From contig JAFSYI010000031.1 in assembly GCA_017450065.1 (NCBI GenBank), positions 1-64,000 on the forward strand: a DNA stretch of 64,000 nt, written 5' to 3'. Made by a program: the position numbers and the translations under genes. The DNA is from Lachnospiraceae bacterium. Lineage in GTDB: Bacteria; Bacillota; Clostridia; Lachnospirales; Lachnospiraceae. The notes below the pieces were generated by a model. The model had not been told where the DNA came from. It worked only from the letters and a program-made list of their open reading frames with translations, and did no database searches. This document shows, in pieces, positions 1-64,000 of the stretch. Numbering within the stretch: the first letter of the stretch is position 1; every line of letters begins with the position of its first letter.

Positions 1-1
1 A

Positions 2-40
2 GGCATAGCAGAATTAAAGAAAATGCTTGGGGGTGTCTAA
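2..40 (+). CDS. hsdM: Type I restriction-modification methyltransferase subunit HsdM, last 12 codons only
   Basis: Reading from base 2 gives GIAELKKMLGGV followed by a TAA stop at 38-40. This fits the C-terminus of a type I DNA methyltransferase subunit, and the next gene, starting one base after the stop, is hsdS. The one-base spacing is the usual hsdM-hsdS translational coupling. Only the gene's end is in the window, so the assignment rests mainly on this context. Confidence 0.6.
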   Translation, partial: GIAELKKMLGGV

Positions 41-41
41 T

Positions 42-812
42 ATGGGTGAAAACAAAAGAAAACCTGATATTCGATTCCAAGGATTTGCTGACGATTGGGA
101 ACAGCGTAAGTTCTCTGAGATTACCTTCCCGTCAGGTGAAAAGAATAAAGATAACCTTCCTTATGAAAGCTATTCGATTACAAACGAGAAGGGGTTCGTC
201 CCACAGGATGAGAAATTTGAGAATGGTGGAACAATGCGAGATGCTGACAAAAGAATGTATTATATTGTCTCTCCACAATCCTTCGCGTACAATCCTGCGA
301 GAATAAATGTTGGCTCAATCGGATATCAGAACACCTCTAAAAACGTGATAGTTAGCTCACTTTACGAGGTTTTTAAGACTACTGATAATGTAGATGACCG
401 CTTCCTTTGGCATTGGTTCAAATCAGATGATTTTCAAAAACTGATCGTTCAGTTACAGGAAGGCGGAGTACGTTTGTATTTCTACTATGACAAGCTCTGT
501 ATGGGCTCAATCGCGCTTCCCTGCCTTAAGGAGCAGCGACAGATAGGAATGTACCTTGATAAGCTCGACAACCTTATCACCCTTCAACAGTGTAAGGCGC
601 AAAAAAAGAATCCAGCTCAATCATCCGGATTCTCTCTTGAAACACCATATTCAACTGCTTATTCCTCCACCTTCCTAACTCTCGGCAGTGTTGCTGTCTT
701 TCTCTCCAGCCACGGCAATGTCGCGTTTATCAATACACAGAACTCAATCAGAACCATAATAACGAGGATTACTCCCTTTACAATGATTCTCACCACATTG
801 TTTCCTATGTGA
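42..812 (+). CDS. hsdS: Type I restriction specificity subunit HsdS, half-length and truncated
   Basis: HsdS recognises the DNA target for the HsdM/HsdR complex. The N-terminus contains the family's entry motif IRFQGFADDWEQRK (about residues 9-22), one target recognition domain, and the central conserved motif with KEQRQIG and LDKLDNLITL (about residues 160-180). A normal HsdS of roughly 400 residues has a second recognition domain and a second conserved repeat; here similarity stops near base 590. The remaining codons to the stop at 810-812 are simply the antisense of the convergent membrane-protein gene and its terminator. The ATG at 42 is preferred over an upstream ATG at 27 because it follows the hsdM stop directly. 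The protein may be a non-functional remnant, or a half-subunit that dimerises or is completed by recombination with another hsdS segment. Confidence 0.8.
   Translation: MGENKRKPDIRFQGFADDWEQRKFSEITFPSGEKNKDNLPYESYSITNEKGFVPQDEKFENGGTMRDADKRMYYIVSPQSFAYNPARINVGSIGYQNTSKNVIVSSLYEVFKTTDNVDDRFLWHWFKSDDFQKLIVQLQEGGVRLYFYYDKLCMGSIALPCLKEQRQIGMYLDKLDNLITLQQCKAQKKNPAQSSGFSLETPYSTAYSSTFLTLGSVAVFLSSHGNVAFINTQNSIRTIITRITPFTMILTTLFPM
600..633 (-). terminator. Rho-independent terminator of the rep/par/int operon
   Basis: On the minus strand a 7-base-pair stem (AGAATCC/GGATTCT, 13-base loop) is followed by a run of T, encoded by the A-run from 601. It lies 26 bases after the stop of the small membrane protein gene and faces the incoming hsdS. 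Confidence 0.7.
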
Positions 813-1078
813 TCTGCAGGAGCCCAAAAAATTGCTGTCATCATGATTACACTTGCCACAGCTGGTACAAGTGCTGCAATCGGAACATATGATAAGAGGA
901 TATACGCCACAAAGAAGACTGCAACTGCAATATATGCTCCCATTGTTCCTATCAGTGGTGCCATCTTCTGATGAACCGGAATGCACCATACGATTGCCGG
1001 GATCATATTTATCAGTGGGAACTTAAAGTTCTTTTCGTATTTACTTCTGTTTGTTTCTTCAACAATGTATTTAGCCAT
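659..1078 (-). CDS. Small integral membrane protein of the mobile element
   Basis: The product is about 139 residues, with a short polar N-terminus (MAKYIVEETNRSKYEKNF) and then hydrophobic stretches that read as three to four membrane segments between about residues 20 and 120, ending in a charged tail. I do not recognise the family. The ATG at 1078 is chosen over one at 1084 because GGAGG lies 7 bases upstream of it and would touch the other. It is the last gene of the leftward rep/par operon and follows repA by 14 bases, so it probably serves maintenance or transfer of the element, but nothing in the sequence shows its role. Confidence 0.7.
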   Translation of the reverse strand: MAKYIVEETNRSKYEKNFKFPLINMIPAIVWCIPVHQKMAPLIGTMGAYIAVAVFFVAYILLSYVPIAALVPAVASVIMMTAIFWAPADHIGNNVVRIIVKGVILVIMVLIEFCVLINATLPWLERKTATLPRVRKVEE

Positions 1079-1092
1079 AATCATTCCTCCGA

Positions 1093-2100
1093 TTACATTG
1101 TACCATACATGTCATGATTTACCTCAGCAGTATAGTAATGGCTAATGGTATTCGGTGCGTTATAGAGTGCTGTTGTCAAATAGGCTTTGATATTGGATAC
1201 CTTTGTTGTGTTATTCTTCATGCAGCCGATGACATATTCCAAATGCGTTGAATTGAGCTTCAGGAACTTGCTCTTCACCAAGTTATACGGATAGTCTTCC
1301 CCTGCAATACGAATAGTCTTTCTCGGAACACAGACCACATCGCAGATCAGCTGATATAGCTCGTCATACATTTCTCTGTCAGACCATTTCTTGTTGCTCA
1401 TCATGATGTCATAATCAATGTTTTCACGAATAAGCTCCATGTATGCAGTGGTTTCATCCATCTGATCCATCCTCGTAACACGGATAGGCGTATCCATACG
1501 CTCGCCGGATAGACTGATATGATTAGTCTCACTAGAATCTGTATTGTTAAAATCATTATTATTCGGGTCTGATTTCTGTACCACCTCCGGTATAGAATCC
1601 TGACAGGTACCGGTACTACAATCTGACCGGTCTTCCTCGTATACCGGTTCAATATTTATACCGGTCTGATTTTCAGACTGGTCATCTTCCACCGGTTCAT
1701 TTTCCTGACCCGTACAATTTTTAGACCGGTCTAATGCTTCTTCTCCCCCGGATACAAAGTTTTTAACATAGATAATATTGGCAAGTCCGTTCCTCTGCTC
1801 AATATCAACTAAACCGATAGCCTGTAACTCCTTCAACAGTCCCACAGCTGTCATCTTGCTGCAGTTTAGATCTTCCATAATGCTCTTCAAGGAATACTTG
1901 ATATAAACCCTGTTCTCTTCATCAAACCATCCGCTTCTGACTGATAATGACATACGGTCCAGCATCAACCCATACAGAAGCTTGGAATTATTTGAAATGT
2001 CTTTAAATCTGCTATCTGTTATCAAAGCCTTCGGCAGGCGGTAGAACGTAAACTGCTCTGCCTCCTGCCCATAATAAAACTCCAGCTTTAACCTCTCCAT
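1093..2100 (-). CDS. repA: RepA_N-type replication initiator protein
   Basis: The N-terminal part (about residues 5-110) carries the RepA_N signature YYGQEAEQFTFYRLPKALI followed by a winged-helix-like region with LLYGLMLDRMSLS. An acidic low-complexity linker follows, then a C-terminal domain of about 120 residues of the kind found in Firmicutes plasmid and ICE initiators. Such proteins bind iterons that lie inside their own gene. The start at 2100 overlaps the parB stop by one base (TAATG), with an AAAGGGG box upstream; a longer frame from 2127 has no better site. Rep with ParA and ParB suggests that the excised element can replicate and partition. Confidence 0.88.
   Translation of the reverse strand: MERLKLEFYYGQEAEQFTFYRLPKALITDSRFKDISNNSKLLYGLMLDRMSLSVRSGWFDEENRVYIKYSLKSIMEDLNCSKMTAVGLLKELQAIGLVDIEQRNGLANIIYVKNFVSGGEEALDRSKNCTGQENEPVEDDQSENQTGINIEPVYEEDRSDCSTGTCQDSIPEVVQKSDPNNNDFNNTDSSETNHISLSGERMDTPIRVTRMDQMDETTAYMELIRENIDYDIMMSNKKWSDREMYDELYQLICDVVCVPRKTIRIAGEDYPYNLVKSKFLKLNSTHLEYVIGCMKNNTTKVSNIKAYLTTALYNAPNTISHYYTAEVNHDMYGTM
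1609..1731. repeat. Iteron-like ACCGGT boxes on a 17-base pitch inside repA (candidate replication origin)
   Basis: Boxes start at 1609, 1626, 1643, 1660 and 1677 (ACTGGT), then after a 14-base step at 1691, 1708 (ACCCGT) and 1725. Six are perfect ACCGGT and two have one mismatch. Because 17 is not a multiple of three, the boxes fall in rotating frames and encode TG, P, R or Q in turn. That indicates selection on DNA rather than a protein repeat. RepA_N replicons are known to have their origin within the rep gene between the N- and C-terminal domains, exactly this location. Confidence 0.75.
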
Positions 2101-3005
2101 TAACGCGGTTCCCCTTTCTCCTTCCATTCATCAAGGAGCTTTACGATTAGTTCCTCAATATCCTCATTGCTCATGTCCGAGGTAAAATAGTTATCCAGCT
2201 TCTTCTGGTTAAATACTACCTTACGCGGTTTCGGCTTCTTCTCTGAAAGAAAATCTCTCAAAAACTCTGCATTCAGATAGCCTTTACGCGATGCCTCCTT
2301 AATTCGTGCACTCTGCTCCTGGCTAATAGAGACATTCATTTCCGAAATCACATCATAAACGACTTCCTGCTGTTCCTTTGAGATAAAAGAAAGATCTACA
2401 CCCTGACGGAGCCCCATTCTCTTATCATCAACCATCGCCAAAAGTCTTTCATCAAGACTGGCAATACAGATCAAACGCTGTATGGTTTTTCTGCTCTCTC
2501 CGGCTTCTTCGCTCATTTGCTCCAAGGAAATACCATTTGCTTTCCCCTGATGTTTCATCGCCTCGTACTTCATCTGATAAGCCTTTGCCCTTTCGCTAAT
2601 CAGAATATCCTCACGCTGGATATTGGCATCCACCATAATTACGACAGCTTCATCATTATCACAGTCGCGTACGATTACCGGCATGGTATCTTTTCCTGCA
2701 CGTTCAGAAGCATGTTTTCTGCGGTGTCCGGATATCAACTCATAGCCACCTTCTGCTCTTGGTCTTGCAATCGCAGGAACCAAGACCCCATATTCCTTGA
2801 TGCTTTCAACCAATTCGTCCATGCTGTCATCATCCACCACACGAAAAGGATGATTTTCAAAAGAATGCAGTTCTGAAAGTGGTATTTCGACAATTTGTCC
2901 ATCCGCTTTTGCTTCCTCATTTACTGAACCGCTGTTTTCTTCCGCAGAAAACATATCATCATAACTGGAAAGCTTGATTCTGTTAGATAATCCCTTACTG
3001 CTCAT
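2100..3005 (-). CDS. parB: ParB-family partition protein
   Basis: The 301-residue protein has the ParB N-terminal domain with SELHSFENHPFRVVDDDSMD (about residues 42-61), the GGYELISGHRRKHASERAG motif (about 85-104) and a central helix-turn-helix region (LEQMSEEAGESRKTIQRL). ParB/Spo0J proteins bind parS sites and work with ParA to segregate plasmids. The ATG at 3005 follows GGAGGAGG by about 9 bases and lies within the end of parA, giving an 11-base overlap typical of a coupled parAB operon. No clear parS palindrome was found in the visible part of the element. Confidence 0.92.
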   Translation of the reverse strand: MSSKGLSNRIKLSSYDDMFSAEENSGSVNEEAKADGQIVEIPLSELHSFENHPFRVVDDDSMDELVESIKEYGVLVPAIARPRAEGGYELISGHRRKHASERAGKDTMPVIVRDCDNDEAVVIMVDANIQREDILISERAKAYQMKYEAMKHQGKANGISLEQMSEEAGESRKTIQRLICIASLDERLLAMVDDKRMGLRQGVDLSFISKEQQEVVYDVISEMNVSISQEQSARIKEASRKGYLNAEFLRDFLSEKKPKPRKVVFNQKKLDNYFTSDMSNEDIEELIVKLLDEWKEKGEPR

Positions 3006-3780
3006 TAGCTAAAACCTCCTCCACAATCTTTTCATAGGCTGATGCCACTTTGCCTTTACCGTCATATTTATAGATACTGACTCCCTCTGCGGATGCCTCT
3101 GCTGCTCTGACCGAAAGCGGAATCACATCCTTAAAAATATGAATACTGCTACCATAATGCTCATAGAGTACTTCCGTAATCTCCTTGGCATATACGGTTC
3201 TGTAATCCACCATGGTAATCAAAATACCCATAATATGAAGTTTCGGGTTCATCTTACGCTTCACACGGCTTATGGTTTTAAGAAGCTGTTCCAAGCCTTT
3301 AATAGGTAGATAGGCTGCCTGCACCGGAATAATCACCTCATCTGCTGCCACAAGAGCATTTAATGTGAGCTGACCAAGATTCGGAGAACAATCTACAAGA
3401 ATATAATCATAATCATCTCTGACTGATTCGATATATTCCCTAAGCGTAGTCTCCGAACTCATAATTCCCACAAGAGATGTCTCCACACCGGAAAGCTCTA
3501 TATTGGCAGGCATTAAATCAATCCCTTCCTCATGATGTAAAATACCGGCTTTCAGCTCATAGTCATCTTCGTTTAAAACCCAGTCCATAACGTTTGCAAG
3601 AGTTACTTCCAGCTTGTCCGGCTCAGGATATCCAAGAGCCTCTGTAAGAGACCCCTGTGGATCGTTGTCGATCACAAGCACTCTCTTTCCCTTATTTGCC
3701 AAGCCAATGCCAAGATTTACCACAGATGTACTCTTGGCTACTCCTCCCTTTTGATTTGCACAGATAATTACTTTACACAT
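2995..3780 (-). CDS. parA: ParA-family partition ATPase
   Basis: This is a 261-residue deviant Walker ATPase. The N-terminus MCKVIICANQKGGVAKST holds the KGGVAKST deviant Walker A motif (about residues 11-18), followed by NDPQGSLTEALG (Walker A' region) and DYILVDCSPNLGQLT (Walker B region, about 126-140). ParA forms ATP-dependent dimers on the nucleoid and moves ParB-parS complexes. It overlaps the MobC-like gene by 8 bases and parB by 11 bases, so all three are probably translated from one mRNA. Its length and motifs are complete. Confidence 0.95.
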   Translation of the reverse strand: MCKVIICANQKGGVAKSTSVVNLGIGLANKGKRVLVIDNDPQGSLTEALGYPEPDKLEVTLANVMDWVLNEDDYELKAGILHHEEGIDLMPANIELSGVETSLVGIMSSETTLREYIESVRDDYDYILVDCSPNLGQLTLNALVAADEVIIPVQAAYLPIKGLEQLLKTISRVKRKMNPKLHIMGILITMVDYRTVYAKEITEVLYEHYGSSIHIFKDVIPLSVRAAEASAEGVSIYKYDGKGKVASAYEKIVEEVLANEQ

Positions 3781-4162
3781 CGCGATACATTCTCCTTTCC
3801 AAAAACTTATCTTTTCTCTTTGTTTTTCTGTTCTTTTCCTCGTTCACCTTGAATGCTTCAAGTATTTCCAACATCGTATTGATTGGCGTAAACAAATCTT
3901 CGTCTATCTCTGATGCCACATCCAGTCTTTCTAATTCTGCAAGGATTCCGCTAAGTTCCTTGCGGAAGTTTACGAGCATCATAGGATTGCCTTTTGCCGT
4001 GACTTTGTTATGGAGCACGGCATCCAGTACATAATCCTGCTTTGTCTGATAGCCCAAAAGCCTCCAACGCTTATCCAGTTCTTCTCTTTCAGCCGGAGAA
4101 CAACGGTAAGCTATCGTCTCACTCCTGAGTCTTCCTTTCGGATCAAGATTCTTCGCTGACAT
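3773..4162 (-). CDS. MobC-like relaxosome accessory protein
   Basis: The product of about 129 residues begins MSAKNLDPKGRLRSETIAYR and continues with CSPAEREELDKRWRLLGYQ, resembling the ribbon-helix-helix N-terminus of plasmid mobilisation (MobC-type) proteins. A helical C-terminus rich in Leu, Glu and Lys follows. Such proteins assist the relaxase at oriT. The ATG at 4162 has AAGGAGGG 5 bases upstream; the longer frame from 4207 lies within the integrase gene. It overlaps int by 20 bases and parA by 8 bases. The relaxase itself would have to lie to the left of the window, so the role is inferred from family resemblance. Confidence 0.65.
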   Translation of the reverse strand: MSAKNLDPKGRLRSETIAYRCSPAEREELDKRWRLLGYQTKQDYVLDAVLHNKVTAKGNPMMLVNFRKELSGILAELERLDVASEIDEDLFTPINTMLEILEAFKVNEEKNRKTKRKDKFLERRMYRDV

Positions 4163-5240
4163 CAAATCCCTCCTTCCACTCTTCATCAAGTGCTTCTGCC
4201 ATATCATCCTGAATGGACGGCATCATGTGTGCATATCGGTAAGTAATCTCCGTACTCTCATGACCTACTCTGTTACCGATAGCCACAGCTGAAAATCCCA
4301 TGTCTATAAGAAGAGATACATGACTGTGACGAAGATCGTGAATACGAATACGCTTTACTCCGCTCGCCTTTACGCCTCTGTCCATTTCATGATGCAGATA
4401 AGACTTTGAGATAACAAAGATTCTGTCTGTAGGTTCAATTCCGTAAATGCTATCGAGAAAGTCTTTCACTTCCTGTGCCACGTTCTCCGGCATGGAAATG
4501 ACACGCACACTCTTTGGAGTTTTCGGTTTTGTAATAACATCCCTGCCACTGATCCTCTGGTAAGATTTTGTAATGGATAACTTATTCCTATCGAAATCAA
4601 AATCGGCAGGAGTGAGCGCCATCAGTTCTCCCATGCGGATTCCGCACCAATACAAAAGTTCAAAGGCTACATATGAATATGTCTTATTGGCAACCTCAGG
4701 GATAAATCTCATATACTCTTCCTTTGTCCAGAAAAGCATCTCGTCCGCATGGTGCTGTCCCAAAGGTCCTGCTATAACAGCCGGGTTCTTTGGTAACTCG
4801 TAATATCTCACTGCATGATTAAATATTGCGGAAAGCTCCGCCTGCATTTTCCTAAGGTATGTTCCCTTGAAGCTCTCTCCGTCTTTAGATTCCAGCTTTC
4901 GCATTTCGTTTTGCCAAGCCATCACATCTCGCGGTGTAATGTCACGCATTACCAAATCCTTAAAATACGGAAGGATCTTCTTTTCGATTACATACTCCTT
5001 GGATTTCCATGTGTTTTCTCTAACCTTCGGCTTTACATCGTCTGTATAACGCTTGTAGAAATCTTCAAATGTCATATCCAGACTGTTTGCTTTTTCCAGT
5101 TTGAAATGACGTTCCCAATCCTGGGCTTCCTTTTTGGTGGCAAATCCTCTTTTTAACTTTCGCTGCCGTTTACCCGTCCAGTCGATGTAGTAAAAAGATG
5201 AATACCAATTATTCGCTTTGCTGTTCTTGTACGCCGGCAT
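4143..5240 (-). CDS. Tyrosine recombinase (element integrase)
   Basis: The product is about 365 residues. The N-terminal arm-binding region carries WYSSFYYIDWTGKRQRKLKR, typical of phage and ICE integrases, followed by a SAM-like core-binding domain (about 55-150). The catalytic domain shows the Arg box CGIRMGELMAL, the H-x-x-R box HDLRHSHVSLL, and GHESTEITYRYAHMMP with the nucleophilic Tyr. The start at 5240 has AAGGAGG 7 bases upstream; the alternative ATG at 5267 lies inside the HTH gene. It transcribes away from guaA, whose 3' end is the probable integration site. Confidence 0.93.
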   Translation of the reverse strand: MPAYKNSKANNWYSSFYYIDWTGKRQRKLKRGFATKKEAQDWERHFKLEKANSLDMTFEDFYKRYTDDVKPKVRENTWKSKEYVIEKKILPYFKDLVMRDITPRDVMAWQNEMRKLESKDGESFKGTYLRKMQAELSAIFNHAVRYYELPKNPAVIAGPLGQHHADEMLFWTKEEYMRFIPEVANKTYSYVAFELLYWCGIRMGELMALTPADFDFDRNKLSITKSYQRISGRDVITKPKTPKSVRVISMPENVAQEVKDFLDSIYGIEPTDRIFVISKSYLHHEMDRGVKASGVKRIRIHDLRHSHVSLLIDMGFSAVAIGNRVGHESTEITYRYAHMMPSIQDDMAEALDEEWKEGFDVSEES

Positions 5241-5442
5241 CTTCGTCCTCCTTTTCAAAAGAATCAACTCCGTAGAATCTTTCTTCGAAATACTTTCTGC
5301 TTACCCTTCCGGGAATGACCATGTAACCTTTATCAGAAAGCTCTTTATTCAAGTCACGTACAATGGCATAGGACTTGGATTCAGAAACACTCAATACCTG
5401 GCATATCTCTTTTACTGAGATAAACGTTCTGCATTCAAACAT
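5209..5442 (-). CDS. Small helix-turn-helix protein, probable excisionase or directionality factor
   Basis: This is a 77-residue basic/acidic protein. Its N-terminal half FISVKEICQVLSVSESKSYA reads as a MerR/excisionase-type helix-turn-helix, followed by GYMVIPGRVSRKYFEERFYG, the wing and recognition element seen in excisionase-like DNA-binding proteins. It has a strong AGGAGG site 7-8 bases before the ATG and overlaps the integrase start by 32 bases. Position upstream of and overlapping int is the common xis-int arrangement, so a role in excision or in int regulation is likely but inferred. Confidence 0.75.
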   Translation of the reverse strand: MFECRTFISVKEICQVLSVSESKSYAIVRDLNKELSDKGYMVIPGRVSRKYFEERFYGVDSFEKEDEDAGVQEQQSE

Positions 5443-5460
5443 TTTCCTGACCTCCTATAA

Positions 5461-5480
5461 TGTGAATTTTGCTGTTCACA
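5461..5480. promoter_or_regulatory. Inverted repeat TGTGAA-N8-TTCACA just upstream of the xis-like gene
   Basis: The two 6-base arms are perfect and lie 19-38 bases before the HTH gene's ATG, next to its Shine-Dalgarno box. The position suits an operator controlling the whole int/mob/par/rep operon, possibly bound by the HTH protein itself. It also resembles a CRP-like half-site pair, but the spacer is 8 rather than 6. Confidence 0.4.
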
Positions 5481-5647
5481 TTACATTTGGGTGGCTGAAA
5501 TCCCCATTACTAAATGAGAGCAAAAAAAGTTTGAAATTTTAAAAGTCGTGGAAATAATAAGATGAAAAACAGATTTGGACTTTATTCTGGGATAATTCCG
5601 ATACTACATTTTTTTAGAAAAAAGGTATCAAAATCGTATCACGACAC

Positions 5648-5692
5648 AAAAAAGGCCCGAAATCATGTTGTCTTAACATGATTTCAAGCCTT
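5648..5692 (-). terminator. Rho-independent terminator downstream of guaA
   Basis: On the minus strand an 11-base-pair perfect stem (5659-5669 with 5675-5685, loop of 5) is extended by a further AAGGC/GCCTT pairing outside a 2-base mismatch. It is followed by six T. It lies 45 bases after the guaA stop and should insulate guaA from the element's operon, which runs in the same direction. Confidence 0.8.
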
Positions 5693-5765
5693 GTAAATAC
5701 TGGATTTGTTTGCTTAACCTCTAAGCCACAGCGGGTCTATTCCATCTCTATCGTCCCGGGGGGCT
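5693..5765. other. Junction between the guaA 3' end and the mobile element (candidate attachment region)
   Basis: The guaA stop codon is at 5737-5739 and the element's first gene begins near 5442. The 3' end of guaA is a known site where tyrosine integrases insert islands, restoring the gene's last codons. A direct repeat of part of 5700-5760 would be expected at the far left end of the element. That end is not in this window, so the core cannot be defined. Confidence 0.4.
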
Positions 5766-7458
5766 TGCTCGTAAGATCATAAAATACCCTGTTTACGCCG
5801 CGGACTTCATTGATGATGCGGCTCATCACGGTCTGGAGTACCTCGAAAGGGATATCCGCCGCTTCGGCTGTCATGAAATCGATCGTTTTTACTGCCCGAA
5901 GGGCAATCGCATAGTCATAAGTACGTTCATCACCCATAACACCTACACTTCTCATATTGGTAAGCGCGGCAAAATACTGATCCGGCATCCAAGGCGGATT
6001 ATCATCCTCAGTCCGGCAACGAATATGCTCATCTTCACAAACTCCCGGAATTGAATATTCAACTATTACAGGATGCTGTCTCCAGGCATCTGCCGCTTTG
6101 GCTATCTCTTCCCTGTATATCGCATCGGCGTCCTGAACAATACGTACCTTCTCCGCAGTTACCTCACCGACTATCCGTACCCCAAGTCCCGGACCCGGAA
6201 AAGGCTGTCTGTATACAAGTTCCCTCGGAAGCCCAAGTTCAAGACCCGCCTTCCTGACTTCATCTTTAAACAGATCCCTGAGAGGTTCTATTATTTCTTT
6301 AAAATCAACATAATCCGGAAGACCTCCTACATTATGATGGGATTTGATCACCGCAGACTCTCCTCCCAGACCACTCTCTACCACATCCGGATATATGGTT
6401 CCCTGTGCAAGGAAATCAACTGCCCCTATCTTCTTAGCCTCTTCTTCAAATATCCTTATAAACTCTTCTCCGATTATCTTACGTTTCTTCTCCGGTTCAC
6501 TCACACCGGCAAGCCTGCCATAATACCGTTCCTGAGCATTGACCCTTACGAAATTAAGATCAAAACTGCTGTTTTCCCCGAATACAGCCTCAACCTCATC
6601 ACCCTCATTCTTCCTAAGCAAACCGTGATCCACGAAAACACAGGTAAGCTGATTACCCACAGCTTTTGCTAGTAAGGCTGCAAGAACCGAAGAGTCCACT
6701 CCTCCGGAGAGTGCCAGCAACACCTTTCCTTCTCCTATCTTCTCCCTTATTGACTTTACCGCATTCTCCACAAATGCATCCATACGCCATGAGCCGCTGC
6801 ATCCGCAGATTTTCCTTACAAAATTATACAATATCTTTGTCCCTTCAAGAGTATGAAGAACCTCCGGATGGAACTGTATTGCATACAGCTTCCTGTCTTC
6901 ATCCTCAGCTGCAGCCACAGGACAGTTCTCGGTATATGCCACGGTCTCAAATCCGGGAGCAAGCTTTGAAATATAATCAAAATGGCTCATCCAAACCTGT
7001 GTCACCAAAGTGTCCTTTTCATCAAAGCTTTTATTGGCTCTTTCCCGGTCATTGAGAACGTCTGAGTAGCTTTCCCTCGGATCTATTGATTCTCCTATGT
7101 TCTCAAACAGTCTTGAATTTCTGTTTACAAGAGTTCTGGTTTTACCATACTCCCTTGCTTTTGCTCTCTTAACCTCTCCCCCAAGAACCAGGCTCATAAG
7201 CTGTGCTCCGTAACACAGGCCAAGTACTGGTACTCCTGCTTCAAACAGTTCCCTGCCCGCAGACGGTGCCCCGTCTTCATAAACACTGTTCGGTCCACCG
7301 GTAAGGATTATTCCTTTAGGATTCATTTTCATGATCTTTTCCAACGGTGTCTTATACGAATATATCTCACAGTAAACATTGCATTCCCTGACACGTCTTG
7401 CCACCAGCTGGTTATACTGTCCTCCGAAATCGATGACAACAATCTTTTCCTCATTCAT
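5737..7458 (-). CDS. guaA: GMP synthase (glutamine-hydrolysing)
   Basis: GuaA converts XMP to GMP with glutamine and ATP. The glutaminase domain has the nucleophile in GLCYGAQL (Cys82) and the partner residues in FHPEV (His197, Glu199). The synthetase domain has the PP-loop [10 protein letters not shown] (about 249-257) and the C-terminal dimerisation region ending in [10 protein letters not shown]. At 573 residues it is about 50-60 longer than the usual 510-525. The extra length lies in two places: about residues 123-152, before the WMSH motif, and about 457-492, before [17 protein letters not shown]. All catalytic motifs are intact, so it should be functional. The start ATG at 7458 has only a weak GGATGGTG site. 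Confidence 0.96.
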
Positions 7459-7505
7459 AATTAAACACCATCCGTTCGAGATTATTCATCAGCCAATCAG
7501 GACAG

Positions 7506-7546
7506 TTAAACCGTTTAATTTCTATATAATATAATCTGTCTGACAG
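7506..7546. promoter_or_regulatory. guaA upstream region with two short palindromes flanking an AT-rich -10 candidate
   Basis: TTAAACCGTTTAA (7506-7518) and CTGTCTGACAG (7536-7546) are perfect odd-centred palindromes. The sequence between them, read on the minus strand, contains TATATTATATAG, a plausible guaA -10 region. A repressor binding either site could control guaA, but no matching -35 element is convincing and no known box is recognised. Confidence 0.3.
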
Positions 7547-7661
7547 CTATAAAAATCATACACTTACACGTTGTCTCTTTCAATCGCGATATTAAACAAA
7601 ATTTGTAATGTTTTTTTTTCAATAAAGTGTTATTATTAGAAAATGTAGGAGGCTTCAGAGC

Positions 7662-9050
7662 ATGTTCAGACAAAAGAAAGCCGTTAAGCAGGGACTTCGC
7701 ATTATAATCGTGGGATGCGGCAAGGTCGGATCCACTCTTGTGGAGATCCTAAGTAACGAAGGAAATGATATAACCATAATAGATAAGAATCCGCAGAAGC
7801 TGGAATCATTGACCAATACCTTTGATGTAATGGGAATTGAAGGAAACGGTGCCAGCTTTACTACCCAGGAAGAAGCCGGTATAAAAAACGCCGACCTTAT
7901 GATAGCCGTTACCAATTCGGATGAACTTAATCTTCTGTGCTGTACAGTTGCAAAACAGGTCGGTAACTGTGCAACCATAGCAAGGGTAAGGACTCCCGAG
8001 TATAATAAGGAAGTTCAGTATCTTACCGATCAGCTGGGGCTTGCAATGATCATAAATCCCGAGTTTGAGGTTGCTAAGGAAATATCACGCATCCTCTATC
8101 TTCCTTCGGCTCTGGAAGTCAGTTCATTCGCACACGGACAGGCCGAGCTTATAAAGTTCAAGATCTACGAGGACAGCAAGCTGAACGGAGTCCGTATATC
8201 TGAGCTCTCAGGCGTGATCAAAACCAAAATACTTATATGCGCAATAGAGCGCGATGATAAAGTCTTTATCCCATCAGGTAATGACCGCATCCTAAGCGGC
8301 GATATTATATCATTTGTTACACCGAGAAAACAGGTTAAGGATTTCTTTACCCAAATAGGAGTAAAATCCAGCAAGATTAAAGAAGTAATGATAATCGGAG
8401 GCGGAAAAGCCGCTTATTATCTGTCAAATATGCTTCTGAATATGGGAATGTCCGTTAAGATAATCGAGTCTAACAAGAACCGCTGCGAAGAATTGAGTCT
8501 TCTTCTTCCCAAGGCCATAATAATAAACGGAGACGGTACCAATGAAGAACTTCTCAAGGAAGAAGGTATAGCTACCGCTCAGGCCTTCATTCCCTTAACC
8601 GGAATTGATGAAGAAAACATAATCCTTACTCTTTATGCCAAGCAGGTGTCAGTCGCTAAGGTAATAACCAAAATAAACCGGATCAACTTCCGCGGTGTGA
8701 TCAGCAAGCTGGATCTCGGAAGCATTGTTTATCCGAGATACATTACCAGTGAGGCCATAATAGCATATGTAAGAGCCAAGAGGGCTTCTATGAATTCAAA
8801 TATCGAAGCTCTTTATCATATGTACGATCACCGTGTTGAAGCAATTGAATTCTTAATCGATAAGGAATCCGCCGCAACCGGGCAGACGCTTGCCAACCTT
8901 CCTCTTAAGAAGAGTCTCATCATTGCCCTTATAAACAGGAGCGGTAAAATCTTCATGCCCAGCGGTTCAGACAGTCTTATGGTTGGGGATTCCGTAATGA
9001 TAGTAACCACCCATACGGGCTTTAATACAATACAGGATATACTGGAATAG
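7662..9050 (+). CDS. trkA: Trk/Ktr potassium uptake regulatory subunit TrkA
   Basis: This peripheral cytoplasmic subunit gates the TrkH channel. The 462-residue protein has two RCK units: a first Rossmann nucleotide site IIIVGCGKVGSTL (about 14-26), with acidic DLMIAVTNSDELN following, and a second VMIIGGGKAAYYLS (about 243-256). Each is followed by an RCK_C-type domain, the second ending near the C-terminus (MPSGSDSLMVGDSVMIV). RCK_C domains of this family often bind cyclic di-AMP. The gene has AGGAGG 8 bases before its ATG and precedes trkH by 32 bases, forming a two-gene potassium uptake operon divergent from guaA. Confidence 0.93.
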   Translation: MFRQKKAVKQGLRIIIVGCGKVGSTLVEILSNEGNDITIIDKNPQKLESLTNTFDVMGIEGNGASFTTQEEAGIKNADLMIAVTNSDELNLLCCTVAKQVGNCATIARVRTPEYNKEVQYLTDQLGLAMIINPEFEVAKEISRILYLPSALEVSSFAHGQAELIKFKIYEDSKLNGVRISELSGVIKTKILICAIERDDKVFIPSGNDRILSGDIISFVTPRKQVKDFFTQIGVKSSKIKEVMIIGGGKAAYYLSNMLLNMGMSVKIIESNKNRCEELSLLLPKAIIINGDGTNEELLKEEGIATAQAFIPLTGIDEENIILTLYAKQVSVAKVITKINRINFRGVISKLDLGSIVYPRYITSEAIIAYVRAKRASMNSNIEALYHMYDHRVEAIEFLIDKESAATGQTLANLPLKKSLIIALINRSGKIFMPSGSDSLMVGDSVMIVTTHTGFNTIQDILE

Positions 9051-9082
9051 GTCTTATACCTGTTCCGTTAAGGAGCATATAA

Positions 9083-10552
9083 ATGAATAGTTCAGTGGTT
9101 CGCTACACATTGGGACAGGTGTTGAAGATAGAGTCGGCTCTTTTACTTCTTCCATGTGTGGTTGCACTTGTATATTTTGACAGAAACGGCATATATTTTC
9201 TTATTGTAGCCGCAATGTGCGGACTTCTTGGTTTCGGAATGACGCTTGTTAAACCTTCCTCCAATGTTTTTTATCTCAAGGAAGGCTGTATAATAACCTC
9301 ATTAAGCTGGATTTTGCTAAGCTTTTTCGGTTGTCTTCCGTTCTATTTAAGTGATACCATTCCGTCAATCACCGATGCCCTGTTCGAAACAATATCCGGT
9401 TTTACCACAACAGGAGCAAGTATCCTGTCAGAGGTTGAATCCTTAAGCGAATCAATAACCTTCTGGCGCTGCTTCACACACTGGATAGGAGGAATGGGCG
9501 TTCTTGTTTTCCTTCTTGCCATCATTCCCATAGGCGGCGGCTCACAGATCAATATTATGAAGGCAGAAAGCCCGGGGCCGTCAGTCGGAAAGCTTGTTCC
9601 CAAAATACGTTCTACGGCACGGATTCTTTATGTTATCTATTTTGTGCTTACCATAATTGAGATAATCTTTCTCACATTTGGGGACATGCCCATATTTGAG
9701 GCGATAAATACGGCAACAGCAACAGCAGGAACCGGCGGTTTCGGAGTTAAGAATGACTCTCTGACAGGTTACTCCCCTTATATCCAATGGGTAGTTACAG
9801 TATTCATGATACTTTTCGGCGTTAACTTCAACGCTTATTATCTCCTTCTTTTCAGGCAATTTAAGAAAGCCTTTACAATGGAGGAGGTTGTACACTATTT
9901 TGCCATAATCCTTATTGCAATTGGCATTATTTTCACAAGGATCGTCGGGAGCTATCAATATGCGGCTGATGCTTTAAGAGATACTGCTTTCCAGGTCGCA
10001 TCCATCATTACGACAACCGGCTTTTCCACAGCCGATTTCGATAAATGGCCGGCTGTATGCCAGACTGTACTTGTATTTCTTATGTTCATTGGTGCATGTG
10101 CCGGTTCTACCGGAGGCGGTATCAAGGTTTCAAGACTTATAATACTGCGAAAGACTATAATAAAGGAAATGACCTCATATATTCATCCCAAGAGTATTAA
10201 AAAGCTTAAAATGGATGACAAACCCGTAGAACACGAAGTGGTACGGGCAACCAACGTATTCTTTATAACCTTCGTACTTATCTTTTCTTTATCTGTGCTT
10301 CTTATAGCTATTGACGGTAATGATCTCATTACGAACTTTACGGCAGTTGCCGCTACCATAAATAATATAGGACCCGGTCTTTCGATGGTGGGTCCTACAC
10401 AGAATTTCAGTCATTTTTCAATATTCAGCAAGTATATCCTTATGTTTGACATGATTGCAGGACGTCTGGAGTTATTCCCGCTGCTCATGCTCTTCCATCC
10501 CGAACTGTGGAAGGAAATGTATGGACACTACATAAGAAAATTCAATCGATAG
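9083..10552 (+). CDS. trkH: Trk-type potassium uptake transmembrane subunit TrkH
   Basis: The 489-residue polytopic membrane protein carries the four repeated pore-loop filters of the TrkH/KtrB family. The most visible are TISGFTTTGAS (about residues 106-116), TATAGTGGFG (about 213-222) and ASIITTTGFSTAD (about 306-318). CAGSTGGGIKVSR (about 340-352) is characteristic of the segment after the third filter. It forms the K+-conducting channel controlled by TrkA, encoded just upstream. AAGGAG lies about 7 bases before the ATG. A strong hairpin terminator follows, so the operon ends here. Confidence 0.94.
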   Translation: MNSSVVRYTLGQVLKIESALLLLPCVVALVYFDRNGIYFLIVAAMCGLLGFGMTLVKPSSNVFYLKEGCIITSLSWILLSFFGCLPFYLSDTIPSITDALFETISGFTTTGASILSEVESLSESITFWRCFTHWIGGMGVLVFLLAIIPIGGGSQINIMKAESPGPSVGKLVPKIRSTARILYVIYFVLTIIEIIFLTFGDMPIFEAINTATATAGTGGFGVKNDSLTGYSPYIQWVVTVFMILFGVNFNAYYLLLFRQFKKAFTMEEVVHYFAIILIAIGIIFTRIVGSYQYAADALRDTAFQVASIITTTGFSTADFDKWPAVCQTVLVFLMFIGACAGSTGGGIKVSRLIILRKTIIKEMTSYIHPKSIKKLKMDDKPVEHEVVRATNVFFITFVLIFSLSVLLIAIDGNDLITNFTAVAATINNIGPGLSMVGPTQNFSHFSIFSKYILMFDMIAGRLELFPLLMLFHPELWKEMYGHYIRKFNR

Positions 10553-10583
10553 AATCAATGAAACATTTTATGATCATACAGAT

Positions 10584-10627
10584 CAACAGGCCGGTATAGA
10601 TTGAAAATACCAGCCTGTTCTTTATTT
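10584..10627 (+). terminator. Terminator of the trkA-trkH operon
   Basis: AACAGGC-C-GGTAT and ATACC-A-GCCTGTT pair as a 12-base-pair stem with one mismatch and a 10-base loop, followed by TTCTTTATTT. It lies 32 bases after the trkH stop and faces the convergent NlpC/P60 gene. Confidence 0.75.
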
Positions 10628-10670
10628 ACATATGTATTAATTAAGTATTTAAGATTTGAATTATCCTATA

Positions 10671-12050
10671 TCATACGATCCTTCTGACCGTAACTATCGA
10701 TCTGTACAGCGCATTGCTTATCTTTATTCCTGAAGCGGGAGTACTTGCATGTACTATCTTTCCTCCGCCGATATAGATACCTACATGACCTCCATAGTAT
10801 ATGATATCTCCCGGCTGAGCTTCTGAATAGCTGACCTCTCTTCCCACAGTCGACTGTGAATAACTGCTTCTTGGAAGGGAATATCCGAAATTACTGAATA
10901 CTGCATACGTAAAGCCTGAACAGTCGGCTCCCTCAGTCAGAGACGTACCTCCCGCAACATACGGATTGCCTACATAGTTGCAGGCAAAATTAGCGATCTC
11001 CTGTCCCTTTGCAGCATTTCCGGGTGAAGCACCGGTCGGTTTTTGCGAACTGCTGTCATCACTCTTCTTTTCCTGGGATTCCGGTGATTCCTTATTACCT
11101 TCATCCTGATCTTTATTATTGCTGCTTTCCTGCTCTTTGCTTTCCTGTTCTTTGTTTTCCTGCTCTTCTGTATTCTTCTGTGCTGGTTCCTCTTCCTGCT
11201 TTTTCTTATCCTCTTCAGACTTCTTTTTTGCTTCGTCTTCCGCTTTCTTCCTGGCTTCCGCCTCTGCCTTCTTTTTAGCCTCGGCTTCTGCCTTCTTTCT
11301 GGCTTCCTCTTCAGCTTTCTTTCTGGCTTCGTCAGCCTCTATCTGTTTAAGAACCGCCGTCTGCTGTTTTATCTGAACCTCGTATTCATTTGCCTTCTTC
11401 TTTGCTGCATTTAACTGATCGTCGAAGTTTTCAAGTGAACTCTTCTTCTCGTCTATAAGCTTCTGCAGCTCCTTACTTTCGTCAATATATTCATTCTGCA
11501 TTTCGACGAGTTCTTCTTTTTCATTTTCAAGCTTTTCCTTAAGCTGAGCCTCCTGCTCCTTGGTATGCTGATAAGTCAGTAACATTTCCCTGTCGTACTC
11601 GTACAGAAGCTCAACATAATCCGTTTTATTAACCAATTCCGCAAGGCTCTGTGACTGAAGGAACATTTCAACATACTTTTTATCACCCTTCTCATACATG
11701 AACTTAATACGTCTCTTCATGGATTCGTATTGCTGTTCTTCCTTGCCTTTGGCCTCTTCGTATTCAGCCTGTGCATCATCTATTGCTGACTGCTTAAGTT
11801 CAATATCCCCGGAAATTAAATCAACCGTAAGAAGGAGGTCTACAAGCTGAGCATCTATCTCAACTATTTCCTCCTCTACGGCTTCTCTGTTTTCTTCTAT
11901 ATTCTCTATATTACTGTTAACGGCATCCAGACCTTCCTGTGCTGCCTTCTTCTGTGCCTGAGCTTCATTCTTTGTGGTCGCGGCCACATTCATAGCCGGT
12001 GTGACCGTAAGGACTGAAGCCATGACAAGCATGATCATCCGTTTCTTCAT
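10671..12050 (-). CDS. Secreted NlpC/P60 peptidoglycan endopeptidase with long coiled coil
   Basis: The start at 12050 gives MKKRMIMLVMASVLTVTPA, a signal peptide likely cut near NVAATT; AAGGGG lies 7 bases upstream. Residues about 25-245 form a coiled coil of the PcsB/CwlO kind (VNSNIENIEENREAVEEE and later). An Ala-Lys-Glu-rich segment (KKAEAEARKKAEDEAKKK) and a Gln/Glu/Ser linker follow. The C-terminal 110 residues are an NlpC/P60 domain with the catalytic Cys in GADCSGFTYAVF and His in GGHVGIYIGGGKIVHAS. It cleaves peptide cross-links for growth or cell separation. A long leader of about 190 bases lies upstream. A frame extending to 12206 is less likely to be translated. Confidence 0.92.
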   Translation of the reverse strand: MKKRMIMLVMASVLTVTPAMNVAATTKNEAQAQKKAAQEGLDAVNSNIENIEENREAVEEEIVEIDAQLVDLLLTVDLISGDIELKQSAIDDAQAEYEEAKGKEEQQYESMKRRIKFMYEKGDKKYVEMFLQSQSLAELVNKTDYVELLYEYDREMLLTYQHTKEQEAQLKEKLENEKEELVEMQNEYIDESKELQKLIDEKKSSLENFDDQLNAAKKKANEYEVQIKQQTAVLKQIEADEARKKAEEEARKKAEAEAKKKAEAEARKKAEDEAKKKSEEDKKKQEEEPAQKNTEEQENKEQESKEQESSNNKDQDEGNKESPESQEKKSDDSSSQKPTGASPGNAAKGQEIANFACNYVGNPYVAGGTSLTEGADCSGFTYAVFSNFGYSLPRSSYSQSTVGREVSYSEAQPGDIIYYGGHVGIYIGGGKIVHASTPASGIKISNALYRSIVTVRRIV

Positions 12051-12095
12051 GAACTTACCCCTTATCATTGGGCATGAGGCTTCTCCGAAGGAGAC

Positions 12096-12141
12096 GGAGT
12101 CCTTATGCCGTTTTCGTTTCATAATCTGCTTTATACTACCC
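12096..12141 (-). promoter_or_regulatory. Bipartite conserved leader element upstream of the NlpC/P60 gene
   Basis: Box A (12118-12141, plus-strand core CTGCTTTATACTACCC) matches 22 of 24 bases at 43348-43371 upstream of the SIMPL gene. Box B (12096-12107, GGAGTCCTTATG) matches 11 of 12 at 43320-43331. Box B forms one arm of an imperfect hairpin ending at about 12069, 19 bases from the NlpC/P60 start. A shared operator, structured RNA or divergent repeat is possible; no known riboswitch was recognised. Confidence 0.45.
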
Positions 12142-12250
12142 ACGAATAACTGATTTAATAAATGTACTGCACAAATATCTGCACAGGATCCCTCAAACCT
12201 GTACATATAAAGCGCATTTTCTGATTTTGCGCACAGTTATCTATATGATA

Positions 12251-12279
12251 TTTTAACACAAATGTAACTTCTTTGTAAA
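12251..12279 (-). promoter_or_regulatory. Candidate promoter of the NlpC/P60 gene
   Basis: On the minus strand TTTACA is followed after 17 bases by TTAAAA. Transcription from here would give a 5' leader of about 190 bases before the ATG at 12050, long enough for a structured regulatory RNA. Confidence 0.4.
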
Positions 12280-12307
12280 TAATTATGTTAACAAGTTCAC
12301 AAAAGAA

Positions 12308-13699
12308 TCACAGATCGCAATTATTAACTGTCCTCGGGAAAGGAATGACATCCCTTATATTTCCGATTCCCGTAAGGTACATAACACATCTTTCGAAACC
12401 AAGGCCAAAACCGGCATGGCGTGCGGAACCGTATTTACGAAGATCAAGATAGAAATCATAATCCTCCTTCTTAAGTCCCAGCTCCTCCATCCTTGCAAGC
12501 AGCTTATCGTAATCATCCTCCCTCTGGCTTCCTCCGATTATCTCACCGATACCCGGAACAAGGCAGTCCATTGCTGCTACCGTCTTACCATCCTCATTAA
12601 GCTTCATATAGAATGCCTTTATCTCCTTCGGATAATCGGTAACAAATACAGGGCGCTTAAACTCCTTTTCGGTTAAATATCTTTCATGCTCTGTCTGCAG
12701 ATCACAACCCCAGAATACCTTATACTCGAACTCATCATTGTGCTTTTCAAGAATCTTTATGGCATCCGTATAGGTAACATGTCCGAATTCCGAACTCACC
12801 ACATGCCTTAACCTGTTTATAAGCTCTTTATCCACAAACCGGTCAAAAAACTCCATCTCCTCAGGAGCATTTTCAAGTACATAGTTAATAATATATTTAA
12901 TCATGCTCTCTGCAAGGATCATATCATCCTTAAGATCGGCAAATGCCATTTCGGGCTCGATCATCCAGAACTCGGCCGCATGCCTTGTAGTATTTGAATT
13001 CTCTGCCCTGAAGGTCGGACCAAAGGTATAAATATTCTTAAATGCCATAGCATAGGTCTCACCGTTTAACTGCCCACTTACCGTAAGATTGGTCTCCTTG
13101 CCGAAGAAATCCTGTGAATAATCAACTTTTCCGTCCTCGGTTTTGGGCGGTTCATTCATGTCAAGCGTGGTAACCCTGAACATTTCACCGGCGCCTTCAC
13201 AGTCACTGCCTGTAATGAGCGGAGTATGGACATATACAAAGCCTCTCTCCTGGAAAAACTTATGAATGGCATAGGCAGCCAGTGAGCGAACACGGAATAC
13301 CGCCTGAAAAGTGTTGGTCCTTGCCCTTAGGTGGGTTATAGTCCTTAAATACTCCATGGTATGTCTTTTTTTCTGTAAAGGATAATCAGGTGTGGATGCT
13401 CCCTCAATAACAACCTCGTCAGCCTGAATCTCAAAGGGCTGTTTGGCCTGCGGCGTTTCAACCAGGGTTCCTGTTACTATAAGAGCCGCTCCTACATTTA
13501 TCCTGTTTATCTCATCAAAATTATCAAGCTTATCTCCGTATACTATCTGCAGAGGCTCAAAGAAGGTTCCGTCGTTCATCACTATAAATCCGAAGGTCTT
13601 GCTGTCGCGGATGCTTCTCACCCATCCACCGACTGTAACTTTTTTATCATAATACTGCTCTCTGTTTCTGTATAATTCCTTAATTTCTGTTAACTCCAT
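12308..13699 (-). CDS. asnS: Asparaginyl-tRNA synthetase
   Basis: This class II aminoacyl-tRNA synthetase charges tRNA-Asn. About 463 residues from the ATG at 13699 (AAAGGCGGTGAC upstream) give the N-terminal OB-fold [19 protein letters not shown]. Motif 2 lies around [20 protein letters not shown]. The C-terminal motif 3 region [15 protein letters not shown] precedes [17 protein letters not shown], the characteristic AsnRS ending (the AspRS equivalent differs). Length and motifs are normal. It lies 68 bases downstream of the FKBP-like lipoprotein gene on the same strand, so cotranscription is possible. Confidence 0.96.
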
Positions 13700-13767
13700 G
13701 ATGTCACCGCCTTTTCTTTTATCTGTGTTATAACTGCTCATTATTCTTCAACCTGCTGCCAAAAATG

Positions 13768-14880
13768 TTAATCTTCCGATTTGATCACCGCCTGATCTGC
13801 GAGAAATTCCTTAACCTTTGACATTAGGATGTACTCTTTGAAATCATCCATGTTTATCGATTCCATAAAATCCTGCACCGATTCGTAATTATACATTTCC
13901 ACGTATTCCTTTGTTGCTTTACTGATCTCTTCAGGCGTTACCTCTATGTTTTCGGCTTTGGCAAGAGCCATCAGAACGAGGCTTTCCTTTGCTCCATCCC
14001 TTGCATAATCCGCAGCCTGCTTCTCGAATTCCTCCTGCGTCATGCCCATAACCTGGTTAAGATATCCGTCCCAGTCCATCCCATAGGACTGTGCAAATGA
14101 TTCCGCATTCTTCCTGATAGTCTCATTCTTTAAATCAATAAGCTCCTTCGGAGGATCTGTCTTTAACTCCGAAGCATCAAGTACCTGCTGCCACAGATCT
14201 ATATACATTGCACTGTCAGCATATTCCACAGCATTTTTTTCAAGCTCTTCCTTAATCGATTCTTTGTAGGCCTCTACTGACTTGAACGCTCCGTCGGTTG
14301 CCTTTTTAACGGCTTCATCCGTGATCTCAGGCTTTTCCTTGATTGAATTGATCGTCACCTCGAATACGACCGGTTGTCCCTGAAGGCTCTCATCATTGGG
14401 ATAATGATCGGGAAAGGTAAGGTTAAGCTCCGTCTTTTCGCCTACCTTTTTACCAAGCAGCCCTTCTTCGAAGCCCGGAATGAACATCCCCGAACCTATT
14501 GTCAGATCGAAGTCTTCAGCTGTTCCTCCTTCAAAAGCCTTCCCGTCTCTTTTTCCGACAAAATTGATATTTACTATATCCCCATCCTTTATTATATCTC
14601 TGTCCGTTACCTCTTTTGCCGTAAGAAAGGATTCAACACTGTCCATCAGCTGTGCTTCGATATCTTCTTCACTGACAGCCGTTGAAAGTCTCGTAACCTC
14701 AAGTCCCTTATAGTTACCGAGCGTTACATACTTTTCAGGCTCGATACTGTCCCATATACTCTTTGCCGCGGACGAAACTGCCTCCGCTGTGTCTTTTCCC
14801 GATGTCACATCAGCACCATTACAGCCCGCCATTCCAAGGCATACGGCAAGTAAAAGGCCTGTTAGTATTCTTTTTTTCAT
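13768..14880 (-). CDS. Trigger-factor-like FKBP peptidyl-prolyl isomerase lipoprotein
   Basis: The N-terminus MKKRILTGLLLAVCLGMAGC is a lipoprotein signal peptide with lipobox GMAGC (Cys20). An FKBP-type domain follows (about 90-185; DGDIVNINFVGKRDGKAFEG, LTIGSGMFIPGFEEGLLG and the TELNLTFPDHYPND motif). A helical region like the trigger-factor C-terminal chaperone domain runs to residue 370. The ribosome-binding N-terminal domain of true trigger factor is absent and is replaced by the export signal. It probably assists folding of exported proteins outside the membrane. The FKBP motifs are complete. Confidence 0.88.
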   Translation of the reverse strand: MKKRILTGLLLAVCLGMAGCNGADVTSGKDTAEAVSSAAKSIWDSIEPEKYVTLGNYKGLEVTRLSTAVSEEDIEAQLMDSVESFLTAKEVTDRDIIKDGDIVNINFVGKRDGKAFEGGTAEDFDLTIGSGMFIPGFEEGLLGKKVGEKTELNLTFPDHYPNDESLQGQPVVFEVTINSIKEKPEITDEAVKKATDGAFKSVEAYKESIKEELEKNAVEYADSAMYIDLWQQVLDASELKTDPPKELIDLKNETIRKNAESFAQSYGMDWDGYLNQVMGMTQEEFEKQAADYARDGAKESLVLMALAKAENIEVTPEEISKATKEYVEMYNYESVQDFMESINMDDFKEYILMSKVKEFLADQAVIKSED

Positions 14881-15158
14881 ACTGTCCTCTTTCTTATATG
14901 ATTACTGTATATATCATTTCCTTGTTTGTATTCAGAAAGTCATACACCCATAAACAGACTTCGTACAATGTTATAACACACAAATACCCTAATTTAAAGG
15001 TTTTTCGTATTCAATCGTCTATTTTCCCATATCATAAGTCAAAATACCGTCATCAATCTTGCATATATGATAATCCATATGATAGAATATTATAGTCTGA
15101 TTGACAGAAACTGCGAGAATTGAATTCTTGTTAATAAATGTCCAAGGGAGGTGAGGAT
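14881..15158. other. Divergent intergenic region, no gene seen
   Basis: This 278-base AT-rich stretch separates the minus-strand FKBP lipoprotein from the plus-strand membrane protein at 15159. A TTGACA hexamer at about 15100 could be a -35 element for the rightward gene, but no good -10 follows at normal spacing. No convincing hairpin, RNA or small gene was seen. Confidence 0.5.
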
Positions 15159-15635
15159 TTGTCACCGGCTACAATTACATTGATCGTAGTTGCCGTCCTG
15201 CTGATAGGCGTGATCGTTGCCCTGTATTTCTTAGGTAAGAAGGCTCAGAAACGGCAGGCCGAGCAGGAAGCGCAGATAGCTGCCACCAAGCAGACCTACT
15301 CTATGCTGATCATCGACAAAAAGAGGATGAAGCTGAAAGATGCCGGATTGCCCGCAATAGTTCTTGAACAGACTCCAAAGATCTTAAGAGGACGCAAGCT
15401 TCCGATAGTAAAGGCAAAGATAGGGCCTCAGGTAATGTCCTTAATATGCGACGATAAGATCTTTGATCTTGTTCCTGTAAAAAAGGAAGTCAAGGCATCC
15501 GTAAGCGGAATATACATGGTGGATGTAAAGGGTCTTAGAGGTGGAAATGCCAGGGTTGAAGAAAAGCCCAAGAGCAAATTCAAACAGGCTGTTGAAAGGC
15601 TTCAGGAAAAAGCAGGCGCTAAACCAATAAAATAG
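15159..15635 (+). CDS. Single-pass membrane protein, uncharacterised, with a probable TTG start
   Basis: The protein is about 158 residues: one N-terminal membrane segment (ATITLIVVAVLLIGVIVALY), a Lys/Gln/Glu-rich segment, then a soluble domain of about 90 residues with repeated Lys and a basic tail. The upstream ATG at 15138 has no ribosome binding site, whereas GGGAGG lies 7 bases before the TTG at 15159; the ATG frame would also place the SD sequence inside the gene. The topology suggests an N-out, C-cytoplasmic anchor somewhat like YajC, but I do not recognise the family. It stands alone, with a terminator just downstream. Confidence 0.75.
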   Translation: MSPATITLIVVAVLLIGVIVALYFLGKKAQKRQAEQEAQIAATKQTYSMLIIDKKRMKLKDAGLPAIVLEQTPKILRGRKLPIVKAKIGPQVMSLICDDKIFDLVPVKKEVKASVSGIYMVDVKGLRGGNARVEEKPKSKFKQAVERLQEKAGAKPIK

Positions 15636-15644
15636 GAAAAACCG

Positions 15645-15677
15645 GAAAAGGACGGTTGATCACCGTCCTTTTCTTAC
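15645..15677 (+). terminator. Strong rho-independent terminator
   Basis: A 12-base-pair perfect stem GAAAAGGACGGT/ACCGTCCTTTTC with a 5-base loop TGATC lies 9 bases after the stop of the preceding membrane protein gene. The A-rich 5' arm makes it partly bidirectional, and it sits between convergent genes, the other being galU. Confidence 0.85.
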
Positions 15678-15706
15678 ATTATTAAAGATACCGTCCAAAC
15701 CGGTTT

Positions 15707-16597
15707 TTATTCATAATCCAGCATCTCATCCATATTCTCATTCAAAGCCTTAATATATCCAAGCATCTCATCCTTAATCTCGGGATTTCTCAGCGCGAAT
15801 TCCACATTAGCCTGGATGAATCCGCATTTTGTTCCAACATCATATCTGTGACCCTTGAAATCATATGCATACATTGCTTCATCTTTCGACATACGCCTTA
15901 AAGCATCTGTAAGCTGTATCTCTCCGCCTGTTCCGGCATCCTGAGTCTCAAGATAAGAGAATATCGAAGGCGTTATGATATATCTTCCGAGAATAGCTAT
16001 ATCGGACGGGGCATCCTCAACAGCCGGTTTTTCAACAAGATCCTTTACCTTGTATACCCTGTCATCAATAAGCTTGCAATCTGCAATACCGTATTTGTTA
16101 ACAACCTCATGTGCTACCTTCTGCACACCCAGCACAGATGTTTTATATTCGTTGTAAATATCGATCATCTGACCTATGCATGGCTGCCTGGAAACAACCA
16201 CATCATCACCCAAAAGTACGGCGAAAGGCTCATTTCCTATGAAATGTCTTGCGGTAAGTATGGCATGTCCCAGACCTCTTGGCTCTTTCTGCCTGATATA
16301 GTGTATATTTGCCATCTCGGATATTTCCCTTACCATATCAAGCATTTCCTGTTTACCACTCTTTTCAAGCTCAAGCTCCAGCTCAATAGAACGGTCAAAG
16401 TGATCCTCTATGGATCTCTTATTTCGTCCCGTAACAATAATGATGTCCTGTATTCCGGATGCAACAGCTTCCTCAATGATATACTGGATAGTAGGCTTAT
16501 CCACTATTGCCAGCATTTCCTTCGGCTGTGCCTTCGTTGCCGGCAGGAATCTCGTACCAAGACCTGCTGCCGGTATGATCGCTTTTCTTACCTTCAT
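15707..16597 (-). CDS. galU: UTP-glucose-1-phosphate uridylyltransferase
   Basis: The enzyme makes UDP-glucose from UTP and glucose 1-phosphate, for envelope polysaccharides and the Leloir pathway. The 296-residue protein starts [20 protein letters not shown], the nucleotidyltransferase signature, with [19 protein letters not shown] next (about 22-40). [25 protein letters not shown] (Asp ligand region) and [20 protein letters not shown] follow. Length is normal for bacterial GalU. It lies 48 bases downstream of the DUF1934 gene on the same strand and is probably cotranscribed. Confidence 0.95.
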
Positions 16598-16645
16598 CTC
16601 TTTTCTCCTCGTATATTTTTTATTAATTTAATGGTAACTAAATGT

Positions 16646-17095
16646 TCAGCTTAATATGATCTCTTCGCTTCCATCCCTTGACTGTATATCCATATGCAGC
16701 GTACAGTCTGCAATATGTTCATAATTAATATCCAGGGAATACGCTATATCAACCTGTATGCTCTCATCCTTCTCTACCACATCTACCCTGCTTGCATCCA
16801 CACCTAAAAGCATGCTCCCGTAAGGCGTTATATAGTTGGTCATATTTCTCTTATTCTGTTCAAATGACATATCAACATTGGTAAAACCACTCTTTGTGAT
16901 ATGGAATCCATCCGAATCAAATCTCGCAATATTCTTCGTTACTTCTTCCTGTTCCCCAAATATCTCATCATATAAAAGGTAATGCTTATTATTCTTCTTA
17001 TAATAGCTTCCGCTTGTAACAAGCTCTATCTTATCCGATTCCCTGTCTTTATCAGACTGTATTCCGGATATGGTGATCAATACATCCTTTTTCAT
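16646..17095 (-). CDS. DUF1934 family beta-barrel protein
   Basis: The 149-residue cytoplasmic protein matches the DUF1934 (YwiB-like) pattern. It has an N-terminal MKKDVLITISGIQ, then KIELVTSGSYYKKNNKHYLLYDE, a central ITKSGFTNVDMSFEQNKRNM with a NYITPYGSMLLGV segment, and a C-terminal IAYSLDINYEHIADCTLHMDI. The fold is a lipocalin-like barrel of unknown ligand. The gene precedes galU with a 48-base gap. Its promoter region contains a 12-base GntR-type motif shared with the neighbouring gntR-ispE promoter. AGGAGG lies 7 bases upstream of the start. Confidence 0.85.
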   Translation of the reverse strand: MKKDVLITISGIQSDKDRESDKIELVTSGSYYKKNNKHYLLYDEIFGEQEEVTKNIARFDSDGFHITKSGFTNVDMSFEQNKRNMTNYITPYGSMLLGVDASRVDVVEKDESIQVDIAYSLDINYEHIADCTLHMDIQSRDGSEEIILS

Positions 17096-17121
17096 AATCT
17101 GCCTCCTGTAAGACGACTATA

Positions 17122-17153
17122 AGGATTGTATACTTAATCATATGTAAATGCAA
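17122..17153 (-). promoter_or_regulatory. DUF1934-galU promoter with overlapping GntR-type operator candidate
   Basis: On the minus strand TTGCAT is followed after 17 bases by TACAAT (17125-17130). The plus-strand 12-mer AGGATTGTATAC (17122-17133) covers the -10. It is identical to the one in the palindrome upstream of the gntR-ispE operon. ATTGTATAC is typical of FadR/FCD-type GntR operators, so the regulator encoded next door may repress this promoter. Confidence 0.5.
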
Positions 17154-17170
17154 GCCTGTTCCCCGTAGTT

Positions 17171-17842
17171 TTACTGCTCCAGCTGACTGATCACATTCTT
17201 CTCCTGATTATCTATATGCGTCTCAATGGCATTGCAGGCATTGGCTTTATCACCTTCAATAATGAATTTTATTATTTTCCTGTGTTCCTCGATAATACGG
17301 GCGTGATTTCTGCTGTCCTTAATATATTCAAGTCTGTATCTGTACATCCTCTCCGCCAGATTGTTTATCATCTGCATAAGTCTTCCGTTTTTCCCTGCCT
17401 TAAGGATCACATCATGAAATCGTACATCAGCTTCTGCGATCGAGGTAGCGTTCCCTTTTTCAATCGAATGTTCAAACTCAACTTCCGCATTTTGAAGAGC
17501 TTCCTTTTCCTCCCCGGTTATCCTGTCACAGGCAAGGCTGACAGCCAGAGAGTCCAATGACTTTCTTACTTCAAGAACATCTCTTAAATCCTGCTTGCTT
17601 ATCCACGCTACTTCCGCACCTTTGCGCGGAACCATGGTTACAAGACCTTCCAGCTCCAGCATGCGGATCGCTTCCCTGATAGGAGTCCTTGATACACCCA
17701 GTTTAGCGGCAAGGGGAATTTCCATAAGCCTCTCTCCCGGTTTTAAGTCTCCTCTCAATATTCCCTGTCTTAACGTTTTGAATACAACATCCCTTAACGG
17801 AAGGTATTCATCGGATAATAGTTTAAGTTCAGACTCTTTCAT
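17171..17842 (-). CDS. GntR family transcriptional regulator (FCD/FadR subfamily)
   Basis: The roughly 223-residue protein has a winged helix (about 10-75) with PGERLMEIPLAAKLGVSRTPIREAI, whose recognition helix VSRTPIREAIRML is the GntR hallmark. The FCD effector domain (about 85-215) contains metal- and ligand-binding positions typified by VRFHDVILKAG and a C-terminal EEHRKIIKFIIEGD. FCD regulators respond to small carboxylates or sugars; the effector is not evident here. The start at 17842 has GGAG 7 bases upstream; a longer frame to 17866 is less likely. It lies 49 bases after ispE and probably shares its promoter. Confidence 0.9.
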   Translation of the reverse strand: MKESELKLLSDEYLPLRDVVFKTLRQGILRGDLKPGERLMEIPLAAKLGVSRTPIREAIRMLELEGLVTMVPRKGAEVAWISKQDLRDVLEVRKSLDSLAVSLACDRITGEEKEALQNAEVEFEHSIEKGNATSIAEADVRFHDVILKAGKNGRLMQMINNLAERMYRYRLEYIKDSRNHARIIEEHRKIIKFIIEGDKANACNAIETHIDNQEKNVISQLEQ

Positions 17843-17891
17843 TTCACTTCTCCATACAATCAACAAATCAAAAATATTTTAAAGCTTAAGT

Positions 17892-18791
17892 CTATTCCGA
17901 AACATTATAAGGCTCGGTAATAAAAACTTCTTCTGCAATTCCTTCTGCCTTTATCATCTCTGCTGCTTTGTCTGCTTTGATATTGTCATCATACAATCCA
18001 AAAACCGTCGGCCCGCTTCCGCTCATTAGCGCTCCCATCGCATCATTACCCAACATAATTTCTTTTATTCGTCTGATAACAGGATATTTCTCCTGTGTTA
18101 CACCCTCAAGTGAGTTACCCAACAATTTCGATATTCTTAGGATATCTTTTTCATGGATTGCCACAGTCATCCCATCCACATCAGGATGCTCCTTATTCTT
18201 AAGACCGTCATACTCATTATACACATAACCTGTCGAAACACTTATTCCGGGTTTCGCTATAAGAACAGTACACCCGGGCATAGCAGGAAGAGGTGTAAGC
18301 ATTTCTCCTATCCCCTCCGCCAGAGCGGTACCGCCCATTATACAGAACGGAATATCGGCTCCTATCCGAACACCCAGTTCCCTGAGTCTCTCATCTGTAA
18401 GGCCACAGTCAAAGACCCTGTTCATTCCCTTAAGCACGGCTGCAGCATCCGTACTGCCGCCTGCCATACCTGCAGCTATCGGTATCTTCTTATCTATGAA
18501 TATATGTATGCCTGTCCCGATACCACATTCCTCCATGATAAGACCTGCTGCCTTAAATACAAGATTATCCTCATTGACCGGCAAAGTCATCGAGTTGGTT
18601 TCCACTATTATAAGTGATTTCCCGGTACCCTGCTCAAAGACTCCGTTCTCTGTCTTTTCAATAATTATCTCATCAGACAGCCCTATCTGCTGCATCACCA
18701 TACGTACATCATGATATCCGTTATCTCTTCTTCCGGTAACATCGAGAGAAAGGTTGATCTTTGCAGGAGCACGCATTACTATTCTGTCCAT
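17892..18791 (-). CDS. ispE: 4-diphosphocytidyl-2-C-methyl-D-erythritol kinase
   Basis: IspE phosphorylates CDP-methylerythritol in the MEP isoprenoid pathway. The roughly 299-residue GHMP kinase has the N-terminal APAKINLSLDVTGRRDNGYH (about 8-27), the ATP-binding PIAAGMAGGSTDAAAVLKG (about 100-118) and the third GHMP motif MGALMSGSGPTVFGLYDD. The ATG at 18791 follows GGGAG closely; an upstream ATG at 18821 lacks a site. It is the first gene of a two-gene operon with the GntR regulator. This is a known loose association without functional proof of regulation of the MEP pathway. Confidence 0.94.
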   Translation of the reverse strand: MDRIVMRAPAKINLSLDVTGRRDNGYHDVRMVMQQIGLSDEIIIEKTENGVFEQGTGKSLIIVETNSMTLPVNEDNLVFKAAGLIMEECGIGTGIHIFIDKKIPIAAGMAGGSTDAAAVLKGMNRVFDCGLTDERLRELGVRIGADIPFCIMGGTALAEGIGEMLTPLPAMPGCTVLIAKPGISVSTGYVYNEYDGLKNKEHPDVDGMTVAIHEKDILRISKLLGNSLEGVTQEKYPVIRRIKEIMLGNDAMGALMSGSGPTVFGLYDDNIKADKAAEMIKAEGIAEEVFITEPYNVSE

Positions 18792-18886
18792 TTGACTCCC
18801 TTTCCGTATTATTGGGATCATTGATCATAAAAGTTACTGTCCTTAAACCGGCTTTGATCCGGATCCCCGGTGTTTAACAAATATAA

Positions 18887-18916
18887 GATTGTATTCTGTA
18901 TACAATCCTATATTAA
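18887..18916 (-). promoter_or_regulatory. ispE-gntR promoter with GATTGTAT-N5-ATACAATC palindrome
   Basis: Perfect 8-base arms at 18887-18894 and 18900-18907 flank 5 bases. A minus-strand promoter TTAATA-N17-TACAAT (18888-18916) has its -10 inside the palindrome. This layout suits autorepression by the GntR protein encoded in the operon. Confidence 0.5.
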
Positions 18917-18944
18917 AATCATAACATTGATTTATAAAAAAAGC

Positions 18945-18971
18945 TAATATAAATATAAATTAAACCGATAT
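18945..18971 (+). promoter_or_regulatory. Possible sigma-28 (FliA/SigD)-like promoter
   Basis: TAAT-N15-ACCGATAT resembles the motility sigma consensus TAAA-N15-GCCGATAA (3 of 4 and 6 of 8). It lies about 165 bases before the gene at 19138. Weak evidence alone, but the gene's composition would fit a motility-linked protein. Confidence 0.25.
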
Positions 18972-19137
18972 AAACAATGAAACCTATTATTATCCTATAC
19001 GTCTTTCCCATACGGCAGAAAAGAGCAGAGAATAATATAAGGTCTAATAACTTTCAATCCGTCATAAATATAGAAACCGAATTTCTGATGAAATTCGCTA
19101 TTCTATAACCTTATGACCATTCCAAGGAGGGATAAAT

Positions 19138-19779
19138 ATGAGTGTGAACGGAATTCAGGGATACTCACAGGTTGATGCATATCAGGCTTACAATTCTGTG
19201 AAGAAATCCACAAACGAAAAGAAAACCGAAGATACTTCCTCCTCTTCCTCTGCACAGAAAGCAGCAGAAACAGGTGTCATATACGAGAAAAGCCCGGAAG
19301 CTTCACAGGCTGCGGCCAAGCCGTCTATCTACAAAAAGCCAAATACGGCTCTTGTAGAGCAGCTTAAGGCCGATCAGGATGCACAGAAGCAGAAGCTTAT
19401 GGACATGGTTCACGATACCCTGTCCGGTCAGTTCTCTGCATTTAAAGCAGCAAACGGTGATGACGAAGACAGTATATGGCGTTTCCTTGCAAGCGGCAAA
19501 TTCACGGTTTCATCTGCAGCAAAGGAGGAGGCTAAAAAAGCCATTTCCGAAGACGGCTTCTATGGAGTAAAGAATACTTCGGACAGGATTCTTGAAATGG
19601 CCAAAGCATTAACAGGAGGCGACCCCGATAAGATCGAAGATATGAGAAATGCCTTTAAGAAGGGCTTCGATCAGGCTACCAAGTCATGGGGACAGGCGCT
19701 TCCGGAGATTTCCTCAAAGACCTATGATGCAGTTATGGAAGGTTTCGACAATTGGGCCAAGGAATCTCAGGTTTCATAA
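19138..19779 (+). CDS. Uncharacterised helical protein, possibly motility-associated
   Basis: The 213-residue soluble protein has no signal peptide. The N-terminal 60 residues (VNGIQGYSQVDAYQAYNS, then Ser/Lys/Glu-rich) look disordered. The C-terminal 130 residues are helical and contain LVEQLKADQDAQKQKLMDMV and a conserved-looking DRILEMAKALTGGDPDKIED and FKKGFDQATKSWGQALPEIS. I recall similar small proteins in flagellated Lachnospiraceae but cannot name a function. AAGGAGGG lies 7 bases before the ATG. It stands alone on the plus strand, with a possible sigma-28-like promoter upstream and a strong terminator downstream. Confidence 0.75.
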   Translation: MSVNGIQGYSQVDAYQAYNSVKKSTNEKKTEDTSSSSSAQKAAETGVIYEKSPEASQAAAKPSIYKKPNTALVEQLKADQDAQKQKLMDMVHDTLSGQFSAFKAANGDDEDSIWRFLASGKFTVSSAAKEEAKKAISEDGFYGVKNTSDRILEMAKALTGGDPDKIEDMRNAFKKGFDQATKSWGQALPEISSKTYDAVMEGFDNWAKESQVS

Positions 19780-19862
19780 GAATAATTACCTTTCAACAGG
19801 CTGATACCATATTTCTCCATAAGCCGGTGAGATCCTTTAAATAAATCGCCGGCAGAATAATG

Positions 19863-19918
19863 ACAGAGACACGAAATCACAATATGATCACCGTGTCTCT
19901 GTTTATATTCTCTTTTAC
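19863..19918 (+). terminator. Terminator after the 213-residue protein gene
   Basis: An 11-base-pair perfect stem ACAGAGACACG/CGTGTCTCTGT (19863-19873 with 19892-19902, 18-base loop) is followed by TTATATTCTCTTTT. Confidence 0.7.
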
Positions 19919-19994
19919 TTTAGGATTCTTCTTTAATCCATTTAATTTCGTGTCCTTAGCCGGCTATATATAGTTTTCTGTGTTCCGTCTTAAG

Positions 19995-20924
19995 CTATCT
20001 CACACATCCTATCAGATCATTTATATCCGCCACATTATATCTCTTCATATAATCACTGATTCCGTCAATCACCTTAACTGTTGTATACGGATCATGAAAA
20101 TTCATGGCTCCCACCGCTACCGCACTTGCTCCGGCCATAATGAATTCAAGGGCATCCTCTGCATTTGCTATTCCACCCATTCCTATTATCGGAATTTTTA
20201 CCGCCCCGGCTGTCTGATATACCATTCTGACCGCAACCGGTTTGATCGCAGGTCCGGACAGACCACCTGTTTTATTGGCCAGTGCAAATGTTCTTTTATG
20301 TATATCTATCTTCATAGCCGTTATTGTATTTATAAGTGACAGTGCATCGGCGCCTGCTGCCTCTGCCGCCCTGGCCATCTCTGTAATGTCGGTTACATTT
20401 GGTGAAAGCTTCATTATAACCGGCTGCTTTGCCCTGCTTTTGATCTGTTCAGTGATTTTATACAGTGCATCCGCCTTCTGTCCGAATGCTATGGCTCCTT
20501 CCTTGACATTGGGACAGGATACGTTTATCTCAAGCATATCCACAACATCTGTTTTATCCGAAAGCCGTTCAACCACATCCAGATAATCCTCTACCGTTTT
20601 TCCGCAAACATTGACGATCACCCTTGTATCATACTTTTTCAGGAATTCCAGGTCTCTTTCCATAAATGTGTCTATCCCGGGGTTCTGCAGACCTATGGCA
20701 TTAAGCATTCCTCCGTATACCTCACACACCCTCGGTGTGGGATTACCCGGCCACGGAACGTTTGCAACTCCCTTACTCACCACGGCTCCAAGCCTGTTAA
20801 GATCCACGAACTCACTATATTCCATTCCCGACCCAAAGGTTCCGGATCCCTCCATAACAGGGTTCTTAAAGGTAACCCCTGCTATATTAACCGACATATT
20901 CTGCTTATTTTCCGTTGTATCCAT
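19995..20924 (-). CDS. pyrD: Dihydroorotate dehydrogenase B, catalytic subunit
   Basis: PyrD oxidises dihydroorotate to orotate in pyrimidine synthesis, as the FMN subunit of the NAD-dependent type 1B enzyme. The 309-residue TIM barrel shows VTFKNPVMEGSGTFGSGMEY near the N-terminus. The catalytic loop INVSCPNVKEGAIAFG has Cys as the active-site base, as in class 1B. LSPNVTDITEMARAAEAAGAD and GMGGIANAEDALEFIMAGAS form the C-terminal phosphate-binding region. It is the last gene of pyrC-pyrK-pyrD, following pyrK by 68 bases. AAGGG lies 7 bases before the ATG. Presence of pyrK confirms the 1B type. Confidence 0.95.
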   Translation of the reverse strand: MDTTENKQNMSVNIAGVTFKNPVMEGSGTFGSGMEYSEFVDLNRLGAVVSKGVANVPWPGNPTPRVCEVYGGMLNAIGLQNPGIDTFMERDLEFLKKYDTRVIVNVCGKTVEDYLDVVERLSDKTDVVDMLEINVSCPNVKEGAIAFGQKADALYKITEQIKSRAKQPVIMKLSPNVTDITEMARAAEAAGADALSLINTITAMKIDIHKRTFALANKTGGLSGPAIKPVAVRMVYQTAGAVKIPIIGMGGIANAEDALEFIMAGASAVAVGAMNFHDPYTTVKVIDGISDYMKRYNVADINDLIGCVR

Positions 20925-20992
20925 CTGTTTTCCCTTAATTCTTCTTTATTTGTAACTATTCTGTACAGCACATATATTTTAAAAATATATCT

Positions 20993-21817
20993 TTACAGAT
21001 CTATCGTTGAAGCCAAAAATACCGGTCCGTCCTTGCATATCCTTGCATTTTTTACCTTGCTGTGATCATCTGTTTCTGTCGTTTTGCATACACATCCAAG
21101 GCAGGCTCCCACTCCGCATGCCATTCTCTCTTCCATCGAAATATAAGCTTCTATGCCCATTTCCTGTGCATATGCCTTGATCCCGCGAAGCATAGGGGTC
21201 GGACCGCAGGCATATATCACCGTGCCTGTCACACCCTGCTGCCTTATCGCATCTATAACCGTTCCTTTGGTTCCGGCAGATCCGTCATCCGTTGCTATAA
21301 CAAGTTTCCCGTATTTCCCTAGCTCCTTATCAAGAAACAGATCCGCATCCCTGTAGCCCGCTACTATGGTTTTATTGCATCTTAGTGCCTTTGCGAGCTC
21401 AAGCATAGGCGGAATCCCGATCCCGCCCCCTATAAGAATGGCATCAGAGCCATCTTTTTTTTCAGGCAAAGGAAATCCGTTTCCAAGAGGTCCCAGTATG
21501 TCCACACTGTCACCCGCCTTATAAGCAGAGAACTCGCGCGTACCTTCACCTGCTATCCTGTAGACTATACGGAGTGCATTTCTTGAATCAGCTGTACCGT
21601 GATCATCGGTTATCTTTCCGTCCGGTCTGTTTATACATCCTGTCTCACATATACTTATGGGACGCGGAAGAAGCCTTGCTTCACTCTTTGTATATACGGA
21701 TATGAACTGTCCGGGCCTTGCCTCCTTTGCGATATCCGTTTCTATCCACATACTGTAAATATTCCCGGCAAGCATTTCCTGTGATATGACTTTTGCTGTT
21801 TCCTTTTTCTTACTCAT
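20993..21817 (-). CDS. pyrK: Dihydroorotate dehydrogenase electron transfer subunit
   Basis: PyrK passes electrons from the PyrD FMN through an iron-sulfur cluster and FAD to NAD+. The 274-residue protein has the ferredoxin-reductase fold: FAD-binding ARLLPRPISICETG (about 49-62), the NAD-binding LIGGGIGIPPMLELAKALRC, and a C-terminal [2Fe-2S] cluster with ACGVGACLGCVCKT (Cys ligands) plus the distant Cys in ARICKDGPVF. Length and motifs fit the family. It follows pyrC by 109 bases and precedes pyrD by 68 bases in the same operon. Confidence 0.94.
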   Translation of the reverse strand: MSKKKETAKVISQEMLAGNIYSMWIETDIAKEARPGQFISVYTKSEARLLPRPISICETGCINRPDGKITDDHGTADSRNALRIVYRIAGEGTREFSAYKAGDSVDILGPLGNGFPLPEKKDGSDAILIGGGIGIPPMLELAKALRCNKTIVAGYRDADLFLDKELGKYGKLVIATDDGSAGTKGTVIDAIRQQGVTGTVIYACGPTPMLRGIKAYAQEMGIEAYISMEERMACGVGACLGCVCKTTETDDHSKVKNARICKDGPVFLASTIDL

Positions 21818-21926
21818 CCTTTTTCTCTCTTATGTTTCTTTGCTCATGCCTGATCATCTTAAATATATCTTAACCGTTCATGGCGGCCTCAGAATACTGC
21901 CTTTTTTATCTGACCGGATATCCCGA

Positions 21927-23222
21927 TCATATGATATTTTCATCTTTATATACGATTTCTCCGCCACAGATCGTATATTTAACCCTGCCCTTCAGCCTCC
22001 AGTCCTTAAAAGGAGAATTATCGGATTTTGAAACAAAACCGCTCACTATCCACTCTTCATTCGGATCAAATACCACAATATCCGCCGGAGAACCTATCTT
22101 AATCTCACCTGCTTCAAAGCCGTACAGCCTTGCGGGAGATGTGCTCATCCTGTCTATGAGCTCCGTCATGGTAAGATAGCCCTTATCCACAAGGCCGGTT
22201 ATTCCGAGCGCCAATGCCGTCTCCAGCCCGATGATCCCGCTTGGTGCCTCTGTTAACGGCTTGGCCTTTTCTTCTTTACTGTGTGGAGCATGATCGGTTG
22301 CTATTATATCTATGGTCCTGTCCTTAAGTCCTTTTATAATCGAAATACGGTCTTCCTCTGTACGAAGCGGGGGATTCATCTTTGCCAGACTTCCATAAGT
22401 CAGCACTGCATCCTCAGTCAGGGTAAAATGGTGCGGAGTAGCTTCCGCATGTATGTTTCTTCCCCTCTTTTTTGCCTGCCTTACAAGTTCAACCACCTCA
22501 GCAGTACTGATATGCTGTATATCAAGCTTTACTCCCGTTTCAAGTGCAAGTTCAAGGTCTCTTTCAACCATTATTATCTCTGCCTGTCTGTCGGAACCTC
22601 CTATACCAAACTTCTTCGAAGCATATCCTGAATTTATACCGTTATTCTCAATAAAGTCGGGATCCTCCTCATGAAGACTGACGGGAAGGTCAAGTTCCGC
22701 CGCCTTTTTAAAGGCTTCTCTAAGCAGCTCTGCGTCAAGGATCGGGATACCGTCATCCGAAAGTCCTGCCGCTCCGGCTTCCTTTAATCCGGCAGCATCC
22801 GTAAGCTCTTTCCCCTTAAGCTCTCTTGTAACATTACCCACGGAATAGATCCTTATTCTCTCACCTGATGCTTTTAAAAGCACGTCCCTGAGTATACCGG
22901 GATTATCTATCGCCGGTCTGGTATTGGCCATCATAACAACCGATGTATATCCTCCTTTTGCTGCAGACAGAGCACCTGTATGGATGTCTTCCTTATAAGT
23001 AAAACCGGGATCACGGAAATGAACATGTATATCAACAAGTCCCGGAGCTGCAATAAGTCCGCGTCCGTTTATCACAATATCTGCCTGGATCTCCCTGATG
23101 GTACTCTTTGCATGGATATCTATCGCCGCTACTTCACCTTTGCTTATCAGTATGTCCACGATCTCATCTGTATTGCTTGCCGGATTTATAAGCCGGATAT
23201 TTCGTAACATTATACTTGCCAT
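21927..23222 (-). CDS. pyrC: Dihydroorotase
   Basis: PyrC cyclises carbamoyl aspartate to dihydroorotate. The 431-residue amidohydrolase has VDIHVHFRDPGFTYKEDI (about 62-79) with the metal-binding HxH and the substrate Arg. VSLHEEDPDFIENN and DIQHISTAEVVELVRQAKKR supply further metal His residues. TDHAPHSKEEKAKP holds the catalytic Asp. The size is that of the class I, multidomain-type (longer) dihydroorotase common in Firmicutes. It begins the pyrC-pyrK-pyrD operon. A TATAAT-rich region just upstream (23227-23265 read on the minus strand) is a plausible promoter, and no PyrR attenuator was recognised. Confidence 0.95.
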   Translation of the reverse strand: MASIMLRNIRLINPASNTDEIVDILISKGEVAAIDIHAKSTIREIQADIVINGRGLIAAPGLVDIHVHFRDPGFTYKEDIHTGALSAAKGGYTSVVMMANTRPAIDNPGILRDVLLKASGERIRIYSVGNVTRELKGKELTDAAGLKEAGAAGLSDDGIPILDAELLREAFKKAAELDLPVSLHEEDPDFIENNGINSGYASKKFGIGGSDRQAEIIMVERDLELALETGVKLDIQHISTAEVVELVRQAKKRGRNIHAEATPHHFTLTEDAVLTYGSLAKMNPPLRTEEDRISIIKGLKDRTIDIIATDHAPHSKEEKAKPLTEAPSGIIGLETALALGITGLVDKGYLTMTELIDRMSTSPARLYGFEAGEIKIGSPADIVVFDPNEEWIVSGFVSKSDNSPFKDWRLKGRVKYTICGGEIVYKDENII

Positions 23223-23312
23223 CTTATCACCATTATATTCTGAATAATTATATCTTATTATAATTTACCATAGACCGGGAGCTTAGGCAAACGTGATTTC
23301 AGCTGATTTTTG

Positions 23313-23341
23313 TTGAGTTGATCCGGAAGTTTTGCTATAAT
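23313..23341 (+). promoter_or_regulatory. Promoter of deoC-plsC-proA
   Basis: TTGAGT-N17-TATAAT, a perfect -10 with standard spacing, lies 59 bases before the deoC ATG. Confidence 0.65.
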
Positions 23342-23399
23342 TCAGTCGATGCTTAATGACGATGTTTATAGGTTAAAACTGTAAAGGAAGGTTGTCAGA

Positions 23400-24056
23400 A
23401 TGAGTATAGAAGAAATACTGTCTGCCTGTGACCATACTCTGTTGCTGCAGACTTCAACACCGGACGAGATCAAAGACATCTGTGATGATGCGGTTAATTA
23501 TGGGACGGCATCCATATGCATCCCTCCCTGTTATGTTAAACCTGCCAAAGACTATGTAGGTGATAAAGTCAGGATCTGCACAGTCATAGGCTTTCCCAAC
23601 GGAAACATGACAACGAGGGTCAAGGTATTTGAAACGAAGGATGCACTGGATAACGGTGCCGATGAGATTGATATGGTAATAAACATCGGAATGCTCAGGG
23701 CCGGAGAATACGATTACGTCCTTGATGAAATAAAACAGATAAAGAAAGCCTGTGGTGATCACATTCTTAAAGTCATCATAGAGACCTGCCTGTTGACAGA
23801 AGATGAAAAAATAAAGATGTGTGAGCTTGTAACCGCTTCCGGGGCAGACTATATCAAAACCTCTACCGGTTTCTCAACAAAAGGAGCCACATTTGATGAT
23901 GTCAGGTTGTTTTCAGAGCATGTCGGCACTAATGTAAAGATAAAGGCGGCCGGCGGAATATCATCTCTTGAGGATGCGCAGAAGTTCATGGAACTTGGTG
24001 CCGACCGTCTCGGGACCAGCCGCGTGGTAAAGCTTGTGAAGCAGATGTCAATGTAA
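23400..24056 (+). CDS. deoC: Deoxyribose-phosphate aldolase
   Basis: DeoC cleaves 2-deoxyribose 5-phosphate into glyceraldehyde 3-phosphate and acetaldehyde in deoxynucleoside catabolism. The 218-residue class I aldolase carries the Schiff-base Lys in [19 protein letters not shown] (about 155-173), the catalytic Asp/Lys environment in [13 protein letters not shown] and the phosphate-binding [25 protein letters not shown] precedes the ATG by a few bases. It heads a plus-strand operon with plsC (33-base gap) and proA; the three functions are not obviously related. The short family type (about 220 residues) is normal. Confidence 0.94.
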
Positions 24057-24089
24057 GTAAGATTTTGTCATTTGTAAAAAGGAGTTATA

Positions 24090-24830
24090 ATGTTTAAATT
24101 CATAATTTCGGCTCTTTATTTATTACTGTACCTTATACTGACCCTGCCACTCGAGCTTGTATTATTTATAATAGGGAAGCTAAATATGCCTCTCAGAGAC
24201 AAAATAAGCTTCCTCTTTGTCAAGTATATAGGTCTGGGGGTTGTGACCAAAATGTCCGGTTCCAGAGTAATAGTAAACGGTCTTGAAAATATCCCCGATG
24301 ATACTGCCTGTCTTTTCGTCGGCAACCACAACAGCTATTTTGACGTTATCATAAGCTACACCTTTATGAAACGTCCGACAGGCTACATCGCAAAGAAGGA
24401 AATGGAGAAATACCCTTCCCTTAACTGCTGGATGTACTTCATGCGCTGTCTTTTCATAGACAGGAAGGATGTTAAGCAGGGTATGAAAACGATCCTTAAA
24501 GCAGTCGATTATCTTAAAGAGGGTATAAATATCTTTGTTTTTCCCGAAGGCACAAGAAGCAAGGACGGTCAAATGCTTCCGTTTAAGGAAGGTTCCATGA
24601 AAATGGCTGAGAAATCAGGCTGTCCGATAATTCCGGTGGCAATCTCCAATACAGCAGCAATGTTTGAGAAGCATTTTCCGAGAATTACCGCCGAAACGGT
24701 TGTTTTTACATTCTGTAAACCCGTTTATACAAATGAGCTTGAGGGAGAAGACAGAAAACATGTGGGACAGTATGTACAGAACATTATCCGTGAGGCACTT
24801 GACAATGTGAACTCTGTTCCGGGCACTTAA
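24090..24830 (+). CDS. plsC: 1-acyl-sn-glycerol-3-phosphate acyltransferase
   Basis: The enzyme converts lysophosphatidic acid to phosphatidic acid in membrane lipid synthesis. The 246-residue protein has an N-terminal membrane segment (IISALYLLLYLILTLPLELV) and a PlsC domain with the HX4D catalytic motif in NHNSYFD (about 80-86). The FPEGTRSKDG glycerol-phosphate-binding motif (about 151-160) and the CPIIPVAI block follow. AAAGGAG lies about 7 bases before the ATG. Length fits the family. It follows deoC and precedes proA by 67 bases. Confidence 0.9.
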   Translation: MFKFIISALYLLLYLILTLPLELVLFIIGKLNMPLRDKISFLFVKYIGLGVVTKMSGSRVIVNGLENIPDDTACLFVGNHNSYFDVIISYTFMKRPTGYIAKKEMEKYPSLNCWMYFMRCLFIDRKDVKQGMKTILKAVDYLKEGINIFVFPEGTRSKDGQMLPFKEGSMKMAEKSGCPIIPVAISNTAAMFEKHFPRITAETVVFTFCKPVYTNELEGEDRKHVGQYVQNIIREALDNVNSVPGT

Positions 24831-24897
24831 GCTGTTAAAGCCCTTCGGCTTTACAATATCCGGAAAATCCGTCAGAAATATCAGCGAGGAAACCAAT

Positions 24898-26172
24898 ATG
24901 AGTATAAAAGAAGACGTAAAAAAAATGAAAGCGGCAGCACCTTATCTTGCCGCATCGACGATCGACGAACGGAATAATGCGTTAAGACTTATTGCGGATG
25001 CGCTTAGGTCAAATGCAGATGATATATTTGCCGCCAATAAGCTGGATACGGATAAGGCTGAAGCAGACGGTATATCACAGGCCGTCATGAAACGGCTTAA
25101 ATTCACCGAAGGAAAGCTTAATGACTGTATAAAGGGCATAGAACAGCTCATTTCTCTTAACGATCCACTTGGCAGGATCACTCTTGCAAGAGAACTTGAT
25201 GAAGGACTGTCCCTGTACAGAACAACCTGTCCAATAGGTGTTATCGGCGTTATCTTCGAAGCAAGGCCCGATGCGCTGGTACAGATATCCACTCTTTGTA
25301 TTAAGAGCGGTAACTGTGCTATCTTAAAGGGCGGTAAGGAAACGGCAAACACAAACAGGGCCCTGTTTGACATCATACATAAGGCCGTTACAGAGTCGGG
25401 GCTTCCCACGGATTCAATGCTTCTTGCACAGACACACAGTGAAATTGATGAACTGCTTGGCTGTCACGGATATGTAGACCTTCTCATACCAAGAGGAAGC
25501 AATGCCTTTGTAAGATACATCATGGATCATACCAATATCCCTGTTATGGGACACGCCGACGGTATCTGCCATATTTATGTAGATAAGGACGCTGATACCG
25601 ATAAGGCAATAAGGATAATCACTGATGCCAAGATCCAGTATACAGCCGCCTGCAATGCTGTGGAAACGCTGCTTGTAAACAGAAGTATAGCAGGAGCTTT
25701 CCTGCCCAAGCTGCAAAAAGCCTTACAGGAGAAGGGAGTTAAGCTCCGCGGAACCGGAGAGGTAAATGATATAATCAGGGTTGAAAAGATAGATGAAAGC
25801 GATTTTATCGAATATCTCGACCTTACGGCATCAGTCAAGCTCGTGGATGATGTGAACGAAGCAATAGATCACATCAACCGCTTCGGCTCACACCATACGG
25901 ATTCCATAGTAACCGAAAACAAGAAAACTGCCGAAGCTTTCATGCAGCTTGTCGATTCGGCAGGTGTATACCATAACTGTTCTACCAGGTTCTCTGACGG
26001 CTTTCGTTACGGCTTCGGAGCAGAGGTCGGAATAAGTACGGGAAAGATCCACGCCCGCGGTCCCGTAGGTCTTGAGGGTCTTGTAACCTACAAATACAAG
26101 CTTTACGGGGACGGACATATAGTAGATGACTATGCAACCGGTAAAAAACAGTTTCATTTCAGGGATCTCTGA
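24898..26172 (+). CDS. proA: Gamma-glutamyl phosphate reductase
   Basis: ProA reduces gamma-glutamyl phosphate to glutamate semialdehyde with NADPH in proline synthesis. The 424-residue aldehyde-dehydrogenase-fold protein shows CPIGVIGVIFEARPDALVQI, KGGKETANTNRALFDII, and the catalytic Cys in QYTAACNAVETLLVN. The C-terminal ARGPVGLEGLVTYKYKLYG is typical of ProA. The N-terminal half is also normal. proB is not adjacent, so the pathway's other genes must lie elsewhere. It is the last gene before a strong terminator. Confidence 0.95.
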   Translation: MSIKEDVKKMKAAAPYLAASTIDERNNALRLIADALRSNADDIFAANKLDTDKAEADGISQAVMKRLKFTEGKLNDCIKGIEQLISLNDPLGRITLARELDEGLSLYRTTCPIGVIGVIFEARPDALVQISTLCIKSGNCAILKGGKETANTNRALFDIIHKAVTESGLPTDSMLLAQTHSEIDELLGCHGYVDLLIPRGSNAFVRYIMDHTNIPVMGHADGICHIYVDKDADTDKAIRIITDAKIQYTAACNAVETLLVNRSIAGAFLPKLQKALQEKGVKLRGTGEVNDIIRVEKIDESDFIEYLDLTASVKLVDDVNEAIDHINRFGSHHTDSIVTENKKTAEAFMQLVDSAGVYHNCSTRFSDGFRYGFGAEVGISTGKIHARGPVGLEGLVTYKYKLYGDGHIVDDYATGKKQFHFRDL

Positions 26173-26180
26173 ATAACAGA

Positions 26181-26215
26181 TGAGTCAGGGGACATTCCCC
26201 TGACTCACTTTTTTT
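26181..26215 (+). terminator. Terminator of deoC-plsC-proA
   Basis: An 11-base-pair perfect stem TGAGTCAGGGG/CCCCTGACTCA with a 5-base loop ACATT is followed by CTTTTTTT, starting 9 bases after the proA stop. Confidence 0.9.
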
Positions 26216-27332
26216 AATCAAGTATTTCCGCCGCTTCTTTCAGCAGCTCTATTATTGGAAGATGCTGTGGACATACACCTTCACACTGACCGCAGCCTAC
26301 ACAGTCGGATGCCCTGCCGCTCCTTTGTACAAGGCCTGCATAGAAGTTTTTGGATCTCCAGTCATCAGGATATCTGCGCAGGGTATTTATAGTCCGGAAT
26401 ACATCCGGAATACTGATCTTCATAGGACATCCGTCACAGCAGTATTTACATGCCGTACATCCTATCTGCGCCGTTGCCAGCACTTTCTGCGTAACATCAT
26501 TGATAATAGCCATTTCATTATCGGAAACCGGCTCAAAATCAGTAAAGGTGGCAATGTTATCATCCATCTGTTCTTCACTTGACATACCTGAGAGCACGGT
26601 CATTACGCCCGGCAGTGACCCAACAAAACGAAGAGCCCAGGATGCAACCGATCTGTCGGGTCTTGCATTCTTAAATACAGAATTGATCTCATCACCCAGA
26701 TCAGCCAGCATACCGCCTCTTACAGGCTCCATAACGATCATCGGGATTTTTCTCTCATGAAGTATCTCATAAAGCTGCTGCGATCGTACAACCGGATTGG
26801 TCCTGTCAAGATAGTTAAGCTGTATCTGAACAAATTCCGTTTCGGGATGCCTGTCAAGAATATCTGTAAGCAGCTCGGGACTTCCATGATACGAGAAGCC
26901 GAAATGTCTTATCTTACCTTCCTCTTTAAGCTTTGATCCCCAGTTCCAGCAATCATATTTCTCGTAGTTATCATGGTTGGAACCATCCTCTACCGAGTGT
27001 AACAGATAGAAATCAAAATAATCGACTCCCGCTCTCTTTAACTGTTCATCAAATATCCTGTCCCTGTCTGCCGCACTTCTCATTTCCCACGCAGGAAGCT
27101 TCGTTGCAAGCATAAAGCTTTCCCTCGGATAACGCTTAACAAGCGCCTCCCTTGCTGCAACCTCAGACTTCCCGCCATGATAGATATATGCTGTATCGAA
27201 ATAATTCATACCTGACTTCATATACCTGTCTACCATACTGCATACCCGGTCAATATCAATACTGCCACTGTTTTCCGGAAGCCTCATAAGCCCAAATCCA
27301 AGTTTTGGCATCCTGTCAAGCTCTATACTCAT
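26214..27332 (-). CDS. Aldo/keto reductase with C-terminal ferredoxin domain
   Basis: The 372-residue cytoplasmic oxidoreductase has an aldo/keto reductase barrel: KLGFGLMRLPE at the N-terminus, catalytic Tyr in NYFDTAYIYHGGKSE (about 39-53), Lys in LATKLPAWE and YFDFYLLHSV. After residue 280 it carries Cys-rich iron-sulfur motifs: QIGCTACKYCCDGCPM and CVGCGQCEGVCPQHLPI. This fused AKR plus 4Fe-4S architecture is common in anaerobic Firmicutes. The substrate is not known. It is the last gene of the glycosidase/oxidoreductase cluster; a hairpin (27360-27385) lies in the gap before it. Confidence 0.9.
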   Translation of the reverse strand: MSIELDRMPKLGFGLMRLPENSGSIDIDRVCSMVDRYMKSGMNYFDTAYIYHGGKSEVAAREALVKRYPRESFMLATKLPAWEMRSAADRDRIFDEQLKRAGVDYFDFYLLHSVEDGSNHDNYEKYDCWNWGSKLKEEGKIRHFGFSYHGSPELLTDILDRHPETEFVQIQLNYLDRTNPVVRSQQLYEILHERKIPMIVMEPVRGGMLADLGDEINSVFKNARPDRSVASWALRFVGSLPGVMTVLSGMSSEEQMDDNIATFTDFEPVSDNEMAIINDVTQKVLATAQIGCTACKYCCDGCPMKISIPDVFRTINTLRRYPDDWRSKNFYAGLVQRSGRASDCVGCGQCEGVCPQHLPIIELLKEAAEILD

Positions 27333-27428
27333 TCAATACTCTCCTTTCATTTTCAAAGTGAGCCAGAAGATACTTCCTCTGACTCATCTTATGTACATAG
27401 TTAACCGTTCCGAAGAGTTACATTCACA

Positions 27429-28628
27429 TTATATGCAGATAACAGCCTCTTTGTCATCAGATAATTCTACATTAACAGACCTGTCTTCACAGCTCAGGCA
27501 GTAATCACCTTTAAATGCTTCAATATCAGCCCATCCGTTTTCATCCGTGATTACGGAGGTATCTGTCCACCACTCTTCCTTCACCAGCTTCTTAAGCATT
27601 TCAAATGAAGGCTTTATGGAATTATCCTTCCTTCTGAATCCGCTCGGTGCATTTAGCCATGCTCCGTCCCTGTAATCCCAGGTGGTTATGGCTTCAACAA
27701 GAGGATGTGAAAACAGTATACTGTACATTTCCTTTATCTCCCTTGCCTGCCTTTCCTCACCCTCAGGCGTAGAAGGCCATTCATCCACCTGCCAGTCATT
27801 AAGGTCTACGATATGCGGCGGCATTATCTCACCGGATATAAGCGTATTTTCGGTAAAATGTATGGGAAGACCGAAATGCCCGAATCTCTCAAGCACTTCT
27901 TCAAGCTTCTCCCTGCCCCAATAGCCCTGGTGCTGATGTGACTGTATGCCTATCGCACTTATGGGAACACCTGCATTAAGGCATCCGTCTATCAGTATCT
28001 CATAATTGGTCGATGTATTAAAATCATTTAACAGAAGGACTGCATCCGGATTACACTCATGAGCCTTCTCAAACACCTTCTTAATGAGTCCTACACGTCC
28101 GTTTTCCTTACATATGCGGGTTATTGCGTTATCATATTTATCAAATATCGGCATAATGACAACCTCATTGATAACATCCCACATATCTATGACACCTTTA
28201 AATCCGGTTACCTCCCTGTCTATCCTTTCAAGCTGCTTCTTTAATATGGTTTCATTATCATACTTCATCAGCCAGTCAGCACAGACAGTATGCCAGCACA
28301 GTGGATGACCCTTAACCTTAACGCCTTTTTCCATAAGATAGCGTGCGGCTTTCATAAGTACTTCCTTATTAGGCTTACCCTCTTCAGGCTCATAATTTCC
28401 CCAATAGAAAGGCAGGGTTGCATAATTAAATATTTCAAGCCACCCATCGGTGATATTCTTATATTCTTCTTCACCTTTCATCACATAGGGAAGAAAATCA
28501 AATGCCCCGCATCCAAACAGGAAACTGTGATTTATCTGCTTAACGTTTATTTTCTTCCCTGCAACCGGATTACCCTGCTCATCGTTAAACCTGACCTTCT
28601 TAAATACCTTTCTGTGTGAAATATCCAT
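27429..28628 (-). CDS. Glycoside hydrolase family 10 enzyme, cytoplasmic xylanase-like
   Basis: The 399-residue protein lacks a signal peptide. After a short beta-rich N-terminal module (VRFNDEQGNPVAGKKINVKQ) comes a GH10 TIM barrel with FLFGCGAFDF, LPFYWGNYEPEEGKPN, KGHPLCWHT, the acid/base Glu in WDVINE (Glu155) and the nucleophile in HFTEN (Glu260). A small beta module ends the protein. GH10 enzymes cleave beta-1,4-xylan; cytoplasmic members usually act on imported xylo-oligosaccharides or aryl-xylosides. It lies 9 bases downstream of the alcohol dehydrogenase gene in the same direction. Confidence 0.88.
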   Translation of the reverse strand: MDISHRKVFKKVRFNDEQGNPVAGKKINVKQINHSFLFGCGAFDFLPYVMKGEEEYKNITDGWLEIFNYATLPFYWGNYEPEEGKPNKEVLMKAARYLMEKGVKVKGHPLCWHTVCADWLMKYDNETILKKQLERIDREVTGFKGVIDMWDVINEVVIMPIFDKYDNAITRICKENGRVGLIKKVFEKAHECNPDAVLLLNDFNTSTNYEILIDGCLNAGVPISAIGIQSHQHQGYWGREKLEEVLERFGHFGLPIHFTENTLISGEIMPPHIVDLNDWQVDEWPSTPEGEERQAREIKEMYSILFSHPLVEAITTWDYRDGAWLNAPSGFRRKDNSIKPSFEMLKKLVKEEWWTDTSVITDENGWADIEAFKGDYCLSCEDRSVNVELSDDKEAVICI

Positions 28629-28637
28629 ATATGCTCC

Positions 28638-29813
28638 TTATACCATCATTTTATATATCTTTGTACATTCCTCTTCATCAAGAGTCACAAAGCCCGAAAT
28701 CGTTCCCTTTCTTCCGTCTCCGTTGCACAATATATCAACAAGCTTCGGAATATCCTCTTCCCTGGCTCCCAGCTCCTCGAAGTTTTTCGGCATTCCTATT
28801 GAAATAAGGAAGTTCCTGAATGCCTCGATACCTGCTCTTGCAGTTACCTCGGGATTGGCAAAATCCATCTGACAGCCCCAAATCCTTACAGCCGCCTGGG
28901 CAAATCTCATTACATTATGTGAAAGCTCATAAGTAAATACGGCAGGCATCGTAACAGCCAGTCCCGCGCCGTGTGCACAGTCATACAGAGCCGAAAGCTC
29001 ATGTTCTATCGTATGGCTGTTCCAGTCCTGAGTCCTTCCGACACCGCAGGAATTATTATGTGCCATTGTTCCTGCCCACATAATATTGGCTCTGGCCTGA
29101 TAATTATCGGGATCTTCAATAACCCTCGGACCCTCATGTATCATTGTAAGAAGAAGTCCTTCAATAAGCCTGTCTGTCACCTCTACCTCATCTGTATTGG
29201 TAAGATATCTCTCATACAGATGAGCCATGATATCAGTGATCCCGGCTGCTGTCTGATAAGGTGGCAGGGTCTGTGTAAGTGCGGGATTAAGAATGCTGAA
29301 CTTAGGCCTTATCACATCACCGTGAGCATCCCTTTTAAACATTCCGTCTTCCTTTGTAACCACCGAATCTCCGCTTCCTTCGCTGCCTGCTGCCGCAATC
29401 GTAAGGATAGTTCCTATCGGCAGTGCCTCTTCTATCCATTTGCCCTGATAGAAATCCCAAAAGTCTCCGTCATATATTGCACCCGCCGCAATAGCCTTTG
29501 AAGAATCGATAACGCTTCCTCCACCTACCGCAAGTATGAAATCAACGCCTTCCTTCCTGCACAGGTCAATACCCTCATACACAAGACCGCTTCTTGGATT
29601 TGGCTTTACTCCTCCCAGCTCAACATAAGCAATGCCGAAAGCATCAAGAGATGACCTTACCCTTCCAAGAAGTCCGGATCGCTCCGCACTTCCTCCGCCG
29701 TAATGGATAAGCACCTTGCTTCCCCCGAATCTCTTAACATATTTTCCTGCCTGATTCTCCGTATCCTTTCCAAATACAAAACATGTCGGTGAATAAAACT
29801 CAAAATTTTCCAT
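28638..29813 (-). CDS. Iron-containing alcohol dehydrogenase (butanol dehydrogenase type)
   Basis: The 391-residue group III alcohol dehydrogenase starts MENFEFYSPTCFVFGKDTE. It has the NAD(P)-binding ILAVGGGSVIDSSKAIAAG (about 100-118) and the metal-ligand segment TDIMAHLYERY with further His residues in SHTIEHELSALYDCAHGAG. These features match the BdhA/YqhD group, which reduces aldehydes with NAD(P)H. In this operon it may reduce sugar-derived or fermentation aldehydes. It precedes the GH10 gene by 9 bases and follows the AraC gene by 35 bases. Confidence 0.92.
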   Translation of the reverse strand: MENFEFYSPTCFVFGKDTENQAGKYVKRFGGSKVLIHYGGGSAERSGLLGRVRSSLDAFGIAYVELGGVKPNPRSGLVYEGIDLCRKEGVDFILAVGGGSVIDSSKAIAAGAIYDGDFWDFYQGKWIEEALPIGTILTIAAAGSEGSGDSVVTKEDGMFKRDAHGDVIRPKFSILNPALTQTLPPYQTAAGITDIMAHLYERYLTNTDEVEVTDRLIEGLLLTMIHEGPRVIEDPDNYQARANIMWAGTMAHNNSCGVGRTQDWNSHTIEHELSALYDCAHGAGLAVTMPAVFTYELSHNVMRFAQAAVRIWGCQMDFANPEVTARAGIEAFRNFLISIGMPKNFEELGAREEDIPKLVDILCNGDGRKGTISGFVTLDEEECTKIYKMMV

Positions 29814-29848
29814 GATCCTTCCTTTCCGCCCAAAGGCAGTAATGATAC

Positions 29849-30727
29849 TTAACTGTTGCTATCCTTAACATCTGTAAATAAAGCCCGGTATTCGCCCGGC
29901 GACATTCCCTTCTCATCGCGAAAGACCCTGTTGAAGCTCGGAATGCTCTGGAATCCGGACAGCATTGCCACTTCGGTAAGAGTCATGTTTTCCTGTGCGA
30001 GCAATATGGTAGCCTTTTCAAGCCTTATCGTATTGAGCCATTTACTGTAATTCATACCCGTAATGTTTTTAAAAATCCTTGAAAAATAGTCCTTGCTCAC
30101 CCCGGCCATCCTTGCCATTGACGCCTGCGACAGATCATCGGCCGTCAGGTTATTTTTAATATAGTCCGTTACCATTATCATCCTTCGCATAACGTCATCG
30201 GAATAACTCGTCCTGCTTTCGGTGCTTAACTCCTTTACGAATTCATCCCTGTGTTCATCAAGCGTAAGCATGAATTCCATAAGCAGCATACAGCAGCGGA
30301 GTTCTCTGTCAACCATATCCGAAAAGAAGATGTCCCTCATATTTTCTGCTATGACTCTAAGCTTACATACCAGCTGCTGATGAACATTTATACACAGTAC
30401 ATGGAGATTATGATAGAAATGCATTATCCTGCGAAGATCAAACAAAGAGTTTATAAACGCATTGCTGAACTGTATCACAAGTGATTCTTCCCTGTCGGCA
30501 TCAATTATCGCATGCATCTCCATGGGCCATATCAGGACAAAATCACCTTCCGTAAGCTTATACTCTTTCTGATTGACCATAAAAACATTGGTATCTCCTG
30601 GGCCAACAAGCAGTATTTCACCGTAAGAGTGCCAATGAGCATTGTAGCTTCTTTCCTTATATCCGGTAGACAGATTAAAGGCGCTCGAATTATCAAAATC
30701 ATATATCTCATACCGGCTGTAATCCAT
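29849..30727 (-). CDS. AraC family transcriptional regulator with cupin sensor domain
   Basis: The 292-residue protein has an N-terminal cupin (about 20-90; YNAHWHSYGEILLVGPG and GDFVLIWPMEMHAI), a helical linker, and two C-terminal helix-turn-helix motifs (DLSQASMARMAGVSKDYFSRIF and EVAMLSGFQSIPSFNRVFRDEKG, ending PGEYRA). Such regulators usually sense sugars. It lies 2 bases after the Gfo/Idh gene and is cotranscribed with the alcohol dehydrogenase and GH10 genes. It probably controls this operon, possibly through the inverted repeat at 31764-31820. Confidence 0.9.
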   Translation of the reverse strand: MDYSRYEIYDFDNSSAFNLSTGYKERSYNAHWHSYGEILLVGPGDTNVFMVNQKEYKLTEGDFVLIWPMEMHAIIDADREESLVIQFSNAFINSLFDLRRIMHFYHNLHVLCINVHQQLVCKLRVIAENMRDIFFSDMVDRELRCCMLLMEFMLTLDEHRDEFVKELSTESRTSYSDDVMRRMIMVTDYIKNNLTADDLSQASMARMAGVSKDYFSRIFKNITGMNYSKWLNTIRLEKATILLAQENMTLTEVAMLSGFQSIPSFNRVFRDEKGMSPGEYRALFTDVKDSNS

Positions 30728-30729
30728 AC

Positions 30730-31701
30730 TCAGTATCCTATCTTATTAAGCAGTTCATCCATAAGCACTGCGTTTCTTACGGAGAATTCCGGAGTTACAA
30801 GCTGCTTCTCATTATTCTCAATACAGCGTGTAAGCTGTTCAATCTCCAGAGTATAATTATGATCGGTTTCGACCGTTCTCGTAACTTCACCGTCTTTTGA
30901 TATAACGGTATAGCTTAAACTGCCTGACTGATTATACTCAACATCCGAACGTATACAGCCTGTGGATCCGTGAATGTACAGCCTGTCAAATCTTGCATCC
31001 GATCCGGGATCGAAGATCATTCCGACATTAAAGGATGCTCTCATGCCGTTTTTGAACTTAATTAACGCTGCCGTAAAGACATCAACACCAAAATCATTGA
31101 ATTCGGCCCTGCCCATTACATATTCGGGTTCCGAATCGGTCATGGACAGTATCATCGTAGTACAATAGCATCCAAGATCATACACAGCGCCGCCGCCCAT
31201 TTCCTTATGTAGCCTGATATCCTCAACATAACCCTGGGTTATAAATGCCGTTTCGATATAGTCAACATCTCCTATGATGCCGCTCTTAACATCCTCCTTA
31301 AGCGAAGCAACATACTGACTGTGAAGATATGCATATGCCTCCATCAGAATAACTCCGTTTGCCTCTGCCTCATCAAACATTTCTCTTGCATCATCCGCAT
31401 TAAGTGCAAGTGGTTTTTCACAAAGTACATGCTTTCCCGCCTTAAGTGCCTTTATGACCCATTCCTTATGAAGATGATTGGGAAGAGGAATATATACAGC
31501 CTGTACATCCTTATCCTCAAGCAGAGCATCATATCCGATATAGGATTTTTCGAATCCGAATTCTTCCTTATACTTCTTCACCTTCTCTTCGTTCCTGCCC
31601 GCAATTGCATACAGCTCACAGCCCTTTGCCCTTTTCATGCCGGGGATCGTACAGCCCTTTGCTATATTTGCTGTTCCAAGAACACCCCATTTTACTGCCA
31701 T
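30730..31701 (-). CDS. Gfo/Idh/MocA family oxidoreductase
   Basis: The 323-residue NAD(P)-dependent sugar or polyol dehydrogenase has a Rossmann domain MAVKWGVLGTANIAKGCTIPG (about 1-21) and the signature CEKPLALNADDAREMFD (about 94-110). A C-terminal beta-sheet domain includes EMGGGAVYDLGCYC (substrate-pocket residues). The substrate cannot be read from the sequence; relatives act on glucose, fructose, xylose or inositol derivatives. AAGGAAGGAG lies 7 bases before the ATG. It is the first gene of the cluster that runs to the aldo/keto reductase at 26214. Confidence 0.9.
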   Translation of the reverse strand: MAVKWGVLGTANIAKGCTIPGMKRAKGCELYAIAGRNEEKVKKYKEEFGFEKSYIGYDALLEDKDVQAVYIPLPNHLHKEWVIKALKAGKHVLCEKPLALNADDAREMFDEAEANGVILMEAYAYLHSQYVASLKEDVKSGIIGDVDYIETAFITQGYVEDIRLHKEMGGGAVYDLGCYCTTMILSMTDSEPEYVMGRAEFNDFGVDVFTAALIKFKNGMRASFNVGMIFDPGSDARFDRLYIHGSTGCIRSDVEYNQSGSLSYTVISKDGEVTRTVETDHNYTLEIEQLTRCIENNEKQLVTPEFSVRNAVLMDELLNKIGY

Positions 31702-31763
31702 ACCTTCTCTCCTTCCTTTATACCCTGTTTCCTGTATCCTGCAGCTTAAGAACAGGTAATGTC

Positions 31764-31820
31764 ATAAGAAGTCAGTAACTGTCTATAGGATATCATATAT
31801 AATTCCCCATGACTTCTTAT
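31764..31820. promoter_or_regulatory. 11-base perfect inverted repeat at the Gfo/Idh operon promoter
   Basis: ATAAGAAGTCA (31764-31774) and TGACTTCTTAT (31810-31820) are exact reverse complements separated by 35 bases. The right-hand arm overlaps the -10 of the leftward promoter; the other lies in the transcribed leader about 60 bases before the ATG. A 46-base half-site distance (about 4.4 turns) is compatible with a dimeric regulator such as the operon's own AraC protein. Confidence 0.5.
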
Positions 31821-31843
31821 ATTTTGACCTTTTTCCTTGTCAA
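31816..31843 (-). promoter_or_regulatory. Promoter of the Gfo/Idh-AraC-ADH-GH10-AKR operon
   Basis: On the minus strand TTGACA is followed after 16 bases by TATAAG, a near-consensus housekeeping promoter. The predicted start near 31809 gives a leader of roughly 110 bases before the ATG at 31701. Confidence 0.65.
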
Positions 31844-31850
31844 ATCTTGT

Positions 31851-31903
31851 TAAAAAAACTACACCTGTGAATATATTGATAATATACATCTGCAGGTGTA
31901 GTT
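31851..31903 (-). terminator. Terminator downstream of ddl
   Basis: An 11-base-pair stem AACTACACCTG/CAGGTGTAGTT with a 25-base loop is followed on the minus strand by a run of T (the plus-strand A-run at 31852-31858). It separates ddl from the next operon's promoter. Confidence 0.7.
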
Positions 31904-31924
31904 ACATATCTTATTGTTTTTTTA

Positions 31925-33109
31925 TTACAGCTTTGACCCTCCCTTGGAACCTCCAAAGCTTGCAGAATTGAGGATATTGGTATCAAAGGTAAAGGTCAGG
32001 CTCTCTTCCTGACGGGCTCTTTTAAGACTCAGATCGATCATACGTGTCAGAAGCTCCTTATACGGAATACCTATGGGTTCCCATAAATAGAAGGACAAAG
32101 AGCCCGGAATCGTATTTATTTCATTAAAGTACAGCCTGTCATTCTCTTCATCGATCATAAAATCAATCCTTGCAACACCGTTGCATCCAAGCAGCTTAAA
32201 GGAGCGGACTGCCATCTGTCTTATTTCTTCCCTTAGTTCATCGGATATCCCGGCCGGTATCTTTCTGGATACGCTTGCCATACCCTTACTGCCGCTTCCC
32301 TTTGCATTGCTGACATATTTATCCTCGTAGCTTAATATGTCCTCAGTATGGAGAGGTTCCTCACATTCGGAAGCGATCGCCTCATTCTCATCACCGAGTA
32401 CCGCACAGTTTATCTCCCGCAGCCTTGTTATCGCATGCTCAACCAGCACCTTCGTGGCATAACGGAAAGCATCATCTATTGAATTTGTCAGTTCTACCCT
32501 GTTTTTTGCAACACTGATGCCGACGCTTGACCCTAAATTGACCGGCTTTACAATGGCCGGATAGCCTATTTCCTTTTCAACATTGTCAAGTAATACCTCA
32601 ATATCCGCATAATCAGACAATGTATACAGCTTCGCGTCAAGAACCGGAACATCTCCTTCCTTAAGAACAGCCTTCATTATAAATTTGTCCATTCCTATTG
32701 CGGATGCAGTCACGTCACAGCCAACAAACGGTATTCCCAGAGTCTTAAGGTATCCCTGAAATGCTCCGTCCTCAACATTGGTACCGTGAACCACCGGAAA
32801 TGCAATATCTATCTCAGTCTCAAGGTTCTTTCCAAACTTTTTAAGCGGAAACGGCATCAGCTTAACCCGTCCGTTTTCATTTATCATTATTACTCTCCGG
32901 GATCTGTTAAGAAGTGCGTTTATATCCTTATAAGCCTCTATATTACCGATATCCTCTCCTATATACATTTCATTCTTCTTTGTCATGTAGACGGGAATCA
33001 CTTCATATTTATCCGTATCCATGGAAAGAATCGCCTGAATACCCGATATTACGGATACCTCATGTTCAACACTCTTACCGCCAAAGATCATGGCCACCCT
33101 TGTTTTCAT
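31925..33109 (-). CDS. ddl: D-alanine--D-alanine ligase
   Basis: Ddl joins two D-alanines for the peptidoglycan stem peptide. The 394-residue ATP-grasp enzyme has GGKSVEHEVSVISG (about 10-23), FPVVHGTNVEDGAFQGYLKT (about 108-127), ATP-site AIVKPVNLGSSVGISVA and the metal-binding ARIDFMIDEENDRLYFNEINTIPG region. The loop has SYEDKYV with the Tyr typical of D-Ala-D-Ala rather than D-Lac ligases. It is longer than average by a C-terminal tail of about 30 residues ending SFGGSKGGSKL. The gene stands alone, with its own terminator. Confidence 0.93.
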   Translation of the reverse strand: MKTRVAMIFGGKSVEHEVSVISGIQAILSMDTDKYEVIPVYMTKKNEMYIGEDIGNIEAYKDINALLNRSRRVIMINENGRVKLMPFPLKKFGKNLETEIDIAFPVVHGTNVEDGAFQGYLKTLGIPFVGCDVTASAIGMDKFIMKAVLKEGDVPVLDAKLYTLSDYADIEVLLDNVEKEIGYPAIVKPVNLGSSVGISVAKNRVELTNSIDDAFRYATKVLVEHAITRLREINCAVLGDENEAIASECEEPLHTEDILSYEDKYVSNAKGSGSKGMASVSRKIPAGISDELREEIRQMAVRSFKLLGCNGVARIDFMIDEENDRLYFNEINTIPGSLSFYLWEPIGIPYKELLTRMIDLSLKRARQEESLTFTFDTNILNSASFGGSKGGSKL

Positions 33110-33218
33110 TATGCTCCTCCTTCAAACTGTCATTATCTTATCGTAAACCCGTTGCAAAACATTATATCATAATTCCTGCAATACGGTTAGTAATTAATGC
33201 TCAAAGGAGCTGTTCAAA

Positions 33219-33335
33219 TTACAGTATTTCCCTTATATCCTCCGTTATCTCCAGTACAATAAGCTGTAAAGCCTTAATTACCGCTCCCGTAAGCGCGGCA
33301 GAAATGATAATGGTCTCAACGATGATATAATCCAT
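33219..33335 (-). CDS. Small hydrophobic peptide of 38 residues
   Basis: The ATG at 33335 has a perfect AAGGAGG 5 bases upstream. The peptide begins MDYIIVETIIISAALTGAV, a membrane-spanning stretch, and ends in an acidic IleThrGluAsp-type tail. A longer frame to 33416 has no comparable site. It lies between ddl and an AraC regulator. I do not recognise it; small membrane peptides of this kind include type I toxins and stress peptides, but nothing shows such a role. Confidence 0.5.
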   Translation of the reverse strand: MDYIIVETIIISAALTGAVIKALQLIVLEITEDIREIL

Positions 33336-33453
33336 GGCAGCCTCCTTCGTTTCCCTTACGGGATCTGTTGTTAAGCCTTTTATTAGCGGCTCTGAAAGGA
33401 TTCTATCATGGCTCATTATTTAATCAGTCCAATAAAAGTCACACTAATTTATT

Positions 33454-34311
33454 CTATCTCAGATTACCGGGAGTCATACCCTTATGCTTCCTGAATGCCC
33501 TGGTAAAATGACTCTGATCCGCATATCCCAGCTCCTGGCTTATATCATTCAGGCTAAGATCCGTGAACTTAAGCATCTCTTCCGCCCGTTCAACCCTCAG
33601 CATCTCAAGATGCTCCTTGCAGGACCGTCCGTACATCTCCTTAAAGCACCGTGCAAAATTTGAATAACTCATATTGCATCTTTTTGCGAGCTCTTCAACC
33701 CTTGGATTCTCATCAATGTGCAGATCGATATATTCGATTATATTCTGCAGTGAAAGCTCCTCGCGCGATACATATTCCGATACTTTGGAGAAGTCGATGC
33801 CCTCTTTCTGCCAGATCCTTATAAGCATGGTCATAAGAAGGCATAATCTGGCATGTACCATAATATCAAAGCCGATATCCTTTTTCCTTAATTCCTCCTC
33901 ACATCCCTTAAAGAAAAGACCGTTATCATGAAGACCGCTCTCTTCGGGAAGAAAGCATATCCTTGCGTTCTGCTTCCTTGCCACGGTTAGAAGTGTCTGA
34001 AGCCTTGGTGTAAAATTCGTATTGACGGCAAGTCTTGACGGATCGAATTTAATACCCACAAATACTGCTCTTTTGATGCTGCTCGCATACATGGAATGCA
34101 GCATATCTCCAAAGAACACCAGCATATTTCCTTCCTTAATATAATATTCCTTCTCATCGGCAGCAGCAAACATACTGCCTTCTGTCATATACAGTATCTC
34201 AACATAGGGATGAAAATGCGGACGTACGGGAAAGTCATTAACAAGCGTATCAAATGCGAATGTTTCATAGGGGGTATTTAAAATATCGGAGTATTCATAC
34301 AGGTAGTTCAT
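33454..34311 (-). CDS. AraC family transcriptional regulator, likely controlling the MATE exporter
   Basis: The 285-residue protein has an N-terminal cupin sensor (about 20-90; FPVRPHFHPYVEILYMTEG and GNMLVFFGDMLHSMYA). The C-terminal double helix-turn-helix (about 185-285) includes VEELAKRCNMSYSNFARCFKE and LNDISQELGYADQSHFTRAF, ending PGNLR. It is transcribed divergently from the MATE gene with 194 bases between, the usual layout for a local activator. A TATAAT at about 34400 on the minus strand is a plausible -10. The effector is unknown. Confidence 0.9.
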   Translation of the reverse strand: MNYLYEYSDILNTPYETFAFDTLVNDFPVRPHFHPYVEILYMTEGSMFAAADEKEYYIKEGNMLVFFGDMLHSMYASSIKRAVFVGIKFDPSRLAVNTNFTPRLQTLLTVARKQNARICFLPEESGLHDNGLFFKGCEEELRKKDIGFDIMVHARLCLLMTMLIRIWQKEGIDFSKVSEYVSREELSLQNIIEYIDLHIDENPRVEELAKRCNMSYSNFARCFKEMYGRSCKEHLEMLRVERAEEMLKFTDLSLNDISQELGYADQSHFTRAFRKHKGMTPGNLR

Positions 34312-34505
34312 GATCGTATCTGAAAAATATTCTATGCCTTTCTATGTATTTATCGTGAATAATCGATTTTTTGATAGATTTATTCTATAAACGTGATGTT
34401 TTATTATAACATTCCTGTGTATATTGGTCTACACTCATAAAACAACAATTTACAATTAAGGAACCTACGTTTTTAACAAATAATGTAACTTCAGGGAGGT
34501 ATAAC

Positions 34506-35933
34506 ATGAACAGAAGCTTTGTTAAAGATATGACAACAGGCAATGAATTCAGGCTCCTTATAAGCTTCTCCGTTCCGATGCTTATAGGAAACATATTTCA
34601 GCAGGTTTACAATATGGTGGATTCGATAGTTGTCGGAAAATATGTCGGTGCAGGTGCTCTTGCGGCAGTCGGTGCAACGGCATCCCTTAATTTCCTGTTC
34701 TTTTCACTATGCCTGGGACTTACAGGCGGTATAGGTGTGGTAATATCACAGCATTTCGGAGCAGGTGATGAGGCAGGAGTACGAAGGGCGATATTTAACT
34801 CTATCTACATAATAGCTGTAACGGGACTTATCATGTCACTGATTGGAATAATCCTTGCGAGACCGGTACTTACATGGCTGCATACACCCTCGGATATACT
34901 GGATGATGCCGTTGCGTATATGCAGATAGCCTGCGGAGGAATACTTGCAGTTGCGGCCTACAACTGTATTTCTTCTATATTAAGAGCACTTGGAGACAGT
35001 AGGACACCTCTGTATTTTCTGATCTTCGCAAGCCTTGTAAATGTAGTTCTGGATCTTATCCTGGTAATACAGTTTGACCTTGGAGTACGGGGAGTGGCTT
35101 ATGCGACTATCATCGCTCAGGTTATATCAGCCGTCGGAAGCCTTATGTACGCTTTGCACAGGAACCCGTTTTTCTGTATACATAAGGACGAAATGCATTA
35201 CGATGCAAAACTTGCCGCCAAATGTTACCGTTTGGGTATTCCTCTTGCCATGCAGTCTTCACTTATAGCGATATCCTGTGTTGCCCTCCAGAGTGTTGTC
35301 AATACCTTCGGTTCAATGATTGTAGCTGCATTTACCGCAACATCACGTATTGAACAGCTGGTACAGCAGCCCTTTAACTCCCTCGGCATGGCTCTTTCAA
35401 CCTTTACGGGACAGAATATGGGCGCAGGCAGGCTTGACCGGGTGAAACGCGCTCTTGTCAGATCGGTGCTTTGGGTCGCGGGCTTCAGCCTGTTTATGCT
35501 GATCATCTTCTATGCCTTTGGGGAAAATATCATGAGAGTATTTGTTTCCGATGCAGACGTTATCGTCTTCGGAACACAGGCACTTAAGATAACCTCCTGG
35601 TTCTATTTTGCCCTCGGTATCATATATGTGATAAGATCTCTCCTTAACGGAGCAGGCGATGCCGTGTATTCAATGATAAACGGAGGTGTGGAAGTAGCCG
35701 GACGTATAATCTTCTCAAACACCCTCATACTTATACCGGCTGTCGGCAAATGGGGTATATGGTTATCAACAGCTCTTACCTGGTTCATAACAGGTATTGC
35801 AAGCATAATAAGATACAGACAGGGTAAATGGAAGACGATCAGGGTTGTAGAAAACCAGAATACCGCGATTCCGGAGAAAGACGGTAAAGAGACTCCTGTG
35901 TCAGGTATACGTAAAAGACTTTCAGTATCCTGA
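34506..35933 (+). CDS. MATE family efflux transporter
   Basis: The 475-residue membrane protein has about 12 hydrophobic segments in two repeated halves, each opening with a MATE motif (LLISFSVPMLIGNIFQQVYN and LGIPLAMQSSLIAISCVALQ). The loop residues PFNSLGMALSTFTGQNMGAG are typical. MATE proteins exchange cations for drugs or metabolites. It has GGGAGG 6-7 bases before the ATG and sits divergent to an AraC regulator. A strong terminator closes the unit. The substrate cannot be predicted. Confidence 0.92.
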   Translation: MNRSFVKDMTTGNEFRLLISFSVPMLIGNIFQQVYNMVDSIVVGKYVGAGALAAVGATASLNFLFFSLCLGLTGGIGVVISQHFGAGDEAGVRRAIFNSIYIIAVTGLIMSLIGIILARPVLTWLHTPSDILDDAVAYMQIACGGILAVAAYNCISSILRALGDSRTPLYFLIFASLVNVVLDLILVIQFDLGVRGVAYATIIAQVISAVGSLMYALHRNPFFCIHKDEMHYDAKLAAKCYRLGIPLAMQSSLIAISCVALQSVVNTFGSMIVAAFTATSRIEQLVQQPFNSLGMALSTFTGQNMGAGRLDRVKRALVRSVLWVAGFSLFMLIIFYAFGENIMRVFVSDADVIVFGTQALKITSWFYFALGIIYVIRSLLNGAGDAVYSMINGGVEVAGRIIFSNTLILIPAVGKWGIWLSTALTWFITGIASIIRYRQGKWKTIRVVENQNTAIPEKDGKETPVSGIRKRLSVS

Positions 35934-35952
35934 AATAACATATCAAAACCAC

Positions 35953-36000
35953 ACAGTTATCGGAAACAATTGAAACTGCTTCCGATAACTGTTATATTTT
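35953..36000 (+). terminator. Terminator of the MATE gene
   Basis: A 13-base-pair perfect stem ACAGTTATCGGAA/TTCCGATAACTGT (35953-35965 with 35980-35992, 14-base loop) is followed by TATATTTT. Confidence 0.85.
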
Positions 36001-36067
36001 AAGAGAAATTCCTTCATATCTATGGAAAAGCAGAAGCATTACAACGGATTTCAGACAGGAGCATATC

Positions 36068-36997
36068 ATGGAATATATTAAGGGAGTGACCTACGGCGCA
36101 TTCGCCGGTGCAGGTGAATTCACAAAAAAGCAGGCCTATACAAGCATTGACAAGCTGATAGAAAGGACAGGTGCCAATTATATAATACTTGTACCCAACG
36201 GCTTACAGGATACACCGCAGTCCCAGGAAATTGATTATACATCTCCCGCAAACCTTACGGATGAAGAACTCCTTAAAATGATCCGATATATCCACGACAG
36301 AGGCTTAAAGGTAGCACTTAAACCTACTGTAAACTGTAAGAACGGAACCTGGCGCGCTCATATATGCTTCTTTGAGAAGGATGTTCCCTGCGAACCGAAG
36401 TGGTCTGTATGGTTCAGGGCATACAGGGATTTCCAGCTTCATTATGCTGCTTTAGCTGAGGAAAGCTCTGTTGACATGTTTATAGCAGGCTGCGAAATGG
36501 TGCAGTCTGAGCACAGAGAGGAAGAGTGGCGTGATGTTATTGCCGGGATCAGAGAACTGTATCACGGTCCCGTAACCTATAATACCGATAAATATCAGGA
36601 GGATAATGTTACCTGGTGGGATTGTGTTGATTACATATGCTCAAGCGGATATTATCCCGTAAATGACTGGGATATACAGCTTGACAGAATAGAAAAGGTT
36701 GTAAAAAAATATGATAAACCCTTCTTTTTTGCAGAAGCAGGCTGTAAATCCACAAAAGGATCTCTTAATGTACCAAATGACTGGACCCTGCCCGGCGAAC
36801 CTGCTGCCGATGAACAGGCCAGGTGGTATGATACCATGTTTAAGGCCTGTGACAGACGTGATTTTGTGGAAGGCTTCTTCCTGTGGGACTGGAGTATTAA
36901 GCTGTATCCTTCGGGAAATGCTCTTTCCGATAAAGGATATAATATTTATGCCAAACCCGCAGAAGAAGTGGTAAGGAATTTTTACAGATCCAAATGA
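36068..36997 (+). CDS. Glycoside hydrolase family 113-like enzyme, cytoplasmic
   Basis: The 309-residue protein starts MEYIKGVTYGAF and has no signal peptide. The TIM-barrel pattern fits GH113 beta-mannanase-type enzymes: a strand with VALKPTVNCKNGTWR, the putative acid/base Glu in FIAGCEMVQ (Glu143), DYICSSGYYPVND and the putative nucleophile in FFFAEAGCKST (Glu223). FLWDWSIKLYP closes the fold. It would cleave imported beta-mannan oligosaccharides, but the exact substrate is uncertain. The family assignment rests on motif recall and not on a search. It precedes a degenerate ABC ATPase gene by 48 bases. Confidence 0.7.
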   Translation: MEYIKGVTYGAFAGAGEFTKKQAYTSIDKLIERTGANYIILVPNGLQDTPQSQEIDYTSPANLTDEELLKMIRYIHDRGLKVALKPTVNCKNGTWRAHICFFEKDVPCEPKWSVWFRAYRDFQLHYAALAEESSVDMFIAGCEMVQSEHREEEWRDVIAGIRELYHGPVTYNTDKYQEDNVTWWDCVDYICSSGYYPVNDWDIQLDRIEKVVKKYDKPFFFAEAGCKSTKGSLNVPNDWTLPGEPAADEQARWYDTMFKACDRRDFVEGFFLWDWSIKLYPSGNALSDKGYNIYAKPAEEVVRNFYRSK

Positions 36998-37045
36998 AGA
37001 CCTTAAAACAGGATCATTCCTTATAAAACAGGAAAGGCCGTATCT

Positions 37046-37624
37046 ATGACGATATATCTCGAACATATATATAAATCATATAATAATTCAGAAGCTCTTA
37101 AGGATTTCAATCTGTCTGTTGAGGATGGGAAGTGTTATGCCCTTGTTGGACCAAAAGACAGCGGCAAGACTACCGCACTTAAAATATTCATGGGAACTGA
37201 AAAACCCGATTCCGGCAAGGTCAGTCGTATGGGGGATTATAAATATCCGAAACTCATGACAGCCTATGTCCCTCAGGAAGAAAGTCTTAATCTTAAGAAA
37301 AACGCTGTATGGAATGTAAAAAAAGCACACAGGACAGCCACCAAAGGCGGTGCCGCAGAAGAACTGTCCCGTTTTTTTTCTGATGAAGAAATGAATAAAC
37401 CGGCAGGAGATCTGAGTATCGGCAAAAGGCGGATTATAGAGATAATAAAGGCTCTGTTTGTTCCGGCTGATTTTGTTGTGCTTGATGATCCCTTCAGGGA
37501 AATGGAAGACAGTGATAAAAACCATGCTCTTGATTACGTAACCGATAAGCTCGGAACCAGACCTCTTCTGATCGCACAGCGTGAAGAGCCGGCATCAGGC
37601 ATGTTCCGTATTATCCGCATGTGA
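37046..37624 (+). CDS. Orphan ABC-type ATPase with degenerate catalytic motifs
   Basis: The 192-residue protein resembles a shortened ABC ATPase. It has an N-terminal IYLEHIYKSYNNSEALKDFN, a Walker A-like GPKDSGKTT (35-43), a signature-like LSIGKRR (123-129) where LSGGQQ is usual, and a Walker B region FVVLDDPF (143-150) with Asp148 in place of the catalytic Glu. The switch His is replaced by Gln in LIAQREEP. No permease is adjacent. It may be a regulatory paralogue or a decaying gene. It follows the GH113-like gene by 48 bases and runs to within 40 bases of the convergent radical SAM gene. Confidence 0.8.
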   Translation: MTIYLEHIYKSYNNSEALKDFNLSVEDGKCYALVGPKDSGKTTALKIFMGTEKPDSGKVSRMGDYKYPKLMTAYVPQEESLNLKKNAVWNVKKAHRTATKGGAAEELSRFFSDEEMNKPAGDLSIGKRRIIEIIKALFVPADFVVLDDPFREMEDSDKNHALDYVTDKLGTRPLLIAQREEPASGMFRIIRM

Positions 37625-37662
37625 TCATCAAGCCATTAATATCCGTAATCTTATGTTTTATT

Positions 37663-38592
37663 TTATTCGGATAAAATATCCCCGGCATTTTCCTCATTAA
37701 GCATATGTTTCAGTGTGTTAAGTACCCTTTTTTTATCTGTACTCCACCCGGGTTCTATAAGAAGCCTTCTGGGACCGTCTCCCGTCATACGGTGTATGAT
37801 CATACCGTAAGGTATGTGTTCAACACATTTAATTACCAGCGTACAGTACTCATCCATACTCATGATATGAAATGGTTCTGCCTTATAGATCTCTGCCAGC
37901 TTAGTATCCTTAAGTACATGCAGAAGCTGAAGCTTTATACCCTTTATCGGGAGTGAACACACTCTGTCTACAGACTCAAGCATCATATTTTCCGTTTCAC
38001 CCGGAAGTCCCAGGATAAGATGTGCGATAACATCGATTCCTGCATTATTTAATCTGTATACACAGTCTTCAAACTGCTCATACGTATATCCGCATTCAAT
38101 ATATGTAAGTGTGGATGCATGTACACTTTGAAGCCCCATTTCCACCCAGACCGGCTTGATCTTATTAAGCTCTTTGAGCAGAGAAAGAACTTCATCGGAT
38201 ATACAGTCGCACCTTGTCGCTATTGATAATATCACCACCTCAGGCTGTTCTATTGCCGCATGGAATACTCTTCTTAAATAGTTTACAGGCGCATAGGTAT
38301 TTGAAAAGGGCTGAAAGTATGCAATATATTTACTACAGCCTGTTTTCTTCGAAATGAGAGTTTTTGCCTTATTAAGCTGACAGACTATATCCTCTTCAGT
38401 GCATGAATAACGCTTATCATTTCCAAACGTAAAATCTCCCGATCCGCCTTTTGAGCAGAAAATACAGCCTTCTGTCCCGATCGTCCCGTCTCTGTTCGGA
38501 CATGTCATTCCCGCGTCTATCGAAAGCTTATATACCTTCTCACCGTATCTGTTCTTCAGATATTCATTTACGGATATATATTTATGATCCAT
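37663..38592 (-). CDS. TIGR01212-type radical SAM protein (YhcC family)
   Basis: The 309-residue protein opens KYISVNEYLKNRYGEKVYKL and carries the iron-sulfur segment GMTCPNRDGTIGTEGCIFC with Cys residues that would ligate a 4Fe-4S cluster. KYIAYFQPFSNTYAPVNYLR and ILSIATRCDCISDEVL follow, then HLILGLPGETENMMLESV. This layout is the YhcC/TIGR01212 family, a radical SAM group of unknown substrate. It is 5 bases downstream of the P1 peptidase gene. The function cannot be told from the sequence. Confidence 0.88.
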   Translation of the reverse strand: MDHKYISVNEYLKNRYGEKVYKLSIDAGMTCPNRDGTIGTEGCIFCSKGGSGDFTFGNDKRYSCTEEDIVCQLNKAKTLISKKTGCSKYIAYFQPFSNTYAPVNYLRRVFHAAIEQPEVVILSIATRCDCISDEVLSLLKELNKIKPVWVEMGLQSVHASTLTYIECGYTYEQFEDCVYRLNNAGIDVIAHLILGLPGETENMMLESVDRVCSLPIKGIKLQLLHVLKDTKLAEIYKAEPFHIMSMDEYCTLVIKCVEHIPYGMIIHRMTGDGPRRLLIEPGWSTDKKRVLNTLKHMLNEENAGDILSE

Positions 38593-38597
38593 TCCTT

Positions 38598-39569
38598 CTA
38601 CTGCTTTAAATCTCTGGCAGCAGTAAATCCATATGCGCTTTCAGCGCTGAATACCGCGCGTTTTATCGCTTCACTCATTACATCAGCGGCAAGTGTTCCA
38701 ACCAGATCCTGGTCTGCACTTACACTGCCGACCGATATTGCGTAAATACTGTCACCGTCTGCTGTTGTGTGTACCGGGCGTATCGATCTTGCATATCCGT
38801 TGTGTGTCATTCCGGCAATCTTGCAAAGCTGCGATTTATTGAATACAGCATTTGTGATAACGGCTCCTACGGTTGTATTATCCACAAATCTGTTCTCATG
38901 AACATCTATACTCTCCTCCATAAGAGAAACGCTGTCACGGAAGCCTTCTCCGTCTGTTTCCAGTAAGCCTGCTATTTTCTTACCCGTTCTCCAGTCATAT
39001 ATATCTCCGAGTGCATTTACAGCTACGACCGCTCCTATCTTAAGAGAACCGAGTTCTATGGCGTAGCTTCCGATACCTGATTTCATGCAGGTTTTCATTC
39101 CCGCAAGCTTTCCTACGGTTGCCCCGCATCCTGCACCATAGTTCCCATCTCTGTAATTGGGTGCTTCCATTGCAAGTCTTGCAGCCTCATATCCCATATC
39201 ATGATCCGGCCGCACTGTCTTATCACCTACAGTAAGATCAAAAATATCTGACTGTACTACAAGAGGAACCTTCGTAACGCCAACATCAAACCCTATGTCA
39301 TGCTCTTCAAGGTAATCCATAACACCGTTTGCTGCACCCAGTCCAAACGCACTTCCACCTGCCAGGACAACGGCATGCACATACTGTGCCGCTGTCAGCG
39401 GATCTAAAAGTCTCGAATCACGTGATGCCGGACCTCCGCCTCTTACGTCAATTCCCGCACACATACCCTTTTCACTTATGATCACGGTACAGCCTGTTCC
39501 CGCAGCAATATCTTCTGCCTGTCCGATCCTTATACCTTCTATTTCAGTTATTGGTATTTCACGCTTCAT
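38598..39569 (-). CDS. P1 family (DmpA-like) aminopeptidase
   Basis: The product is about 323 residues from the ATG at 39569 (GGGAGG 10 bases upstream). It has EGIRIGQAEDIAAGTGCTVI near the N-terminus, GGGPASRDSRLLDP, VVLAGGSAFGLGAANGVMDY (about 70-90), and the self-cleavage region NTTVGAVITNA, where family members split before a Thr or Ser nucleophile. DmpA/nylon-oligomer hydrolase relatives remove N-terminal D- or L-residues or open cyclic peptides. The natural substrate is unknown. The longer frame to 39608 lacks a suitable site. It lies between the radical SAM gene and an ABC exporter. Confidence 0.85.
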   Translation of the reverse strand: MKREIPITEIEGIRIGQAEDIAAGTGCTVIISEKGMCAGIDVRGGGPASRDSRLLDPLTAAQYVHAVVLAGGSAFGLGAANGVMDYLEEHDIGFDVGVTKVPLVVQSDIFDLTVGDKTVRPDHDMGYEAARLAMEAPNYRDGNYGAGCGATVGKLAGMKTCMKSGIGSYAIELGSLKIGAVVAVNALGDIYDWRTGKKIAGLLETDGEGFRDSVSLMEESIDVHENRFVDNTTVGAVITNAVFNKSQLCKIAGMTHNGYARSIRPVHTTADGDSIYAISVGSVSADQDLVGTLAADVMSEAIKRAVFSAESAYGFTAARDLKQ

Positions 39570-39604
39570 ATCTATTATTCCTCCCGTCATAGTTAATTTA
39601 ATAA

Positions 39605-41521
39605 TCAATATTCATCACTGGGAAACGGCGCCATTCCGTAATCATCGGGATTTCCGCCCGGCTCTCCCTGTCTGAACTGTGTCTCATACAGTTCCGTATA
39701 TACTCCTCCCTTCCTTACCAGCTCCTTATGCTGTCCGCTCTCAACTATTTCACCGTCCTTAAGCACATAAATCATGTCTGCCGCAAGAATGGTCGACAGC
39801 CTGTGTGCGATCAGAATAGATGTCCTTTCCTTTATTATCGGGTCAATCGCATCCTGGATCTTCTGCTCCGATATGGAATCCAGTGCCGAAGTGGCCTCAT
39901 CAAAGATAAGGAGCCTTGGATCCTTAAGCAGTACACGGGCTATGGATATCCTCTGCTTCTCTCCTCCCGAAAGCTTAAGACCGCGGTTACCTACCATTGT
40001 ATCAAGCCCCTTCTCCTGATTCTGTATAAAATCGTATATATTTGCCTTCTTACATGCTTCTATCATCTCATCCTCCGTAGCATTTGGTGAAGCATACAGA
40101 AGATTGTCTCTTATTGTTCCGTTAAACAGATATGTCTCCTGGGAAACCACTCCCACATTTTTCCTAAGCTGCTTAAGGCTCAGCTTCCTTACATCCACTC
40201 CGTCAAACAGAACAGACCCCGCACATACATCATATATTCTCGGAATAAGATTTATTATCGTACTCTTACCTGAACCCGAAGGTCCCACAATTGCCATGCT
40301 TTTACCGGCTTCCAGCTTAAAGCTTACATCCTTAAGTATCTGTCTTTCCTTATCATAAGAGAAATCCACATGCTTAAATTCTATCCTTCCGGTCATCCTG
40401 GGGAGAATCATGGGCTGCTTTGGATTCTCTATCTCAACTTCCATATCGTAATATGCAAATATCCTTGAAAACAGAGCCATTGCCCTCATCCAGTCAACCT
40501 GAATATTAAGCAGGCTGTTAACAGGCATGTATGTCTTTCCAAGCAGTGCCACAAGAACCGTAATATCACCGACCGTAAGCGTACTGTCATATTTCATCAT
40601 AAGAATGCCTCCAACCAGATACAGAAGCATCGGGCCTATGTTGGTTACGGTCTGAAGTACCATGAAGAACCATCTTCCCGCCATACGCTCACGGATATTA
40701 AGCTTTATCATCTTATTATTCACACTTCGGTATCTTTCGTATTCTTCATCCTCTTTTCCGAACAGCTTAACAAGCAGCTGCCCGCTTACCGAAAGAGTCT
40801 CATTCAGGATACCGTTAACCTCATCATTGCATGCCTGGGCTTCATTGGTAAGCGTCCATCTCGTCCTGCCTGCACGTCTTGTTGGAATGACAAACAGCGG
40901 TATTACCACAATACCGAGAATGGCAAGTATCCAGTTTTTTTGAAACATGGCCGTAAGAGCAAAAATGAGGGTTATCGAATTGGACAGGATACTCTTGAAA
41001 GTATTTGTGATAACGGATTCCACACCGTCAATATCCGAAGTCATACGGGTAATGATATCTCCCTGATTATTGGATGTGAAAAAACGCTGTGACATATGCT
41101 GCAGATGACTGTACATCATATTGCGCATGTCAAAGGTTATATGCTGGGCTATCCAGTTATTTATATAGCTTTCCGCAACTCCTATAAGACTTGCAAGCAA
41201 TGTAACCAGAAATGATGCGGTTATATAGATGATAAGAAGCTTTAAATCCCTGCCGATAAGGCCCTCATCTATTATCTTACCTGTAAGGATAGACGGCATA
41301 AGTCCGGCAACAGATGAAAGAGCTATACACAGAAGTACCAAAATAAGCTGCTTCCAATACGGCTTAAGATAAGAAAAGACTCTTTTAACCAGCTCTGCCG
41401 TTATCTTCGGAGCTCTTGCAAGCTCCTCATCGGTCATGTAATGCCCTCCCGGGCCCCCATGTCTTCCTGCTCCCGGCGGCATGGACCTCCTCCTGTCATA
41501 TGTCTGCCAAGACAGACTCAT
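39605..41521 (-). CDS. ABC transporter, fused permease and ATP-binding (exporter) protein
   Basis: The 638-residue half-transporter has an N-terminal six-helix ABC1 membrane domain (about 55-340; FVTLLASLIGVAESYINNWI and DIITRMTSDIDGVESVITN). Its C-terminal ATPase has Walker A GPSGSGKST, a Q-loop, signature LSGGEKQRISIARVL, Walker B LLIFDEATSALD and switch His in LIAHRLST. It would act as a homodimer or with an unlinked partner to export lipids, peptides or drugs. The Met and Pro/Gly-rich N-terminal segment (RRSMPPGAGRHGGPGGHY) is short and unusual. It precedes the P1 peptidase gene by 35 bases. Confidence 0.93.
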   Translation of the reverse strand: MSLSWQTYDRRRSMPPGAGRHGGPGGHYMTDEELARAPKITAELVKRVFSYLKPYWKQLILVLLCIALSSVAGLMPSILTGKIIDEGLIGRDLKLLIIYITASFLVTLLASLIGVAESYINNWIAQHITFDMRNMMYSHLQHMSQRFFTSNNQGDIITRMTSDIDGVESVITNTFKSILSNSITLIFALTAMFQKNWILAILGIVVIPLFVIPTRRAGRTRWTLTNEAQACNDEVNGILNETLSVSGQLLVKLFGKEDEEYERYRSVNNKMIKLNIRERMAGRWFFMVLQTVTNIGPMLLYLVGGILMMKYDSTLTVGDITVLVALLGKTYMPVNSLLNIQVDWMRAMALFSRIFAYYDMEVEIENPKQPMILPRMTGRIEFKHVDFSYDKERQILKDVSFKLEAGKSMAIVGPSGSGKSTIINLIPRIYDVCAGSVLFDGVDVRKLSLKQLRKNVGVVSQETYLFNGTIRDNLLYASPNATEDEMIEACKKANIYDFIQNQEKGLDTMVGNRGLKLSGGEKQRISIARVLLKDPRLLIFDEATSALDSISEQKIQDAIDPIIKERTSILIAHRLSTILAADMIYVLKDGEIVESGQHKELVRKGGVYTELYETQFRQGEPGGNPDDYGMAPFPSDEY

Positions 41522-41571
41522 TTATTGAATATTTGTAACTATTAAGAATTGGATAACGGACGATTATAAAG

Positions 41572-42225
41572 CTACCCTATTCTCTGCATGCTCACATCCG
41601 CTATCAGATCCGACAGCTTCTCCGCAAGAACCGCGTGAGCTTTTGCAGTAAGATGCAGTGAATCATATTCCGAAGGCTTTATGTATTTAGCCGCATCAAA
41701 GAATACACATCCCTTCTGTTCGGCAATGTACTCATAATGAAGGTGAAACTTCTTTGACTCTTCTACCGATCTCTCATCAAATGCACCGAAAAATGGTGAT
41801 GATTTTATTCCTTCTCCTATCTGAGGCGGTGATACCAGGATTATTTTGGGAATGAATTCCTGTTTCTCGAGACTGAAGCTTTTTATTACATCGACGAGTA
41901 CTCCTACCCCCTCCGCTATCAGCTCTGCATTGGAATGAAAAACCGTCTTAAGGTCGTTGGTTCCAAGCATCAGGATAATAATATCTACCGGCTTATGCGA
42001 ATTAAGACAGGGTCTTAAATAATCAAGTCCGTTCTTCCATCCTTCCACAGGATCATCATGGATGGTTGTCCTTCCGTTGCAGCCTTCTTCTATTACATTA
42101 TAGTCATTCCCCAGGAGCATCTGAAGCCTTCCCGGATAGCGGACATTTACCGGGTATCTCGTCCCGGTTTCCGGTACATAACCATAGGTATTTGAGTCTC
42201 CGTAGCAAAGAACCGTTCTGGACAT
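41572..42225 (-). CDS. SGNH/GDSL family hydrolase
   Basis: The 217-residue protein has the nucleophile block GDSNTYGYVPETGTRYP (about residues 8-24), the glycine block NGRTTIHD, the block III motif MLGTNDLK and the catalytic Asp-x-x-His in YDSLHLTAKAHAVLAEKL. There is no signal peptide, so it acts in the cytoplasm. SGNH enzymes are esterases or lipases, often removing acetyl groups from sugars or lipids; this one is arylesterase-like. The gene stands alone on the minus strand. Confidence 0.88.
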   Translation of the reverse strand: MSRTVLCYGDSNTYGYVPETGTRYPVNVRYPGRLQMLLGNDYNVIEEGCNGRTTIHDDPVEGWKNGLDYLRPCLNSHKPVDIIILMLGTNDLKTVFHSNAELIAEGVGVLVDVIKSFSLEKQEFIPKIILVSPPQIGEGIKSSPFFGAFDERSVEESKKFHLHYEYIAEQKGCVFFDAAKYIKPSEYDSLHLTAKAHAVLAEKLSDLIADVSMQRIG

Positions 42226-42332
42226 ATCTGTTTCTCCTTATCTACTTTCAAAAAAGTGATCCGTACAAAAACAATTATATCATACATATCGGTACATGAT
42301 ACAGCTTTCTTTTACTGAGCCAATACCCTGTA
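42226..42332. other. Short intergenic stretch before the SGNH hydrolase gene
   Basis: The bases between the bcp remnant and the SGNH hydrolase ATG hold AT-rich sequence with TATCATACATATCGGTACATGAT, a partly self-complementary run, and no gene. It must contain the hydrolase's promoter, but no clear hexamers were found. Confidence 0.4.
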
Positions 42333-42506
42333 TCAAAGCTCGGTAAGCATCTGCTTAGGATTATCCGCTGCCTTTTCCTTAAACTGCGGATAGAGTTCTG
42401 AAAAACCGCATGCCTGTTTAGTACAACCTGAAGTATTGTCCTTCGGATAAAAATACAAAACTACCTTTTGTCCCCTGTATTCGGATAATGAATGCATTTC
42501 TCCGTT
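42333..42506 (-). pseudogene. bcp: Remnant of a Bcp-type thiol peroxidase with a large internal deletion
   Basis: The 58-codon reading frame joins NGEMHSLSEYRGQKVVLY, FYPKDNTSGCTKQACGF and SELYPQFKEK directly to AADNPKQMLTEL. The first part is the N-terminal third of bacterioferritin comigratory protein (with peroxidatic and resolving Cys), and the last is its extreme C-terminus. About 90 middle residues are missing. The N-terminal leader is also gone: the frame follows the stop of the SIMPL gene at 42507-42509 without a gap. The ATG at 42497 has GGAG only 2 bases away. It is a decayed gene with little chance of activity. Confidence 0.85.
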
Positions 42507-43274
42507 TTATTTAAGATCATATTCAAGCCTGACAGTTATAGTTGCGGTTTTATATCTCGATGAGCTGTCAAATGCTCCGTCATAGGAATAGCTTCCCGTA
42601 CCTGAATTCTTTGCCGTTATCTGAAATACTCCGAGGCTTGAATTTTTAAGCTTTCCAAGATCTGCATCGGCATTTTTGGCTATTATCTCTATCCTGTCTC
42701 TTGCATTTTCGGATGCCTTGTCAATAAGATCTAGCTTTAGAGCGTCAAGATCGGAATAGTAGTATTCCGGGGATCCTGATGTAAGCTCTATACCATCATC
42801 CAGAAGACTTGATATATCCCTTGATATCCACTCTACGTTTTCAACATTACCGGAAGTTACGGTCACACTCTGTGTCAGGGTATATCCGTTAGGTTCACTT
42901 CCTATATAATTGCCGTTCTCATCATAATTATCCTTATAATTTCTTGCAATATCGACCGAATTAAACACTATCTCATCTTCTTTTATATCATTTTCAATAA
43001 GATAATCCATTATAAGATCCGCATCCTTTCTGATCTTTTTGTAAGCATCCTTTGATGAATATGCCCATGCGCTGTAGGATCCTCTCCATATAATAGTGTC
43101 TGCCTCGAAATCAACACTTGCACTTCCCGTTGCTGCTATCGTATGCTCACTCTTCGATCTGAAGTGCATAAGACCGAAGGCTATGGCCGCACAGCTTCCC
43201 ATTATACATATCCCGATTATAAGAGGTCCTATCCATGAATTCCTTTTTACCGTCTTTTCCGTATTCTGTTCCAT
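42507..43274 (-). CDS. SIMPL domain (DUF541) membrane-anchored protein
   Basis: The 255-residue protein has an N-terminal signal anchor (WIGPLIIGICIMGSCAAIAFG). A SIMPL/DUF541 domain then runs from about residue 40 to the end: TIAATGSASVDFEADTIIW, DYLIENDIKEDEIVFNSVD, NGYTLTQSVTVTSGNVENVE and TATITVRLEYDLK. Such periplasmic or cell-surface proteins form oligomeric rings; their role is not settled (oxidative stress and channel proposals exist). GAAGGAGGGAG precedes the ATG at about 8 bases. The long leader contains two inverted repeats and a motif shared with the NlpC/P60 gene. Confidence 0.88.
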   Translation of the reverse strand: MEQNTEKTVKRNSWIGPLIIGICIMGSCAAIAFGLMHFRSKSEHTIAATGSASVDFEADTIIWRGSYSAWAYSSKDAYKKIRKDADLIMDYLIENDIKEDEIVFNSVDIARNYKDNYDENGNYIGSEPNGYTLTQSVTVTSGNVENVEWISRDISSLLDDGIELTSGSPEYYYSDLDALKLDLIDKASENARDRIEIIAKNADADLGKLKNSSLGVFQITAKNSGTGSYSYDGAFDSSSRYKTATITVRLEYDLK

Positions 43275-43295
43275 TCCTTTCTCCCTCCTTCATAT

Positions 43296-43333
43296 ATCAT
43301 AAGGGGTACCGCTTTAGGTGGATTCCTTATGAT
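43296..43333 (-). promoter_or_regulatory. Leader hairpin ATCATAAGG/CCTTATGAT in front of the SIMPL gene
   Basis: Perfect 9-base arms (43296-43304 and 43325-43333) with a 20-base loop lie 22-59 bases upstream of the SIMPL ATG. The arm CCTTATG and adjacent GGATT (43320-43331) form Box B, shared with the NlpC/P60 leader. The structure could influence translation of the SIMPL gene. Confidence 0.45.
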
Positions 43334-43347
43334 GGTTCTCAGTAGTA

Positions 43348-43371
43348 TTCATATTCTGCTTTACACTACCC
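43348..43371 (-). promoter_or_regulatory. Box A, 24-base sequence shared with the NlpC/P60 leader
   Basis: The plus-strand core CTGCTTTACACTACCC (43356-43371) is part of a block that matches 22 of 24 bases upstream of the NlpC/P60 gene at 12118-12141. A shorter copy (TTTACACTACC, 52540-52550) lies just before the PEGA gene's start. In all three, the minus strand reads GGTAGTRTAAAG a few bases before an ATGAA. Confidence 0.45.
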
Positions 43372-43410
43372 GGAAAATGCTTATTATCTTATAATTCAGG
43401 CTAAACTGAC

Positions 43411-43454
43411 AAATCCATGAAATACGGTTTAAATATACCATATCTCATGGATTT
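43411..43454. promoter_or_regulatory. 10-base inverted repeat AAATCCATGA/TCATGGATTT
   Basis: Arms at 43411-43420 and 43445-43454 are perfect and flank 24 bases that contain a further GGT/ACC pair. It lies 137 bases upstream of the SIMPL start and 30 bases after the stop of the XRE gene. There is no T-run on either side, so it is not a standard terminator. An operator for the XRE regulator or a promoter-proximal structure is possible. Confidence 0.4.
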
Positions 43455-43484
43455 AAACAATTAAGGCATCTTCATAAACGCATC

Positions 43485-43676
43485 TCATTCCCAAAAAAGT
43501 TCATCAAGGGTTTTGTTGAGTGCCTTGCATATAGCTATACACAGATTTATCGTAGGATTGTAATCACCCTTCTCTATGGCGCTTATTGTCTGTCTGGATA
43601 CACCGCAAAGCTTTGCAAGATCCTCCTGCGACAGATCCATTCCGGCACGGGCAGCCTTAAGTCTTAAATTCTTCAT
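43485..43676 (-). CDS. XRE/Cro-type small helix-turn-helix regulator
   Basis: The 63-residue protein is almost only a HTH_3 domain: RAARAGMDLSQEDLAKLCGV then SRQTISAIEKGDYNPTIN, the recognition helix, and ALNKTLDELFWE. Such compact proteins (YozG/HigA-like) usually act as repressors paired with a membrane protein. It lies 3 bases after the stop of the DUF-type membrane protein gene and is cotranscribed with it. The target may be that operon's promoter or the adjacent inverted repeat. Confidence 0.9.
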   Translation of the reverse strand: MKNLRLKAARAGMDLSQEDLAKLCGVSRQTISAIEKGDYNPTINLCIAICKALNKTLDELFWE

Positions 43677-43679
43677 AGA

Positions 43680-44210
43680 TCAGTCCTCCCCGTCTTCTGT
43701 CTTCTTATCAATAAGATGCTTGATACCAAGCTCTGCCAATAATACAACCATCATAAATATTACCATTAAGTTCAGCATCGGGGCACCGCTTAAACCATTC
43801 CCGGCAAACTCACCCTTTATGGCAGGAACTATTACCGGGATCAGATTAAGAAACAGACATACTCCGAACACAATATAGTATCGTCTGTGGTCATTATTAA
43901 GCCCCCAGTAAACATCATGCCATACACAGTACCCCCCAAGTACGGTACAGCTTAAAAATATACCGAAGCATTCCAAAACATACCTGTCTATCGGTAATGA
44001 AAGCTCTGCAAATGACAGGCCTATCAATATCACCTGATAATATATCATTGTATAAAAAGCATATTTATATGCCTTGCCTCTTATCTTCTCCTGTCTCTCA
44101 TCATATTCTGTTTTAATCCTTCTGTCTTTATTGGCCATCTTAATCAGTACCATGACTAAGATGATCCCAACAATTAGTCCTATTACAAAACCTGCTCCTT
44201 TTCCGTTCAT
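43680..44210 (-). CDS. Four-helix membrane protein paired with an XRE regulator
   Basis: The product is about 176 residues from the ATG at 44210 (GAGGAGG 6 bases upstream). One membrane segment opens it (GFVIGLIVGIILVMVLIKM), a charged loop follows with KTEYDERQEKIRGKAYKYAF, then three or four more hydrophobic segments and an acidic tail. The DERQ...IRGKA loop is a pattern found in small membrane proteins located next to XRE regulators in Firmicutes. Function unknown. The translation is coupled to the 63-residue HTH protein that follows. Confidence 0.8.
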   Translation of the reverse strand: MNGKGAGFVIGLIVGIILVMVLIKMANKDRRIKTEYDERQEKIRGKAYKYAFYTMIYYQVILIGLSFAELSLPIDRYVLECFGIFLSCTVLGGYCVWHDVYWGLNNDHRRYYIVFGVCLFLNLIPVIVPAIKGEFAGNGLSGAPMLNLMVIFMMVVLLAELGIKHLIDKKTEDGED

Positions 44211-44385
44211 GATCTTCCTCCTCATATAACAAAAAAATAAAACTCCATTAATAAGTTATCACTGTACTCTTAAGAATGACGTCATTCCCTTTGGCCCTTC
44301 TGTGAGACAATAATAACTCTTCAATGGAGATATGTCAAGTATATTTTACAAATATCTTTTGTGAAATGATTTTTGTTTAAACAAA

Positions 44386-45069
44386 TTAACTCTCTGTCAC
44401 TTCTGTAACTCTCAGATCCTCTCCGTCCACGGTGAAGCGGATATTATAACCCGCATAGCTTAAACCGTATTTTCCCAGGCCATTTCTGTTGACATGATAT
44501 GATGGCCTTATGTCACTGCAGAGTACGGAAACAGCTCCCTGCCGTTTATTCTCCGGAAGAATTTCAAGCAGTTCCTCAGGAAAATCAACCTTCAAAGCAT
44601 TCGATGATAATTCATCCGTAAATCCGCTGCGTACTCCCATATGTGAATCAGTATAGCTCAGATACGGTTTGATATCATATATCGGTGTATTATGTTTCAT
44701 ATCTATTCCGGAAACAAAGAGAATGGGACCTGATTCCTTTGTTATCTTTACTTCGGTAAGCCTTACGGATGACAGGCCTATATGGTTCGGACGAAACGGA
44801 GATCTTGTCGCAAACACACCCATCCTTTCATTTCCGCCAAGCCTGGGCGGTCGTACAGTCGGCCTGAACCCCTCATCTTCCCCAACCTCAAAACCCCACA
44901 GAAGCCAAAGATAATCATACCCTTCAATTCCCCTTACTGCTTCCGGATCTCTGTATTCTTTTTCAAACACAATACGACCCTCAAGTTCCTCAATAAGTCC
45001 GCTCTGCCTCGGCAGACCGAATTTCTGAGGGAAATCCGTATGAATATGTGCTATCGGTTTTATTTCCAT
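44386..45069 (-). CDS. trmO: tRNA N6-threonylcarbamoyladenosine methyltransferase TrmO
   Basis: TrmO (TsaA/YaeB) methylates N6 of t6A37 in some ANN-reading tRNAs with SAM. The 227-residue protein has the beta-barrel core MEIKPIAHIHTDFPQKFGLP, GYDYLWLLWGFEVG, FATRSPFRPNHIGLSSVRL (the SAM-binding stretch) and FVSGIDMKHNTPIYDIKPYL. The family's C-terminal part with SYAGYNIRFTVDG is also present. It is 21 bases from the MurF-like gene on the same strand, with no evident functional link. Confidence 0.92.
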   Translation of the reverse strand: MEIKPIAHIHTDFPQKFGLPRQSGLIEELEGRIVFEKEYRDPEAVRGIEGYDYLWLLWGFEVGEDEGFRPTVRPPRLGGNERMGVFATRSPFRPNHIGLSSVRLTEVKITKESGPILFVSGIDMKHNTPIYDIKPYLSYTDSHMGVRSGFTDELSSNALKVDFPEELLEILPENKRQGAVSVLCSDIRPSYHVNRNGLGKYGLSYAGYNIRFTVDGEDLRVTEVTES

Positions 45070-45090
45070 TTTCAGAACTCTTCCGTACGG

Positions 45091-46737
45091 TTAACGGTAA
45101 TTATCCGGCAGATCATTTTCCAAAAGAATATATTTATGTCCCTGTCCTTTTATCTCATATGCGCAGGCAAGAGCTTCCTCAAGCTTATCAAAGACCTTAA
45201 GCTTATCCTCGGGAAACCCTTCGCTTAATACTCCGTCATATATGGGCTTTGTACGATTCTTTCCGATAAGAAGTATATAATCGCAACATTTTGCCGCATA
45301 GATTCCGAACTTGTAATTATACTCCTCTTCCTTATCACCAAGCTCCACCATTCCCGGTGTCACCAATATCCTTATTCCGTCAAAGAGCTTAAGCGTTTCT
45401 ACAGCAGCCTTAGACCCCACAGGATTGGAATTATAGGCATCGTCTATAATGGTAACAAGCCCATGCTCCCTAAGCTGCATCCTGTGTTCAACACTCTGAA
45501 GCCGCCTTACCGGGATCTTTAATCCGGAAAGAGGAATTCCCAGCCTGTTAGCTACTGCGATGGCACCTACAACATTTATAACATTATGTGCTCCAATAAG
45601 TCTCATCTGATAGCTTTCGCTGCTACCGTCCGGTGCCGTAACCGTAAAATCGGTTCCCATCTGAGATACTCTTATATTTCCCGCAACATATCCATTATTC
45701 TCTATTACCGTATTCCCGACCCTGTCATCACCTGATGTCTTCATTGGATCAGACAGAGCATTTCCGGGGATTTCCGCTTCCGGGAATTTTGTTCTGTAAA
45801 AAACCACATTCTTATAGTCTGCTGCTTTCTCCCTGATATACTCATTATCCCCGTTAAGAAACAGCATACCGTTATCAGGAAGGGCATCCGCAAGCTCGAA
45901 TTTGGTATTTTTGATATTATCCATGTTAAAGAAGGTTTCAAGATGCTGAGGACCTATCGAGGTGATCAGTCCGTGGTGTGGATGAACAATATCACATAAT
46001 TCTTTAATGTCTCCGACATGTCTTGCACCCATTTCACACACAAATATTTCATGAGTTGACTTAAGTGACTCTCTTATAGTCCTTACAACCCCCATCGGCG
46101 TATTATAGCTCTCCGGAGTAACCAATACATTAAAGCTGTCCTTAAGCAGGGTCTGCAGATAGAACTTAACGCTTGTCTTTCCATAGCTTCCTGTCACTCC
46201 GATTATCTTAAGATTCGGGCTTTCCCTGAGCATTCTCTTCGCATCATTGATGTAATACTGCCTGACCCCCCATTCTACAGGGTGATTTATTATATTGGCG
46301 ATAACGTCCATAAGAAGCTGTGCTCCGACGAGTATCGCAAATACACCGCTAAGACGGCCGGGATCAAGGAATATAACAGCCGGGACTATTATGAGAGCCG
46401 ATACTGTAAAGACTGTTGCCACCATCCTCTTAACTCTTGCCGTATATACCAGCTTTTTCTTGGTATTGAGTTTCTTCATTGCATTATATACAAGGATCAC
46501 AAGAAGAAGAGTCAGATATATAAGAATATCCAGTATAAACCATGTCAAAAAAAGCCTTATGCAGCCAAGAATGAATATAAAAACAAGCAGCCACTGCCTT
46601 TTAAGATTTCCTTTAAGCCTGTTAAGATGCTCTCCGTTCTTATAGCCGTTCAGCTGAAACATATGCATGTTATACCGCATGGCCAGAAAAAAGGCGGGAA
46701 TATATAGAATTATTGTGATCAGGTTTCTTATCAACAT
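45091..46737 (-). CDS. Membrane-anchored MurF-like Mur ligase
   Basis: The 548-residue protein fuses about 170 N-terminal residues with five or six hydrophobic segments (from LITIILYIPAFFLAM to VFAILVGAQLLMDVIANII) to a Mur ligase. The ATP loop is IIGVTGSYGKTS (178-189), followed by PESYNTPMGVVRTI, the Mg/UDP-region FVCEMGARHVGDI, IGPQHLETFFN and DDAYNSNPVGSKAA. MurF joins D-Ala-D-Ala to the UDP-MurNAc peptide; the membrane-fused form with adjacent alpha/beta hydrolase is a variant seen in Firmicutes. Whether this is the housekeeping MurF or a specialised paralogue (for example in amidation or another cell-wall step) is not clear. It precedes trmO. Confidence 0.85.
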   Translation of the reverse strand: MLIRNLITIILYIPAFFLAMRYNMHMFQLNGYKNGEHLNRLKGNLKRQWLLVFIFILGCIRLFLTWFILDILIYLTLLLVILVYNAMKKLNTKKKLVYTARVKRMVATVFTVSALIIVPAVIFLDPGRLSGVFAILVGAQLLMDVIANIINHPVEWGVRQYYINDAKRMLRESPNLKIIGVTGSYGKTSVKFYLQTLLKDSFNVLVTPESYNTPMGVVRTIRESLKSTHEIFVCEMGARHVGDIKELCDIVHPHHGLITSIGPQHLETFFNMDNIKNTKFELADALPDNGMLFLNGDNEYIREKAADYKNVVFYRTKFPEAEIPGNALSDPMKTSGDDRVGNTVIENNGYVAGNIRVSQMGTDFTVTAPDGSSESYQMRLIGAHNVINVVGAIAVANRLGIPLSGLKIPVRRLQSVEHRMQLREHGLVTIIDDAYNSNPVGSKAAVETLKLFDGIRILVTPGMVELGDKEEEYNYKFGIYAAKCCDYILLIGKNRTKPIYDGVLSEGFPEDKLKVFDKLEEALACAYEIKGQGHKYILLENDLPDNYR

Positions 46738-46785
46738 ATATTTTCCTTAACTTGTATTATCTGTAACTATTATCTTTACTCTGAT

Positions 46786-47574
46786 TCAGCACATCATGTA
46801 GCTTCGCATTATACTTTTAAACTGAGCCGGTTTTTCCAGAAACGAAAAATGCCCGCAGCCTTCCAATATACACAGGCCTGACTCAGGGATCTTTTCATTC
46901 ATAAGCTTTCCGTCACTTACCGGAGTCGCTGTATCCCTGTCACCCCAGATAAGCAATGTATCCTGTTTGATACGAGAAAGAAGCTCCGTAAGATCTTCAT
47001 TTACAGCCATTACCATGCATTGCCGCATCATCGGAGAAGCATTCCTGTAATCAGCCGAACCCTGTGAGCTCCTCCAGTCATCAATAAGCTCGGGAAAAAG
47101 CGCATATATGAGCTTAACGCTTACTATCTTTTTTATTATCTTGTACTTACGGATATTAAACTTCTGCTTAAAGCTCCGTTTCGGCATTATTCCGGCACTG
47201 TCTATTAAAACTATATTTTTTATCCTGAACGGGATACTCTCCCGCGACGCAAGCTTTATGATTATCCTTCCCCCATAGGAATGACCGATAAGGGTTGCTT
47301 CTTTTATACCAAGTGCTTCAGTAAACTTACAAAAGAAATCAGCATAGGCATCCACATTCCAGGCTTCTCTCGGTTCGTCTGAGCTGCCGAATCCGGGCAG
47401 ATCAAACTGGATGAACCTGTATTTGTCATTTATTGCATTTGCAACAGAATCATACACTCCAAGATCGGTACCCCAGCCCTGCAGCATAATAACGGCAGGC
47501 ACCTCCCCTGTGGATGTATCATCCGGTCCGGTAATCTTATAGCTTATATTATAACCGTCAACTTCTATATTCAT
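46786..47574 (-). CDS. Alpha/beta hydrolase, linked to the MurF-like gene
   Basis: The 262-residue cytoplasmic hydrolase has the oxyanion loop VIMLQGWGTDLGVYDSVA (about 28-45), the nucleophile elbow LIGHSYGG (Ser99), the acid in IWGDRDTATP and the His in CGHFSFLEKP. All catalytic residues are present. The substrate is unknown; it lies 48 bases upstream of the membrane MurF-like gene in one direction, a pairing I recall in other Firmicutes and consistent with a shared cell-wall task. Translation begins with a weak site. Confidence 0.85.
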   Translation of the reverse strand: MNIEVDGYNISYKITGPDDTSTGEVPAVIMLQGWGTDLGVYDSVANAINDKYRFIQFDLPGFGSSDEPREAWNVDAYADFFCKFTEALGIKEATLIGHSYGGRIIIKLASRESIPFRIKNIVLIDSAGIMPKRSFKQKFNIRKYKIIKKIVSVKLIYALFPELIDDWRSSQGSADYRNASPMMRQCMVMAVNEDLTELLSRIKQDTLLIWGDRDTATPVSDGKLMNEKIPESGLCILEGCGHFSFLEKPAQFKSIMRSYMMC

Positions 47575-47675
47575 TATCTGTTATACCCATCTTTCGTCTG
47601 TCATATAGATCCAAAAAATAAATTTCCATCACACATAACTTAATCCGATACATCCTTGCTTATCTGATCAGAGCT

Positions 47676-49067
47676 TTATCTGCTCATCGCCTCCGGCTGT
47701 CTGTCTTCATAAATATAGCTTTCGATAAGTCCGGCAAGAATAAATGACATAGGCTCGGAATAATTATCCGAAGAAGCATCATAAGCATAGTCCTTACCCA
47801 ACATATTTATTCCAAATAAATATTCCACATAGCTTTCTGCTGTCTCAACATAATATATATTCTTTGTTATATAATTACCCAACACCATCAGCCTTGCTGC
47901 TTCGAAAGCTGCACTTATATTCTCGTCTTTATGATCTTCTTCCCGTGATATCAGGAAAGTATTTACCGACTCATTCCTGATCACCCCGTTTATATCCTTC
48001 ATAAGTGCCGTTATAAACATCTCACCTACATCAAGATCTATTTTATTATAACAGGTCAGATATGCTATGGTTCCAAGATAACCGCTCTTATCTTTACTGA
48101 ATCCGGTGGGTGGATCCCCGGCGTAGCTCTCAGCGGTTTTCTTATAATTTCTCTCGCCCGTAAGCTTATACAGCTGAGCGGCTGCCCAGAAGCGCTTATC
48201 ATCCACTTCTTTTTTTTCTTCCACCGAAGCCTTTTCGTAGATTTCCTCCGCATGTCTGTAAGAAGCCTCTGCCAGCTTCGTATATTCACCGGCTTCTTCT
48301 TTATCATATGGTCCGTACTCATAAGCAAATAATGACATTACAGCCGAATACTGATAATAAGTTTCGTTACCGGCCCTTAATCCCGTATCAAGCACACCGT
48401 GTTCATTGATCAGTTCGCTAAGCGCATCTGTCTGTATCTTTACGGTTTTGATGCTTTCGGGAAGCTTACTGTTTATATCTTTACCGTTCTTTATCGTATG
48501 CTCACCGAAGAATTCCTCTGAAAGGACCACGTCCGTAATATAAAGAAAGCAGTTCTCTATATTATCCTTATTTATTTCTTCCTTTTTTATGGTTGTTTCA
48601 CTGCTATACGCTGTTTTTTCTTTAAGAAGATCACTGTACAGTCCCTCCTTAATTGTAAACTCCTCCGAGCATATACCACTGTCTGTCCGGATATAAAAGC
48701 TTCCTGCCTTATCGAGAGAGGTAAAATCGCATATACCTCCTTCCTCTGAAACATTGGTCTGCTTAACGCCAAACTGTATCCTTCCGCTTAATGCTTCTTT
48801 TTCGGTCTCCTTATCTATAACGGAAAAGCGTTTACTGTTTCCGCTGCATTTAATCAATGCCTTTTTTGCCCCGTTTTTTTCATATCCCGCCAGGCTTACC
48901 ATTATCTGACCGTCTTCCGAAGGAACATTATTGCTTACGGAAATACTGTCTTCATTTCTCCGGTTTTCATTATATACTTCCGTATCCTTCCGGCAGCCTC
49001 TGCATCCTGATAAAGTACACATCATGATCAACCCGACGGCTATGCCCGTATACAGTCCTTTATTCAT
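47676..49067 (-). CDS. GH9-like lipoprotein lacking the catalytic motifs
   Basis: The start at 49067 gives MNKGLYTGIAVGLIMMCTLS followed by the lipobox Cys in SGCRGC. An Ig-like beta domain follows (about residues 50-150; MVSLAGYEKNGAKKALIKC, RFSVIDKETEKEALSG and SFYIRTDSGICSEEFTI), close to the N-terminal domain of GH9 cellulases. An all-helical part (about 220-460; LSELINEHGVLDTGLRAG and YVEYLFGINMLGKDYAY) resembles the GH9 (alpha/alpha)6 barrel. The DAGD catalytic motif and the C-terminal acid/base Glu motif were not seen, so it may be a non-enzymatic binding protein. The gene overlaps the end of the upstream membrane protein gene by 8 bases. Confidence 0.6.
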   Translation of the reverse strand: MNKGLYTGIAVGLIMMCTLSGCRGCRKDTEVYNENRRNEDSISVSNNVPSEDGQIMVSLAGYEKNGAKKALIKCSGNSKRFSVIDKETEKEALSGRIQFGVKQTNVSEEGGICDFTSLDKAGSFYIRTDSGICSEEFTIKEGLYSDLLKEKTAYSSETTIKKEEINKDNIENCFLYITDVVLSEEFFGEHTIKNGKDINSKLPESIKTVKIQTDALSELINEHGVLDTGLRAGNETYYQYSAVMSLFAYEYGPYDKEEAGEYTKLAEASYRHAEEIYEKASVEEKKEVDDKRFWAAAQLYKLTGERNYKKTAESYAGDPPTGFSKDKSGYLGTIAYLTCYNKIDLDVGEMFITALMKDINGVIRNESVNTFLISREEDHKDENISAAFEAARLMVLGNYITKNIYYVETAESYVEYLFGINMLGKDYAYDASSDNYSEPMSFILAGLIESYIYEDRQPEAMSR

Positions 49068-50952
49068 GCTCTTCCTTTCCGGAAGCAGCAACAGCACTCC
49101 TTTTTAAATATCCTTTATCTTCAGTATCGTTTCTTTGCTCCGGATCATAAACCTGCTCTCTGTGATGATCCTTCCTGATATATAACCATATGATAAAGAT
49201 CGCTGTCACAATACTTATTAATACAGATATCCACATAAGTACTGTCCCCTCGTAAATGACCGTAAGGATGCCTCTTTCATTACCGTTCATATATACCCTG
49301 CACATACCGTTATGACCCTCACCCGTTATTTTAAGCTTTACCCTGTTCCCGTTTTCATCCTTAAATTCTGCTTTGTAACCCTTATAGTATATAAACGGAA
49401 CATCTACATATTCATATGCTTTACCAATATCAGCGACTATTGCATTTTTTTCTCTTCTGAAGCCGGGCTCTGTACCATCTGAAGCCATCATCTTTTCACT
49501 GTCAGTCAGCAGAGAATCCCTGTCAGTAACAGCTTCCGGCAGCCATTCACCGGCAATCACATTGGCAGTATACGGTTTATACGAATAATAATCCTCCGAA
49601 TAATCATAATACCCCTGTGATTCAAGACTGTATGACATAAATGCATTATACCCAAAGCTTACAAGTAATAAGGTAAGGATTATGGCACCTGTATTTATTA
49701 CGGTAGAATCAACAGCCCTGTCAAACACCCAGATTTCCGAAACATCCTCATCCCTTCCCGTTATCCTGCCGTAAATCAGGCCTGCGGCTATTGCAAACAG
49801 ACATGATCCCATTATAAAAAACCTCCATGGGAACTGTATGAAAGAAAAATATTTCCCTATTCTTCCCCATGGCAGTATATCACCGGCACATATTGTAAAG
49901 AACGATCCTGCTGCTATCAGAATATCCGCATACACCATACAACGGTCGACGGCTTCTTCACCGCTCATGCGTATCCCCGGTCTTCCGTTCCTTCCTTCCC
50001 GGGCCATTTCCCTTGGTTTAAATGCCGTATCCGTATCTATTTCGCTCACAAAGGTACGTGTTCTTTTCATAAATACTCTCGGGATCAGCACCAGTACGCA
50101 CAGACTTCCGAGCGTCGGAAATGATAATCCGAAAATACGGGCGAAGGCAACTGCTTCATCTTTCGGATCCATCCAGGGTGTACTTACATAGAAGGTTGTA
50201 TCCATGAACTGCTCAAGCATGGGTATCCAGTAAAATGCTGTCAGAAGCAGCGTAGTAACGGTTGAACAGATAAGCCTGACCATAAGCCTTCCGCTTCCCG
50301 GAATCTTTCTGTAATTAATGAGGAGCACCGCTATCCCAAACACCGTACACATTATAAATGTGGATGTATGACACAGCAGAACACCGGCATATCCCAACAC
50401 AAAAAGCTGAGGCTTATCCATATCTTCATACACAACATTGTACATGGCATAAATTATTATAGGTATAAAAATAAAAGCTGTATATTCGCCTACCGCGCTT
50501 CTTATATAAATATCATCGAGATGGTAAGGACATAAGGTAAGTATGACCGCAGCAGTCATTGCTCCGTATGTGGAGCCTGTCATTTCCCTGACGCATTTAT
50601 ATGCAGACATGTAGCAGAGTATTATACATATTGCAATAAAAATATGGTAGCTTGAATTTATAGATACACCCATGACGCGAAGAAATGCCGGTATATAAAG
50701 CATGAAATCCGGATAAAACATAGAGCTTGCATAACCTGCTCCGCCAAAATACAGGAGATTGACTTTAAGAAACGGCTTCCCCATCCGTATACCTTCCTTC
50801 AGGCTTTCTATCCGAAGCAGATGATAATCCAGATCATGACCGTTAATACAGTATTTTGAAATAAGAGGCACACACGCAATAAAGACGGTAATGAAAAATA
50901 CCGCCGTAACAAATCTGCCTCTTCTGTTTTTATGCTGTTTAAGTAACTGCAT
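49060..50952 (-). CDS. Polytopic membrane protein, GT-C or YfhO-like
   Basis: About 630 residues have roughly 11-12 hydrophobic segments. An N-terminal anchor is followed by an extracellular motif HDLDYHLLRIESLKEGI (about 35-55), the pattern shared by membrane glycosyltransferases of GT-C type and by proteins labelled membrane protein YfhO. A large soluble loop lies near the C-terminus (about 450-590), then a final helix and a charged tail. The ATG at 50952 has a loose AAGGAT upstream; an upstream ATG at 50988 is less likely. The function is not certain; attachment of sugars to envelope polymers is plausible. It overlaps the GH9-like gene. Confidence 0.7.
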   Translation of the reverse strand: MQLLKQHKNRRGRFVTAVFFITVFIACVPLISKYCINGHDLDYHLLRIESLKEGIRMGKPFLKVNLLYFGGAGYASSMFYPDFMLYIPAFLRVMGVSINSSYHIFIAICIILCYMSAYKCVREMTGSTYGAMTAAVILTLCPYHLDDIYIRSAVGEYTAFIFIPIIIYAMYNVVYEDMDKPQLFVLGYAGVLLCHTSTFIMCTVFGIAVLLINYRKIPGSGRLMVRLICSTVTTLLLTAFYWIPMLEQFMDTTFYVSTPWMDPKDEAVAFARIFGLSFPTLGSLCVLVLIPRVFMKRTRTFVSEIDTDTAFKPREMAREGRNGRPGIRMSGEEAVDRCMVYADILIAAGSFFTICAGDILPWGRIGKYFSFIQFPWRFFIMGSCLFAIAAGLIYGRITGRDEDVSEIWVFDRAVDSTVINTGAIILTLLLVSFGYNAFMSYSLESQGYYDYSEDYYSYKPYTANVIAGEWLPEAVTDRDSLLTDSEKMMASDGTEPGFRREKNAIVADIGKAYEYVDVPFIYYKGYKAEFKDENGNRVKLKITGEGHNGMCRVYMNGNERGILTVIYEGTVLMWISVLISIVTAIFIIWLYIRKDHHREQVYDPEQRNDTEDKGYLKRSAVAASGKEEHE

Positions 50953-51059
50953 GTACTGTTTTATCCTTCCAGGGCATATGATACACATAAGACATTATAA
51001 CGGTTAAGTCTTTTCGTTTCAATGAAAACAGCTTTATTCCCGTTCTGTGCGGCAAAGTA

Positions 51060-52535
51060 TTACTGTTCGATAAGGGCTGAAAAACTGAATGTTACATCAT
51101 TTCCGTCATTTGCTATATTCACGGTATAGCTTTTGGTCTGAAAACCCTGTCTGCTTAAGGTTATCACATGTGAACCGGTTACCTTGGTCGTACTTGCCGG
51201 TGCGATACCTATGTAATTTCCGTCAAGATATACCTCTGTTCCCGAGGGCTGCTCCACATATATCTTCTTCTCACCCGATATGACCGTCCCTGCAGAGGAT
51301 GACGAAGCTGATGATGATACTGATGATGAACCTGTTTCTGTTGTTGCAGCTTCCGTGGAAGATGTTATCGCAGCAGGGTATGGCTTTGGTAAAGCTTCCG
51401 TTCCGTTCGCCGAAAGGGATGTTGGATTCCCGGCTGTGTTGCCCGAAACAGTTTTATTATCACTGACCGGATCTCTTTTCCCGGTACCGGATGTCGAAGC
51501 ACTTTCTTTGCTTTCTTCATCCATGGTTATATCTATCTCCGCATAATCGGAACCTACTTTTATATTTGAATATATCGTATTATAACCGGCACATTCCACT
51601 CTTATTGAATGTACTCCGAACTCAAGAGGAACCCTCTCCTCGAATTCCGTTATTTCATCATCTATATACAGCCTTGCATAATCGGGATCTATCTTAAACT
51701 GTACGTGTCCGATAGCCACCTCTTCTATTTCAATCTTCGACAGATCAAGCTTAGTCTCTTTGTCTCTTGATACCCTGACCTCTTCTTCCCCTGCATATCC
51801 CCTGTTGGTGACTTTAATAAGATGATCGCCTTCTCCTACCGGGATAAGCATGTCTTCAGTCACCGGTTTGATTATATCCTGCCCTATCTCGATCCATCCG
51901 CCTATAAAATATGCATCATTCAGAACTCTCACATAGCCGTGTCCTTTATCCACCACTACCGACAGGATCTCTTTATCTATTCCCCTGACAGTAAGAGTAT
52001 CCATCTCGTTAATATCCATTATCTGAGCTTCCTCGTTCAGTGAGTATATCCTGAGTGCCTTGGTAAACTTATAAGCCTCATCTCCGATCATCATGATCTT
52101 TTTGTGTTCATCGAATGAAAATTTCCTTACATCTGTATATGTCCACGTTGTATCCGATACCTGTATCCCCGTAAGCTTCTTTAGGCTCCTTGTATAATCA
52201 AGCCGGTAGATCTCACCGTTTACAAGCTCTGCCATGCTCATTATATCGCCGTATTTATTTTTGACTTCCAGATTGCTGTCATATGGGATTTCGTATAATT
52301 TTCCCGATCTTATATCCTGAAAACCCATTATACCGTCTTCCGTATTTATACCTGTCAGTATACCCTGTATTCCCTCATCAGGCTCTGAAAGTGCTTCCTG
52401 CTCCACATTTTCGGACACAGCCTCATTAGCCACTCTGTCAGCAGCCCTTTGCTTTGCATATTCCATTATAATAAGATAGCAGCCTGTAAAAGCTATAAAC
52501 AGTATAACGCATATCGGTACTATGGCTTTTTTCAT
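51060..52535 (-). CDS. Membrane-anchored PEGA-domain protein
   Basis: The 491-residue protein begins MKKAIVPICVILFIAFTGCY, a signal anchor, then a beta-rich region (about 60-220; GILTGINTEDGIMGFQDIRS). Three PEGA-type repeats follow: VGEGDHLIKVTNRGYAGEEE (about 235-255), DPDYARLYIDDEITEFEERV (about 290-325) and the last, about residues 420-490 (PSGTEVYLDGNYIGIAPAST then HVITLSRQGFQTKSY). A Ser/Thr-rich spacer (about 360-425) separates the last. PEGA domains are cell-surface modules. The start is preceded by GGTAGTGTAAAG, a motif shared with two other genes here. Confidence 0.85.
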   Translation of the reverse strand: MKKAIVPICVILFIAFTGCYLIIMEYAKQRAADRVANEAVSENVEQEALSEPDEGIQGILTGINTEDGIMGFQDIRSGKLYEIPYDSNLEVKNKYGDIMSMAELVNGEIYRLDYTRSLKKLTGIQVSDTTWTYTDVRKFSFDEHKKIMMIGDEAYKFTKALRIYSLNEEAQIMDINEMDTLTVRGIDKEILSVVVDKGHGYVRVLNDAYFIGGWIEIGQDIIKPVTEDMLIPVGEGDHLIKVTNRGYAGEEEVRVSRDKETKLDLSKIEIEEVAIGHVQFKIDPDYARLYIDDEITEFEERVPLEFGVHSIRVECAGYNTIYSNIKVGSDYAEIDITMDEESKESASTSGTGKRDPVSDNKTVSGNTAGNPTSLSANGTEALPKPYPAAITSSTEAATTETGSSSVSSSASSSSAGTVISGEKKIYVEQPSGTEVYLDGNYIGIAPASTTKVTGSHVITLSRQGFQTKSYTVNIANDGNDVTFSFSALIEQ

Positions 52536-52586
52536 TTTCTTTACACTACCTTTAAAACATATTTCTTACACACCACACCGGCAGGT

Positions 52587-53948
52587 TCAGCCTTCCAAAT
52601 AGGCTGAAGCCCTTTTTAACAACCACTCCCTTGTATTATGCGCGGGAACATCCAGAACATCCTCTAACAGCTTGTCAAGGATCTCCCCCAGAAAAGGACC
52701 GGGTTTTATGCCCAGCTCCATCAGATCCCTTCCCGTTACGGAAAGCTCCCTTATTGAAAGACAGTCACCCTGTTCCGTTACTTTTATAAACATCTGTTCA
52801 AAATCATCAATATCCTTAAGCTTTTCTTCTCTCGACATCATACTCTGAGCGCAGATATCGCATCGTCTTACCATAAGCCACAGAGGTATCAGTTCTTTTG
52901 ATATCTCTACGATCGTCCTTCTGACTCTTGGATAAGTAAGCTTATTTCTGTGGTCATGAAATCTGACCAGTCTTTTTACTTTATTAAGGGTATCATTATC
53001 ATATTTTAGTCTGTGTAATATGTTCCCGGCTATTTTCTCACTTATATATGCATGCCCTATGAAATGATCTCTTCCTTCTTCATCAGTCGTCCTGGCAGCA
53101 GGCTTACCCATATCATGCATGAGTAATGTAAGCCTCAGAAGCTTAATATCATTATCAGTCAATGAAGCATCAAAACCTATCGAATTCTTAAGCGTTTCCA
53201 CCGTGTGAATTCCTACACTGTAAATATGATGCCGTGTATTCTGTCCTGTCTCCATAATCCGGTCAAATTCAGGAAGAACCACCCTGGATATTCCCGTTTC
53301 ATATAAAGTAATAATCTTTTCCGGATGTTTTGATATAAGAAGCTTTTCAAGCTCGACCCTTATTCTCTCGGCACTTATCCTGTTAAGGTTTCCCGCAAGT
53401 TCTCCCGCTGCTTTAAGCGTATCCTTATCTATATCATAATCAAGCTGCGCGGCAAATCTGACAGCTCTTAATATCCTGAGCGCATCTTCATTAAAACGGT
53501 CGGAAGGATTTCCGACAGCTCTTATGATACCTTTTTCCATATCGTTAAGTCCGTCAAACAGATCTACTATCCCTGCTTCATCATTATAAGCCATTGCATT
53601 GATCGTAAAATCCCGTCTCTTAAGATCCTCCTTTAGACTTTTTGTGAAGGTCACTTCCTTTGGATGCCTTCCATCTTCATATTTTCCGTCAATACGGTAG
53701 GTGGTTACCTCAAATCCTTCTTTACCCAACATTATGGTAACAGTTCCATGTTGGATGCCTGTGTCAACAGTACGGCGAAATATAGATTTTACCTGCTGTG
53801 GAGACGCCGAAGTAGTTATATCCCAATCGTTTGGTTCTTTACCCAACAATGAATCCCTGACACAACCTCCTACAGCATAGGCCTCATAACCGGCCTCTGT
53901 TAATTGTCCTATAATATGTCTTACCTTATCGGGAAGTACTATCTGCAT
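52587..53948 (-). CDS. cca: CCA tRNA nucleotidyltransferase
   Basis: The enzyme adds or repairs the 3'-CCA of tRNA. The product is about 453 residues from the ATG at 53948 (GAGGCGG 6 bases upstream). It has the class II nucleotidyltransferase head motif YAVGGCVRDSLLGKEPNDWD (catalytic Asp pair), EVTTYRIDGKYEDGRHP, RDFTINAMAYNDEAG and the neck/body region LRAVRFAAQLDYDI. A C-terminal HD domain is present with LTLLMHDMGKP and VRFHDHRN, found in many bacterial CCases. It is separated by 17 bases from the dus gene in the same direction. Confidence 0.92.
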   Translation of the reverse strand: MQIVLPDKVRHIIGQLTEAGYEAYAVGGCVRDSLLGKEPNDWDITTSASPQQVKSIFRRTVDTGIQHGTVTIMLGKEGFEVTTYRIDGKYEDGRHPKEVTFTKSLKEDLKRRDFTINAMAYNDEAGIVDLFDGLNDMEKGIIRAVGNPSDRFNEDALRILRAVRFAAQLDYDIDKDTLKAAGELAGNLNRISAERIRVELEKLLISKHPEKIITLYETGISRVVLPEFDRIMETGQNTRHHIYSVGIHTVETLKNSIGFDASLTDNDIKLLRLTLLMHDMGKPAARTTDEEGRDHFIGHAYISEKIAGNILHRLKYDNDTLNKVKRLVRFHDHRNKLTYPRVRRTIVEISKELIPLWLMVRRCDICAQSMMSREEKLKDIDDFEQMFIKVTEQGDCLSIRELSVTGRDLMELGIKPGPFLGEILDKLLEDVLDVPAHNTREWLLKRASAYLEG

Positions 53949-53965
53949 ATACTGCCGCCTCATTA

Positions 53966-54925
53966 TTATCCGATCATCTGCTCCTGTAATATCTTCAGCT
54001 CCTGCAGGGTAGTACATTTAAGAAGCTGTTTTAATACCTTTTCCTTACCCTGATAGCTCTGTCCCAAATATCCCCACAGCTCTTTGAGCTTCATAAGCAC
54101 CTGTTTATCTCCGCCCAACTCATACTTATAATCTGATATCAGCCGGTTAAGAAATGCCTTTATCTCATCCTTTGTATACTTTTTACCGCCGCTTAACCTT
54201 CGTATAAGCGAAGGATCCTTCAGCATCCCCCGGCCTATCATAACAGCCCCCGGCCGGTTACCTGTTCCGGCAGTCAGCTCATCGATATCTTTTTCAGAGA
54301 ATACATCACCATTATAACACACAGGATTCAGAGACTGTTCCATATACTTAAAGAAAATATCCCTGTGTGGGCAGCCTTTGTAGTATTCATAACGTACCCT
54401 TGGATGGATTATCAGCTCTTTTACCGGATATTTATTATAAACACTGATAAGTTCTTTAAATTCCTCAGGATCGTATATCCCTATTCTTGTCTTAATGGAG
54501 ATACTGCATTTACAACCTTCGAAGATCCGGTACAGGAACCCATCAAGCCCTGTAATGTCAGAAAGAAATCCCGATCCCCGTCCCTTACCTGCGACGGTCT
54601 TTGACGGACAGCCCAGATTAAGATTGACTTCATCATATGAAAGCTTTGTAAGATAATCCGCTGTCCTTATAAAACCCTCGGCGTCATTGGTCAATATCTG
54701 CGGGACAAGCCGCATTCCCTCATTATTCCGGGGTAGTACATCCTTAAGTTCTTTATTGCTTATGGCGATCTTTTCATGTACTACAAGAAAAGGGGAATAG
54801 TATTTATCTATCCCCTCTCCGAAATGATCATGTATTGCTTTTCTGAATATGTGGCCGGTAATACCTTCCATAGGAGCGAGATAGTATTTAACTTTCCCGC
54901 TCTCAACCGGTTTTTCTTTATTCAT
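53966..54925 (-). CDS. dus: tRNA-dihydrouridine synthase
   Basis: Dus reduces uridine to dihydrouridine in tRNA D-loops with FMN and NADPH. The 319-residue protein has VKYYLAPMEGITGHIFRKAI, the catalytic Cys block NLNLGCPSKTVAGKGRGSGF, IKTRIGIYDPEEFKELIS (substrate and FMN binding), IIHPRVRYEYYKGCPH and PVCYNGDVFSEKD. GRPGAVMIGRGMLKDP lies near the FMN phosphate. It belongs to the DusB/C-like group; the position modified cannot be read. It is encoded between ackA and cca. Confidence 0.9.
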   Translation of the reverse strand: MNKEKPVESGKVKYYLAPMEGITGHIFRKAIHDHFGEGIDKYYSPFLVVHEKIAISNKELKDVLPRNNEGMRLVPQILTNDAEGFIRTADYLTKLSYDEVNLNLGCPSKTVAGKGRGSGFLSDITGLDGFLYRIFEGCKCSISIKTRIGIYDPEEFKELISVYNKYPVKELIIHPRVRYEYYKGCPHRDIFFKYMEQSLNPVCYNGDVFSEKDIDELTAGTGNRPGAVMIGRGMLKDPSLIRRLSGGKKYTKDEIKAFLNRLISDYKYELGGDKQVLMKLKELWGYLGQSYQGKEKVLKQLLKCTTLQELKILQEQMIG

Positions 54926-55021
54926 CTTTTATTTCCTGATTATTGATTTTCCTGCTTAACAGTCTTCTACACCGCTTATCCCGGGATGACCGTTCACAGA
55001 CCAGATAATCTGTTCCTACGG

Positions 55022-56212
55022 TTATACCAGCTTCACGGTTTCTCTTGCAATCGCAAGCTCTTCATTGGTAGGGATTACCAATACGCTTACCCTGGCTCCG
55101 TCAGGAGAGATCACCGCCTCTTTTCCTCTGATATTATTCTTTTCCTTATCAACGCCGGTACCAAGATATCCAAGATATTCTCCTATCATCTGGCGTACCT
55201 CAATATTATTCTCACCAACGCCTGCCGTAAACACGATCGCATCCACACCGTTCATTGCTGCCACATATGATCCGATATATTTTGCAACCCTGTATGAATA
55301 AGCTTCAAGAGTGGTCTTTGCCTGCTCATTTCCGTTTTCAGCCGCTTCGTTAAGATCCCTGAAATCACTGGAAACCTCTGACAGTCCCAGGACTCCCGAC
55401 TTTTTATTAAGGATATTCAGCATTTCATCTATGCTTAGCTTTTCCTTATTGCTTATAAACTGGATTATTGCAGGATCAAGATCTCCGCTTCTCGTTCCCA
55501 TGAAAAGACCCTCAAGAGGAGTAAGTCCCATACTTGTATCAACGCATTTTCCGTTCTTTACAGCGCTTATGCTTGCACCATTGCCCAGATGACATACTAT
55601 CACCTTAAAATTATCAATATCCTTACCAAGGAACTCTGCCGCACGTTTTGAAACGAACTCATGACTCGTTCCGTGGAATCCGTATCTTCTTACTTTATAT
55701 TTTTTATAGTACTCATACGGAATTCCGTACAAATAAGCTTTCTTCGGCATTGTCTGGTGAAAAGCGGTATCGAATACCGCTACCATTGGTACATTCGGCA
55801 TTATCTTCTGACATGAACGGATACCGATAAGATTTGCAGGATTATGAAGCGGTGCCAGATCATTACAATCTTCTATGGCTTTGATCACATCATCATTTAT
55901 AAGAGTAGCAGAAGAGAAGCTTTCGCCTCCATGCACTATTCTGTGACCTACAGCACCTATTTCATCAAGCGTTGATATAACTCCGTTCTCCTTATCTATG
56001 AGACTGTCGATCACAAGCTTTACGGCTTCGGTATGATCGGGCATATCGGCATTCTTCTTTATTTTTTCCTTACCCTCCGGCTGATAGGTTACCATTCCCC
56101 CATCAATACCTATTCTCTCGCATAATCCCTTAGCCAATACTTCTTCCGAATCCGAATCGATAAGCTGGAACTTAAGTGATGAACTTCCGCAGTTAATTAC
56201 AAGTACCTTCAT
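55022..56212 (-). CDS. ackA: Acetate kinase
   Basis: AckA makes ATP and acetate from acetyl phosphate, a central fermentation step. The 396-residue ASKHA enzyme starts MKVLVINCGSSSLKFQLID, with GHRIVHGGESFSSATLI, FDTAFHQTMPKKAYLY, RYGFHGTSHEFVSKRA (signature), GNGASISAVKNGKCVDTSMG and FTAGVGENNIEVRQMIGEYL. Length and motifs are standard. pta, its usual partner, is not adjacent. The gene stands between dus and proS, with a 96-base gap downstream. AGGTAGGAA precedes the ATG. Confidence 0.97.
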   Translation of the reverse strand: MKVLVINCGSSSLKFQLIDSDSEEVLAKGLCERIGIDGGMVTYQPEGKEKIKKNADMPDHTEAVKLVIDSLIDKENGVISTLDEIGAVGHRIVHGGESFSSATLINDDVIKAIEDCNDLAPLHNPANLIGIRSCQKIMPNVPMVAVFDTAFHQTMPKKAYLYGIPYEYYKKYKVRRYGFHGTSHEFVSKRAAEFLGKDIDNFKVIVCHLGNGASISAVKNGKCVDTSMGLTPLEGLFMGTRSGDLDPAIIQFISNKEKLSIDEMLNILNKKSGVLGLSEVSSDFRDLNEAAENGNEQAKTTLEAYSYRVAKYIGSYVAAMNGVDAIVFTAGVGENNIEVRQMIGEYLGYLGTGVDKEKNNIRGKEAVISPDGARVSVLVIPTNEELAIARETVKLV

Positions 56213-56288
56213 TTCCTACCTTCTCCTTTTATTTTTTAGTAAATCTTCTAATCTAACACATTTAAAACGTTACTTCAGATCATTAAAA

Positions 56289-57722
56289 TCAATATGCTTT
56301 TCCCCAATAAACCATCTTCTTTGCAGGTTTACCACAGCATACGCATACATCACTGAGCTTCTCCTGTTCAAAAGGCATGCACCGGCTGGTAACCGCTAAC
56401 TCTTCCTTTATTGCGTCCTCACAGGCCTGTTCACCACACCACATTGCCTTTACAAAACCGGTTTCTTCATTAAACAGACGTCTGAATTCATCCATGGTTG
56501 TTGCAACAAAGGTATGTTTCTCCCTGTGCTCCCTTGCTCTTTCCAGCATTTCAGCCTGCATTCTGTCAAGGAGTTCCTGTACTTTTGCCTCAAGCCCGTC
56601 AAATGAAACCTCTGTCTTTTCTCTTGTGTCACGACGGCAGACGATACACTTACCGGCTTCTATATCTTTTGGTCCTATCTCAACACGAAGAGGTATGCCT
56701 CTCATTTCCTGTTCAGAGAATTTCCATCCGGGACTCTTATCGGTTTCGTCAATATCTGCGCGACATACACCTTTAAGTCTTTCACACAGCTCATTCGCCT
56801 TTTCAAGTACTCCCTCTTTTTTCTGCTGGATAGGGATCACCATAACCTGCGTAGGTGCGATCTTGGGAGGCAGGCACAGACCCGAATTGTCTCCGTGAAC
56901 CATAATGACCGCTCCTATAAGCCTTGTGGTCGTACCCCATGAGGTCTGATGAACATACTGAAGCTTATTATTTTTATCCGTATACTGTATCTCGAACGCT
57001 CTTGCAAAACCGTCACCGAAATTATGGCTTGTTCCGGATTGTAATGCCTTCCCGTCATGCATTAACGCTTCTATGGTGTAAGTGGATTCTGCACCTGCAA
57101 ATTTTTCTTTATCTGTTTTACGTCCCTTGATAACGGGTATCGCAAGCACCTGCTCACAGAAATCCGCATATACGTTAAGCATCTGAAGAGTTCTTTCCTC
57201 AGCTTCTTCAGCTGTGGCATGGGCAGTATGACCCTCCTGCCACAGGAACTCGCGGCTTCTTAAAAACGGTCTTGTTTCCTTCTCCCAACGTACTACCGAA
57301 CACCACTGATTACAGATCTGGGGAAGATCCCTGTAGCTTTGCACTGTATTCTTATAATAATCGCAGAACAGAGTTTCCGAAGTCGGTCTTACACACAGTC
57401 TCTCCTGAAGCGGCTGCAGTCCACCGTGAGTAACCCACGCTACCTCAGGCGCAAAGCCTTCCACATGTTCCTTTTCTTTATTTAACAGGCTTTCTGGAAT
57501 AAACATTGGCAGATATACGTTTTTAACTCCCGTTGCCTTAAACCTCTCGTCCATCTGACTCTGAATGAGCTCCCATATAGCGTAACCCGCAGGCCTTATG
57601 ACCATGCAGCCTTTAACGGAGGTGTAATCCAAAAGCTCTGCTTTTTTTACCACATCCGTATACCACTGGGCAAAATCATCCTCCATTGCCGTTATTGCTT
57701 CAACAAGCTTTTTTTCAGCCAT
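56289..57722 (-). CDS. proS: Prolyl-tRNA synthetase, archaeal/eukaryote-like type
   Basis: This class II synthetase charges tRNA-Pro. About 477 residues from the ATG at 57722 (GAGGAG 8 bases upstream) start [20 protein letters not shown]. Motifs include [53 protein letters not shown], motif 2 [20 protein letters not shown] and motif 3 [14 protein letters not shown]. The C-terminal Cys pairs ([18 protein letters not shown]) form the zinc-like domain ending in Tyr. The lack of the bacterial insertion marks the ProRS type 3 form, normal in Clostridia. No T-box leader was found in the short gap to the upstream gene. Confidence 0.96.
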
Positions 57723-57818
57723 TTCACATCTCCTCTTTATGATTTCTTTTGCTGACACTTTTTTTATAATAAACTTTTTAACCGAGTTTTTCAATAACTG
57801 CGGTAAAATCATCGGTTA

Positions 57819-58514
57819 TCATATCCCAAACTCCATCCTGCTGCCATCGGAAGGATGAATAAAGCTTAAATAACATGCACACAGACATATTGCATTTGAT
57901 GATCGTTGCAAAGAATTATCCGTTTTTTTCCCGGATGATCCAAAATATCCGCACAACAATGAAGGATCTGTTTCCCGGCCCCCGTATTTAATATCATTGA
58001 CTATAGGATGTCCTATAGCTGAAAGCTGTGCCCTTATCTGATGATATCTTCCGGTCATAAGCCTTATATCCAGAAAACTTATATCATTTTCCTCATCTGC
58101 AGCCTTAACTTCATATGAAAGCACGGCTCTTTTGGCACCCTTTGAATCCTTCGCCACGATCCTTGCCAGATTATCTTTATCCTTAATAAGATAATGTTCC
58201 AGCACAACCTGTCCGCGCTCTTTGATTACTCCGTTGACAATTGCGTGATAACGCTTAACGAAGCTCTTCTCCGATATCTGAGAGCTTAGCTTTGCTGCTG
58301 CCTTACGGTTTAATGCAAAAACAAGTAATCCCCTTACCGGCTGATCAAGCCTGTGAACTATACCAAGATAAGGATCGTTTGTCCCATGCTCGGTACAGAT
58401 ATGGTTCTTAACCTTGCTGACTATATCCTCCCTGGCAATATTTGCAGTCTGTACCGCTATCCCGGCAGGTTTATCCACAACAATTATATCCTTATCTTCA
58501 TATATTATGTCCAT
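57819..58514 (-). CDS. RluA-family pseudouridine synthase
   Basis: The 231-residue enzyme isomerises uridine in ribosomal or transfer RNA. It starts MDIIYEDKDIIVVDKPAGIA, with the catalytic Asp in YLGIVHRLDQPVRGLLVFAL (about residues 47-66; HRLDQ). TGRYHQIRAQLSAIGHPIVN (about 158-177) is the downstream family signature. There is no N-terminal S4 domain, so it is the short form. The target site cannot be assigned. It lies upstream of proS on the same strand with 96 bases between. Confidence 0.92.
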   Translation of the reverse strand: MDIIYEDKDIIVVDKPAGIAVQTANIAREDIVSKVKNHICTEHGTNDPYLGIVHRLDQPVRGLLVFALNRKAAAKLSSQISEKSFVKRYHAIVNGVIKERGQVVLEHYLIKDKDNLARIVAKDSKGAKRAVLSYEVKAADEENDISFLDIRLMTGRYHQIRAQLSAIGHPIVNDIKYGGRETDPSLLCGYFGSSGKKTDNSLQRSSNAICLCACYLSFIHPSDGSRMEFGI

Positions 58515-58676
58515 TATTCATTCCCTGTATAATTAATTGATCATCCTGTTTTCTGATCCTGTATTTCACAGTATACTCACACTTGTATTATATGATATAA
58601 TTTATTGACTGTCTCTTATATTATTGTAAACGATAGGATCCGTTTACCGTAAATATCTGACGTACATGGAACTGAT

Positions 58677-60227
58677 ATGGAAAAATATACTTATTATTAC
58701 CAAAGTAATACAAATAAATCGAATCAGTCTGATAAGCAGGGTTCCGGAAAGCATAAGAAGCTTTCCAAAAGAGAGCTTGCCAGAAGACGCCGAAAAAGAC
58801 GTTATTATTTAAAACTCTTTTTAAGACTTGGTCTGCCTGTCATAGCTATCATAATTATGATCTGCTTATCCATAAGGCTTATCGTTAAGTCTTCTAAAGA
58901 TGAGAATGAAACGGTCTCGGAAGCTCCCAATATTTCCATTGAAAAGACAAAAACCGAAGAACCCGTGGAAGAAGTTATTTCTCAGCCTGTCATAAGTAAT
59001 GCCGTCTATTCTGCCGTCGAGAATTCTTCAACTGCAGGCCTGCCTTCAGATGTTGTAAGCGGATACGGGATTCTCATCGATCTGGCTGACAATTCCATAC
59101 TTATGCAGAGAAATCCCCATACTCGCATAAGCCCCGCATCAATGACAAAGATCCTGACCGTGCTTGTTGCAGCCGAGCATATAACACGGGAACAGCTTGA
59201 TGATAAAGTTACAATAACCATTGAATATACTGATTACAGCTACGGAAACGATTTAAGTGCCGTCGGTTTTTCCGAAAATGAAGTAGTTACCGTACGCGAC
59301 TTGTTTTACGGAACCATACTGCCATCAGGAGGGGATGCTGCCATAGCTCTCGCAAATTATGTTGCAGGATCTGAGGAAGCTTTTGCTGAACTCATGAACG
59401 AAAAACTTAAGAATCTGCAGCTTGATAACAGTACCCACTTTACCAATGTAGCAGGCATGTATGCGGATGACCATTACAGCACAGTTTATGACATGGCTAT
59501 GATAATGCATGCTGCCATAGATAATGAAATATGCCGCGAGGTCTTAAATGCCCATACTTACACCACGTCATCTACTGAACAGCATCCTGAAGGCATAACC
59601 ATATCCAACTGGTTTTTAAGGAGAATTGAGGATAAGGATTGCGGCCTTACGGTAGAATGCGCTAAAACCGGCTTCGTTGTACAGTCAAGAAACTGTGCTG
59701 CCAGCTTTGCAGATGATGAATCGGGACACGGATATATCTGTGTTACGGCGGATTCATCGAGCAGCTGGCGCTGCATTTATGATCATGTATCAATATATTC
59801 AAGCTGTTCGGGATTAACTGACAGACCGGCCTCCTCCATGGATACAATGCTTCCCGATGATGATTCAAATAACCCCGACAAGCCGGATACTTCTACCTCT
59901 TCAACATCATCCTCAAGCAGTTCTTCATCAAAGACAAATACCTCTTCTTCAAATAAAGAAAACAGCAAAACTACGACTACATCTGCTCAAACTCAGAATA
60001 CTTCAGCAACAGATACAGGAACAGCAGGTACAACCTTAAGCACAGAAGCCACACCAACACCAACACCTCAGATAATCACACCCTCCGTTCCTCAGTTATC
60101 AAATTCTGCCACCGGTCCGTCAAATTCAGATCCTCAGACAATAAATGACCCTGCCCCTGAAAATACCGATACCAAAAACAACAATACAGATAAGCCTTCT
60201 GATTCCTATGACGAGATACCTCTGTAA
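58677..60227 (+). CDS. Membrane-anchored D-alanyl-D-alanine carboxypeptidase with long Ser/Thr tail
   Basis: The 516-residue penicillin-binding-type enzyme removes the terminal D-Ala of peptidoglycan. A very basic N-terminus (RELARRRRKRRYYLK) precedes one membrane segment (about 46-70). The peptidase S11 domain has SMTK (Ser155-Lys158), SGG (217-219) in place of the usual SGN, and AKTGF (KTG 330-332). After residue 385 a low-complexity tail rich in Ser, Thr, Asn and Pro runs to the end, like a wall-spanning region. GGA lies 6 bases before the ATG. It stands alone on the plus strand among leftward genes. Confidence 0.9.
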   Translation: MEKYTYYYQSNTNKSNQSDKQGSGKHKKLSKRELARRRRKRRYYLKLFLRLGLPVIAIIIMICLSIRLIVKSSKDENETVSEAPNISIEKTKTEEPVEEVISQPVISNAVYSAVENSSTAGLPSDVVSGYGILIDLADNSILMQRNPHTRISPASMTKILTVLVAAEHITREQLDDKVTITIEYTDYSYGNDLSAVGFSENEVVTVRDLFYGTILPSGGDAAIALANYVAGSEEAFAELMNEKLKNLQLDNSTHFTNVAGMYADDHYSTVYDMAMIMHAAIDNEICREVLNAHTYTTSSTEQHPEGITISNWFLRRIEDKDCGLTVECAKTGFVVQSRNCAASFADDESGHGYICVTADSSSSWRCIYDHVSIYSSCSGLTDRPASSMDTMLPDDDSNNPDKPDTSTSSTSSSSSSSSKTNTSSSNKENSKTTTTSAQTQNTSATDTGTAGTTLSTEATPTPTPQIITPSVPQLSNSATGPSNSDPQTINDPAPENTDTKNNNTDKPSDSYDEIPL

Positions 60228-60254
60228 TACTGTGAAAAATATGCCTTTGTATAC

Positions 60255-60446
60255 TCAGCAGCCGAAATTCCCCACCGAACCGTCTGCGAAGGGACTTCCG
60301 ATATCACATCTTCCGTGATGATGAACCTCTCTTACAAAGTCTTCCCTTTCGGTCTCTACCCTGTGAACTCCTATCCTGCTGACACCCTCTTCCGTTTTTG
60401 AATCAAGCATCCTTATAACCTCTTCAATCTCCTTGTCTGTCGGCAT
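60255..60446 (-). CDS. Conserved small protein of 63 residues
   Basis: The gene has a strong AAGGAGGAG 6-8 bases before its ATG and a balanced reading frame. The product begins MPTDKEIEEVIRMLDSKTEE, continues VSRIGVHRVETEREDF, and ends with HHHGRCDIGSPFADG. The C-terminal HHGRCD-GSP sequence is a recurring pattern in small Lachnospiraceae proteins that I recall but cannot name. The His and Cys residues could bind a metal, though this is speculation. It is convergent with the D,D-carboxypeptidase gene and follows the SpoU methyltransferase gene. Confidence 0.75.
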   Translation of the reverse strand: MPTDKEIEEVIRMLDSKTEEGVSRIGVHRVETEREDFVREVHHHGRCDIGSPFADGSVGNFGC

Positions 60447-60467
60447 AATATCTCCTCCTTTTTGCGT

Positions 60468-61274
60468 TTAAGAATTCAAAACATAAAATGCGACCGCACT
60501 CGCTGCGGCTACATTTAACGAATCAACTCCTTCTGCCATCGGAATCTTTACGGTATGATCACATTTATCTATGGTTTCCTGTTTAAGACCATAGCCTTCA
60601 TTGCCCATTATTATAACCAGCTTATCTTCCTTTCTTAAGCGGGGATCGGAAACCGGTATCGCTTCATCCCTGAGTGCCATGGCCATTGTTTTAAATCCAT
60701 ACTCCTTAAACAGTTCAAAATCCATATCCGTATATGTCCATGGTATATTGAAAACTGTTCCGACACTTACCCTGGCTGCCCTTCTGTACAAAGGATCCGA
60801 GCAGTCCCATGTAAGCAGCACTCCGTCCATAAACATTGCTGCTGCTGAACGAAAAATAGCACCAACATTTCCGGGATTCTCAATATCTTCAAGCAGAACC
60901 ACTCTTCTCATATTTCGAAGTATTTCGCTGGCTTCAGGTATGGGTTTTCGTTTCATTGCACATAATACACCCCTTGTAAGCTGATATCCCCTTATTTCCT
61001 TAAGGGCTTCATCACTTCCTATATATACGGGTACATCCGGAAACTCATATCCTATTCTCTCTGTGACCTCTTTGCCATGCCCCGTGAACGCCTCTTTACA
61101 TGTAAGCACGGATTCCGGAATATACCCGGCATCCAATGCTCTCATAATAACCATGGGACTCTCTGCTATGAACAGACCTTCTTTTGGTTCATATAATGTC
61201 TTAAGCTGAGGCTCATTCATTCTTGCATATATATCAAGCCTTGCATCGGATTTGTCGCTGATAAATTCTGTCAA
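60468..61274 (-). CDS. SpoU/TrmH-family RNA methyltransferase
   Basis: The 268-residue enzyme transfers a methyl group from SAM to a ribose 2'-OH of tRNA or rRNA. It has an N-terminal substrate-binding part (TEFISDKSDARLDIYARM) and the trefoil-knot catalytic domain with motif 1 VVLLEDIENPGNVGAIFRSA (about 131-150), motif 2 IIMGNEGYGLKQETIDKCD and motif 3 IPMAEGVDSLNVAAASAVAF. Motif 1 lacks an unusual change. The RNA target is unknown. It is encoded 21 bases upstream of the 63-residue protein gene. Confidence 0.92.
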   Translation of the reverse strand: MTEFISDKSDARLDIYARMNEPQLKTLYEPKEGLFIAESPMVIMRALDAGYIPESVLTCKEAFTGHGKEVTERIGYEFPDVPVYIGSDEALKEIRGYQLTRGVLCAMKRKPIPEASEILRNMRRVVLLEDIENPGNVGAIFRSAAAMFMDGVLLTWDCSDPLYRRAARVSVGTVFNIPWTYTDMDFELFKEYGFKTMAMALRDEAIPVSDPRLRKEDKLVIIMGNEGYGLKQETIDKCDHTVKIPMAEGVDSLNVAAASAVAFYVLNS

Positions 61275-61307
61275 ATCATCTTCCTCTTTCTGTTGAATAA
61301 AACACAG

Positions 61308-62420
61308 TCATTCACGGCGTTTCGGCCTTCCTGCAAGAAACGGGAAAAACCTGTTTATAAGAAGAATTGTCAAAGTAACGTATATGAGGCATATCATTAT
61401 AACGGTTGCATAACAGATATATCCCCGTGCCCTTGTAAGATACTGGTTTAAGTACATGGCTGCTCTCTCGGCAAAATTCCGTACAGACGAATTATTATGT
61501 ACAGCCATAAATACCAGTGAGTTGACACCATAAAATCTAAGAAGCAAAAATCCTCCTGATCTGCCGGTTTTGATATCTGAAAGAAAGCGGCTTAAGAGTA
61601 TAATGAACAAAGATCCGCATACCGAGCAGACATAATACAGAATATAATTATTAAGTACCAGAGAACGAAAATCCACAGGCCTGTTTATTCTGTTAAGATA
61701 TATGTTTACGGCAAACAGCACAGGCAGTACCATCACCTGTACCGTTTTGGCTTTTTTTATCCTGCTGTCGAATATATCAAGCCCTTTATACAGCCAGTAT
61801 CCGGTAAGTATGTATACACATGCAAAAACAGGTCTTATGATGGTTACGATCAGTTCATTTAACCTCTCATACACTTCCGGTACGCTCCGCATATTCCCTC
61901 TTAAGAAATTCACGCCTGCTGCCGTAATACTTAATATAATTATAACCAAGACAGATCTAAGTTTTCCAAAGTGTTTGATAATAAACAGAAACAGCACTTC
62001 GGCAGCAAAAAGCGCAGGCAGGAACCACAGTACATTCATACCGTACATTCCAATCACATACCATAACTGAATAAACAGAGTCTTAAGCGGAACAACTTTT
62101 GATATCAATAATGAATACAATACTATTAAGATATAAATAATACTGAACCACAGGTAAGGGATCATTACCGACTTAAACTTCTTCTTTACGGATTCCTTTA
62201 AATCTTTCTCTTCTTCCTTCTTACAGCTTATAAGCATTCCGGAAATAATGAAGAACAAAGCCATATGAAATGAGAATATCCATGAACACAGGCTCAGAAC
62301 ATATGGCGTATATGATAAGATCGTGTCTGTCTGAAGATGTCCTATGAGTACAAGGATTATACCTATTCCCTTAGCTATATCAAAATATATAATCCGTTTT
62401 TTTTCTGCACTTTCCATCAC
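61308..62420 (-). CDS. Acyltransferase 3 family membrane protein
   Basis: The 370-residue protein has about ten hydrophobic segments. It opens IIYFDIAKGIGIILVLIGHL with the family's conserved His near the first segment (GH at about residues 22-23) and has FSFHMALFFIISGML (about 49-63), typical of Acyl_transf_3 (OafA-type) enzymes. These acylate sugars, lipids or peptidoglycan, usually with acetyl or succinyl groups. The substrate is not evident; the envelope setting of the region fits. It follows trmB by only 3 bases. Confidence 0.88.
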   Translation of the reverse strand: MMESAEKKRIIYFDIAKGIGIILVLIGHLQTDTILSYTPYVLSLCSWIFSFHMALFFIISGMLISCKKEEEKDLKESVKKKFKSVMIPYLWFSIIYILIVLYSLLISKVVPLKTLFIQLWYVIGMYGMNVLWFLPALFAAEVLFLFIIKHFGKLRSVLVIIILSITAAGVNFLRGNMRSVPEVYERLNELIVTIIRPVFACVYILTGYWLYKGLDIFDSRIKKAKTVQVMVLPVLFAVNIYLNRINRPVDFRSLVLNNYILYYVCSVCGSLFIILLSRFLSDIKTGRSGGFLLLRFYGVNSLVFMAVHNNSSVRNFAERAAMYLNQYLTRARGYICYATVIMICLIYVTLTILLINRFFPFLAGRPKRRE

Positions 62421-62423
62421 AGT

Positions 62424-63077
62424 TTACCGGACCCTTTCCTGTTTTATGATATATTTACATATGGGATTTCCCATAGATGAAAACCTCTCCTCGTATTCGG
62501 TCATGATATTTCCGTTTGACATTTCCTCATCGTTGTGAAGATCATAGGTATGTCTTAAAACCTCCCATCCTGCAACAGGTACCTGTGTGAGAGCATAATC
62601 AAAAAGCTCTCTGTTATCGGTCTTAAACTCCAGTAATCCATCCTGTTTAAGAAAGTGAGTATATTTATCAAGAAAGTTCTCTGACATTAAACGTCTCCTG
62701 GCATGCCTGTCCTTGGGCCAGGGATCCGAAAAATTAAGATATATACGGGCAACTTCATCTTTATCAAAAGATTCCGTGATATATTCCGCATCCATTCTTA
62801 TAAAAACCAGATTCGGAAGTTCATTTGCTTCCATTTTCTGTATTGCCCTTAAAAGAACACTTGAATATTTCTCAATTCCTATATAATTAATATCGGGATT
62901 ACCGGAAGCCAGTTCCATTATAAATCTTCCCTTTCCCATCCCGATCTCTATATGTATGGGGTTATCGTTCCCAAATATATCCCGGTTCCAGCATCCTTTA
63001 AATTTTTCGGGTTCATGGATTACATATCTGTTTTCTGCTATTATTTCTTTGGATCCGGTTATATTTCTTAATCTCAT
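62424..63077 (-). CDS. trmB: tRNA (guanine-N7-)-methyltransferase
   Basis: TrmB methylates G46 in the tRNA variable loop with SAM. The 217-residue class I methyltransferase has HIEIGMGKGRFIMELASGNP (about 40-59, SAM-binding), NYIGIEKYSSVLLRAIQKM and the characteristic YLNFSDPWPKDRHARRRLMS (about 115-140). The C-terminal LEFKTDNRELFDYALTQV and YEERFSSMGNPICKYIIKQ are also typical. Length and motifs are standard. It precedes the acyltransferase gene with a 3-base gap. Confidence 0.95.
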   Translation of the reverse strand: MRLRNITGSKEIIAENRYVIHEPEKFKGCWNRDIFGNDNPIHIEIGMGKGRFIMELASGNPDINYIGIEKYSSVLLRAIQKMEANELPNLVFIRMDAEYITESFDKDEVARIYLNFSDPWPKDRHARRRLMSENFLDKYTHFLKQDGLLEFKTDNRELFDYALTQVPVAGWEVLRHTYDLHNDEEMSNGNIMTEYEERFSSMGNPICKYIIKQERVR

Positions 63078-63210
63078 ATAAAACTCCCTGTCTTATATTG
63101 TTTTTTACGAATGTGGCATTGATTCTATCATATTTTACCTGCTTTGAGAATACCGGACAGATAACAAACGAAAAACCAGCTTAACCTGTTTCCAATACTT
63201 AAACACTTTA

Positions 63211-63239
63211 TTGGCATTTTGGCGTAATTATTGTATGAT
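63211..63239 (+). promoter_or_regulatory. Promoter of the second D,D-carboxypeptidase gene
   Basis: TTGGCA-N17-TATGAT, each hexamer one base from consensus, lies about 45 bases upstream of the ATG at 63283. Confidence 0.6.
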
Positions 63240-63282
63240 ATAAGAACAGATAATAAAAGAAAATGTGGAACAGTAATAATCT

Positions 63283-64000
63283 ATGAAACCGTCTAAACAA
63301 TTTTCCGCAATTATCATATTGATCTTATGCATTCTTAACATAAGCACCCCGGTATATGCTGTTAACACAAGACCCACGGCAGAACAAAAAGCCGCTGCTG
63401 AGGAGCGTATGTTTGAACCGGTTGAAAGCAACGAATGGCACGGATGGCCTGAGGGTCCCTTAATAGGAGCCGAGGGTGCTGTGCTTATGGACTTTAATTC
63501 AGGCGCAATTCTGTATTCCAAAAACATTCATGAACAGTTATACCCTGCCAGTACCACAAAGATGATGACTGCTCTTTTGACCATTGAGAATACCACAATG
63601 GATGAAATCGTTACCTTTTCTCATGAGGCCATTTTCAATGTTGATTCGGACAGCAGCCGAATAGGTATTGATGAGGGTGAACAGCTTACTGTTGAGCAAT
63701 GCCTGTACGGACTTATGCTCGGCTCCGCAAATGAGGTGGCATATGCGCTGGCAGAACATGTTGCCGGCAGTCTTGATGCTTTCGTTGATATGATGAATGA
63801 ACGCGCACTTGCTCTTGGCTGTAACAATACACATTTCGTAAATGCCAACGGTCTTCCGGATGAAAACCATTACACAAGCCCCTATGATCTTGCTCTTATA
63901 GCAAGAGAATGTTATAAAAATGAAGCATTTGCAAATATTTCCGGGACAAGAACCTACACAATATCCTCAACAAACATTCAGTCAGAAGAACGTATAATGG
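63283..64000 (+). CDS. D-alanyl-D-alanine carboxypeptidase (DacF type), 3' end cut by the window
   Basis: From the ATG the protein reads MKPSKQFSAIIILILCILNI with a signal peptide likely cut near PVYA. The S11 peptidase domain has the active-site SxxK in YPASTTKMM (Ser90, Lys93) and the second motif in MLGSANEVAYAL, with SAN instead of SGN. The KTG motif lies beyond the window. It would trim D-Ala from peptidoglycan stem peptides outside the membrane. The gene runs off the right edge after about 239 codons. A good promoter lies just upstream. Confidence 0.9.
   Translation, partial: MKPSKQFSAIIILILCILNISTPVYAVNTRPTAEQKAAAEERMFEPVESNEWHGWPEGPLIGAEGAVLMDFNSGAILYSKNIHEQLYPASTTKMMTALLTIENTTMDEIVTFSHEAIFNVDSDSSRIGIDEGEQLTVEQCLYGLMLGSANEVAYALAEHVAGSLDAFVDMMNERALALGCNNTHFVNANGLPDENHYTSPYDLALIARECYKNEAFANISGTRTYTISSTNIQSEERIM

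Follow-up and report, generated by a model that had tools for sequence, protein, structure and literature searches.

In staphylococcal theta plasmids of the pSK41/pSK1 type, a winged-helix initiator of the RepA_N family has Rep boxes between its domains and a linker encoded by the origin; in the available text of a review of staphylococcal plasmids, pSK41 Rep is reported to bind four Rep boxes situated within its own gene, to be able to do without the linker that the origin encodes, and to bind primase through its C-terminal domain (PMC5703833). Integrated counterparts are ICEs of the Tn5252/Tn1549/TnGBS superfamilies, in which a RepA_N initiator is accompanied by ParA. According to the portion of the source at hand, such ICEs with RepA_N and ParA have been described in streptococci, replication as circles has been proposed for the superfamilies and found for TnGBS, and streptococcal elements are known to integrate at the 3' end of guaA (PMC4701971). 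Rep_3 iteron plasmids, whose initiator family is unrelated, likewise have iterons beside AT-rich repeats, the iterons of pSK639 lying upstream of rep (available text of PMC5703833).

The repA gene described here was found in a Lachnospiraceae bacterium, in a stretch of 64,000 nucleotides which as a whole is referred to as the window. Unlike the pSK41/pSK1 type, its product has DUF6017 as C-terminal domain and a wing which is one residue shorter and without net positive charge, its boxes are ACCGGT-like palindromes at a pitch of 17 bp, and the element carrying it appears to be integrated in a chromosome. The boxes are probably (at a probability of about 0.86) iterons for the RepA encoded by their own gene, and would form, along with the AT-rich 15-mers next to them, the putative oriV of the mobile element. 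An in-gene oriV made of RepA iterons, which is what the boxes most likely represent, is of a kind already known; what is new is the switch from a 23- to a 17-bp pitch accompanied by a shorter wing devoid of positive charge, together with the 15-mers. No description of a 23- or 17-bp pitch was found in the literature searched, and the primary papers on the pSK41 origin and structure, outside that search, may give the pitch; the available text of PMC8508797 and PMC8129170 contains nothing on boxes inside repA.

The repA gene and the element around it

Table 1. Features of the repA end of the window
Feature	Position	Strand	Basis or remark
Putative iteron array, ten ACCGGT-type boxes	1586..1730	.	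box search; grid kept in clade
Three tandem AT-rich 15-mers, AATAATAATGATTTT, AACAATACAGATTCT, AGTGAGACTAATCAT	1519..1563	minus	proposed DNA unwinding element
repA	1093..2127	minus	RepA_N winged-helix domain aa 27-101, linker aa 126-221, DUF6017 C-terminal domain aa 224-341
ParB-like partition protein	2100..3005	minus	Pfam ParB_N E 3.6e-19
ParA-like partition ATPase	2995..3780	minus	Pfam AAA_31 E 4e-56
NikA-like mobilisation accessory protein	3773..4207	minus	Pfam PF21983 E 8e-7
Tyrosine integrase of element	4143..5267	minus	Pfam Phage_integrase E 3e-18, Arm-DNA-bind_4 E 7e-15

The 344 residues of RepA comprise a RepA_N domain (PF06970, E 1e-25, 89.9 bits against a curated cut-off of 30) and, at the C-terminus, DUF6017 (PF19481, E 3e-43). 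The N-terminal domain resembles solved RepA N-terminal domains both in fold (Foldseek; 4pt7, E 1.1e-8, TM 0.69 by target) and in sequence (phmmer, E 3.4e-18), and one of the solved entries matched is titled as a Rep-DNA complex. In the AlphaFold2 model the linker is predicted to be disordered (pLDDT below 50); the model of DUF6017 has a mean pLDDT of 81.6. A DnaD-like C-terminal domain, as reported for pSK41 Rep, was sought in the DUF6017 model, the best PDB match having an E-value of 1.4. No paper on DUF6017 was found in the literature searched, and the viral contigs searched gave no relative.

Upstream of repA and on the same strand are parB, which overlaps repA by 28 bp, parA, the NikA-like gene and the tyrosine integrase, followed by a gene at 7458..5737 which, from its translation, I take to be guaA-like; a single small reading frame separates the latter from the adjoining integrase (5267..4143). 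This order looks like one end of an integrated element. The contig, which begins at window base 1, has no relaxase or secretion genes, and a search of the genome for an attachment-site partner of the stretch 5560-5800, at the guaA-side end, gave none that was convincing. The same genome encodes two further RepA_N genes, one with a 23-bp signal (L003, G000:C40) and one interrupted (L002, G000:C3).

Boxes under constraint at the DNA level

The box array that the earlier note had described is real, and it lies in the linker of the initiator gene, between the RepA_N and DUF6017 domains. Six of the eight boxes first noticed read exactly ACCGGT (1609, 1626, 1643, 1660, 1691 and 1725), and the other two have one mismatch each (ACTGGT at 1677, ACCCGT at 1708). 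From 1609 upward they follow each other at steps of 17, 17, 17, 17, 14, 17 and 17, in the coding-strand frames 1, 0, 2, 1, 0, 2, 1, 0, so that they are translated as DRS/TG/EPV/DQS/TG/EPV/DRS/TG; pitch, single shorter step and rotation are all as had been claimed. Two more boxes fall on the same grid, namely ACAGGT at 1603 and TCCGGT at 1586 (steps of 6 and 17), the ten thus being spaced, from 1725 downward, by 17, 17, 14, 17, 17, 17, 17, 6 and 17. Since dinucleotide shuffles give an expectation of only about 6.7 ACCGGT per 64 kb, the presence of six within 122 bp is not due to chance. None of 300 synonymous-codon shuffles matched the lag-17 self-similarity of the window linker, in which the z-score of lag 25 is slightly above that of lag 17 (3.2 against 2.9).

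Variation among close relatives was measured on eight of the ten sequences with at least 83% identity, namely the window copy and seven relatives (L038 and L039 have linkers repeating those of L036 and L037). Averaged over pairs, the eight boxes differ by 0.069 and the spacers by 0.291, a fourfold reduction, and as the comb of boxes is shifted off register the lower value climbs to 0.09 at one base and to about 0.3 at eight. The boxes vary little at all three codon positions (0.074, 0.047 and 0.087); at third positions, the N- and C-terminal domains reach 0.322 and 0.333 against 0.087 in the boxes. Because the low variation extends to all codon positions, the constraint is on the DNA, as the earlier note had proposed, and selection on the protein alone would not account for it. 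The alignment of related repA genes that it had called for likewise gave a box period kept in the clade defined below, with drifting spacers and linker protein.

A repeat selected at the protein level, the DNA period being a by-product, is nevertheless conceivable: since three steps of 17 bp amount to 17 codons, the protein is itself repetitive, in 17-residue units of the form D[RQ]S-TG-EPV selected for a function of the linker. This explanation is very improbable in view of the low box variation at synonymous positions and of a period signal which is measured against synonymous shuffles. Moreover, pitches of 17 and 23 bp both pass through all frames, the linker is predicted to be disordered, and its pSK41 counterpart is the dispensable one (PMC5703833, as excerpted).

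Pitch, wing and box letters among RepA_N relatives

For the comparison 104 loci were gathered, 40 of which were hand-picked, among the matches listed, from match rows without a locus; the removal of five with too short a reading frame and of eight with identical linkers left 91, the window included. They were grouped by protein rather than by pitch into a clade of 22 RepA_N genes, with at least 59% identity to the window RepA, a set of 42 other RepA_N genes which do not exceed 51%, and 27 genes judged to be without a full RepA_N domain, among them the interrupted copy L002. A tree of the N-terminal domain (short search, 113 columns) groups the 22 together as a single clade (SH-aLRT 100), which branches from within the others.

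Periods were tested in each gene against 400 synonymous-codon shuffles (p<0.05). Lag 17 is significant in 19 of the 22 clade members, the remaining three missing the threshold, in 1 of the 42 other RepA_N genes and in none of the 27. Lag 23 is significant in 41/42 other RepA_N genes, where it occupies the same linker as the 17-bp array of the clade, in 5/27 of those without a full domain, and in 12/22 clade genes, in which it is read as 17+6 in the box grid, though possibly a leftover of the old pitch. The expectation that related repA genes keep the spacing is therefore borne out within the clade and not beyond it, since distant relatives have their arrays in the same place at 23 bp. Lag 15 is significant in 0/22, 10/42 and 21/27, respectively. 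As a separate observation, DUF6017 proteins without a full RepA_N domain have 15-bp linker repeats (L062, L063, L075-L079, L081-L084, L086, L088 and similar ones), lag 30 being found in 20/27; their 15-bp signal may in part be a protein repeat, 15 being a multiple of three.

Between the boxes of 21 clade genes, chosen by similarity to ACCGGT or ACCAGT in related genes and hence giving counts which are not independent, the steps are 17 (97 cases), 6 (16), 34 (12), 14 (8), 31 (5), 57 (4), 29 (3) and 23 (3). Almost every one of them can be obtained by adding up 17, 14 and 6, which is not clear for a few rarer steps (such as 96, 131, 43, 18, 16 and 8). The 14-bp step occurs in 8 of the 21 genes (window included; L041 partly scanned) and is thus not peculiar to the window copy.

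A farther set, without clade members and re-fetches, comprised 21 mostly distant RepA_N genes of which enough sequence was available (L130-L132 and L143 being near-identical). In 13 of them lag 23 came out on top, and in three (L110, L125, L144) it had a lower rank; it was absent from five (L107, L126, L134, L137, L138), which include the rep of a L. paracasei plasmid. Among plasmids, the rep of S. saprophyticus pSSAP1 has lag 23 in first rank and four 23-bp units by eye, a Planococcus plasmid rep has a 23-bp array, and a Monoglobus pectinilyticus plasmid (L109, 517 kb, circular record) encodes, with parB adjoining, a RepA_N initiator which resembles the window RepA over 96% of its length and has a 23-bp array. 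L105, L106 and L110 were checked for circularity, and no terminal direct repeat was seen. A RepA_N gene with a longer wing, L099, has a 30-bp array (55/68 matches) with lag 23 in second rank (p 0.010), possibly a third pitch class.

The two pitch classes also differ in the wing. By pattern match, all 22 clade wings have 10 residues and a net charge of -1 or 0. A match was obtained in 38 of the 42 other RepA_N genes, always with 11 residues; that of L003 is misplaced, and among the remaining 37 the charge is +2 or +3 in 33, another positive value in three, and 0 in L017. The four without a match (L024, L087, L097, L099) have basic wings in the alignment. As a single evolutionary event is involved, the association of wing with pitch has the status of a correlation.

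With regard to the DNA, 17 would be 23 minus two codons, and 14 would be 17 minus one; the pitch of an in-frame array could shift only by whole codons unless indels compensate, which the 14-bp step would fit as well. Most arrays, in either class, have an A-rich centre between inverted arms (weak in L066 and L070), and at the 17-bp pitch one ACCGGT-like palindrome would be common to adjacent units. I give even odds to a joint remodelling of initiator and origin in one reading frame, whereby the pitch went once from 23 to 17 bp (minus 6 bp, or two codons, per unit) in a clade whose RepA wing lost one residue and its positive charge, with neighbours sharing palindromic arms and with the 15-mers as an unwinding element of specific sequence, preserved in Staphylococcus as well as in Lachnospiraceae.

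The letters of the boxes differ widely between loci. Which protein they follow was addressed in 31 genes with strong 23-bp arrays (at least 41/69 matches) and near-duplicates removed, 6-mer similarities being compared by partial Mantel tests. Box similarity follows the recognition helix and wing of RepA (r 0.46, p 0.0005, given the C-terminal domain) rather than the C-terminal domain (r 0.09, p 0.16, given the recognition region); for the remainder of the N-terminal domain r is 0.18 (p 0.04) once the recognition region is given. Immediately beyond the array the DNA behaves in the reverse way, with r -0.01 for the recognition region given the C-terminal domain and r 0.31 (p 0.0005) for the C-terminal domain given the recognition region. 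Part of the correlation between boxes and N-terminal domain could stem from joint recombination of physical neighbours.

Could the array instead be the centromere (parS) of the neighbouring ParAB system? The overlap of parB with repA, as well as the correlation of boxes with ParB HTH similarity taken alone (r 0.315, p 0.0025), would speak for it. In the 22 of the 31 loci with enough of parB, however, ParB adds little once the RepA recognition region is given (r 0.12, p 0.12), while RepA remains strong given ParB (r 0.44, p 0.0005), so that a centromere is a very unlikely identity for the array, and RepA rather than ParB is what the boxes follow.

AT-rich 15-mers and a putative origin

A second DNA-level element, to judge by codon usage, is formed by the AT-rich 15-mers after the array, which in the window are at 564, 579 and 594 of the coding strand. 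They were studied in 67 genes, namely the 64 RepA_N genes with L108, L109 and L153, the region of interest being the 16-codon stretch richest in Asn, Thr, Asp and Ser. Its mean AT content is 76%, against 60% for the genes, and it is situated at the array end or after it in 16 of the 17 genes shown (elsewhere in L003). Thr is encoded by ACT in 106/122 codons inside and 263/1083 elsewhere (p 1e-42), although ACA is equally AT-rich; AAT for Asn (84% against 68%) and AGT for Ser (47% against 21%) are enriched too, and GAT for Asp is not. With a matrix trained on the same genes, tandem 15-mers like AATAATACTGATTTT are found in 67/67, with 15-bp spacing in 86 neighbouring pairs, and 141 sites score at least 8, against 51.6 (sd 4.4) in 20 synonymous shuffles; all 174 training sites are in the coding frame, and the protein may contribute to the signal. 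The pSSAP1 rep carries such 15-mers as well. In AT-rich-region repeats of other plasmids, Rep binds one strand and changes to the repeats abolish origin activity, according to the available text of PMC4081077. A DnaA-trio pattern was looked for by eye in the 15-mers and did not fit.

Array and 15-mers together resemble a theta origin, with iterons plus an unwinding region. The oriV reading of the earlier note gains support from the clade comparison, from the RepA_N identity of the initiator and from pSK41-type origins being located within rep. The sequence shows an array which is conserved as DNA and whose letters follow the recognition region of RepA, and beside it the AT-rich repeats; from these I infer the following course. 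The N-terminal winged helix of RepA would bind the array, whose encoded disordered linker would tether DUF6017; this domain might recruit host replication proteins, a guess given that its best solved-structure match has an E-value of 1.4. The 15-mers would then melt, theta replication of the excised circle would start, and ParA and ParB would segregate the replicated circle.

Alternatively, the boxes might bind RepA for regulation only (autorepression, incompatibility, copy pairing), with replication starting elsewhere. Tetramers of the RepA N-terminal domain reportedly bridge DNA (Schumacher 2014). The iterons of Rep_3 plasmids serve pairing control, yet the same available text places the pSK41 origin at the same position in rep (PMC5703833); together with the 15-mers, under DNA-level constraint and adjoining the array, this makes a purely regulatory role improbable. 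The preferred reading remains that of an origin within repA.

As for DnaA, exact matches to TTATCCACA, which I take to be the consensus of its box, number 14 in the 91 rep genes, against an expectation of 2.1 and at most 6 in any of 100 synonymous shuffles; when one mismatch is allowed, the count is not clearly raised (43 against 36.7, sd 4.8). Several of the 14 are in close relatives, and the window repA has no DnaA box even with one mismatch, so DnaA boxes were not retained in the main claim. Exact boxes TGTGGATAA are seen beyond the array in L034, L035, L040, L041, L067, L097, L103 and L104, about 376-418 bases before the end of rep, others of the 14 being elsewhere in the gene.

These genes would represent a natural initiator-origin series in which each protein has its binding sites encoded within its own gene; the box letters vary widely at a pitch that stays at 23 bp, and in one clade both pitch and wing have changed. 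The co-evolution of initiator and origin under double coding thereby becomes directly testable, a simple signature becomes available by which origins can be sought in the RepA_N plasmids and integrated elements of Firmicutes, and a conserved unwinding sequence beside the sites is pointed to.

Finally, restriction-modification genes are present beside rep in clade loci (L111, L114 and, in the window, 27-812), and consist of a FokI/AlwI-like endonuclease with a C5 methylase, N6 methylases and hsdS. In L114, rep is near a class II tRNA synthetase gene, presumably lysS, instead of guaA.
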